From the NCBI GenBank assembly GCA_914767715.1, contig OU612065.1, forward strand, positions 1,116,001 to 1,180,000: DNA of 64,000 bases, in the 5' to 3' direction. Origin of the DNA: Membranipora membranacea. Its lineage: Eukaryota; Bryozoa; Gymnolaemata; Cheilostomatida; Membraniporidae. Shown here piece by piece: positions 1-64,000 of this stretch. A model generated the notes under the pieces. The model was not told where the DNA came from and did no database searches. It worked only from the letters and a program-made list of their open reading frames with translations. The first letter of the stretch is position 1; each line of letters opens with the position of its first letter. Position numbers and translations under genes: made by a program.

Positions 1-238
1 AAAAAGGTAGACCAATTCATGAGACAACTTAATCACACCACACATGAGAGCAAAGCATGCTTATCGGTTTTGTGCTGATAATCTACTGAGAAAAATAAAA
101 ACTTGACTGCAAAGCATATAGAAAAGGAATTGTGAGGTGAATGCATTAGAAGCAGAAATGCATTGTTATTGTAAGGATGCATGTGATAAGGTTATAGGCG
201 GCCACCCCTTTTACTTAAAACTAACACTACACAAGAAA
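1..238. other. 3' flank of the coiled-coil gene
   Basis: No open frame or repeat of note. The region should hold the 3' untranslated region of the minus-strand gene; no AATAAA is seen on that strand. Confidence 0.4.
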
Positions 239-3200
239 TTACACTTGTAACTGGTTGTAGAGTTCATCTGTGAATTTATCTGCCATTTTGTTGGCAGTTT
301 CTTCTTTCCAAGAGCTCATGTTATCATGGATATCCTTGATCTCTCTGTCGCGGCTGCGTATTATTCGTGATAACTTAGCTTGCTCTGTCATCATTGAGAC
401 TATGTGATCTATCTCAGTTTTATGTTCCTACACATCAAATAGTTTATATATAACAGATCACACCCTGAGTATGATAGGAGTCTTATCATAGGTTATGAGA
501 TGATGTTGATTGAGTGTGACAAATAAGAAGGTAGCTACGTAAGTGCAGACTGTGCTGTGAAGTGTGAGGTGTAGTGGGAGTGAGGAGTTCATAGCGAGAT
601 AAGGATGACGACGGGGAGAGGTGTCACAGGAAGTTGACATGGGTGCACAACATCAATCTATCATAAAAAAACTCATAACAATAAAGCTTACTGGTTAGGG
701 CTAAGATCGGCGTAGTTATGATTAATTCTCCCATTTTGTTTCTGAAACAAAGCAAGGATTTCGGTTAGAATATGTGTCTTATCATAATAAATCGCTGCCT
801 CCCAATCTCTGTCAATGGATACAGCGAATTGGGCTTTTGTTTGCAGATGAAATTCAAAGCATGTTTGGTATGAGTTAAAATGTCATGTTCGTTTGCAGTA
901 GTCTAGTGATAAATGTCGTCGTCATGTTTGAAAATAGGCATATTGTGCGAGTTCATCTATGCTCAGTTAAAAGCAACTGGACTAAGAGCAATGTGTGTAA
1001 ACATGATCATAATCCTGGGAGCGCTTAGTGCTTGTGATAAGCCGAACAGAAAGTGCTCCCTGAGCAGCTGTGATAAACTGATATGAGCTTAGTCTAATGT
1101 AGCATAGAGTCTGGTTCTTACACTTAAACACTCATCGTAATCAGAGTATGAATGATTACTGATCAGGTGATTGTGATCAGATTGATCGTTTATCTCTGAG
1201 TCTGATTCTATATCAGTACTCTGAGCGTCAGGCTCGATTAGATTACTGGCACTTAGCTCTAGTAAATCTAGAACAGACTGCTGTGTGTCCACTATCTGTC
1301 GGCATGGCAAAGAGAGTAATAGTTATCAAAGCTACCAACATCGTTATTAAGACCTGTAAGTGATGTTCCATGATCTGGTATTTCACCCTTGTTCCATTGA
1401 AAAGATTTAACAAACATGCAAGAAATGTACTGATAAGACTAGAGTCCACATAGACCTCATATATTCTCAACACTGAATCTTTAACTCTTCGATTTTTTGT
1501 TTTAAAAAAATTTTATGAGAAGATAGACGTATTTACCTGAGTGAGTCTGAGTTTGAGATCATCCATATCATGACTTTTATCTCTGTTTAACTGTTTACGT
1601 AACAGCTCCAGTTCTGCCTCCTACACTCAGAGAATAATAAGACACAGTTAGTCAGGTGAGGACATGTTGTGGTTATGGAAGAATTTCATCTATGTACTCT
1701 CCGACGATAATTTTAACGAATTTAGAATTATATTGAACTCAAGCAATTTATCTGATATTACCTTTGCTTTCTTAGACTTATAAAGGGAAGCTTTGAGTGC
1801 ATCTACATCGTCTCTCAGCTCTTTGACTGTGTTCCTCATCTCTTCATTACACGCCCTCAGATTAGCTATAGCAGACGCAGCTATAGATCGAGTTCTCCTG
1901 TGTCCTGAACGAGAGGGGGAACTACTCCTACCCAGACTGAAATAATAATACAACACCATTGTGAGAAGATCCTGTATAGCTGGAGATCAGTTCACACCAA
2001 ATCACATATTTAATTTGGAATGTTAGCGGCAACTGCAACTTATATTTTCAATCAGCATTAACAACATACAATGATAGTTTTCTATAGCCCATAAATCCAT
2101 CAACCTAGAATGAATAATTATCTTTATTCCCAAGCTCACTAACAAATTTTTTTATTTTCAGTTTCTATTTGTGTGTTTATATTAAATCAAGGAGTTGTCT
2201 TTAACTCCTTGATTAAATTCACATTTTATTACTACCCTGATATTTACTATGTACAACCAGAAGCTTCAACATCGTGTTACGTTACAGCTTACAGCATCAA
2301 TTTGGTAGCCGGATGGTTTTTTATATTCTGTTGTAAATTGTCTGCTCTGTCCTCAAGAGGAGACAACAGTTTCTCATGGAGACAATAAACCAGGTATAAG
2401 TATATGGGAAGTCAAAATTGTCCTCCTGGTAACAGGATAACATTTTTTATCTTACCCTGAGCTGTGTGCTTTTCTAGGAGTGACTCCCAGCAGATGAGCT
2501 GTTTTCCTACACTCATCATTGATCTCATTTACGACAAGTTTCTCCAGCTTCTCTAGGGCTATACTGACATCTGATTCACTCTGCTGTAGACAGTTACAGT
2601 CATTCCTCAGTGCTCTTATCTCATTCTCCTTCTCCAACAACTCACCCCTCAACTTATCTAACACCCTCTCTGTGTCCTGAAACACATTAAAACGCTTTAG
2701 ATGGAGAAAGTTGTTATATAACTGAGCTCATGGGATAAAAATCATACTTATATTAATTCAATATTGGAATGGGACCGAACGGTACAAAATCGGATATTGA
2801 AGCCTTATCTTGCACAAACATCACATCAAAATTATTAAAACACGCCCTCAGATAAGTCACATATGAACTAGTGTCTCATACAAACTCTGTCATGTTTAAA
2901 GGTGTTCATAAGCTCAATCTAAGAAGCTGTAACTCATTGTAAATTACAGTAACTAACCTCTTCTAGCTGTTGCCTTATTTTTTCTAGCTGTAGGTTTGTC
3001 TCCTCTTGAGCTGATTGTTTAGATTTAGTGACAGCATCAAGTTTCTCCTGGTATAGTTTCTGATTCTGATGTCTCTGCTCTTCTATTTCCTATAAAAAGT
3101 AGCAGCCCATCAGAACATCATCAGAACATCAATGTGCTGTTACTCTATAGTATTAGGAATATGACGGCTTCGAAGTTAGAGCACTCAAAGTGTTAAGCCA

Positions 3201-6200
3201 GACCTGACTAGTTCTTTAGACTGATCATTTGATGTTGAAAGGCAAGAAGTATTATCCAGTCTAAAGATGTTTCTGTTAAACAGAAATGAACAGCCAGACT
3301 ATCCATAATGCAAAAAAAACTATAAAATACATCAATAAATAATGTGATAGGCGTAGCAGGCTCAGTGCTTGAGATACAAGCAGTGTCTAAAATCCTCTAG
3401 TGAAACAAAATTGTGAAGGGAGAAAACATAAGTAGCTATAATCGAATGGTGTGTATTACCGAGATGTAATTGCTATGAAACTGGACGCATCTTTCGTAAG
3501 ACTACAGATAAATCCATAAAAAATGAAGTTTGTATGAATTTCAAACCTAGATACATGTTCAATGTAAGAAAAAATGTCCATAAAAAAACAAAAAACTGAT
3601 CATTCTCACATTACAATATAAATATCTCACACCCAAAATACCTACCGCTCTGACTTTACCGATGAGAAAATTTACATCCACTCTTGCGTCAGACTCGGAG
3701 GGTGCCATGCTATTCAGTTAGAGATTAACCTGAGAATGTTTACTACAATCTCAGTAATAACCAAACATTTAATCAACTGTGAGATACTGAAGTACAAAAC
3801 TCTTTACTATCGAGCAGCACCTAGATAAAGGCTGTAATTAAAGCACAGCTAAAGTGTCGAGTCAATCCGTATCTTATTTCTATAGGTCCCGCTGTTTACA
3901 ATCCCAAACCCAACATAATATCAAAACAGCTCTATTGAAATTTGAGGTTTGCTGTTGTGCTAGCAACTTGTTTATATTTTTTGCTCAAAACAAGCAAAGT
4001 TACACACCATAATGCAAACAGTTTTTATTTGTTACATTGAGACAAAATAACTTGGCACCGCCTCCTTCTAAGCAAAAAAAATGAAGTCATGGCCAGGTGC
4101 TAAATCACACTGAGGCACAAAATCTTGGGTGACATAACAACATTGAATTTTGCTGGCAGCGTCATTAAAATTGATGAATGTTTAAGGGTTTATGGAAAGA
4201 CCTTATATTAACACAGCAAAAACCAAATAGATGGTTGTGAATTTTAGCAAAACTTGTGCTTTATACGACTATATTTTTATTATTTATTATTATTATAATG
4301 TTTTTATTGAGGTTTTCATATGCATAAGTATGTCATAAACAAAGGAAAATAACAACTTTTTGACCTCATAAACAAAACAAAAAAGAAAGAAAAATATTTA
4401 TAGATATGGACAGAAATGATAATCAGTTGGGAGAAAAATTTGTACAGTATGCTTGTGATTGATTGATATGTATTATTACGCTTTACTAAATGAAATGAAT
4501 TGGTTTAAAAATCTTGTTTTACCATATTTGGTCCTATATTTTGGTTTAATTATTCTACGTCCTGACCGCAAACCTCTATTGTGCATTTTGCAGGAATTGA
4601 TTAGTTTAAGGATGAAAAATGAGGTGTTCTTGCCTAGAGTGGCATTTTTGACAAACCTATCAAAAGTTGCCCTCCTCCTGTCACCCAGAGTGGAAAGATT
4701 CAAAATCGCACGACCAGTTGAGATAGAAAAAAATGAGTTGGTACCAAGAATTATCCTGATGGCTCTGTTTTGACAAAGTTCTAACAAGTTAGAGTTGTAA
4801 TCAGAAGTATTTAATAACAGAGAAGAACAATACTTCAAGATGGGACGAACATACGATTTATAAGCTTGAAGCAGATGTGAAGGATTAACAAATTTTCGAA
4901 TTTTAGAGAGACAGAATAAAACTCTGTTAGATTTTAATACCAGGGACTCAACATAGGTTTTCAATGACAGATGCTGGTCCAAAACCAATAGAGAAGGTAG
5001 ATAGTTTTAAATACCTAGGAACTTTTTTCGACTGTGATCTTAAATGGTGCTCAGACACTGATTATGTCCATAGTAAACTAAAGAAAGGATTTTATGCTTT
5101 TTCTAGATTCAAACATTTTAAACCTAACCAATATCAACAACATAGTTTTATCCAATCACTGATCCAACCCATTTTTACCTATAATATTGAACTCTGGTAT
5201 ACTGGTGCTACAGAAAGACAAAAGAATAAGCTTTTAAGTCCGTTTTTAAAAAAACAGCTACATTTTTGACGCTGACTGTTTTGTTGACATGAATATTTTT
5301 AATTTAGCTCATCATTTAATCACTGATAATAGGACACATTTTACGCAATTGTTATAAAAGTAATCGTAAATATTTTATTATGCCAAAAGCTAGAACATCA
5401 AGATTTTTGTGCAGCTTTGTGCCTTATAGTATTCGTCTACTAAACAACTGAGAGATATGGCTCACGCCTAAATTGTAATGTGTTTCTAACACAATTATTA
5501 CCAAAAATAAATTCAATTCAATTCGTTGACAATAGGAAATATTCATTATTGCCAATTTTGAGGCATTTGTTTACATCTCACCAATGTTGACTTAAATTTA
5601 TAATTATGAAATAAAATGTTGGGTATTAACATTTTTACCTTGAATGATCGAATTTAGATATTATGAAGAAACCACCTAGAAGAAATCACTTTCTATGTTT
5701 GAACATCATGTACCATATTCACCGGTACGCTCAAACAGTTGGGGCTTGATCGATTCAATTATGATGCTGGATGAGAAGCTATTTTACATAATATACAGCC
5801 TGTCGAGCTTGCCAAGACAGGCGAGGTTACATAGAATAAGCTCATGCTAGTAAGTTATCACTTTAGTGTAACTTACAGACTTGAGAGCCCTATACTGATC
5901 CTCTAGCTGACGGCATCTTCTCTGCTCGCTCTCTAACTCTTCCCTCATCTGATCCTGCTGCTTCTCTGTCTCATCTCTAATCAAACAAGAACACAACTCC
6001 AGATAAGATAATCAGCTAGGAAACATCGACATTTGTCCTCACAATAACTAGAAAGGCCATTCATTCTCTAACAACTAACATGACCAAGAGTATCCCAGAC
6101 ACTGCCATTTAGTTATTCATATAATTAATTTCAGCCCATTAAATCATATTTTGCTCCAAACTTGATCCTTGAACTCTCGGTATCACACTTTAGGATAGAT

Positions 6201-9200
6201 TGACAATAATGCGTACTTGAAATGTTTGAGCTGTGAATCCTCGAGATATTTATGCTCTTTCTCCCACATATGTCTCTCGTTCTGTACGACTTGTTCTAAC
6301 TGTAACTGAGTATCCGCTTTCAGGCGCTCAGCTAGTTTACGACTTGCCTCCTCCTGTTGAGTTAATCTACTCCTCAGTAAGCATATCTCCTCCTCTTTAC
6401 CCTGTGAGTATATCATATATATATATATATAACACAATCATTGCCTCTAATAATGAATAATATGAATCTCACATTGACTTGTTAAAAATGAAAAATCCAC
6501 TCACGATCATTAATAGTACCTGGGAAAATCTTCATTGTCAGGGATTGAATAAGACAAATTCATATGTTTGCCTTTATGTATTATATTTTCTGGTACTTTT
6601 TGATCCAGGTAAACTTTCGGGTAATACAGATGACGATGGCCGGGTATATTTATACTGACATTGATAAGCTGTTGCTGCTGATTTATCTGGTTATCGTAGT
6701 CTTGTTTCATGGCTATGATGACCTCCTCATGCTGCTGCTCAAGGTCAGCTCTCGTCTGATCTACAGAACTTATATGTTCTATCTCCATCTGACAACGTAC
6801 AAACAACCCAAAAACACATCACAATCAAGTACCACAATAATGAGCTTACTTCTCTCGTATAGAACTCAGTAATTATTCACACAGCCACAAATAATAAACA
6901 TCTCAAACAAACCTGCCTACCTTTGGTCTGTAATAATCCACATGACTACACGAACAATCATCAATGTGATATCCCATAAAATTCAAAAGTTCGCAAATAA
7001 AAGACGCTTTGACGATATTATTATCACCCTGCATGGGTTCCCAGTGTGATCTTATGCCTGAACCTCTTTTCTCAATATTTGCCATCACACTGTCACTGTC
7101 ATATGACTGATTAAATAATTGCACTGACCATTATTTATAAGAGAAAATGGAAAGAGTCGGATTGTGAAGAATCGAAGACAAGCAACATCATTTCTTATTC
7201 ATGTCAGCGTGGTAATATAATTGCATATCATGACATTTCCTACACTGCTTCATGACATTATTAATGATAACTATGGCCGAGGCCTTAGTCAGGTCATGTT
7301 ATCCCATTGGGATGGAGTAAAACAGACTGAAACAACCTTGAAATATGTGTAGATTAAACCCACCGATTTACTCTATATTATTCTCACTATCGGTATTCAG
7401 CAGTTAAGGTGACCGTGTACATCTCATACTCAGTACATATCGCAGGTAATCTGGATATAATATAAGCTAAGATAGTATTACCTGAGATTTAAGAAGCTGC
7501 ATATCTCTATCCTTCTGCTCCTCAATAGCTGACACTTTTCTGTTTAGTTCTCTGATTATTTGATCATGTGACTCTTCTTCATCCACTGTTTTAGACTGAA
7601 GTAAAGTGCATTCCTCTCTACAAGTCATGTAGTGTAACAATCTCATTATTTGCTGTTTATAATAAATTGGTTTAACAGAAATGTTATTAGATGAACATGG
7701 CGTCAGTGGTCTAATAATGTCAAAATTTAGTATTATGTGTCGATACACATTAGAGTCACACAAACAAATAATACAATCATACTAGGTACGGTAGTTATGG
7801 GTGTCTGTATATAATTTATACCTGAGATCATGATTGAGTTGATCTCTGTGTTCTATCTCCAGCTGAAGTTTGAGACATTTCTCCTCAGCTAACCCGAGTA
7901 ACTTCTTAGCGTTATTTAGATCATTACTCAGTTTCATTCTTGTTTCCAATGCGTCTCTTTGCGATGATTCTCTCAAAATTTCTAGTTCTTTATCTCGATC
8001 CTAAGTGAGAACACATAAATGGTCTAGCAGGTTGTTTGAAAAACCGATTTTCATGGAACATGGAAATCCCACTAAACATTATCCATTCTTATTTATTTAT
8101 TGTGGTATGGGAGTTGTGTTCTTTTTGAACAAAGCAGCTGGTTGGTGTCTGTTCACGCTTTACACAATCAGATTCTCAGATATAATCACTTGCTGAAGAT
8201 GAGGCTCTGACTCTACTTCCACATAACAGACAGAAGAAAATTGGATATTTTACACTTCCATCTTACCATGATTGCCTGGAGTTTAGATTTGTCTAACTCT
8301 CTAAGCTGCTGTTCCAGTTTGTGATTCTTACTCCTATAGGAGTCCAGTTCCAGTGTTTTAGTTTCTTTCTCTGTGGTAGAGTGGCCTAACTGAGCAGTAA
8401 GTTCTACTATCCTTGTTTCTAACAAATCCACCTTATCTTTACTTTTGCGCTGTTCACATTTAGAAGTATCTAAAGATCGCTGCAGTTCATCTTTCTCCTG
8501 TTGTACAGTACCGGTGCGGTTATCCAGTAAAGCTCGAAGCTGATCTCGCTCAGAGAGAAGGTCTGATAGCTATAATACACAAAACCCTGTATTACGTAGT
8601 GGTTAAATATGCTATAATAGTGACCGCTTTCAAGAAAGTCCTGCAACAAAACATTCTGTCCCAAGTTATGCGCGTGTCATCAGAAATTTGAATAAGCATT
8701 CCATGTATATTCGTGAGTCGTATCGGTTAAATATCTCCAAACGCCAAAATGATGCGATAACACCTACAATCAGTGTATTGACAACCCAGCAGCAGATTAA
8801 CAACTTAATAAAAGATCTTTGCATGGTTTTGGTAACTTATCTCAATAATCTTTATTGTGTGAATTAAACCTATGTCCAGAACCGATCAATGACACACTCT
8901 GCAACCCTAGTGTCAAGGCATTCAACAATCTGTGTTGCTGCGACCGGTGATATACTTCTTCACCACAGGCACAACCAACAGGTCAAATGAACTCGAAGAT
9001 TGTTATTTTTAGAGATCTCCTAGGCCCTAGGGTAAATCATGTTATTTAATATTTGTCTATTCTGTTCTATTTTACCTCCGCACTGGATATTCCGTATGCA
9101 GACTGAGGATTCTCTGTGACAACGATCTGCTGTGCTGATTCCATTTTTATAGCGGATTGAAGTTGTCTCCCCCGTTCTAGCTGCTCTGAAAGTTCTGTAA

Positions 9201-12200
9201 ACTCTTTCAAGGCTGAATTCTTCTGAAAATCTGCTAGCATAAGTTGAGATCTAAAAAAAATATGACTACTACAACTATTTAAATTTTAGGAAGAGAGTTG
9301 TCCCACTACTTGGTCTGAGGAGAAAAATCTCTTATAGCCCGATCGCTTTGTAGCTGTAATTTAGAGACTTATCTGTTCACCACCACAATAACAACCATAG
9401 ACCTGAGGTGTGAAGTATATGGGCAAGTTACAGCAGTCATCGCACTATCAGTCAGCTATTTATAATTTCAACTATGAATTTCATCAAGAAATTATGAGCC
9501 AACAACCAACTACATGTTACACCATAAGACTAATACTCTCTTCAGCTTAGTGAATTTCCATAGGTTGAACAGGTCATGGTTAACACCAGCCAGGGGTTCG
9601 TAGGGTTTATTCGTCATTTTTTGTTCACATAGGCTGCTCATGATGAGAGAGAAAATACACCAGTTGAACCAGTGTTAGATGAGTTATCGCTAACAATTCT
9701 GATAAAGTAGCTAGAGTTTCTTACTATGACAGTCTTGAAGTGATATATATATATAATGGTTTACCTGGCCTCCTCAGCTTTAGCTCGATTCTCTTTAGCC
9801 TGCCTCTCTGTATTTCTCACATCCTCCTCCATCATTCTCATATTCTCTTGTAGATCATTTATCTCCTGTAGCAATCTCTGTCAATAATACAAAATTATAA
9901 AGATTTCCATGGAATAACCTGCACCTCCCCATGGATTTATAAAGTGATGGTGGTTTAAAAAGAAACTATTACAATTGCTATTCCAATCACAAACTTATTA
10001 CATTAATTACTCTTACTACTTCTCAGATGCCAGCCATCACAACCGCAACGATATATAACCTGATAAAATTGTTGGTGATACTCGCTGAAAGCTTGGTAAT
10101 TGAGTAAAGAAAAGATAAACATTATCATGCTGGGGGTATTACATACTTATATACATATATAACTTACTCGCTTTTCGATGTTGAGTTGGCGAATCATCTC
10201 TCCATCTCCTGGGCTCATATTCTCACTGGCAGACTCAATTCTGGGCTAGAGACACAAAGTTAAGTGAGTAGTATATCAAAGTGATATTAACAGATAAAGG
10301 TCCTGCAGCTTTAACAGTCAAAACATTAACCAACTTCCCACCTACAGATATGAAATTTTTTCCATTCGGTGTCGAAGAGGTTCAGATTGTTGAGTTTTGG
10401 CCGAGCAAGCCACATATAAGACCCGTTAGTTACCTGAATGTGAGGTAGAGAAGGCATTGACTGAGTCATATTGATATTGTAGGCTGCAGGTAAGTTATGT
10501 GATGTTGGCCGTCCATTGCTTGTTGGGGTTTTCTTGTTGCTTTGTTTATGTTCTGTTTTCTTAGGAGTTGTCTCCCTGATCTTATTAGCTTTTCTCTCGA
10601 GCTCGATTTCTTTCTGTATTCGACAGCTCTCTTCCCTGATTTCACGAGCCATATCACTCTCCACATCAGACTCTGAAGATCCACCATCATATTGACCCGA
10701 CTGACGTCTAAGTTTCAAAAAATAAAAAGTAAGTCACAAACGATTATAATAATAATTGGATGATTGCATCTCAGAACTCACTATGTTTTTGCTTTTGGTA
10801 TGCAACGAGGTTACAAAAACAAATAATATGTGGAGAGACGAGGAGAGACAATAAATTAAAGTCGAGAATCTTATGTTGTGCCAGAAATTTTCAATTAAAA
10901 TTACAATGCAGCTTCTCTGCAAAACTCAACGAAGTTTGACAGACAATTTGCTCGATAGAGAGGTTAGAGTGCCGGGTAAAATGATTGCATAGTTTCAAGC
11001 TGGTGTCAGGATAATAGAAAAAAGAATTAAAATTCAAAACACCACAACTTGTTACAGATATTACAAATTACTTGGGTGCTTGGCCGGAGGAGGGGCCTGC
11101 TCTTAGGCGAGATGATCTTAATGAAGCATCTGTATTTTTCTGCAACTCCTTGATATCTTCACAGCTACCGTTGGCAGTTTTATTACATATATTATGTTCA
11201 TCGGTCTCAATGTTAGAAGTTATATGTTTCACAGAGGCTCGGTCCAATTTGCTGATATACAGCATTTTGTCAGCTCTCTCATTCGGGGGGTTGAGGTGAC
11301 TGGGATCGGGGACAGAACTAAAGTCGCTGTTGGCGCTTGGGTCGGTGACAGTACTTGTGCTTATGACAGGACTGGATTCATTGACGGGACTCGGACTGGC
11401 AACAGGACTCGGGTGCGCATCAGATCTCAAATCGGTGACTCCATTCTGATCCATGACAGGATATTTAAACTGGTTTTCAGGTGCAGACTTAGGACTCAAA
11501 GTTTCCTCTTCGTAATCTAATCTCTCCACAACAGTGACAGGGGAGAGAGCGGGAGATATAGCAGGAGTACTACCATTAGATAGGGATGCTGATGTCACAT
11601 CCAACCAGTCTAACAAAGTCTGACTTGTGCCTATTTTTTCTTCTTTCTCGTCGACCAAGTTCAAAACAAGTTTCGGAGGTATTAATTTCTGCCTAGTGCC
11701 GGCCAATAGTTGCTTCACACTAGCGGATTTATTTTCTTGTGAGCATTGATGTTGGTTCATGTCGTCCACAGAGCTTTGTCTCAGTAGCTGTGAGCTGATA
11801 GTCGATGCCACATTCTCAGAGCTTGCAGAAGGGAATGCCTTTTCCTGAAGCGGAGATAGGAGACCTTCTTCACTGTTGTTCACTGTGTCTACAGTTGTTG
11901 TACTACACATGCTGAACTCTCGCTGTAAGGAGGAGGATCGAGCTGCCAGCTGTTCAGCCAATGAGGGCTCGTCTTGCAACCAGAATGGTATAGACTTACC
12001 AGCACACTCATATTTTAGAGAGCTATGGGCAGAAGTGATAAAATCAATGCCTTCATCACTGTCAGCAGCAGAGTTATCATCAAATGAGGGAGCTCTGGAG
12101 GCACTTGTTCTGATAACAGACGCATGCCTAATAGCTGCAGGTTTAGTATCTGTAACACCCTCACTGCTGGTGTCAACTTGACTCCATGATGTTACAGGAA

Positions 12201-12564
12201 GAGCAATTTTGTTACCATTCATTATTTTACTGAACCAGTCAGAGGCAAAGTGCCGAGGAATACCGCTGACCACTAAATCCTCTATGGCCTGTGCCTGTAC
12301 CTGCACCTGAAGGTTGTGTAAGGAGCGCTCCTCTGAGTAATGGCCTCTTGCCCTATTTGTCTCTGATGAATAGTCTGATATACCAGCAGGATATTCAGAA
12401 GAACAGATGGAATGACTGTTCTCCCTGAGCGTCCCTAGCTGTCTGGTCCTGAACCCACCACGTTCAAATCGTGCAGGAAGAGTTCTGAGGTTTGTAATAT
12501 TCTGTTGAGGCTTGTGAGTATTAGGTGGTGCAAAGTGTGTATATCCTAGCTCCATTCCAGTCAT
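239..12564 (-). CDS. Large coiled-coil protein, 17 exons, about 1379 aa, family unassigned
   Basis: Exons on the minus strand: 12564-11072, 10707-10434, 10245-10168, 9877-9765, 9250-9076, 8569-8267, 8000-7822, 7617-7482, 6788-6660, 6401-6217, 5976-5877, 3089-2958, 2676-2456, 1936-1762, 1620-1537, 1295-1122 and 427-239, with the stop at 239-241. Every junction is AG/GT and phases match throughout, giving an open frame of 1380 codons. The first exon (about 498 residues) is Ser/Pro/Asp-rich and looks disordered, with one more ordered patch around VSGIPRHFASDWFSKIM. From about residue 620 on the protein is Glu/Lys/Gln/Arg-rich coiled coil. It is interrupted near residue 1155 by a Ser/Arg patch (GRSSSPSRSGHRRTRS) and near 1270 by an acidic segment. 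The C-terminus is WKEETANKMADKFTDELY and then stop. The ATG at 12564 was chosen because a TAG lies in frame five codons upstream. The architecture suggests a centrosomal or cytoskeletal scaffold, but this is inference. The upstream gene (14213-21527) may be its 5' part. Confidence 0.8.
2182..2216. repeat. Palindrome of the CAAGGAGT family
   Basis: AATCAAGGAGTT and AACTCCTTGATT pair around a short loop. Related copies are at 42741-42762, 55885-55912 and 55931-55962, with a half copy at 15463-15477. Confidence 0.65.
3646..3708 (-). CDS. Possible alternative first exon of the coiled-coil gene
   Basis: ATG at 3708 opens 21 codons (MAPSESDARVDVNFLIGKVR plus one Ala) that end exactly at a GTAGGT donor in phase 0. 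The next exon of the coiled-coil gene (3089-2958) accepts phase 0. A short transcript would therefore read from this exon straight into the C-terminal seven exons and give a protein of about 345 residues. Upstream exon 5976-5877 also ends in phase 0, so the long form can skip this exon. It could instead be the true start of a separate short gene, with the long gene ending elsewhere. The intron between it and exon 5976-5877 holds two LINE fragments. Confidence 0.4.
4271..4988 (-). mobile_element. LINE 3' fragment (reverse transcriptase C-terminal part)
   Basis: The minus-strand frame 4988-4476 reads as the region after the RT catalytic core of a CR1/jockey-like LINE: LKTYVESLVLKSNRVLFCLS, then LQAYKSYVRPILKYCSSLLL, then LCQNRAIRIILG. 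The stop is at 4476, and a run of TTATTATT units at 4271-4300 looks like the 3' tail. It is 5'-truncated at 4988, where it abuts another LINE fragment in the opposite direction. It lies in an intron of the coiled-coil gene. Confidence 0.85.
4964..5525 (+). mobile_element. LINE 3' fragment, opposite orientation
   Basis: The plus-strand frame reads KPIEKVDSFKYLGTFFDCDL, then QSLIQPIFTYNIELWYTGAT, typical of the segment after the RT palm domain in LINEs of the CR1/L2 type. It stops at 5269 and continues as degenerate sequence to an AAATTCAATTCAATTC tail near 5525. It is joined 5'-to-5' with the minus-strand fragment at 4271-4988. Confidence 0.8.
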
Positions 12565-13196
12565 GCAGTGTCGGATATTCTACCATCGTGTCAATCCTTG
12601 CCTATCTCAGGTGACAAATATTGATTTCTCTAAACTGCTAAGAGCGCGAATGATATAATTTTGACACATTCTCTGGTAACTGGTCCATGATTCGCTGCTG
12701 TATGAGATCATTCTTCCTTATGAGATGTTGTCATCACAGTCACAGTACTTATAATTTATATTCGTGTCTCCTAATATCATCAGAGATGACATGAGCTGTG
12801 CGCACACAGATAGAAAATGCCGATTAATGAAAGCCGTCCAGAGAATTCCTTTGCTAAGTCTCATGAAGATATGTGAATAGAATTACTCGCCAAAGGATAA
12901 GCCGGCCCCTACTTGAATGATTATGAGTAGACATACACTCTTTAAAGTAAGGTATAGGCACTTTCACTTCAAGGTTATCAATAGAATGTTTACATGAGAA
13001 GTCAATTGATATAATATAAACAACCTCTTCCACCTTCTATTCATATGAAATTAAATTTCATTGAGCTGTCAAGTCTGATATTGATCAACAGTAGTTCAAC
13101 AAACTGACAATATAGGGCTTCAATGAAGAACCCAGGGGTTCATAGTCAAATCTTATATCATTAATACTTTGGTTTGCGTGTACATACCCTATAGGA

Positions 13197-13360
13197 TGAA
13201 AAATTTCACGGAACAAAAATTCGCGATTGTCTTCTCTCGACCAAGGTTTCACGACATAAAACAAAACTCATCTGAAAGAAAAAAATCATGGGGACAAACA
13301 TATCGCGAGAAGACAGCTTCGCGAATTACTTATTCTCATGAAATTTTTCATCCTGTAGGG
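13197..13360. mobile_element. 164-bp MITE with TA target duplication (Tc1/mariner-like)
   Basis: The ends are inverted repeats: CCCTATAGGATGAAAAATTT at the left, and the reverse complement of the right end CCCTACAGGATGAAAAATTT, with one mismatch in 22 bases. TA flanks both sides (13195-13196 and 13361-13362). There is no coding content. TA duplication is the mark of Tc1/mariner-type insertion. Confidence 0.75.
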
Positions 13361-14212
13361 TAAATCTTCCTAACAAACAATACCACCAAAATAAGGTTGA
13401 TCGATTGACAGGCTGAATTTTTCAAAATTCAAATGTTATGAGAATATAACACTAACAGCATGGTTAGTGACACAATTTGTTTAATTACGATAAGGAAATT
13501 TTGATTCAAGAAGAAGCAAGAGAAGTTGTGTTCTTTGGTCTTAAGAGGACTCAATCCTGAATTAACCACCAGACTGGTAATAGACAGGTCAGGTACAGGC
13601 CTGCACAGATATATCAGGGAGTTTTTCCTATCTACCTTAGAGATGAAATTTAAGCGAAGGACAGTAAAATGAGAGCAATCTGGGAATTTCAGATTCTGTA
13701 GTGAAGACTGTAACCTATCATTTAATCGGTGTAAAGACGGAGAGCATTGATTTTCAATTTCATCAGAGTAGAAACAGGATAGGATTGAAAATATTTGATT
13801 TTATAAACTTCAATTTACGCATCTCAACAAATTGAAGCAGTTATTGAGGGTTTCTTGAAAATGTACCTCCACCCTAGTCTCATCCCCTCATCTGACACAA
13901 ACCCCCCCCCCCCCCCCCCGGCCAGCCCAGAAGAATATAGTCCTGGTAGTGCTGATGTTGTCCACAAGCATATTTGTGTAAATGAACAAATTTAACGCAA
14001 TTTTTTTTCATTTCTTGTCAGCATCTCGATTACATATTAGTATAAACAAACTTGAGCAGCTTGACGCTTATTTCAGCCTACTGTGTAGACGCAACAGAGC
14101 CTGCTTTGACACATAAATTACCGTCTGACAATGGCTGTTACAAATCTGGTAGGTACTCCAGTTCATTGTGATTATACAAATGTAAGAAATTTATGAGACA
14201 CACAGTACTCAC

Positions 14213-17200
14213 CCAGGACTCTTACACGAGCCATTGTGACCTTTGCTCTTCGGGGCCGACTTCCCCTTATCATACTCCAACTCACTCATTTCATCAACAG
14301 TATCAGGACTGCTAGCACTGAATATATCATCTACTGTGGTCCCTGAGGCACAATCAAAAACAATAAAATTAGCACAACTTAACTAGTGATAGAAATAATG
14401 ATATCACCAAGTATGTAGCATCATCTCCTATATATGATACTGTGATATTTACCCAACAGGGCTTTTAACCATTCAACTCATGCATCTAAGTATTCTTAGC
14501 CCCCAGACTCTTGCCCCCCCCCCAACGGCCCCCTGCCAGGGGCTAGTCTAAACACAAAGCGCCATCATTTTCTTTTCTCTTATTACTTACTCTATTTATT
14601 CCCCCCCCCCCCAACTTTTGCCGTAATTTCTTTGGCACCCTATGGAAAACATCTGTGCAGGATGATATTGTTTGCCAAATAAAATAGTGAAGGCCTATAT
14701 ATAAGTGCGCAGACTCCTTTCAAAGGAATTATTGATAAAGTAATGTACCTGAAGCTATCTAAGCACTTAGACTAACAAGGAAGTGATCTCTATATTATGA
14801 AGATTAAATTTGATAGATGAATCAGTATTGAACGATTTTCTTAGTAATAGTAGAAAGTTTGGGAGTTATGGCCCAACCTCCCTTGCAATAATAATAGACA
14901 AAGTAATCTGTTTGTTTGGTCTCTGATATGTGGTTCTTTTATTTTCAAAAGTTTTAATATTGTTAATTTTCCATTTCAAATTGTAATATCAACCAAGCAA
15001 CTTGGCCACTCAGTGGTTATGATCCATGACTCACGATAGCGCTATCTTCTCACAAAATGCCACTATTATTGTATCACTGTATTCCAGTAATCTGCCCTAC
15101 ACAAGCTATAAAATTAAAGTACTACTTTGTTGTCATGTTTGTAGACTTACAACTATTTGTAATTTGCACACTATGTAAATAATGCTCAGATAATACTATA
15201 ATCTTTTAAATTACTGGGGTAACACTGAGAAAGCTTGGCATGATTTGGTGATTTGAAAGATAACTTATTTTTATCATTCAACAAAGCATTAAATTGTAGT
15301 GTATAATCAATATTGTACTTATTCGCTACTTTGTTAATGCCACTCTCTCACGAGATGTTCAGTGTATTAAAGCCAGTATGATTTTAGTTAATCTGTCCTG
15401 ATATGATGTCAGGTAGACACAAGACCAACACAAAACATGAAGGAAATACATCTCATTACTCCGATCAAGGAGTTACTCATTACACTGATCACTATGCCGC
15501 TCACCTTTGTGTCCAAGTTTTTGTTTGATGTAGTCTGAGTTGATAGACTCTGTATCTAGACCAGGAAAGTTTGACACTGTAACCCCTGCGACTTGTTTGA
15601 CTAGACTAGATTGGTATTCCTGCTCAAAGTCCTCCGTTCTAGGAGTATCCTCAGAATAAACGGAGGCCACATCAACCGCTGCACACAGTTTATCTGACGA
15701 GCCGACTAAAAGTATCATAGTCTGGTAAACAACTTGGCGGTAATGAGTTTAGTCTTATACTAAATTTGGAATTATTGTCTCGAGTTGGACTTTTGCCAAT
15801 TGGGAGACAACAATTTACACGCAAGACTCAGTGAATAAACTAACCATACCATTCCGTCTTACTTGGGGATTATCGACACAAACTTTCCTCATTTGAACTT
15901 TCAAAGTTTAACCATTAATGATCTCTTGGGCCAATGTCAACGTTGAGGGAGTTTAGAGGGTTTAGTTGTTTGCGGAATTTCTCACACACACATAAGGGTG
16001 AGCTCTCCAGACGAGGCATCTCAGCTAATAACGGTGCGGGATATAGACTGACCGGAGCAGCCAGGTGTGGGACAACATGACAGGCTGTGTTAGTAAGAGG
16101 GAAGGTTATGGGTGTACCTGGTATGTGAAATGCTTTACAAAATTCTTGTTCGAAATCTTCGGTGCATACAGATGCAGAGTCAGACGCCTGCATATGGTGA
16201 TCTGTTTGTGTGGAGAAGGTGCATAGAGGTGCTTCTGAAACCAGCATTACCAAAGAGAAAAATTATTAGCCTAATGCGACAAAAATCATGAGCTTGACAT
16301 ATACATTTGGTGACCAAAAGTTCAGGGAGTGCAGTCAATAGCAGTTCCTCAGAGTCCTTGTGTAATGTAGCTCTCCCTCTGTGACCATTAGGGCCATGTG
16401 GAACTGTTCAATACATGTTTCATAATGATAGCCGTCCAACAAATTATCACACAGCAAGGAAATCAAGTCTTGGTAGTCTGATAAAATGTTTGTTTCAGCC
16501 AAATTGCAATATTTGTCAGACACATTTATTACAATGTATGTAAAACAGGAGCTCAGACCTGTGCGTATTCAGTTATTCTTTGTTATGAGTAAATCTGTTT
16601 GTATATCTCACCTTGTTTGTCTGTGTTTGTCTTGTTCCGTAAGATGGTACTGTACGTTTCCTCAAGTTTTATCCTGGTTTTTAAATCCAAGTCAGCGATC
16701 GGAGGCGGTCCTATAAGTGAGGAAAGTCAGCAACACATCATAACCAGACAAACATAACCAGACAATCATAACACCCCTAAATATAAACAGTTAAAGCCTC
16801 GACCCAAAGACTTCAAAATACTGTAATGTTATTAGTGTATCAAGCCTGACGCTCAAACAATCTCAAACAATCTAACGCCGCCCGCCCCGGTGTATACAAT
16901 GACTCAAATATGCCTCAAAACATTCAATGTTTGAGTCCAAAGCAAACAAAAGAAAGAAAGAGAATAATTATACAGTTCAGTTTGAATTTCTTCAAATGCT
17001 AACAGGCAGTAGCGTCTCTATTATTATATTACAGCACTGCAGATTGAACTCACTCACTTATAACATGCAAGTTCTTGCAGAAGATAATTTTTTTTTAACA
17101 AACCTTATACAAAATTAATGAACTGACACTCATAAGTGAATTGTAATTATGATGCTATCTTCACTATAGAATGAAATTTCGTGACTAATTAAAAATTTTG

Positions 17201-20200
17201 AAATTCAAGGAATCGAATAAGTAGTAATTTTTTTCTTGACAATGAATAGAATTGCAGGCAATAATTTTTTCTGAAGGGCGCATCGAACCCTCATGCCTGT
17301 TGAGCCAATGAACTCTCTGATTGGTTGAGCCCTGTCAGTACAAAAAATTGAACAAGCATATTACCATACAACGAGCGCCGCCGCTACAAACTACCCCTTC
17401 CCTAAACGGTATTATTATGTAGCCTTACCTTGAGTGAGATTAGTGAGGCTATGATAACTCGGATAGTGAAGTGAAGGCGTCGAGTAACTCAGACTTATAC
17501 CCGTATCTGTAAAACTGCAGTCTGATGATCGAGCGCGCTTCTTAGCTGCTCCTGTAGTAAGATTATACAAGTCTGGTGTTAATGTGACTTTAACTAGTAT
17601 GGAGAACTTCAATAAAGTGTCAAAATAGATAAACGAGAGTGCTCAAACAAAGGAAGCATTGGAGCTCCTGGCATGCCACATTGTGACTATCTTATTAATG
17701 GTGTGATGGGTGTGAACAGCCGGGTCTCACTAGGGCTGGTTACTAATGACGCTGATATAGTGTGTGTATACTCTACTGTCACCATAGGACAGATACAGTA
17801 TCTCTAATACAGGAGAGTAAGTACTCTTATCTCTCCTCGGTACTTATAAACACACAAACATGGCTGTACACAAATATACACATCGGTAGTTATGTGCTTG
17901 ATAAAAAAGTCGGACGTCACTTGAAAAAAGTTAAATCCAAACACAGTGACGTTAATCTACAAGTATCACCACCAGCACTACCCGGCTGCAGTTGGGAACT
18001 ATTTGCTAAAGATTGTGCACTTAGGCACCTGAACTGATAGTGATACAGCCTTAGATATCCAAGCAGAGGGTTCGATCCTAACTCTGCAATCCTTGGGTTA
18101 GTGTTTTCTTCAACCCGGCCGATCCTGGATTGCAAAAATGTAAGGGAGGACAATTCCTAGATGCAGAATGCCCTAATGAGGAGTTAGTGACATCAGAGAG
18201 GGTGGCATATAGTCTAAGTGCTCAGACTCCAAGGTACAGGGAATTACTTGGCGCAGGTAACTCCCTGCGCCTTGGAGTCTGAGCACTTGGACTAGGTGGC
18301 ATATTCCCTGCTTTAATCTAGATCCATCTCAATTTCATGCAAACAAAACCTATCTGTGTACCCTTACAGGACATAATAAACACCATGCTAACAACTTCAG
18401 AATTTCCATGTAAATGGGAACGTGCACAGATAAAACCTGTTCCTAAAATCTCCTCGCCTACTCAGTATAAGGACTATGGTCCCATCTCCTTGCTGTTCCA
18501 TCTTGGTAAGCTCTCAGAGGATGTAATAATAAAGAAAATGAAAAGTAAACTCTCAGAAATAGTAGACTCTAACCAATATGCGTACCAACCCAAGATCGGA
18601 ACTGTGGACGCATTAATACAGCTTCTTGGTGACTTTAGTGAAAACCTGGACAAAGCGAATACAAAATTTGTCCAACTAGCAGGGGTGGATTTCTCAAAAC
18701 CTAAACTCCTAGTCAATAAGATGAGAGGTCACTGTTTTAACGAGAACATCACTGCTCTGGTTGCTGATTTCCTGCAAGACTGACTTCAGACTGTAAGATA
18801 TGGCCTCGCCCAGTCGTCAAACTATATACCATCAATGGTTGGCACTAAACTGGGCCCAATACTTTGGCTTATCTTCTGTAATGATCTCAAAGTCCCTAAT
18901 TTTGTTCATGTCAAATATGCTGACGACACATCTTTTTATACAGCTGTATCTGATGTAAACAATTATAGTGCTATTTTACCAGCAATTGAAGCCACACAAC
19001 GATGGTCTGAGGAAAATTCAATGTTGCTGAATGCTAGCAAAACTGTGATTATGACTGTATCACTATCTACCCATGCTAATTTTTCTCATGCAGTAAATGT
19101 AAATGAAAGTCTCCTACTACCCCAACCTTATGTAAAATTTTAGGAAGTTATGCTGACCAAAAGCTCAGTTTTAACAAGCACATTGCTCACCTAGTCTCTA
19201 AATGCAACACCCGTCTTTTTGTCATGCGTAAACTTAAATCAATCGGTCAAAATGAAACGGGTCTGAAGATTTTTTATACAACTAATATTAGATCAATTAT
19301 ATGCTATGCCTGCGTTTTACACCTTTCTCTCTGATGGAAGCAAGGCTAGACTTGAGAGTATGCAGAGGTCAGCCTTTAGGGTTATCCTCCGTGAATTTGA
19401 TTATGAGGAGCGATGTATAGCTTTACAATTACCTCAGCTAAATGATTTTATTTTCTCTCTCTGTTGTAAACATTTTTGGTAACATTTTAGATGATGAATG
19501 CCACCCGTTACATCACAGAATTGTTTTTAACCAAACCCCAAGGATACCCTCTCGAAATGCTTACAAATTCAGACCAAAACGTTGCTGAACAAACAAACGA
19601 CAGTGTAGCTTTTTCAACCATTTTATGACTTTTTGTAACAACAGCTTTATGTATAAGACCTAAACTGAGAGCCATCACCAGCATACGATTTTTATCATCT
19701 CTGTCATGATAGTGTATGTTTCATACAGTACAATACAATATAATACAATGCTCTAATAATGTCAACAAAAAGCAATTTATCAACACAAATTCTAATTCAA
19801 TTGGTAAACATTGTTAATCCACAAATTATAATTCAAATATCAGATAATTTCTCTTTGACAGCATAGAGTCACTAACCCAATGATACTGTGTTCTACTGAT
19901 ACTCAGAATCATTATCATATATAAATGTTCATGATTTTATATACAGTGCTATTTTCTGCGTGATTTGATAGACCCCGTTTGTTTGAATTTTAGCGATATT
20001 TCACACCAACTAATATAGAGTATGATGAAGTAAGGAGACAAAGGAACAGTGCTGATGCTGTGCAGAGAAATAACCTCGATCTCTATTATCTGTAATGGAT
20101 CTGAGAGTAAGATCACCTGTTTCTAACAACTTGTATGTGCTTAAAATTTGTACCCAATAACATACGTTTGCACCAATTTAAATGTGTTCTGCCAGTTTGA

Positions 20201-21527
20201 CACCAAATCTCCAGGTTTTGACTGCAATAATTAATTATCTTAGACCAAAATCTATTAATGTAATTTAAGTAAATATTTGATACATGAGACTAAGAAACAG
20301 CAGGAAGCCAGCTTGCTTTTGAAGCTAACTCATAGCTAAGCCATGGAATAGAAGACGGAGTGAAACACACACAGGTCATAGAAGATGATTACCTGTGTAA
20401 CCAGGCACTTGTTTGAAGCTGCCTTTGTCAGCTAAAGTAGAATTTCTTGTCAATGATCTGATGCGCTGAGCCGGCCTTGATCGATTAGGAATCTATAACG
20501 AACACAAAAGACTTTGTTGACATAAAAAAAGTTTGTCATATCAAAATAACGCCCTATTGAGTTCCTAAGCGACGACACACTTAATTTGCAGTTATCAAGC
20601 TTCTTGCACTAACATGACAGTGTGGCTTGTGTGACATCTCAGTTATCAGACTATAAGGGATGGTTTGTCAGCCAAAATATTTGTGTCCGGTATATGAATC
20701 AGACAAATTAAGTGTGTTCCTGACGTTGCGTAAAAGCATCATAATAATATCACTATAATACTATCCAATGTAAATGCAGACATGCGTTCATGACATCATT
20801 AATTATCTACATAAATCAGTCTTGTTTCTTCATACTTGACATTCAACTTAAATCCCTTGACACTCACTGAAAGCTTGCAGTGACACCATGATGCATTATG
20901 TCCCACATGTCTGTCACCAAAGCCGGCTTTGATTGGAAGAACATTACACCAATTTCCTACTTATAATTAGTCCCTATTGATCAATTTCAGTTGATAAAAT
21001 AGTCTGTTGTACCCTGACGCTGTATGTATGGCATCAGAGCTGATAAATTAAAAATGACAGTGGAAATGAATGTAAAAATGCAAGAATGTGTATGTGAACA
21101 AAAGAAATTATCGATGTAGCTAGGCTCGACCCAAAACCTTTGAAGAGCTCGGAGGCCCATGTCAAATAAAAAATGAGATGTGATGGCAACAAACCTTAAT
21201 CAAGGGTAGGTTTGGACCTTTCTGAAGATGGCTCTAAGAATTTGGCATTTTGTAAATTGAGATTACTGCTGCGTTTTGTGTAGCGCCCTTTTCCCTGTCC
21301 TGTTTCAAAAGACTACTGGCGGCTGAAAATGAGATGTGACTGTAGAGAACATTAAAGTATGAGTTACTCACCCTCAATGTCATACTGTCAAGTTCACAGT
21401 CTATTTTGTCCATAATGCTGTCAACACTGTCATGTTTCCGGACTTGTTCTCCGAGCAGGAACTTGACACAGCGACGAGGGGGAGACGGTGTGCAAGATCG
21501 CCCTGGTGGTCTCTTCTCTACATCCAT
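14213..21527 (-). CDS. Low-complexity protein, at least 7 exons, 3' end not found, family unassigned
   Basis: Minus-strand exons 21527-21372, 20492-20393, 17551-17429, 16710-16612, 16234-16118, 15705-15505 and 14342-14213 join in consistent phases (0, 1, 1, 1, 1, 1, then 2 out), about 309 residues. The ATG at 21527 begins MDVEKRPPGRSCTPSPPRRC and is the only in-frame start seen. The product is Ser/Thr/Pro-rich with basic patches (AAKKRARSSD) and no recognised domain. Exons 16234-16118 and 15705-15505 share a core TEDFEQE(F/Y) and are both phase 1-1, so either can be skipped without a frame change. The last exon ends in phase 2 with no stop. The next minus-strand gene starts at 12564, so these exons may form the N-terminal part of that coiled-coil protein through an exon I could not prove. 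A LINE (18337-19745) and a small hairpin element lie in one intron. Confidence 0.62.
14484..14575. repeat. C-rich dispersed repeat
   Basis: CTTAGCCCCCAGACTCTTGC followed by a C run resembles, in reverse complement, the G-rich stretch at 62538-62605. Separate C runs lie at 13902-13919 and 14601-14612. Confidence 0.5.
16335..16477 (-). CDS. Possible alternative terminal exon of the gene at 14213-21527
   Basis: After an AG acceptor at 16478-16479 the frame from exon 16710-16612 (phase 1) continues as DYQDLISLLCDNLLDGYHYE for 47 codons and then stops at 16335. The amino-acid composition looks protein-like and the phase fits. No good donor is visible inside, so it could only be a last exon of a truncated isoform. 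Chance is not excluded for so short a stretch. Confidence 0.28.
18015..18130 (+). repeat. Possible tRNA-derived SINE fragment
   Basis: GGTTCGATCC at 18069-18078 matches the pol III B box and sits in AGCAGAGGGTTCGATCCTAA. The presumed A-box side (CTGATAGTGATACAGCC) is weak. It lies directly upstream of the hairpin MITE at 18210-18294. Confidence 0.35.
18210..18294. mobile_element. 85-bp hairpin MITE with 9-bp target duplication (Mutator-like)
   Basis: Almost the whole element is one inverted repeat starting TAGTCTAAGTGCTCAGACTC and ending with its complement. GGTGGCATA occurs on both sides (18201-18209 and 18295-18303). Nine-base duplications are typical of Mutator-like elements; family assignment is by this and by resemblance to 47381-47512. 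Confidence 0.72.
18337..19745 (+). mobile_element. Degenerate LINE with RT domain
   Basis: Plus-strand frames read KPVPKISSPTQYKDYGPISL, AYQPKIGTVDALIQLL and GVDFSKP, then after a stop at 18781 GPILWLIFCNDLKV and VKYADDTSFY (the catalytic YxDD box). This is followed by frameshifted remnants (AYRSLLDQLYAMPAF-like) and a TACAATACAATATAATACAAT tail near 19728-19745. Stops and frame changes show it is dead. It sits in an intron of the gene at 14213-21527. Confidence 0.88.
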
Positions 21528-24020
21528 GTTTTCAGGCTATCCTATCACCACTCCAATCCCAATGCTAGTTTACATGTTCCCTGGGGCTAACCTGACGTGA
21601 GGCAGATGTATTTCAGTACTCTGCTAGGAAACACAGTAAACCTAGAGAGGAGAGGTACTTCAGTAAGCCTATACAGAAGCAGTACTTCAGCCAGGTTTGA
21701 GAGCGAGGTGTATTTCAAACCGATTAAACTAAGTGTTTAGTAATTTATCATAAAAGACCATTCATTAATTCACTTAGGCAAGCGCATTCTGAGGAGAAAA
21801 CACACAAAACATTTTGCTGGTTCTTGTCTTTTTTAAAAGGTGTTAAGTAAACAAAGTTCGCATTAAGTAATGGTACAGTTAAGTCAGCATAATACAGGCA
21901 TATAATGTAAATACATGAGCTGACAGGAGAAGTGCAGCACTTTTATGGCAGTACAGTTACAGTTTATTATCTTCACTTACCTTGCACAGTGTGTGCCACA
22001 ACTCAACCCAGTGGGGAGATCAGGCTAAATCTGAGTTCCCATGTTGATGAAGAATTATTTAAAAAGGGTTGAGCCTGAATCCATGTATTATATAAAACAG
22101 ACAGTATTCTTATTCTGTTTGCAGCATGAAAGTGAAATTGGTAATGACTGCAGCCTAGCTAAGCTCCTGTTATAGATGTGGAGCTGATTTGTTGAAACAC
22201 ACAGGACAAGCAAACAGCAAAGTCGTATATCAATATAACCTAAATGACTCCAAGCATGTTGCTGTCAATAGTGCTTTGTTCCTGTACATGCAATCATAAT
22301 TCAATACAATAAGCTTTACTTTCGAGTGAGTAAGCAAAAATAAAGTGATGGGTTTTAAAATAAACTGCTTCTTTTCTTATAGCCGAAGTTAGATGTGAAG
22401 CAGTCAAGTTGGACACACAATTTGGGGTATATTTCAATAAAAACAATAGTCTTTGGAAATATCTTTATCCAAATGCACTAATTTTGTCGATCCGCAGCTC
22501 ATTTAAATAGAAAGCTACAAGGAATACTATTCGATTTGTCACCATTATGTGGTGTAGCAGATAGCTTAAAACTGTGCAGTCCAGCTTGAGTATTAGACGG
22601 AGAAACAACCTAATCTATTATTGTGGGGGGGGGGGGGCTGTCACAATCAACAGAAGAAGATACAGTGGATAAGCACTCCACCTCACTCGACTATCAACAC
22701 AGATTCCTTACTCTCCTGCGCCAACCGGAGTTGTTTCTCACGACAAGTAGTGCAGCATGGCAATGCCATTTGGCGCATTGTTTGTTTTCCTAATTCCTGC
22801 AGCAATTACCCGTCTCCGTCAGAGCCCCTCTGTTGTTCTCATCGCATATTTTGTTATTATCACATCTCCAATCTCTCCCCCACAGAGTCATAATCATAAA
22901 TTTAGGGATCTTATTATTATGGATATCTTATTTGAAGCAGTGACACGACCACGCTAAACAAAGTGCAAGTTGGATTTCCTTATATTTTTTGTTACATATT
23001 ACAATATTGATACCCAGTTGTCAACGTCATCAGCATTTTAGAAAGTATTCTGTATTATCTTGGACCATCGACAATAATATTGCCTTTACATTTCCAAAAT
23101 CATTTTGTACATGTAAGATATTAAGGTGATGATACCTTGAAACCCAGTATAGTTTGTCTGGTTGATTTATTTTGCATTAAATAGAATTTTGTTTATTCCT
23201 ACATTGTTATCACTTCTTAATTTCACACCTCTTGTTTTTGTACACCAGTATTACAGGTTTAATAACAAAACCATACAGAAACCCAAACTGTGCTTGATTA
23301 CGAAGAAAAATTCATTGTTGCACAATACCACTGAGGTGTATATTTATTCCGTATCCGTGCCCATTACACATGTAACCTAGCCGAAGTTATGTGACATGAT
23401 GAGCGCTATAGGATACCAACTCCTGGGGTATACACAACTATATCTAAGCACTCATATTCAGATAGAGTTGGCAAAACTCAGATTTGATCCCAAGCAGCGG
23501 GCGACACACTACACCGGATAGGTTCATTGAGCTTTGAGATAACTTTTCGGTGATATTACATATAATATTACGTAACCCTTAGTAAAAATTAAGAAATAGC
23601 AGAACGATGGAGTCTCCAGAGCGCAGGAGCACTTACCGCTAAAATAATTATTCCAAATGTTTTCCAATGTCTTAATTATTTTGCTGACTTGATAAGCTCG
23701 TCCAAGTGGTCTACAGGTAGTAAAACATCTGGTGTTTCCCTGTGTTTGCCCCTTCGGTGCCCGCTCCCCTTTGCGTACGTCCAGGCACCAACTATTGAAG
23801 ACTACTCGTAGAGGTAATGGCAGCAAATTAATCAAATTACAATTGTTCCGATGTATTTAGTTACTATTTGACTAGTATTTACATAATGTATAAAGTTCAG
23901 TACCTCAGTGATATGTAATACTGATAATATGAAGAGCACTGTTCAAACTATTCTGCCTGACAGCTGTACAAAATAATGACCGATTTAGATACTAAGAGTT
24001 CAGTGGTCAGGGGCAGCTTC
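21528..24020. other. Intergenic, between the gene at 14213-21527 and PHF12
   Basis: It should hold the promoter of the gene starting at 21527 and the 3' end of PHF12. A G run lies at 22625-22637. A weak tRNA-like stretch (GGATCAAATCTGAG on the minus strand) is near 23490. Open frames here are short and show no family, so none is called a gene. Confidence 0.5.
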
Positions 24021-27000
24021 TCATGCTGCTGAAGTGGTAGTAGTGTTGTGCTGTTCACGTAGCAGAGCTGTTATTCCTAGCTCTGGTTTTATACTATCTA
24101 TGCTCTTACCTTCTGAGCTGTTCTCTACTACACTGAACACAAACTGTATGCAGCCAAACTTTAGATGAGTGCCATGCTGTATAAGTGCTGAGCCTTCCCA
24201 GCCGATACCACTCGGGCCGTTATCAGCTGTTGTAACCCCAGCTCTACAGGAACAATTTCTCTCAATCTACAGGGCAAATAAATGTTATAAATGAATAAAA
24301 ATTGATGATAATAGTAAATTCAAGCATACACACAGAAGCACGCGGAGGCAAGCGCCATCTGATATGAGAAATATGCAGAAAATAGAAGTACAGTCAGAAG
24401 TAAATGAAGGTCTGATGATGAGCTAGCTGTACATGAGAAGCACCTTGTTAGATTTAGCAGCCATGCACTCTGTATTAGAGAGAGATTCTTTGATTATATC
24501 TCTGACATCTGTTACTTCTATAGGTACATTCTGATCGTCACTGTAAGACTTCTCTGAGAAGTCACACCCATACAGCACGTTATTCACCATAGTACCTGTT
24601 ATACTGTAGTTCAGCAGCTCAAACTGACGAGTCGCCTGCAAATATTAGGGGGGTGATGATGGAACTGAATTATTACAAAAAAAAAAAAAATAATAAGCTA
24701 TTTGTTAACGTAAAATATACCGCAGTAAAAAAGATAAGACAAAAAGCTCTCTTTTGATCTAGTTCTTTTGTTCCTTGGCTCCAGTAACAAATCATGATAT
24801 AATATCACTATTGGCCGATTATCGACTCACCTCATCATAGAATATACTGGCGTGTTGAGAGGTGATGTTACTACAGCTCCCATATTCAGACAGACATAAA
24901 TCTGAGGAGGGATCAGTACCGATATTCATAGTCCTGTAATACATGGGCTGTGATTGTCCACCGTTACGTATATTAGTAGGTGTCAGCATAGCTCGGGCTT
25001 TTATCTTACTACTCACTGCTGTAAAACAATATAAAACCATCAGTAACTTCACAAAATTTATGGAAATTTATCTCGTTGTGATACCCATATAGCTCCCACA
25101 CTGTGACTAGCCCATAGATATAAAACTGTTTTTATATCTATGGACTAGCCATATAAAATCGACAACGCATAGGATCTGTATTTTATTAAAATTTAGATGT
25201 GCAGGATCTCGGACCCCTTACTGTACACAATCAGGTGACTTACCTGTGGGACTGAGTACATCACTGACTGAGCTTTTCTTAGGAGATGTAGAGTTTGTCG
25301 GACATTTTGGTATTAGCTGCTGTAATCTCTGCCAGGCTAATATCCTCAACAGCTTCTCATCTAGCTTACTCAGCTCTATGTCTGTAAATTAACGTGTCAT
25401 GTAATAATAAAAGATAGACTAGTTTTTGTGCTCTGAAGTCTGAATCTATGACAATGTATCGGATGATAAATAAACTTTATAATCACTAGATGAAAAATGC
25501 CTCATCATATTGACATCGTATTGATGGTGAAGAAAAAAATAGATTGGGACAGTTGGTTAGGAGATGTCACCATCTCTGGGTCTTGCTTTACAACTATGAG
25601 CCCTCGACAATACTTGGTTGTACAAACCTGCATTGCCATCAATATATGACTGAAGTGTGTTGTTCAGCTGTGTAACTGCTTGAGATGAAGGTACATTAGC
25701 ACTTGCTGTCACCTTAGCTGTAAAAAGCACAAGAGCAGACATGCTGAATCAAGATAATATTATTAGTGTTTAGGTGGTTGATTTTTCCCCCAAATACTCA
25801 CATAATTCATACCGGTGTGGTCTAGTTATGACAATGGTAGATGTATAAATAAGCAGAATGTTACTATGTTCCGTATTGAAAATGTGTTTGGCTGATTTGA
25901 TCATGCTGTGAGTGGACAATACATGCTAGAGGATCTATACATAATAAAGAGGAGCCTGTGAGATACCGAGAGTAGAGTACAGACAGACAGACAGACCTGC
26001 AGTACTAGCGTTTAGCTTGATCAGATTGCTTGGCTTGGAGCTGAGCTTACTGGCTCTAGAAGAACCAGCTGAGGTTAACAGAAGAGAAGACATTGGTTTA
26101 TTTCTGGTCACCTCAGATGTGTCCATATCAGAAGACGGCGGGGCATCGATACTTCCTGTAATCAGCCAATCAGTGCCATGGAATTGATTGTGTAATTTCA
26201 TGTAGAGTTTTAATCAGATTCAATATTGCCTGTGTTTATCATTGCATTCATACGCAGGGACTCATAGTAAATCACAGCCCAGTCTGCTTATAATTTATAC
26301 ACCACCACTGAAGCAGAATAAGCCATGAAGAGAATTTTAAGCTGATTGCAGCGAATTTAGTTCGATCTACCTCGATACAGCAGAATCAACAGATAAACAG
26401 CGTTAGAAAGTTAGAATCTCAAACCGGCCCCATAACGAGGAATAGTATGATAACTTACCAGATCTGCTTGGAGGTATAAGAGAGGAGTCTACACTTGTAG
26501 AGCGACTGACAGGTAATAGTGAGATTGTACCACTCTTTAGTCCTGCAGCTATAGCATCACTTGATGTTGAGCTGGTGGTACTTCCTACAAACAATTAATA
26601 GATACTCTCAGGGATGAGCAAAATAAAATTAAGAACCTAACTGAGCAAGCAATTTGCAAAATAAGTAAAGTAAAGTAAATAATGTAAAGTTTGACTCATA
26701 AGAACCAGAAGTATTCACATGGTAACAAGGTGATATGATGGTGTTATGTAGTGGTATGACAGTCGTGGGTACTTAACTCAAACACCAATGGATGTTATAT
26801 ACAGTTACTGCTGATTTAGACTCAACAGGCTTTATGTATAGATAAAAAAAGTCAAACTTGTCTGGCCTTTGGTAGTCAGAGCAATAATACAGGAGAGAGC
26901 TTCTTATTGTTGAAAGGGGCTAACAGTTAAATCTCAGTCTGGTGTAGCAACTCTGTATCAGCAGGCAGGTGAAGAGTGCTGAGGCCTGAGGCTTCACTAT

Positions 27001-30000
27001 ATTACTAACCATTAGAAGGAGTGGGAGACGGTGTGTCAGATCTTAATGGCTGAACAGAAGCCACAGGTTTCTTACTAGTTAACTGTTTCTGTGCTAAGTG
27101 TTGGGCGATACTGGTCTGCAGGCTTATAATACTTGTCAACCACTGAAGATAGGAAATAAAGTTATACGCATGAAAACAAGAACTTTTTAATTGTGATCTG
27201 GAGTAAAAAGTCTTATGTATATTACTCGACTTTTACGATAAGAGCTGAATGTGTATATTAGTTAGTTTGAAGATAAAAGGATATCTAGTATATGTCGATA
27301 AAAGGTAACTCTAATATCAAGTTTGATCAGATTTGCCTGTTTTACAGTTTCTCTCCATCTATGGATAAGATCCTGTAGGTTTGCTGCCTAATTTTTGTTG
27401 CTACTACCTCAATCATAATAATGGAATCTCGCTCAGACAGTCACCCAAATCGTCTTGTCTGTGAGACCTGGCTATAGATAGAACATATGATTATGAGCTG
27501 AGAGCATCACTAATATAGTCAGCCCATGGATAAAAATACCTCTTCTTGTTCCTGTTCAGTGACGGTACTGTTGGATTTCTGTGATTCGCTTATTGAGGTG
27601 ACAGCAGCAGTTGGGGCAGCAGGTTTAGTTATATTTTGCGTAGAGGTAAAACTGTTGTTAGTGTAGTCTGCTTCTGAGCTCTCCATATGTTCCAAACTAA
27701 ATAATGAGGGCAGAGGCAAAGGCTCCGGTGGAAATCTGAAATTATACACAAATAAGGCTAGTCAGTGCTGTTTCCTACAGACACACTTAGTCACAGATAT
27801 ATATATTAGATATACATTATGCTCTGCTTGGTTTGTAAATTGTGAGTATATCAGATTTAGGCTGGAAAAGATTTCAATATGAAAGTTACTCACTTATATT
27901 GCATTCTGATAGCCTCTGGAACGTCGCATGTTTTACGACCCTCAATAAGCATCTTCGATCTGAACGGAGGGTTAGCACGGTGTACCTTACTGAGGAAGCT
28001 CATTTTTACTGTATGCTGATCCAAATGTCCGCAGTATTTATCGTAGAGCTTTATCCTATGGGTGATGGAGTTACTTTTCATCAATTTCTCATCCTGTAAT
28101 TCAAGCCATAATATCAGATTTACTTCAACATATCAATGTATGTGTACGTACCTTTTGGACCTCATTGTCTTATTGCAATACATGCGAGGTCAAAAATAAA
28201 GGGCAAGCATTAAATGAAAAAAACCAAAAAAAACCAACAGATAAGGAGCAATGTGATGAAGGATTGTGTTGATCAGTAGTAGTGAGTAGTGAGGTGACTT
28301 ACTATAACATGTTCAGGGTAATGAGAGTGAGGTGACTTACTATAGCATGTTCAGGGTAATGAGAGTGAGGTAACTTACTATAACATGTTCAGGGTAATGA
28401 GAGTGAGGTGACTTACTATAATATGTTCAGGGTAATGAGAGTGAGGTGACTTACTATAACATGTTCAGGGTAATGAGAGTGAGGTAACTTACGATAACAT
28501 GTTCAGGGTAATGAGAGTGAGGTAACTTACTATAACATGTTCAGGGTAATGAGAGTGAGGTAACTTACTATAACATGTTCAGGGTAATGAGAGTGAGGTA
28601 ACTTACTATAACATGTTCAGGGTAATGAGAGTGAGGTGACTTACTATAACATGTTCAGGGTAATGAGAGTGAGGTGACTTACTATAACAAGTTCAGGGTA
28701 ATGAGAGTGAGGTGACTTACTATAACATGTTCAGGGTAATGAGAGTGAGGTGACTTACTATAACATGTTCAGGGTAATGAGAGTGAGGTGACTTATTATA
28801 ACATGTTCAGGGTAATGAGAGTGAAGTAACTTACTATAACATGTTCAGGGTAATGAGAGTGAGGTGACTTACTATAACATGTTCAGGGTAATGAGAGTGA
28901 GGTGACTTACTATAACAAGTTCAGGGTAGTGAGAGTGAGGTGACTTACTATAACATGTTCAGGGTAATGAGAGTGAGGTGACTTACTATAACATGTTCAG
29001 GGTAATGAGAGTGAGGTAACTTACTATAACATGTTCAGGGTAATGAGAGTGAGGTGACTTACTATAACATGTTCAGGGTAATGAGAGTGAGGTAACTTAC
29101 TATAACATGTTCAGGGTAATGAGAGTGAGGTGACTTACTATAACATGTTCAGGGTAATGAGAGTGAGGTGACTTACTATAACATGTTCAGGGTAATGAGA
29201 GTGAGGTGACTTACTATAACATGTTCAGGGTAATGAGAGTGAGGTGACTTACTATAACATGTTCAGGGAAATGAGAGTTAGGTAACTTACTATAACATGT
29301 TCAGGGTAATGAGAGTGAGGTGACTTACTATAACATGTTCAGGGTAATGAGAGTGAGGTGACTTACTATAACATGTTCAGGGTAATGAGAGTGAGGTGAC
29401 TTACTATAACATGTTCAGCGTGATTGGGGCACCTCCATCTGCCAGTGGGTAGTACGGTAAGGGGTGGATTGAGACAGTCCTGATGAAAGAGTAGGGGGCA
29501 GTAATCACATTGTATAAGGGGTGCCACTCTACAGTTCCTGTAACAAACATATAAAAACTGCAGCTACAGAATACCGTAAGATAAGAGAGAATTCAATGTC
29601 AGTGGTTGCCACAGATTGGCCTCGCTGGTCTGCAATAACTGAGGGGATTTTGATCTGTGATCTAACACTACTAATGCGATCACAATGATGAAGGCATGTT
29701 TTGTTCGAGTGATACTGTGATGGTAAATCAAATAAATGATGAGAGTGGTCACTTACTTAGAACACATGAAGCATACTTTGGCTGGTAGAGGGACCAGTCC
29801 ATTATCCAGTTCATGAGCAGGTTTTTTAACAGGAGGTCCTTTCCCGTTGCTTCCATTGAAGTAACGCCTTTTACTGGTCCCTGCAACATCATATGCACTC
29901 AGAATCACAGATAATAAGCTTGTATGGTTCCAGTTTATTGAAATTACCACCAAAGTACCATATCTGTAGAGACAAGCTTATAAAATTTGACGGCGCAGAG

Positions 30001-31967
30001 GGCAGGATATTTGTCATGAGTGATATAAATACTATTATTTGACAAGAAGAGGAGGAGGTTAGACTCACCAGGTAGTTGGATATGAGGTATGAATGATTTT
30101 GGTATATCCATCTGACCAGGGTTCATCATACGAGCTGCTCTAGCCAGAGTCTGTAATGGATGCTCAGGTAGACCACCCAGCTCTTGGATACCCACAGGAC
30201 TAATCGACTTCACAGACACTCTGCTGCTCTGCTTTGTAAATAACAATCATAATCATGGATCAACATTATAAAAAATAAATTAATATGGGTGAAAACATCC
30301 GGATAATTAAGTTTATACAGTTCGTAAAATTTCTTTACAACAATCTTTGTCTGCTAACTGATCACCAAATATACTAATATCTAAACTATAGAAGATGGAG
30401 ATATCAGGCAGTGTAAACAGAAGGTTCTTCGTCACAATAGGACTTTGATGTGTCTACAACTGCATGTAAAAAATATATCATGAGAAAATTATAAGTGTCC
30501 CATACAGTTACTGTTGATAAAGTAACTTTGCAAAGTTTGTGACCTCATTCTGACATCATCACTCACCTCTGATTCAGGCTTTTCATCCTTCTCACATTTA
30601 CATTTGTGACAAAGCCACTCTCCTTTAGGAACATCCTCCTCTTCAAGCGGAGGATCACTGTTGAACAATAAACAGGAGATTTAATTGCTAGTACAGTAGC
30701 AAGTAACAAACTCAACATTTAAAGAGTGAGAATAATCCTCTCTTTTATTCACCAAGTCGGAGAGTAGATAATTCCTATCCTAATTCATGCGAAATTATGA
30801 TACTGATCATTACATCTCGAGTAAGAAATAGATATACAAATAATTTCAAGTTAGGGTTATATGCTGAAGGTATTTATCTTAGGGTTATATGCTGATGGTA
30901 TTTATCTTAGGGTTATATGCTGAAGGTATTTATCTTAGGGTTATATGCTGAAGGTATTTATCTTAGGGTTATATGCTGAAGGTATTTATCTTAGGGTTAT
31001 ATGCTGATGGTATTTATCTTAGGGTTATATGCTGATGGTATTTATCTTAGGGTTATATGCTGATGGTATTTATCTTGATTTAGAGATATATTGTTATTGT
31101 AGAAAAAACAGGTACCAGGAAAGTTGTCTCTGAATTGGATGAAAACTTCTTGTTAAACATAACCAAATAACTATTGATAATACTTTGAATCAATCTGGGA
31201 AAGAAATCAGTGAGTGACACAGATAAGGTAACTTACTGGCACTGTAGGTGGAAGGCACAGGGACATTTATCACAGCAGAGTAAGTCACCACCCTCCTTAC
31301 AGCTGTCACATGTATCGTGATTTTTGCCTGGTCTGAACCTGTATGCTTGGTTAGCTTCTCTCTCTAGTCTGCGCTGTCTTTTCAGAGCCTCCTCACTCAT
31401 TGGGGGCGCTATCAACTTTTGTATATGCTATAAATAAATACGTACATCAAGTAAATATATATATCATTTGCTCATGATGTGTGTAAATACACTCTACTAA
31501 AAGTGACAACGCCCCTTTGCTTTGCCACATTGACACAACTTTATGATCTTGTGAATAAATAGACTTTATGTTCTGAATTTTGATTGAATGCATATGACAA
31601 ATTCTTGAAATGCTTCGAAATCGCACTGGATTATGTTATAAAGTTTGAGAATCTGCTCAACTAGAGGGACTTTTATTATTTAGTTTTCTAAATTGGCTTG
31701 CAGTTTGGTTTAGGGTTATATTGACCAGCTGCAGCTGGCGCGGGCCAATTTCAGCACAAACTTGTCAAGTTATGCTTGGGAGAATATGGATGTTTTTCTT
31801 GGCAGCAAGGTTTGATAGCCTCTATTTCTACAAATATGACATTTAAGTTGCAACACCACAGAGATGTCAGTGTAATCATAATGTCACAAACTCCACCAGT
31901 ATATCAGACCTACCTCCATCACACCACCTGACACTGCAGCATTTATATCAATGTCTAGATTAGCCAT
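24021..31967 (-). CDS. PHF12: PHD finger protein 12 (PHF12/Pf1), 16 exons, 807 aa
   Basis: PHF12 bridges the Sin3-HDAC corepressor to chromatin through two PHD fingers; this role is known from the family. Minus-strand exons: 31967-31914, 31427-31237, 30657-30567, 30231-30069, 29880-29757, 29537-29405, 28093-27894, 27735-27540, 27142-27010, 26584-26459, 26155-25997, 25717-25628, 25381-25244, 25018-24831, 24635-24444 and 24266-24021. All phases agree. PHD1 (about residues 50-95) has [13 protein letters not shown] and then HDPPLEEE and WLCHKC. PHD2 (about 205-255) has [20 protein letters not shown]. The Sin3-interaction-like helix region contains [17 protein letters not shown]. The C-terminal FHA-like domain contains [18 protein letters not shown] and FELLNYS, then a [13 protein letters not shown] block. 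The central region, residues 390-560, is Ser/Thr-rich. The protein is shorter than the human one (about 1000 residues), mainly in the linker. The intron after the PHD2 exon is a splice-site minisatellite. Confidence 0.96.
25112..25144. repeat. Inverted repeat in a PHF12 intron
   Basis: CCATAGATATAAAA and TTTTTATATCTATGG form a 14-base stem with a short loop. Noncoding, between exons 25381-25244 and 25018-24831. Confidence 0.75.
28283..29412 (-). repeat. 38-bp minisatellite made of the PHF12 exon 6 splice donor
   Basis: Thirty positions at an exact 38-bp period (first GTTCAG at 28311, last at 29413, no indels) fill the intron just downstream of the PHD2 exon. On the coding strand each unit holds CTGAACATGTTATA, identical to the last 14 bases of the exon, followed by the donor GTAAGTCACC and a pyrimidine-rich CTCACTCTCATTACC. 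The copy at the array's upstream edge (donor at 29404) is the real exon end. Twenty-nine of 30 copies keep GTAAGT; the copy near 28791-28796 has ATAAGT. Variation is mostly a single A/G site. Reading past the first donor meets TAG within 13 codons. Confidence 0.95.
30851..31074. repeat. 28-bp minisatellite, 8 copies, in a PHF12 intron
   Basis: Eight exact-length units begin TTAGGGTTATATGCTGA and end GGTATTTATC, differing only at one A/T position, in the intron between exons 31427-31237 and 30657-30567. Each unit contains one TTAGGG hexamer. Confidence 0.95.
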
Positions 31968-34162
31968 AGTTACTCCTTCCTATTTCTATCCAAATTTGCC
32001 TGGTAATATAAAACTGATTGAATTAGGAAACAGAGCACAATACCTTACAGGCTGGTGGGCAGGAGTTGTGCCTTGAGTTCTTCTTCGGGTAACCTTAATA
32101 TGGACAGTTGGCACTGTAGATGTGTAACTATAAAGGAGAGGTTGGTGGTTGATATGACTTGTCCCAAATAACTTTGACAAATCTTAACGGACTGGCCCTT
32201 TTCTTTTTTTTTCAAAAAAAACATTCAAAGAGTTAGACTAACTTACTGAAACCAATTATCAAAATCAATAATAGTAGTATTATTTGATATTTATTCATTT
32301 CCTTTCTGGCCACCGTTGTCACTTGTGATAAAATTCATAGCCTTAGCACTGCCTTACTTTTGGTCAGCATCTCCCTGTCCAATTAACTGATACAACTCAC
32401 TCAAATTCCAGTAAAAAAAAGGCATATTGGTCTCCTTGATGGGAGGCGGTGGTGTTAAATATTGCGTCACCGTAACAGTCTCACCTGATTGGATTAAATC
32501 ACAGAGTAAGGATATACAGAGGGGACACTTCAATGATAGTGCCTACGGTTTTGATTCACTGGGGAAATGAGGGCTATGAGTTATCTGAGTTTTTAAAAAA
32601 TGAGTCATAACTCATATCATATAGATTTACATGTGACAATTGACAGACTTCTGGTCATCATAATTAAGAAACGTCCTGTGTACTGACCCAAGTCACACGT
32701 AAATCTATATGATATAACTCATTTTAAAATTCCAAATAACTCATAGCTTATGTATCCTAGCAAAAAAAATGACAATAATATGGTGTATAGCTTGAAGGTT
32801 GGGACATTTCAATAAAGTTGGAAATCAGTCTTTAGGTAAAATACAGAATGGATTATGGCCCATCGAAGGTAGGCATGATTGTCTGCATGACCAATTGCTA
32901 TCGTAACTTATATAATTAGTAAAACTGGCAGGAGGCCAGATTATCGATTTTCACCCAGCGAATCAAAAACCCGCAGGCACTATAATTAGCATTGGAGTGA
33001 CCCCTCTGTATATCCTTACTCTGTGATGAAATCCTTGGGAGGATTTTTGCAGATATATTTCTTGAAACGTGTCACTGGAATGCACCGCGCAAGAGCTAGA
33101 GTGGTTTCCATTGACAGTTACCCGCTGAGTGCGCCCTTTAACGAGGATTTAGTTCCACAGTGACCTGGAGATTCAAACCGGACCTGACTTTCTAAATAAG
33201 CTTTATGTGATTGACCTTATCAAAGCCCATGCTGAAGTCTAGAATTATATCCGAGTGAGCAGATTGTTTGAATGCGGGTCCAATCACTAGGCTTTTGCAG
33301 TTGAATCCATGTGGTCCGCTGGGTAGCAGATGGTTCCTTATATGGTGTAACAAACATGGTCACCATGGGTCTGGTTACAGTACATTCCAGAATCTGACTA
33401 CATAAACTAGCCTGTATTTACCAGCTACCTTTCATGGTGGGATATGGTTGAATGCAGGTCGTATATGTTTCCGGTGTCATGGCGGCAAGTTGAAAAAAAT
33501 GTCGCTCCCACAGAATCTTGAACTTTTGATCTATATCTGCCAACATCTGCAGCTGTTACTGACCAGAAGTCACCCAGTCATCGACACTTACCTCAACCCA
33601 AACAATACGTTCCACATAAATCACAGTTGGGCACAGGATTAAAAACCTGTCCAGAAGACCGGGGCCTCACAGCAGTCAGTGATACCATTGCTGACAACAA
33701 CTAGGGTCTTTTTCTATAACAGTTCAAATTATATTTCCCTCAACCACTAGGGTGATTGTCATCTAAGGGGATATTGACCTTTTGTCAAACTTTTTGAATC
33801 ACTCAGTATTACGTTCCCCATTCACTTTCTAATTATTTTTGTGGAGTGGGTGGAGAAAGGATTTGAGTGAGTGAATCAGCTTTTTTGACCTGCTAACAAG
33901 GACTTAAACACCAGGTGTGTAAGCCCTTGTCCATGCTAAATAGATACTGACCTCTTCAAGGTCAATCAGATAAACCTAGGCTAACAGCTTTTGTCCTTCC
34001 TTCCATACCCTAACTTAAGAACTTGATTAATAACATATTGAGTCTATCTTGTGAAATAAATTGCACTAAATAATACTACAACTGATACTGAGTACAAAAT
34101 CCTTACTGCACATTTTCTCAACCCTACCAAACCACCCAAATCCTACTTGTAGCAAACAATGG
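31968..34162. other. Intergenic, upstream of PHF12
   Basis: It contains the palindromic element at 32491-33034 and otherwise unremarkable AT-rich sequence. The PHF12 promoter should lie near 31968-32300; no TATA-type box stands out. Confidence 0.5.
32491..33034. mobile_element. 544-bp palindromic element (MITE or foldback)
   Basis: The left end ATCACAGAGTAAGGATATAC reappears inverted at the right end (GTATATCCTTACTCTGTGAT), and pairing continues with small gaps for about 75 bases (TAGTGCCTACGG/CCGCAGGCACTA). Nested inside is a second inverted pair, ACTCATATCATATAGATTTA near 32611 against TAAATCTATATGATATAACT near 32701. No ORF and no clear target duplication. It is upstream of the PHF12 start. 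Confidence 0.7.
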
Positions 34163-34170
34163 CCTCCCAG

Positions 34171-34585
34171 CAGGGGCGTATATTCTAAAAAATTTCACTC
34201 ACTTACTTTTTAGAGATGAGCATAATGATCGGGCGCAGCCCGATCCACACGACGTAGGCGTGGCGGGGAGGGTGTGGGAGGGGCGCTTAGGCGCCCTCCC
34301 ACCACGGAAATTTTTGCATATCGGTAGCAAAATAGTGCAAGCAGAAAGGTATTTCAATAGCTCACTGAGCTGTTGGGTACTTTCAGAAAACAACTCAATA
34401 GCAGTAGAAGATTACAGTAAAAATGCTCCAGTTATAAAGCACCAATTTGAAAAAAAACTGACCGCAATCGGATTCGAACCCACAACAATCTTATAAACAG
34501 TGGTTATTAGGCAGACGATCTACACACTGAGCTATTCAGCCATTCACGAAAATCCGTGGGCCGTGATTGCTAATATACGCCACTG
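34171..34585. mobile_element. 415-bp hAT-type MITE
   Basis: The termini CAGGGGCGTATATT and (inverted) CAGTGGCGTATATT are flanked by the identical 8-base duplication CCTCCCAG at 34163-34170 and 34586-34593, which is diagnostic of hAT insertion. The interior holds a GC-rich inverted block (GGGCGCAGCCCG, GGAGGGGCGCTTAGGCGCCCTCC region) and a tRNA-like segment. No transposase is present. Confidence 0.85.
34460..34545 (-). other. tRNA-like segment with pol III A and B boxes inside the hAT MITE
   Basis: On the minus strand TAGCTCAGTGTG (34534-34523) matches the A box and GGTTCGAATCC (34480-34470) matches the B box, 42 bases apart, within GGCTGAATAGCTCAGTGTGT and onward. There is no convincing acceptor stem or 7-base anticodon loop, so it is not called a tRNA gene. 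It is probably a tRNA-derived head captured by the DNA transposon. Confidence 0.55.
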
Positions 34586-34609
34586 CCTCCCAGTCTGAAC
34601 AGCAAAAGT

Positions 34610-36232
34610 CAGCTACAGCAGCCAACAAGAGAACTACAACTACTAAAAAAAGGTAAGCATAACAAAACAAATGAACCTGACGATGATAACTGCCTGATTT
34701 GTACCTCTCCTGTTAAAGAAGGGTACGCTGGTATCAAGGTGATTTCTGCAAGCTTTTCACACATATCAGATGTGATGGAAAAATGAAACTAGAAATCTAT
34801 GATATGCTTAACAAGCATGACGACAACCCCCTGGTTTATCTCTGTCTTAGATGCAAGCCCTTGGTTCTATCCAAACATGCTGAACATTTCTTCACGGGTG
34901 TCATAAAAAGAATCGAGTCGTTATTAGATGAACCTCCAAAGAGAGTCAAACTATCAGATTCAATTTTGAACAACCTGGCCACTAGAATAGTTGACCTAGA
35001 TAAGATGGTTACTGATCATCGTAAATCTTTAGATGTCCTTATAGGTGACCACCACCAGTCACTAGACGAGAGTAAAGCTAAAATAGATTATATGATTCAA
35101 GCGATTAAAACTGTAAAGCCATCTAGTAATGAGTTGTCTCCTCAATCGCGTTATGTATCGATAGACCATACAAGTTATGATCTACCAACTACTAGAATAT
35201 CTAGGCCACCCCCTAATATAGTACCTCCCAACCGACCCATGGTGTCATCACAAAATATATGGCACAACATACCTGGCTCAGTTATGGCACCACCTGACAT
35301 GCTTTTGCACCTGCCATCACACATGGCTCAAAGACCAATGTTTCATCCAATGATGGATCGAAACATAATGCACACACGTCAAAAAATACAACAGCCTAAA
35401 CCACATCGGATAAACCCTGATCCAAACACAACTTTAGTTATGTATCAAATCAAAAGGAATGAGAACATAAATACTGTCATCGAACATCTACGTCTACTCT
35501 GTAATATCTATTCAAATGAGATTGTAAATGCTGATCGCCTGCCTGGCAATGGAAATAGAAGTATACCGATAAGTATAATGTGTATCAACCCTAATATCAA
35601 GTGGCTATTCATCAAAGAAATAAATAAATTACGAACCAATGAAAGTACATCAGATGAATTCTCAGATGTTTTTGCCAGACCTTTTCTAGATGATGCTCAG
35701 CTCTGTGAGGATCGAGCTCTTGTAAGGAAGCTAAACAACATAAGAGGTAAACATCCAACCCGCACCTTCAAGATATACAAAGGGGAAATACAAGAAGAGA
35801 ATAATGGTAGAAGAACTAGATACAACGAAGAAGATGATGAGGATGAGTTCCACAGTTCTATGGAGGATGAGGATGATGATTTCACCCCACCTAACAATTG
35901 TCCTCAACCCTCAGCACCTGTACCCACCGCGTCTACATCCACTCTTGCCGAGTCAGCTGTGCTCCCTGATAATCTCAAAGACAGCTCACAGTCATCTACG
36001 CCAGTAGCTACAACTGAGAAACAGCAAATCTCTACAGAAAACATGGCCAATCAGCCTTCCGTTGAGACTTCCATATCCCAGCAACCCACTGGAGAAACCA
36101 CTATACAAAATGTTAAGTAACATTAAAATTTTAAGTATGAACTGTAATTCGATTAAAGGCAAACTAAATATCATAAAAACGAATGTTGTAGCTTACGAGC
36201 CTGATATCATAGCGGATAACAGAGACTAAAAT
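34610..36232 (+). mobile_element. CR1-like LINE, 5' part: ORF1 with PHD-type zinc finger and start of ORF2
   Basis: ORF1 runs from about 34640 to 36120. Its N-terminus CLICTSPVKEGYAGIK then changes frame at about 34739 to DFCKLFTHIRCDGKMKLEIY, so one base has been lost. In the restored reading it has the spacing C-x2-C ... C-x2-C ... H-x2-C ... C-x2-C of a PHD finger. The rest (34783-36120, 445 codons) holds a coiled segment, a Pro-rich linker, a central block NTTLVMYQIKRNENINTVIE and an acidic, Ser/Thr-rich tail. ORF2 starts at 36110 in the overlapping frame (ATGTTAAGTAA, ORF1 stop inside) with ILSMNCNSIKGKLNIIKTNV and YEPDIIA, the start of an APE-type endonuclease. It is broken at about 36230. 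Confidence 0.85.
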
Positions 36233-36239
36233 AGGAGAT

Positions 36240-38150
36240 TTAAAACTTTGAAATTTGAAACTTTAATAGATGTTTGTTTGTTTAATTTATAATCTTTGTC
36301 CAAAGATGTTTACATCGAGATAAAAAGCCCCCTTGGAGAGAGAAAATAATAAATAATAAATTGTAAAAACAGAAACAATTTAAACTTGTTAGGCTAGATA
36401 GTCTTTGTTTTTTAAGATTGCCTTGCTACATTTCACAGTTCGTGACCGTTTTATATACACATCAGTTTGACACTTTCTTACAGATCTCTGTGGTCTTACG
36501 TTGGTTTTGTTATTTAGGCGGTTTCTCAGCAGATGTTCTGGATTATTGACGATTCTCAGCACACAGGTTGAGCATACGTCATGGAGTAAATCGCAAAGTG
36601 GTGTTAACTTAGCAGCGTTGAGTCTATCGATATAATGTTCAAGGTCATTGAAAATTATTCGCAGTGCTAGTTTCTGGACCTTTTCCAGCTCGTTCCTGAG
36701 ATAGTCTGCTAAGAAAGGAAACCAAGCTGGAGCTGAGTAGGTTATTGTTGGCAGTATTTGGGCTCTGTACATCATCACAAGTGTTTCTGTGTTAACCCCA
36801 GATTGTTTCAGGACTAACAATCCGTGGATTTTACGGTTTGCAGCCTTTCGTACCTCGGACACATGTTCGCTGAATGTAAGGTGGCTATCAAGTGTCACGC
36901 CTAGTAATTTTGTACTTGAGACGTTAGTGACGCTCTGGTTGGTGTTCATAACGAGTTCAGAGTTCATGTTTAGAGATTTTCTGAGGGATACATTGAGCGA
37001 CTTGGTTTTTTGGACATTAAGATGCATCTTATTCCGATTAGCCCAATCACTGCACTCTCTGATTAGTTGTTGTCCGACTTCAGGAGGTACAAAGTCGACT
37101 TCTGATCGAGTGCAGCTAGTGGTCTCAGTAGTGGATTTCTTCAGCGGATAGTAGGTAGTCGTATCATCTGCGTATTTGATGGTGGCGCCTTGTGAGAATT
37201 TGAGCGAGTTTACGAATGCTGACCAGAGTGTGGGTCCACAGAGTGTGCCCTGAGGGACTCCAGTGTTGCATATTCGGTAGGTTGACTTCACATTGTGGCA
37301 TCTTAGAGTGACACAGTGTGATCGGTTACATAGATAATTTGCGACGAGAGATATTAGTGCATCAGATAATTCGAGCTCTTGTAGTTTTGTGAGTAGAAGT
37401 TGATGATTCATCAAGTCGAAAGCCTTGCTAAAATCATACAAGATCAGTTGAGCCCCATGATTGTCAGTATCATCGAGCACAGTAGTCACATCATCCAACA
37501 AGTAAACCAGAGCATCTGTGCAGCCTACACCTTTTCTGTACGCAAACTGATTAGTGTCTAGTTTAATTTGAAGTTCATCTTGGAGTTGTCGGTTCATAAA
37601 GGACTCTATAAGTTTCCCAATGTGCCAGAGTAGTGAGATAGGGCGATAGTCCTTACAAGATGATGCGGATTTAGTCTTTGCTATTGGTGATATCTCGGCT
37701 GTTTTATAGAGTGATGGAAATCTGCAGGAGTGGAGTGTCAGATTTACGATTCTGGTTACAGGTACACAAAGGTCTTCGTGACACGCTTTACTTATCCATG
37801 ATGGATAATCTTGGCTGTGTGTGGCTTTCTGTGTGTTGATTCTTCTCAGCGCACATTTCACCTGTCCTATAGATATCTCAGCATGTTTACTATGTGAAGA
37901 GTACGGATGAGGTGGTGTTGGCGTCTGCTCTCCAGCTATAGTACCATAGTGTAGGTTGAGCTTGTCGACGAACTGCTGCGGGGTGTAGAGATTGTCATCT
38001 AGGACATAGTGATATGGCTGATTGCTACTGCTTGCCGATGGGTTTAAACATTTAATGCTGCGCCACCAGTTTACAGTTCCTGCTTTCAGTTGGTTTACTT
38101 TGCCATCATAGTATCTCTGTTTGGCCTTGGATATGAATCGCTCCAGGGTA
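36240..38150 (-). mobile_element. Near-intact LINE ORF2 reverse transcriptase, antisense insertion
   Basis: Minus-strand open frame from about 38150 to 36389: KQRYYDGKVNQLKAGTVNWW upstream, then RT motifs SCKDYRPISLLWHIGKLIES, DTNQFAYRKGVGCTDAL, ILYDFSKAFDLMNHQLL, NTGVPQGTLCGPTLW and IKYADDTTTYY (YADD), and a post-RT region to KCSKAILKNKDYLA and stop. No frameshift is seen over about 590 codons. The endonuclease domain and 5' end are missing. The 3' UTR runs to about 36240 with an AATAATAAATAATAAATT-type stretch. It separates two plus-strand LINE segments and was probably inserted into them. Confidence 0.9.
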
Positions 38151-40829
38151 GATGAGAATGCTCATGACAACTGTTTGATTGTTGGTGATTTCAACTTTCC
38201 GGATATCATTTGGCGAACTAAGGAAAGTGGTAGTAGTTATGTCAGGGCAAATAGACAGTTTTCTGAGCTCTGATTTAGGCCTCAATTTGGAATTGTCCTC
38301 TCTCCAGTTTGGTACTTTTAACCCACGCCGCATAGGAAAAACGTGCTGAAAAGAGGGTTATCTTGAAAACTACTTATAATAGAATAAAAATTGATTTTGA
38401 TTCAGAATCTGCAACATTGAAAACTCATAATGGACATAGTTTGGTAAATTATTTTAGTATTTGGATAGTCAATTATAGCATTTTCTGCCAGTTTTGCGGA
38501 CAATTTGGCAAAATCTTTTATGAGTTTCGTCACTAAAATTAAGATTTATCAACAGTCAATCCTCCAATGATTTGGAAACCCTGTCTCCCAGGGTTTTCAA
38601 TGGTGCAGACACTGAATCAAAAATCGTTTTTATCTTAGCGTCAGCGGTTTTCAATATAACCCTCTTTCAGCAGGTTTTTCCTATGCGGCGTGGGTTAAAA
38701 GTACCAAACTCGAGAGAGGGCAACTCCGAATTGAGGCATAAATAAGAGCTCAGAAAACTGTCTATTCTCATAAGAAAGCGATATATACTAAAGCTCTTGA
38801 TATTATTTGTCATGCTGATCATGTACAGTTAATACATGAACCCACTCATCGCTCTGGCAACATTCTTGACCTTGTCTTGATAAATAAGCTTGCACTTGAT
38901 GATCTGCATGTTGATTGTGAAGTGAAACCGTACATCTCTGATCATAAAATGATCCTTACCAACATCAAGACACAATGCTACACTAAAGACACAGAAAACA
39001 TCACACATCCCAAACGATATAACTTTAATAGAGCAGACTACACACTCATCGAGGAAAAGTATTCAAGTTTAATCAATTATTTCACTAATGAAGCTACGTC
39101 AGAGGACAGCGTGGAAAGCACCTGGGAACGATTTCATCAAACAACAACAGATTCACTGTCTACCATCCCAGGTATGTTAAATGGTCCTAGGGGTCACCCT
39201 TGGGTTGACCGTGAATTGAAGCGGCTTATTTACAAGCGCGACAGAATATTCATTAGAAACAAACGCTTCCCTAGTATTGCCCATGAAGAGGAATACGACC
39301 ATATATGTAAAACTATTAACGACAAGGTTCCAAAAGCCAAGTCTAACTACCTTAAGGACCATCTCACCAAACAAATGGAAGATGGCAATTCAAAACCACT
39401 GTACAATTATCTGAAGAAAAACAGTGGTAGGTCAAACAATATAACAACCATCAAAGATCTGCTATGACACTTAAAATGTTTTCTAACTTTGTTCCTTCCT
39501 TTATAGATTGTGTACATTACATCATTAAGAAGAGCGTTAAGGATGGCAGAGTACCCAAGATATGGCGAGATGCTAAGATCACCCCTATATTCAAGGGAGG
39601 AGACAGATCCGAGAGCAATATCTACCGCCCTATTAGCCTTACATGTATATTATCAAAAGTTACTGAACACATGATATGCTCAAATATGTGGCGACATATA
39701 GACAATTATGGTATAATATCCGACAAGCAGCATGGATTCAGAAAAGGTCTGAACACGACCACTCAGCTTCTGCACGTTGCACACTTTGCAGCTGAATCTC
39801 TAGATAGAAAGACTGATTACCACATAGTTAGCTTTGACTTTGCAAAGGCTTTTGACAAAGTGCCTCACAATCTATTGTTGCATAAACTTGTGATCTATAA
39901 ATTCAACCCTCATTGTATTAAATGGATTGAAGACTGGCTGACAGGCAGAAAATCTACTGTCAAGGTAAATGGCAGAACATCTTGTCAATTTGATGTCACC
40001 TCGGGTGTTCCCCAAGGTTCTGTGTTAAGGACCATTACTATTCCTCATTTATGTTAACGATATGACAGATTCTATTGTACATTCTGATTGCCGACTATAT
40101 GCGGACGACACCATTTTGTGTACAGATGTCACTAAAGTCATCAATTCACTGCAAAACGATGCAAATAAATTGTATAAATGGGCAAACAAATGGGGTATGC
40201 TTTTTAACTACAAAAAGTGTACACACATGAAGATCGGTTCTGAGAAACCTAACATTCAGTTAAAGCTTGGTTCTGCTGATATACCACACTCTCACTCTCT
40301 AAAATATCGTGGTGTGAATATTGAATCCAACATGAAATGGAATGAACACATATCCAAAGTAGTCAAGAAAGCAAATCGTACCCTTGGCCTCATCAAAAGA
40401 GGTCTTCACGAAGCACCGATCAAAACTAAGCTTACTGCCTATAAAACTGTAGTGAAACTTCTTCTTGAATATGCATGTCAGGTTTGGTCGCCTCATAGTT
40501 CGGGGTTGAAAAATAGTCTGGAAAAGGTCCAGAGAAATGCCATTAAATGGGTGTATCATTTGACTCAGGGTGACAGTGTTAACGATTGTCTGACTAATCA
40601 TGCCATTCCTCTATTATCGGATAGGAGAGATGCACTTGATATAAATTTTCTGCGGAAAATTGAAGGGGGCTTGTTTGACATCAAGTTGAATAACTTTGTA
40701 CGATTTGTATCAACATCACATGACACTAGAAACAAGACCATCAGCTGGCAGCACAACATTGACGCCTGGACTCACAGCTATTTCAACAGGATAAGGCCAG
40801 AGGTGAAAATTTACTTTCCTCCTGACTAA
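38150..40829 (+). mobile_element. LINE ORF2 segment (endonuclease end, RT), frameshifted
   Basis: From 38158 the plus strand reads ENAHDNCLIVGDFNFPDIIW (the GDFN box of the endonuclease). It is then broken by a palindrome (38250-38766) and resumes as HVQLIHEPTHRSGNILDLVL, with ISDHK near 38940. RT follows: RDAKITPIFKGGDRSESNIY, RPISLTCILSKV, KQHGFRKGLNTTTQLL, SFDFAKAFDKVPHNLL, TSGVPQGSVL. There is a frame change at about 40030, then CRLYADDTILC and the post-RT region to 40829. Frame changes also occur at about 39466. It is likely the continuation of the LINE whose ORF1 lies at 34610-36120. Confidence 0.88.
38250..38766. mobile_element. Palindromic insertion in the LINE endonuclease region
   Basis: Arms of about 115 bases, starting ATAGACAGTTTTCTGAGCTC and including TTTTAACCCACGCCGCATAG, are inverted around a spacer of about 290 bases. 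The surrounding LINE frame is split by it (SYVRAN to the left, TKALDIICHADHV to the right). Exact ends and target duplication are not clear because the left arm edge reads in frame with the LINE. Confidence 0.7.
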
Positions 40830-42740
40830 CCACTGAATACATTCTAATCTCCTACTAATCTAAAAATAAGTATATAGGTATTGTGTACGAAAAGGTCACA
40901 CTGATCACTACAATTGAACCATTCTACATCTATCTTCTGAGTGAACAATCACCAAAACTTGTTAGATAAAACAAGTCAAGGTTGAGTTTTTCTATTATTT
41001 ATTTTTTATATTATATCTAAATTAGTAATGTAGAATGTTAGGTGGCCACATCCGATAACCCCAGCGCAAAACTGGTGGTATATATATCCAAATGTGCCCA
41101 GTGATTGTGGACGTATTGGATTAAGTTGAGGGTAAAGTAAGGTAAGGTAAGTAGGCCTACATAAGCATGTGATGCTTATAGGCCTATATTGATCGGATTT
41201 GAAATAAAAAAAAAATGGTGCACAACATGGCCTGTCTCTAGTACAGCAGTATGTATATTAACACGGCCGTGACTACTATGGTTTTGAGTGTTTCTCTAGT
41301 ATCCTGGCACTGAGAAGACTGGTCCTGTTGCCTTACTATAAATGCAGTTCAAGCAATAAGTGAGTTGTGGTCAAACTTATTTTACTGCAAGCAACCAAGG
41401 AGTTATTACTGTGTTAGTTTTCATCACATTAACTGTTGTTTTCTGGGTTATCTACAGCATGAGCCCCTGAGTCTTACATGCCTTTACTTTGGCCAATGTC
41501 CAGTGGTAGATACTGGTCATTTGCAATACTTGAACGCATGTAAGTACCACTATCTATCTTATCTATTTTAACACAGTCACTCTCACTCACAGCATAGATA
41601 GAGTCACTCTCTAACTGAAATCACCGCTTTCCCGGAACACAGTCGAATCACACTGTTAGTCTGGCTCTCACTCACAGACAGACTCAGACTGACAGTCACT
41701 CCATCACTGAGCTGTCACATTTCAGTCTGTCTACTGCTACTCTCTCTGACTCGACTGTCCTTACCAATCTAATACCTAGTTTAAAATGCACCACCTAGAC
41801 ATCTCCGCAACAAGATATTCTCAGATGGATAATTTAAACAATCACCTCTCTTCTAAAAAATCACTACACTTCAATACTTGATTGCATTTTAAATTTCAGA
41901 ACTAGTAGACAGTCACTTAGTCCTTTCAATTTTCAGAAAACTAACTAAACCCTGACACTCATTTTTCTATAGTAAACTGAATGATTGCTCTTGACAGTCC
42001 AATCGTTCCAAACCCCCTTTAAATTATAACAGTATATGTGAAAGGTTCGACATTTCATGCTGAATGATAATCCTGTATTGACTACCTAACTCTATCATTG
42101 GTCAATTGTTTGCTCACCCGCGTACACAAGCACGTGTCTAGAGCATGTGAAATGGGAAAGTCTAGCTTATAACATCGATATCAACAACTTGATAGCGACC
42201 TGGTTGAAAATAATTGGGCATAATAAATGCACATTGGCACATTATATCTGCCCCGCCAACGCGCAGGTTATAAACTGTAGTTTTCTTCTGCAACAAAAAT
42301 TGCCCGCATACTTTGTACTTCATATATCATAGCAACTGCATTGGAGTTTATTATAAGAGTTCTACAAGAGGAATCAACTTATCACTGACAGCAGACCGAG
42401 ACTCGAGAGCATTATTTAAGAGCAGACACACAGTGTTTAATTTGGAATCAAACGAGCACTAACTCAATTGAGGTAGAGTATATATATTGTAAGTAATTCT
42501 GCTATCGGAACGCTGTGGCTATGCATTTCAAAATCATCTCTGTCAGAAATCAGGCTCAACACTCATCGATTAAAATAATAAAATTGATTAATTTGTATGT
42601 GCCTTGATAAGTGATTTTCCAGGTCTGTCCGTAGTGACTAAGTCGGCATTTTCTGTATCATTCTATCCACTTTTGGCTATCAAGATTGGCTTGAGGATTC
42701 CCCGAAGCGATGCAAGGAAATTGAAATTTACCTTATTGTC

Positions 42741-42762
42741 ATCAAGGAGTAAACTCCTTGTT
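42741..42762. repeat. Palindrome of the CAAGGAGT family
   Basis: ATCAAGGAGTAAACTCCTTG is nearly a perfect palindrome, matching the motif at 2182-2216. Confidence 0.6.
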
Positions 42763-43977
42763 ATTAATGTAAAATAATTCACTTCAGTTTTACAACAATA
42801 TTGTGGTACCAATGAACTCCATTATTGGTGATATAATAACGCAGAATTAAATAACTATAACAAGGAGGGCTTTATTTAATTATAATGGCGACACCCAAAA
42901 GTTATTTGACAGCAGATACAGTTACACACAATATCTGCCTTATCAGCTATTTAACACCATATATTTTACATGACAGTTTTACTAGTGAGACTGTCACTAT
43001 GTTGCTGGGTGATTCCTGGAGAATTCTAATGTGATTCATTGGGTTAGGGGTAGGCTATCTAGGGGCACACACTTTTTGTTTGCTAAACTTAATCACTTTG
43101 CAAGATGCATTTTCTATCCTATCTCATATCTTTATTTATCACCCATTATAGTCTAATGATCACAGCTGATGATAGCTCCAGCCAGACAATAAACTTTGCT
43201 TTGCGATGGTTTTCGTTAATTGACCCCAGCCTAGTAGATTTCTCTACTAATATGACACGGTCTTAGATTTCGTTCAGAGTTAACTTCATTATACTGGTTG
43301 TAGCGCAAACAGGTCAGCTCTACGATTGAGATGCTCAATGTGGTGAATTTCAGTAATGAGATATGGGACAAGGGGCAGGTGACGATTGCAGCTTTGCGCC
43401 GAAGACAAGATGATGCGATTGACATGAGTGCATGTGAGCATGAGAGTAACAGGGCGGCTATTGTTGCAACAGCAGCAGCAGCGAAACGGCGGGAGTTGGG
43501 AACCTCCCAGTCTGTACTACAGCAAAAGCACATAGATTCTGTCTGTCACAATACCATCTATGTGAAAATCAGTGAGGAATAAGGTGGTCATCAACAGACA
43601 GGGGTGGTTCCATGCAGTTGGGGTTGGCCATGTAAATTCTGTTGAGGAAAGGTCTACAATCAGCTTTCACATTCATGGTATTTAGCTGAAGACCTGCTGT
43701 TATCTGATGTAATGATTTGTTATGTGGTGTCTGTATCACTGGTATTGTATCTCATTTTTATTCATGTATACAGTGCTTTAATTGTCATCAAAAAATAATT
43801 TTTTTGAATGTTTATCTTGATTTTTAAGGCAATTACCAATGTTTTTTACATCAAATTCTGGTTTCTTTGTGTCATGGCAAATTTGAATCAATAACACATT
43901 TGCAGTTCATTTTGGTAATTTTTTATTATCAACGGTAATACTTTTCATTTCAGCTAAGATGAAATATCCGTCTACGC

Positions 43978-44009
43978 CAGAGACTATAGATATATATCTA
44001 TAGTCTCTG
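43978..44009. repeat. Perfect 32-bp palindrome
   Basis: CAGAGACTATAGATAT and its exact complement, 200 bases upstream of the ZnT1 start codon. A related imperfect copy is at 58557-58586. Confidence 0.85.
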
Positions 44010-44211
44010 TCTACACCATATATTATACGGATTATATAAGGAAACCCATTGACTTGAAATGCACAACACTTTCACAGATGGTCAGCAATATTACTTTCTT
44101 CGATTTGTGACTCACAATCCCGAAATATTTATCTTACCGTTAAACTTTTTGATTGTTACTATTTCAGAAGTCTGCAGTAGTGTTTGGAATAGCCCGCTCC
44201 CGTTTGTCGAG

Positions 44212-47200
44212 ATGGGGAGGTACAGTGGTAAATCATGTCGTTTATTAGCCATGCTGTCTCTGACTCTATCATTTATGTTAGTCGAGGTCATTGTGGGACA
44301 CATGACTCACTCCTTGGCACTTATTGCTGATGCCTTTCATATGCTGAGTGACACGTTGGCGCTTATAGTCGGACTAGCTTCGATAAAGGTTAGTTTTCAG
44401 TTTCTTTGACATACTGTCACCAAATCAGTTTGAAGATTAACTGATAGTAAGATGTAGGTTTCAGTCCCTTGATTGTGTTCTCTTCTTGCTATCATTGAAC
44501 TGGTATTTCTTTACCAAACCAAACGTCTCAGTGCACCATGATTAGGCACACCCAAGCTATTGCAATACGCTAAGAAAGTGTTGACTGGCATGATTTAGCC
44601 ATCTGCTGTTGGCAGAAATCTATGGTAGATTATTCTTCACTGAGATATCATGTCTGACGATAGAAGTGAATTGGATGAGTAGTGTTTGACAGGTGCTAGC
44701 CGACAGATCATAGTGTCAGAATCTGACAAGGCCATAGTTATTAAACTTATATACCAAAATTGGACTTTCAATGGCTGAAAAGTAACTTTATACAAACAAC
44801 AAATGTGAATCACAGCTGCAGGCAGTGTTATCCGTAGACTGGGCTGTATGTATAATGGATTTGTAACTCAATACAGCTGATGACGATCATGTGTCATCAA
44901 ATAATTGTTGCCAGGATAAAGTTGATGGACTAGACATTTTCTACCACCTGAAAATATTCTACCAATGTAGGAGTTGAGTTGATTACCCTGTTGTTTCTAT
45001 TTTGTCAAAATATACTCTGGCGCCTTGTCAACTGACCCTTAATACCTGAAACCAACCTGTAGGGTCAGGCAACGCCAGATTGAGCAGGGTCAATATGTAA
45101 GAGTTTTTAAATGCATTTGCATATTCTGCTTTCATTAGTATAAGTTTATTGGTAATCTGGTGACAAAAGGCAAGGACACAAATTTGTCTTGGATAAAAAT
45201 TTTAAGCAATTGTGCAAATGTGGTATGTTCAGGATGAGATCACACCAAAGTTTTGGCAATGTTACATAACTTATTCGTACAATCATGTTTGGGATGGAAT
45301 ATTTATACTTGAAACAGTTGGCTAGAAGAGGAAGCTCGGTATATAACACATTTGGTTGGGCCAGAGCAGAGGTGGTAGGAGCTTTGATTAACGCTGTCTT
45401 CTTAGTGGCCTTATGCTTCACAATATTCGTGGAAGCAGTGGAGCGCCTAGTCACTAGGGAGTCTATTACAGATGCCAAAAATCTGCTCTATGTTGGTGGA
45501 GTTGGTCTAGCTATCAACTTACTAGGCCTTCTTCTCTTCCACGATCATGGTCAGTAGGATGCTCATTTACTCAGATATTCTATAATTTATCTGAAAGTAG
45601 CAACAAAATTTCCATGGATGATATATCTATATTATCATATTGGTAATGGTTTGCTCATATATGTATATTTTTAGAGTGTGCCTGTATTAGTTTCTGATTG
45701 TCACGATGGCACTGTTCTGGCATGCTCTACCATTGAACAGAGTAAAACGCGCATATATAATATATGGGTGTGTTTGCAGCTCATGGCCACACACACGGAG
45801 GAATGTCCCATAGTCATGGTGGTCATTCTGGCCACCAACATCAACATAATGGAAAGAGCCATTCACACAATCACTCTCATGAGATAAAACAACAGGAGGC
45901 AGGAAATGAAACTAAGTTTCCCCACAGTTCAAAGTCAGGTAACGAATCACACCACAATTTTTTTTTGGAAAATATTATTTTTGGGCCATCAGGGACTTCA
46001 TTCTGAAAATAGCACAGGAAATGGATACGGTACACCAGTGACCCACTGAGCCGATTTAAGTTGGTTTGTTTTCTCCCGGTATTATCTTATCATTGCCTGT
46101 TCATTGTTTGTGCACGCACATCTATCATTGTGTTTTTAATTGGCATCAGTTTAATTGTTTAGTGCACAGTTTGAAAAACAAATGTAATCGAGAAAAGGCA
46201 AAAAACCGTGCTTGTCAGCCATATTTGGAATGTCAAATTTTCAAATGTTTGTTTCTGTTATCAGAGGATTTGATTGATATATTAATGTTATGTAACAAGA
46301 CATCCTGTATCACTTGTACTTCAGACGCCAACTTTTATCCATCCAGCTTCAAATGTGCAGAGCCAACAAAAACTAACTGATCTTGTTACAAATCCTTCCA
46401 AACTACAACTATTTTGTTTACAGGTAGCGAGGATGAGTCTGAAATATCCCTAGTTATTGAACCGGATTCACCTGCTGAAATGGCTTTGAAGCCTGGATCA
46501 AAAAGTGCAGGTGAATGCAAAATATCAAATGTCATACTTAACCTCTAAGTACAGCTTTGCCAATAATAGAAACATTTTCCTATTCAACTAGCAACCCTGG
46601 CCTGTACAAACCATTATACTTACCTAATCAATTATGCATTCATTTTATGAGCTAGTAGTTGAGGATTTGAACGTTATCCGATCAGCGATCAGCTGGCCTA
46701 ATGTATCCCCCAAAGCAAATGCCAAATGCAAACTTCACCATTAACTACTGTTATATCAATTTGGGGGAGAAAATTGGTCATGCAGAGATTAGTGAAATTT
46801 GTTGGCCAAACTGTTGACTTGTTGCGAAAATGTGGAACAACATAATACTTACGAGGTGGTCTATATAATGGATTTTGCAGAATCTCGAGCACATCAGTTG
46901 AACATGAGAGGAGTCTTTCTGCATGTTTTGGGTGACGCTCTAGGATCAGTGTTTGTAATGATAAGTGCTGGAGTGACCATCATAGCCAGAGAGCATATTT
47001 ACAAGTGCCACGTGGACCTCAACACAGCTAACCTAACCCTACCACTCTATGTCAATGGTTCAAACTACAATCCTCACTGCCGCGACGAACTAAACGACCC
47101 TGAATGGGTAAAGTGTATCGACCCGGTATTAGGGTAGGTTTATTAGATAACCATAAACCACAATAATAATCTTATTTCATTCCGTAAAATGTGTAACCCT

Positions 47201-49220
47201 CATGATAAGATGTGTCAGCTTAACAGTCCGAAATGTGTTTCACCTGCACAGATTTGCGAGGTCGAATGAGGTATGGAAGCAAGACATTGTGTGAAGCATG
47301 CATCAAAGATAACTTATGTTACAATCTGCCAGGCATGTTGTAAACTTTAACTGATTTAGCTAGAAAATTTTGTCCAAATCTAGTTTAAGCGCTCAAACTG
47401 TGCCGGGATAGCTGGTAGTGGCATTTCATTATCAACCACTTTGGGTGGGTAAAGTGGTTGATAATGAAATGCCTCTACCGGCTATGCCGGCACAGTTTGA
47501 GCACTTTGACTAGTCCCTATCGTCATCGCACACATTGCACAAATCCTTCCTTTGGTCAGAATGGTCTATCTACTAGACAAATTCAGACTCTTAGGTTATC
47601 CTTGATATTGTATGAATAGTTTTATCAAGGCATCAACAATTTTTGTTATGAGGCCTCAGCAAAGAACAATCAGCCATTGATTTGGGCATTTTCAATCAAT
47701 AGACCTCCTTATTCACATTTATTCCCCTAATCACTTGTTTAAATATGGCTCTGAAATAAGTAGGTCAACATGTGAATATTAAGCAGCCAATGGAGCGATA
47801 AAAAGTAATGTGAAACCACTAGTGTGTTAACCTTGTAATCAATGTTATTGATGCAATGGTTCGGATGTTGAATATCATATTTCCTGTGATTGTGATATCC
47901 ACCAGGGATGTGGTTAATTTTGAGACCAATATAGTAAATAAAAAAGCAGTCGGTGGTATCCTACCTAACTACAATGGCTCACATCATACGATGAATGACA
48001 ATGTGTTCTCAGCAACTGTTGCTTGGAGCAAAATTGTCAAAATTTGATGTTACAGAAAACATTTCATCTACTGCAACAATAGTAGCCGTTTCTTTTAGGG
48101 TCACCTTGCGGTATTCATATGTGGTCATCAATGTCAATAATAGCTACAATCCCAGTAATGAACTATAGGCTATGCGTCCTATGCTTATGTTATAATAATT
48201 ACAAATACCGATGTCAATCTGTTGCAGGCTGGTCCTAGTTGGAATTATCTTATCTACAGCTATTCCGCTATGTAAGTTACTTTAATGACATAATTTACAT
48301 ACCAGTTGTACATTTATTATCTCTATTGATGGAAAGGCTAGAATATTAAAGTCCTTCTCTTACCCATGCTGAAACTGACGAAATCAAATTTGTATTTTTC
48401 AAAATAAATTTAGAAGATATAGGCCGATTATTTCAGAGCTGCTTGTAACCCTGAACGATGTGAATTCTCATGTTTTATTTTTCACTAATCTGTTTTAGTA
48501 AAACAAACCGCCGCAGTGCTGATGCAGATGGTCCCGGCACATCTGGATGTGCAACGTTTACAAATGGAAATAAAAAATGTGAGGATGTACTGTATGTCAA
48601 TGTGAGAATACTTAATGCATGACTATGTGAAGCAGTCTGAGATTTATCTGTGTTTGATGTTTTACTTTACAGTACTCAGTACATAAAATATCCATCATCA
48701 TGTAAAAATGGACACTTTTTTTGCAGATGGATGGTGTTATAGATATACATGAGTTTCATATATGGAGTCTGGCTGGTAATAAGGTTATAGCATCACCTCA
48801 TGTACGCACAAAGGATGTTGATAACTACATCTGTCTAGCAAAGAGGATCAAGCAATATCTGCATGTAGAAGGCATCCATTCAGTCACTATACAGCCCGAG
48901 TTTAGCCAGGTTTGTACCCATATTTACTTACTTGTATTTCCTTGAGGTCCAATCAGATATGTTGATTTCATGTTTCTATTTGAAATCTGTCTCATGTGAA
49001 TATTTTATATTTATATTTGTATGTTCTATTACAGCAGCAGCTGACAGGGGACGGGTCTAGACAGTGTGTGTTAGAGTGTGGGCCAGATATGGACTGTCAT
49101 GGTGATACATGCTGTGGGTCAAAGCTCACACAATCTGGAATGAATGGCGACTGTGCCGAAAATGGGGATGGCACAAAACTGCATAAACGTAGTCGTGACA
49201 GCTTGCATTCGCATATATAG
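44212..49220 (+). CDS. SLC30A1: ZnT1-type zinc exporter (SLC30A1-like), 9 exons, 466 aa
   Basis: Cation-diffusion-facilitator zinc/proton antiporter; the ZnT1 subgroup exports cytosolic zinc at the plasma membrane. Exons: 44212-44388, 45318-45549, 45780-45938, 46424-46510, 46881-47133, 48228-48271, 48499-48578, 48727-48909 and 49035-49220, all in phase. TM1-TM2 lie in exon 1 with the zinc-site motif HMLSD (HxxxD). Exon 2 carries NTFGWARAEVVGALINAVFL (TM3) and TM4. Exon 3 is the His-rich loop (HGHTHGGMSHSHGGH and onward). Exon 5 has LNMRGVFLHVLGDALGSV, the second HxxxD site in TM5, and then a Cys/Asn-rich extracellular loop. The cytosolic domain has IDIHEFHIWSLAG and VTIQPEF. The Cys-rich tail (CGPDMDCHGDTCCG) matches the ZnT1 style. 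Start ATG 44212 is the one that aligns with family N-termini. AATAAA signals are present at 49707 and 50115. SLC30A10 is the closest alternative, but the Cys tail and His loop favour ZnT1. Confidence 0.94.
47381..47512. mobile_element. 132-bp hairpin MITE, same family as 18210-18294
   Basis: Inverted arms of about 55 bases begin TAGTTTAAGCGCTCAAACTG and read back from the right end as TAGTCAAAGTGCTCAAACTG. Flanks GTCCAAATC (47372-47380) and GTCCCTATC (47513-47521) match at 7 of 9 positions, as expected for an aged 9-bp target duplication. It is inside the ZnT1 intron after exon 5. The inner part TGGCATTTCATTATCAA recurs in the hairpin at 50966-51030. Confidence 0.7.
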
Positions 49221-49374
49221 TATTTTGGTTCAATATATTTCTCGAATCACGACATCCATTGCTACGCCATTATTCCATTATACTTATACCGCCGCGCAGG
49301 CCACATTTATATACATCTATTGCCATATGATGGTGCTCTTTAATGATTATGCAATGGTTTATTTCTATGATTAT

Positions 49375-49449
49375 GAACAGTAGTTATCTGTCCCTACCAG
49401 AACAGTAGTTATCTGTCCCTACCAGAACAGTAGTTATCTGTCCCTACCA
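49375..49449. repeat. 25-bp tandem repeat, 3 copies, 3' of the ZnT1 gene
   Basis: Three consecutive copies of a unit starting GAACAGTAGTTATCTG and ending CCCTACCA lie 155 bases after the stop codon, probably in the 3' untranslated region. Confidence 0.9.
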
Positions 49450-50512
49450 TAGGTATCATATAAATCTACCAATCATTTCTGACAACACAGCCATCACCAA
49501 CAGTTCGTGTTCATAGGCAGCTAATCCTAGCCTTATCCCGAAGGCCTTCGTGTTAAGGCTAGCTAATCCACAATCAGGGCTCATATGATAACTTGGGACA
49601 ATTTTAGTATGCTTGAGGTGATGGATTGACCATCCCTCCCATGAAAATAATTATATTTTACGCTGTCAAATATGCATTTCATGTTTTCCATTAAAGTGTT
49701 TTATGCAATAAATTTTCTCAGGCTCATAGAAATCACAGACAGCACTTCACTTATCGCTCTCTTAGCCCTAGTAAATATCAAATATTGGGTTAATTTAGTT
49801 ACCTGATATAAGGAGAAAGCTCGTACTCTATTTACATGGGATAGTCTGATAGTAGACGATACCAACTTTAATTAGTTTGATTTAGATACAAAGTCTGAGC
49901 CAAGTCTAGCGTGTCAATCAATGAAAGCAACAGGGACCGGACATCCAAAGAACAGACCAAAATGACTTCAAGAACTCCCAGAGTTAAAACTCCAGGTTTC
50001 TGCTTCCCTCTCATCGATCAAACATTTGACCTCTGTCGGAGATGTTCTCTACCTAAATGTTGTTAGGTCTGGACATTTTAAAGTGTATCTAGTGGGAACA
50101 ATGTGCTCCCTGTCAATAAACAGCACATTTATTTTTCAATATTGTGAACATTTTATTGCCTATCTGATGGTAGAAAGAAAATAATATATTATTATAACAA
50201 ATACAAACTCATCTTAACTCAGTGGATATTTTCATATGTGTGGTTTCGCCCCAAAGCTGACTTCATACTTTTTCTTATAATAGTCCTCATCAGCTGGCAT
50301 AAAGATTCAGCTACTTCATTGTGTAAACAATCACACATACATCATATTCACACAATAATATATCTCTATATACGTATGTACCTTTGTGAGAATAAAAAAA
50401 GGGCAACTTTTCCATACCATGGCAAAAACCCACAAAGGTTTTAGAAATTGTACAACTATTTACATTGCCCATTTGATAATAACCAAAATTGATGCTCATA
50501 TGCACAATGTCA

Positions 50513-50662
<150 letters not shown>

Positions 50663-50827
50663 TCACTGTTTTCACTCCTATCTTCAACAACATTGCAATT
50701 CACCACAGTGGGGTCACCAACAGTCCGTATTTATCGAAAAGTATCATAACTCACTATCAATTATCACAGGTATTTTGGTCTTACCAATGAACTAAACCTC
50801 CATTGGTCATTGGTTCATGACTAAACC

Positions 50828-50915
50828 TCAAATGACTAAATTACTAAATGGTTCAAATGACTAAATGGTTCAAATGACTAAATGACTAAATGGTTCAAAT
50901 GACTAAATTGGTCAT
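50828..50915. repeat. Short imperfect tandem repeat (about 17-bp unit)
   Basis: Units of the type ATGGTTCAAATGACTAA recur with partial copies between 50828 and 50915, and variants of TGGTCATTGG/TTCATTGG surround them. Noncoding. Confidence 0.8.
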
Positions 50916-50955
50916 TGGTCATTACTAAACCTCCATTAGTTCATTGGTCTTACTG

Positions 50956-51031
50956 CTCAAATGTTGCATGGGTTACCGGTATTGGCATTTCATCATCAAC
51001 AACATCCCCTGATAATGAAATGCCAATACCA
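50956..51031. repeat. Hairpin related to the 47381-47512 element
   Basis: Arms GGTATTGGCATTTCATCATC and GATAATGAAATGCCAATACC pair around a short loop. The arm sequence resembles the inner arm of the hairpin MITE at 47381-47512, and GCTCAAATG precedes it. No target duplication is clear. Confidence 0.6.
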
Positions 51032-51356
51032 GGTAATTTCATTTTAATATGCAAAAAACTAATTTATCCTGTCTAATTATGCTTGTCAAAACAGGACTAG
51101 AGGAGTAAAGTGTTTGCAGGAGGAAAAGTTGGTCATTTGGCAAGCCTTGGAATAGTGAACTTTGTGGTTAGCTAACATTAACTCAAACTCATTACTTTAC
51201 ATAAACTCCCACCTTAGATGGATGCTTATTAAAATAAATTCTATCCCTGTCTAGCAAAACTAAACTATGGCTCATGTTTTCTCTGTGAAATCACTACATC
51301 ATGCACGCTAATCTGCTGACATCTACGTCCTGTCAAGTTTTGACTGTGTAAGCTTA

Positions 51357-51527
<171 letters not shown>

Positions 51528-52186
51528 TCACTACAAATAGATGAAAACAGTTTTAATTGATATATAGAGATTTGCAGTCTTATTGTCATTTATCTGTTGA
51601 AGCAACTGGCTTTCAATACTCGACAATTAAGGGCGCATCCATAAATGAGAAGGGACACACCATTCTGCGCATGCTCAGCTCTGGGCATGAGCTGATCTCT
51701 GCAAAATTGAGTCTCGGAATTCCGAAGCCATCTGATTGGCTACCTGCTCCGGTGGCACACTCTCAAATGCGTGCGGAATTGTTAGAAAGAGTTATCTTCT
51801 ATTGTCACTATTAGCTAAATTTGACTGGCAATTTATGCAGGGGGTGTCCTCTCTCCCCAGACCAAAATTGCAATCAGAACCCAGACTAAACTCATTGTTC
51901 TTGCACATGCACATGCGCAAATTCAAGTCACGCATGATACATACTTAGCCTTACGACATTCTCTTAGTGGTAATGATAGCCTAGTTTATCAGTGATCTAC
52001 ATGCCCAGTCAGATCACGAGAGTCAGTATGGGGACACACTGAAATCTGTTACTTGCATGTATGACAATCTCATCATAGTATAATGTGACTAAGGCTATTT
52101 TTTTGTACCAAGTTAGTGATTTGATCTCCGTCTCTAATGGGGATCAAGGTTCCCTATCATGACATCAAAAGATAAGTACTACAAAG

Positions 52187-53120
52187 TAGTGCTGTCACGA
52201 CGATTCATATGGGGAATACCTAATCTATAACACCTCATAATCGTGATTTAATTAGGTGGCAGCTGAAGTCGATTGCACAGTATCAATTTACGTGTCAGGT
52301 TGCCCCGTTACTATGGTCCGATATATGTTTTTTACGATTCCTCTTTTCATTCACACAATACCTTATCAGGCTTCCATTCACTCCGCTAACTAATCTCAAA
52401 GATTATAAATACTCATAGTCATTGCTAACCTTGCTAAAACTTGTTTGTGTTTCAGGGATGATATTGTCAGTTTGTATTTATGGGAAGAATTTTTTTGACA
52501 TATTGGAAAGATTGGAGGCTAAAACTGATATGCATGGTGATGTGTAAAATCTGCAAGCTAGAAAACCCTCAGAAAGATGCCAATACTACAATAAGCATGA
52601 GGGCACCCATGAACAAGCGCCGTTCAAAAGAATATGCTGAGAACAAAATCAGCCAACAGTGATGAGACATTTGGTGATATGGGTATGGGTATGGGGAGGA
52701 TGCTGCCTCTGGCTTACTTTAGGGGTCAAGGGGCAGAAACGGGTATCACTTTCAGGTCTGATGTTTGTCAAGCTAACATGTCGAAAAATCATTAGTAATT
52801 TTTTCAACATTATACTACATGTCCATGTTCTGAATAGCTTTTTGGGGTCAAAGCCTAAGTGTGCTTTTAATACACGGGCTACATCTTTGGATGAATTGCA
52901 GTTGTGAATCAAATCTCCAATTAAGGGCCCTGTGCTTCTCTTCTTGGCCACATCATTAAAACCATATATTGATACCTACAATCGAAAATACCGAATATGA
53001 CAAATCGAAATCGGGCCAAGGGGATGTTGAAATCGAAGGTGTAAAATCGAAATTGGGAAAATCGATGCCAGAATCAGAATCGAGGCAGTCCTAGCCAAAT
53101 ACAAATTCGTGACAGCACTA
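52187..53120. mobile_element. 934-bp non-autonomous hAT-type element
   Basis: The left end TAGTGCTGTCACGA is the inverse of the right end TCGTGACAGCACTA. The 8-base duplication CTACAAAG lies immediately outside both ends (52179-52186 and 53121-53128). The interior contains short broken frames with no transposase match I can name, and an AATCGAAATC-rich stretch near 52985-53060 common in such elements. Confidence 0.8.
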
Positions 53121-54476
53121 CTACAAAGTGTGTTTTAGTTAGAAATTCCTTTCTAAATAATCTGGTACTGCTGTCACTTATTGCTAATGCCCACATGTGC
53201 TAGCAGTAGGCATGGAAAAATTTATTTATTGTTGCAATTTTGCGAAAAAAACCATCTTATACTCAACAAAGAATACAGAAAGTACTGCAGTCCAAGCAAA
53301 TAGTCATACTCAAAACTGAAGTGCTAGACTCTAAAAAAACATAGGAAGACCAAAGGGTAACAATTATGCCTTGTGACGAAAAGTCAATGCCAAATCTAAT
53401 AATTATTTTTATTAGAAAAAGTAACTGACAGAGCTTTTTTACCACAACTAAATTGGAGTCTTGGAGTCATTTCCCTTACTCTAGGAGGAGAATTGAAATG
53501 AACCATTTTCCATTATAAACACCGAAACCGATCACAGGGGCCCGATTCATCTGTTTACAGTCTGCTACAATACAATCTGGATGTTGATAAATATATGATG
53601 CAGGACTACTATCATAAATGGTGATTCCCTATAACAGATCAAGATTCATCGCATGATTTGTCTTTGTAAACAGAGGATTGTCCAGGATGTATATCATACA
53701 TACAATATATATTATTCTATGAGGTTTAATAATGTGTCTCAACTCTCAGTCCCACTATTACCTTATGTTGAAAATTATGAAGATAGGCAATCATCTTAAA
53801 GAGGGGTTATGGGTCAGATTCACTTTCTCCCGTCCCTATCCAGGTTGATAGATCACCCAATTCCAATTATGTACATGTGCTCCGATTTGGCGCCAAACAC
53901 ATCATAACAATTTGTTAACATTTATAAGCAAGAATATGATGTCATATGTAGAACTCTCATAAACAATGCCCTATCAATCAATAATGACTGATTTACATTT
54001 AGCAATTTTTCTCAGTAAATATTTAGTATTTTTTAAAATCATTATAGCTACACATTCCTGAACTATATTTGACTCTGCTGATGTAGTTTTTTGAAACCTA
54101 ATTTTCTTTTTTTAGAAGAAAATTAGATGTAAAAAAGTGTGGTAATACAATAATTTTCAGTTCAGTCTATAGTTAAAATACAGTGTCACAATGTGTGTGA
54201 AAGCAGATGCACTGCATGATATTGATTTTCTAATGAATTATAAATCAATATATCATTAATCATCATGCTTTACGCTATTAAATATGGCTCAATGTAGCCT
54301 GTCTTGACAAGACATGCTATGCTCCGTGTAATTACCATGATCTCATAAGTTTTTAGGATTTAATATTGAGCATAGCAAATTGGTAAAAGTAAGTCTCATA
54401 AAAAAAATGTTGGTCCATATTACTGCTCCCTGCACAAGTAAATCCTTGCAGATAGACTACCAAGTGTCTACAATTA

Positions 54477-55275
54477 ATGCCGGATCTGAATTACACTCCA
54501 TCTTTAAGGTCTACTGAACTTAATTGTTTCCATTTCAATTACGTAAGTAAGCCAAAGGAGAACGACAACCATCTTTTATTAAACCCAACTAAGACCCAAG
54601 AAATTATGTTCTCAACCAAACATGTTAAACCTCATACCCCTACACTTGTATTGAATGGAACAGATATTGTATTGTCTGATAAAGTTAAGTACCTTGGTGT
54701 TACAGTGGATCAGGATTTGAGATTTCATGAGCATGTACAATCAGTGGTTACAACAGCAGCTAGAAGAATGTATATTGTTAAGAATTTTGTGTATTTTAGC
54801 TCTAAACCTCTAGCCAATATGTTATTCAAAAGTTTTATCATGTCCCTCATCTCTTATTGATTACCTATTATTTTTACCTGTATCTATGCCAGTGATAAAA
54901 AGGCTATCAGAAAGATTTTTAAAGATTGTTCTAAGCTTGGTATTGAGTATCATGACATAGATTTACACATTCAGAAATTAACTAAAACACTTGCCATCAA
55001 ATATATAGAAGACGATGACCATTTCATTAATGAATTTTTGAGTCAATGCCCCTCTGGAAGATATCGAACCATTAAATATAGAGGGGTATTGGGGCAGAGA
55101 TAGTTTTTACGCCACCTTGTACATACTTTAAATCATATTTTCTTCTAAACAATCCGACAGAGTTCTGACTTTTTTTTCCAATTTTGTTCATGTCTACTTT
55201 TAAGGCCAGTATTTACACCGAATTTCGAAACTTGTTCTATTGTCTGTGATACGTAATAAATCAATCAATCAATCT
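54477..55275 (+). mobile_element. LINE 3' fragment
   Basis: The plus-strand frame holds NHLLLNPTKTQEIMFSTKHV, then SDKVKYLGVTVDQDLRFHEH, the segment after the YADD box. A stop at 54858 is followed by more of the same frame family (YIEDDDHFINEFLSQCPSGR) and an AATCAATCAATCAATC tail at 55258-55275. Confidence 0.85.
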
Positions 55276-55882
55276 CATACGCCGGTATATACTATAAGTT
55301 GGGACCTCAGTGAAAGAACAACTATCAGGCACTGGTATGTCCGCGATTTGGAACAGCCTTGTGCAGCCAAAGTATTATCAAAATTTTCTTAGTGTACCTG
55401 GCTTATTCTGCATCTTTACTCCTGTCATAATTTCTCATTCTAAGTTGAATTATGTAGCACATGATCTTGATTTACCATAAAAACCATTGATTGGTGTAAA
55501 TACAGTTATTGATGCAAAAAGCCTTAGGACTTTTGATCTCAGCTTTCCAGTAAGATTCCACAGCAGATTGTACTGCAAAACCAGGGACATTGGACAGTGA
55601 CATTGGACATTGGTAGTTTTCGACTGCCCATTCACCTTGATTTGGGGGTATACATGTAACATTGCCAGAGCCTCAGTACCAGGTTTTGGAGTAGACCACC
55701 TGTCCTTTGGTTGTGGATAGGTGACTGTAAGTACTTATCATCATTGATCATTAACAATAATAAAAATCAATCAATGATATTGATGATTTGATGTACTTCA
55801 ATTTAAAGGAGTTAAAATACTCTTTGCTTCAATCAATGAGTTTTTTTTTGCTTCACTACAACATCAATTCTAATCAATTGAT

Positions 55883-55964
55883 TGCATCAAGGAGTTTTTA
55901 CTCATTGATAGTATGATTATAGCAAGGAGTAACCCCTGTTACTCCTTGATTATAGTGATGAATA
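55883..55964. repeat. Two CAAGGAGT-family palindromes in tandem
   Basis: GCATCAAGGAGTTTTTACTC followed 45 bases later by GCAAGGAGTAACCCCTGTTA with CTCCTTGATTAT. Single CCAAGGAGTA motifs recur at 56138 and 56200. Confidence 0.6.
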
Positions 55965-57452
55965 TGATATACTAACTATGATAGATAGAGAAGAGATATA
56001 GTTGAATAGATATAACCATTATGAGAGTATAGTAGAAGAATAATAAATAATATTATAATTATTATACTTATTTATAGTATTTATTAACACATAACACATA
56101 TAAAAAGGCTCATCGAACAGTCTTAAGGCTGGTCCACCAAGGAGTACACATACATTGTCCCAGATGACATTGGGATGCCACATGTTCACAATGTAAAACC
56201 AAGGAGTAACAAGCTGTTGGCGTTGCTCTTTGGTAAAGGTCATCCCAGCCAGAGGTCTGAGTGGAGAGTAGCAATTGGGTTTTTGACTGGGGTGGGATAG
56301 TGCTCAGCCTCAGGCTAGGATAATTGTGAGTGATATGTTCACAACATTGGCATGGCATTGGTCCAGGATTGTCCTAGATAATCCCAACGATAACGATGTA
56401 TTCACATAGTACCAGACAAGAAAAGGAGCCTGGGCCAGTCTCGGACAATATCTGGAAAGTTTGACTCTAACAAACAAACTTTCCAGATAGGCCTACTCAC
56501 CGTGACTGTCCCAGATTTATTTTTGTTGCTGAGATTGTCATGTGTGTTATTTTCATGTTCACATTGAATGGGATGGCTGTTTGGGACAATGTGGACCAGC
56601 TTATAGTTGCATGTGATTTGCCAAAGGTAATAATCAGAAAGTAATCATTAATGGTTTACTATGAACAATGAACTTCAATGAATGAAAAGTAAGTATGAAA
56701 AAAAAATTTCACCCATGCTCACCTGGTTACTGACCTTGACATGAACTTTATATGTCAAAAGTAAACAACATGAGATTGATAGTACGAATAGAAGTGCTGA
56801 GTCCTGAGTCAGTTTGACCTAGTAAAATTGGAAATCATGCTCTTTTGTGTCTAGAGGTAGACAGCATTGCTGGAGAGAAAGAAGTGCAGATACAAAGTTT
56901 CCAGTTCTATTCCACCAATTTCAACCAAAGTTTTGGTTGAGGTTTTCCATATTTATAACAAAAATATTGGTGAAGTTGAGCAATACAAATGCCTAGAGCA
57001 AGGATTGATGTGGGTGATTCAAGGAGCAGTAGGAGGTAATCTCTTCAGACATCTTTTTACTAAACTACATAACATACATCTTTTTACTAAACATTGTTGT
57101 TGTCTTTACTTACTAACTTAGCTAGTAAAGTAACTTAGTTAAGTTACTGATGGTGCTACTGCTCCTAATTGAAGTGTAGTGTTAGTAAATGTTAGGCCTG
57201 ATTACCCTACTAAATTTGCCTACTACTAACTATAGGATAGGTTATAAGTACTACTAGGTTTTCTACTACTGAGGAGTACAAGTTAAGTTGAAGTTCTACT
57301 TCTAGTGCTGACAACGAACCTATCCTAGGCTGTAGTGTAGGTAGGGAGTAGCAGTAGAATTTTGTGTTGTAACACTGCCTATATTACTGCTTCAGATTAT
57401 TCAAGTACCCGTCCAATACAGTTTTGCATTTAAAATTTATATGCTTTTACAG

Positions 57453-64000
<6,548 letters not shown>

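Follow-up and report, generated by a model that had tools for sequence, protein, structure and literature searches.

A thirty-unit minisatellite across an exon-intron boundary repeats the 5' splice site of a PHF12 intron in Membranipora membranacea

An intron of the PHF12 gene of Membranipora membranacea opens with a row of near-identical copies of its own donor, which raises the questions of which copy is joined to the downstream exon, how such a row could have arisen, and whether it is more than a neutral repeat. The intron lies on the minus strand of contig OU612065.1 within the window, by which the whole analysed stretch of 64,000 nucleotides is meant, and the array is known from one haplotype. 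The features of the locus, in window positions, are the following.

29405..29537, minus strand: PHF12 exon with most of PHD2 (Pfam PHD and PHF12 match), its last 14 nt opening the repeat unit
29399..29404, minus strand: exon-proximal donor GTAAGT, which alone among six translated keeps the PHF12 frame intact
28279..29418, minus strand: minisatellite of 30 x 38 bp, head-to-tail, with unit CTGAACATGTTATA (exon tail) followed by GTAAGTCACCTCACTCTCATTACC (donor and intron start)
28791..28796, minus strand: donor position of unit 17, the sole broken donor (ATAAGT)
28094..29404, minus strand: inferred intron of 1311 bp, phase 0, with 29 GTRAGT donors
27894..28093, minus strand: next PHF12 exon, preceded by TTACAG (PHF12 match)

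A piece of 117 residues with a PHD finger (Pfam 1.8e-9) was obtained when exons 29537-29405 and 28093-27894 were joined behind the last part of the exon before them. All 117 residues matched chain 8bpa_C (PHD finger protein 12) with E = 5.3e-45, in an alignment that runs across the splice junction and has a two-residue gap a few residues past it. Both scores agree with an earlier note on this DNA, in which the upstream exon had been identified as the PHD2 exon of PHF12, and since the match crosses the junction, the frame that makes PHF12 is the one in which the donor at 29404 is joined to the acceptor before 28093. That note had also expected later donors to lead to a stop, and this was borne out for all five later donors translated (2, 3, 4, 6 and 30), each of which reached TAG at the 13th codon past the exon end. 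The TAG is formed at the splice junction when donor 2 is used and lies inside unit 2 for donors 3, 4, 6 and 30; the remaining later donors should stop as well, because their products contain the same unit 2.

The array was described by TRF with a period of 38, 30.0 copies, 96% matches, 0% indels and a score of 2131. TRF together with in-register cutting confirmed the proposed 38-bp unit made of the last 14 exon bases plus the GTAAGT donor, and the array itself stood, with its bounds moved from 28283-29412 to 28279-29418. Each unit comprises 14 exon and 24 intron nucleotides with GTAAGT inside the intron part; the array starts 14 nt inside the PHD2 exon, whose last 14 bases head every unit. Thirty copies in exact register rule out chance. 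GTAAGT is intact in 29 of the 30 units, unit 17 being the exception. Units 1-29 carry 19 substitutions in total, with at most three differences per unit and 14 of 29 identical to the consensus, and in unit 30 the first 29 bases are identical and the last nine positions diverge, where the array terminates. Nearly half of the substitutions (9/19) are one C-to-T change immediately downstream of the donor, shared by units 4, 9, 11, 16, 22-25 and 28; slippage between copies, or conversion among them, would leave such a pattern. The suggestion of a recent expansion or of homogenisation is a fair reading of such near-identical units. The tetranucleotide CTGA stands at the array's 5' border and again just past its 3' end, a placement that would fit slippage between short direct repeats but is a weak sign of it.

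Other tandem repeats were seen in the window. A second PHF12 minisatellite (30851-31076, 28 bp x 8.1, 98%) is located in the middle of another intron and its unit contains no GTRAGT. Two short arrays, at 49375-49449 (25 bp x 3, identical copies) and 50828-50909 (nested 17/25/42-bp units), lie in or near a putative zinc-transporter gene, named by eye.

The suggestion that the donors are specially conserved gained no support: substitutions in units 1-29 affect 1 of 174 donor bases versus 18 of 928 other bases (Fisher P = 0.34, low power), and the same comparison without the common C/T site gives P = 1.0, likewise with low power. Local folding, run at one setting, predicted low accessibility at every donor of the array (range 0.007-0.134) and no advantage for donor 1, whose value of 0.018 is under the median of the 30. 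The calculated U1 duplex energy of the repeat unit (-5.6 kcal/mol) equals that of the PHD1-exon donor (-5.6), and two other PHF12 donors are stronger (-6.4 and -7.3); by predicted pairing energy the array unit is an ordinary donor.

Recursive splicing and acceptor use within the array had likewise been proposed. The unit reads TATAGTAAGT, in which AG and GT overlap by one G; a ratchet point with juxtaposed AG and GT is absent, and a zero-length recursive exon is impossible because the two dinucleotides share that G. Use of the unit's AG as an acceptor would open a 37-nt exon starting with TAA. Recursive splicing at this array was not supported and is unlikely.

Minisatellites of the same genome were compared in a sample of 31 sequences, 364 kb in all. 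Besides the 64-kb window, the sample consisted of twenty 10-kb stretches within the opening 390 kb of a 41-Mb contig and of two interior regions of 50 kb each, one lying 10 Mb into that contig and the other 8 Mb into a second contig of 35 Mb. Non-overlapping arrays with a period of at least 12 and at least 3 copies were counted, and 83 were found, 76 of them at the minisatellite-rich contig end, four in the window and three in the two interior regions. The consensus of 11 arrays contains GTAAGT, where the unmasked part of these sequences would predict 1.29 (10/79 when the arrays of the window are left aside); none of the three interior arrays has the motif. GTAAGT ranks first of 2079 hexamer classes over the 83 arrays (Poisson P = 1.3e-7 before correction), and in 2000 simulations the count of 11 was never reached, the maximum being 6. 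Among the 90 rearrangements of its letters it comes top for arrays and 49th for unmasked DNA (80 arrays, 264 kb). It is also first among these at the array 5' edge, with 15 strand readings, a next value of 9 and a mean of 2.3, a result tied to the enrichment itself. Behind GTAAGT in enrichment come TATACA, GTAGTA and ATATAC, so simple-sequence tendencies play a part. A purely splice-related cause is further opposed by the origin of nearly all arrays from one chromosome end and by the orientation of five of the 11 motifs, antisense to the adjacent gene as read.

Three of the 11 GTAAGT arrays span an exon-intron boundary, namely the PHF12 array and two with putative exons. The arrays linked to donors and those beside a gene read in the opposite direction are listed below.

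L002:7667-7849, 36 bp x 5.1: boundary-spanning array that takes in 31 exon nt, with an LRR similarity below threshold upstream
L018:7104-7205, 22 bp x 4.6: boundary-spanning array with 19 exon nt, putative exon by open frame and splice motifs
L010:1784-1943: array starting at a putative donor, exon by open frame and splice motifs only
L016:4341-4396: array starting at a putative donor, exon by open frame and splice motifs only
L007:7356-7411: array starting at a putative donor GTATGT, exon by open frame and splice motifs only
L006:3565: array starting 3 nt downstream of where a putative plus-strand donor begins, its own GTAAGT on the other strand; adjacent gene read as opposite (reading frames by eye)
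L007:4921 and L009:4645: adjacent gene read as opposite (reading frames by eye)
L009:2828: adjacent gene read as opposite (GPHH domain)
L019:4618: adjacent gene read as opposite (sub-threshold NOMO match)

Homology support is missing in four of the five exons at the other donor-linked arrays (L018, L010, L016 and L007). Pfam searches with whole reading frames gave only sub-threshold matches to LRR_4 in L002 (7e-5), AmyB_C in L010 (0.0025) and HC2 in L016 (0.012), and no match in L018 or L007. Codon usage gave P = 0.04-0.58 for the putative exons, but this test proved unfit for the purpose, since even the PHF12 exon, though in the training set, reached only P = 0.30.

Several further arrays were noted in these sequences. 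L006:3565-4675 and L006:6034-6514, 1.4 kb apart, have nearly the same 27-bp unit, which is acceptor-like on the plus strand (AACTTACAG). The ends of L009:4645-4697 and L019:4618-4686 coincide with or adjoin a putative 3' splice site in a minus-strand gene; their repeated ACTTAC, which we take to resemble a branch-point sequence, raises the prospect that intron 3' ends may also be copied. Frames are open beside coding-looking sequence at L003:7052-7195, L002:5113-5224 and L008:2476-2620 (periods 36, 27 and 21, each divisible by three), possible protein-coding minisatellites. The long degenerate CCCCAAA/CCCAAA repeat at the start of contig C1 (L001:1-2400) is not the canonical TTAGGG and could be either a telomere variant or a subtelomeric satellite.

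Minisatellites that span exon-intron boundaries are described in amphioxus as mirages (Adh3, BflGb6, BflGb9, TnC and PGBD5); in the excerpts of these reports they duplicate splice sites without aberrant mRNA and are unstable in length (PMC3087553, PMC3902484). The PHF12 array has the structure that defines a mirage, a boundary-spanning unit with a repeated splice signal, and we consider it likely that it is a neutral, homogenised one of which the exon-proximal donor is used. A short stretch across the boundary would have been duplicated in tandem, giving birth to the minisatellite, and slippage or unequal exchange would then have enlarged and homogenised it. The array could be tolerated if its 5'-most copy remained on the real exon and the spliceosome joined the exon-proximal donor to the downstream exon, in which case the other 28 intact donors would be intronic decoys. 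Such an origin is favoured by the boundary-spanning unit kept in one register over 30 copies, by the continuity of PHF12 over the junction with donor 1 as against the stop after all five later donors translated, and by substitutions that do not spare the donor. It gains by analogy with the amphioxus mirages, whose architecture is the same and whose regular splicing is reported to be undisturbed. A recurrent mutational process would also be expected to leave such arrays elsewhere, and five more in this genome cross or begin at putative donors.

What speaks against first-donor use is that donor 1 has no advantage in predicted local folding, and against neutrality, the GTAAGT enrichment in other minisatellites could mean more than a neutral process. 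When 5' splice sites are duplicated in vitro, the intron-proximal one tends to win once all carry U1, a preference that would predict the wrong donor in the PHF12 array. Human boundary minisatellites reportedly alter splicing and form new introns (PMC2812944, in excerpt), and by that analogy interference at PHF12 would be possible. A further paper, in excerpt, relates to how one of several duplicated 5' splice sites is selected (PMC8724738).

The functions put forward in the earlier note, a brake on PHF12 or a U1 sponge, are possible. If later donors were used appreciably, PHF12 mRNAs with premature stops would be degraded and output would fall with copy number; 29 intact donors of equal sequence, the stop met by all five later donors translated, a first donor not predicted to be more accessible and the splicing changes reported for the human paralogs (PMC2812944) would suit such a scheme, yet the regular splicing reported for amphioxus mirage genes (PMC3087553, PMC3902484) and donor bases that show no extra constraint make it unlikely. 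Very improbable is an array that recruits or sequesters U1 snRNP and thereby shields the transcript from premature polyadenylation or tunes splicing: the 29 GTAAGT sites and the first rank of this hexamer in the sampled minisatellites would speak for it, but neither AATAAA nor ATTAAA occurs in the inferred intron 28094..29404, so that there is no such signal to suppress, no donor constraint was detected, and RNA from the five arrays antisense to their adjacent gene, as read, would carry ACTTAC, which is not a U1 site. We think it slightly less probable still that the array length is an assembly artefact, inflated or collapsed from another true copy number. Assembly is difficult through 38-bp units so nearly alike, and BflGb6 of amphioxus is reported to have been aberrantly assembled in the draft genome (PMC3087553, in excerpt), but scattered private substitutions tell some units apart, contigs of 35-41 Mb suggest long reads, and the boundary-spanning design is independent of copy number.

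On the preferred reading, a neutral mirage spliced from its first donor, 30 near-identical donors of which only the first is protein-compatible amount to a natural experiment on 5' splice site choice at equal strength, one that pits exon definition and proximity to the exon against proximity to the acceptor. A broader proposal is offered tentatively and is rather doubtful: minisatellite birth in this lineage may be coupled to splice sites, with arrays preferentially starting at or copying 5' donors, rows of identical donors recurring and the exon-proximal one being reliably picked. If this were true, the top rank of GTAAGT would be its genome-wide trace. The frequency of donor-bearing minisatellites in this genome may be the new part, and their GTAAGT enrichment is the part most worth following; should they be recurrent, as the sample suggests, many loci would bear on this choice of donor and also on the idea that tandem duplications are seeded by splice sites, a proposed route of intron gain.

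The GC content is 36.5-39.4% in ten interior stretches of this genome, lower than the roughly 41% of Branchiostoma, as might suit a different lineage, and an Rfam search over 144 of 264 kb yielded no hit that pointed to a clade. As in the amphioxus mirages, the PHF12 unit spans the boundary, repeats the splice signal and adjoins a real exon, and its copies would likewise evolve in concert; its 38 bp fall in the range given for Adh3 (10-72 bp, with 150-160 bp in the globins), and its 30 copies compare with 3 and 6 units reported for BflGb6 (PMC3087553, PMC3902484, in excerpt). Among the matches listed, these are the only papers that use the term mirage in this sense, which does not imply absence elsewhere. 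The boundary minisatellites of human segmental duplications average four 30-bp units, with 27 intron modifications reported, and in those recent paralogs they are said to have produced new introns as well as alternative splicing (PMC2812944, in excerpt), whereas at PHF12 an existing intron was enlarged and its acceptor lies outside the array. As far as the excerpted source goes, the Rogers model of intron gain by duplication of a segment with juxtaposed AG and GT has tandem duplication with splice signals in common with the PHF12 array, which, unlike that model, makes no new intron. CeRep25B of C. elegans is also intronic and is linked to multiple alternative splicing, but it is described as a repeat family with splicing-regulatory motifs (PMC4039745, in excerpt), and the PHF12 array is made of the gene's own exon end and donor. 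Set among these systems, the PHF12 array is by its structure an extreme, very regular and long mirage, most likely neutral and recent.
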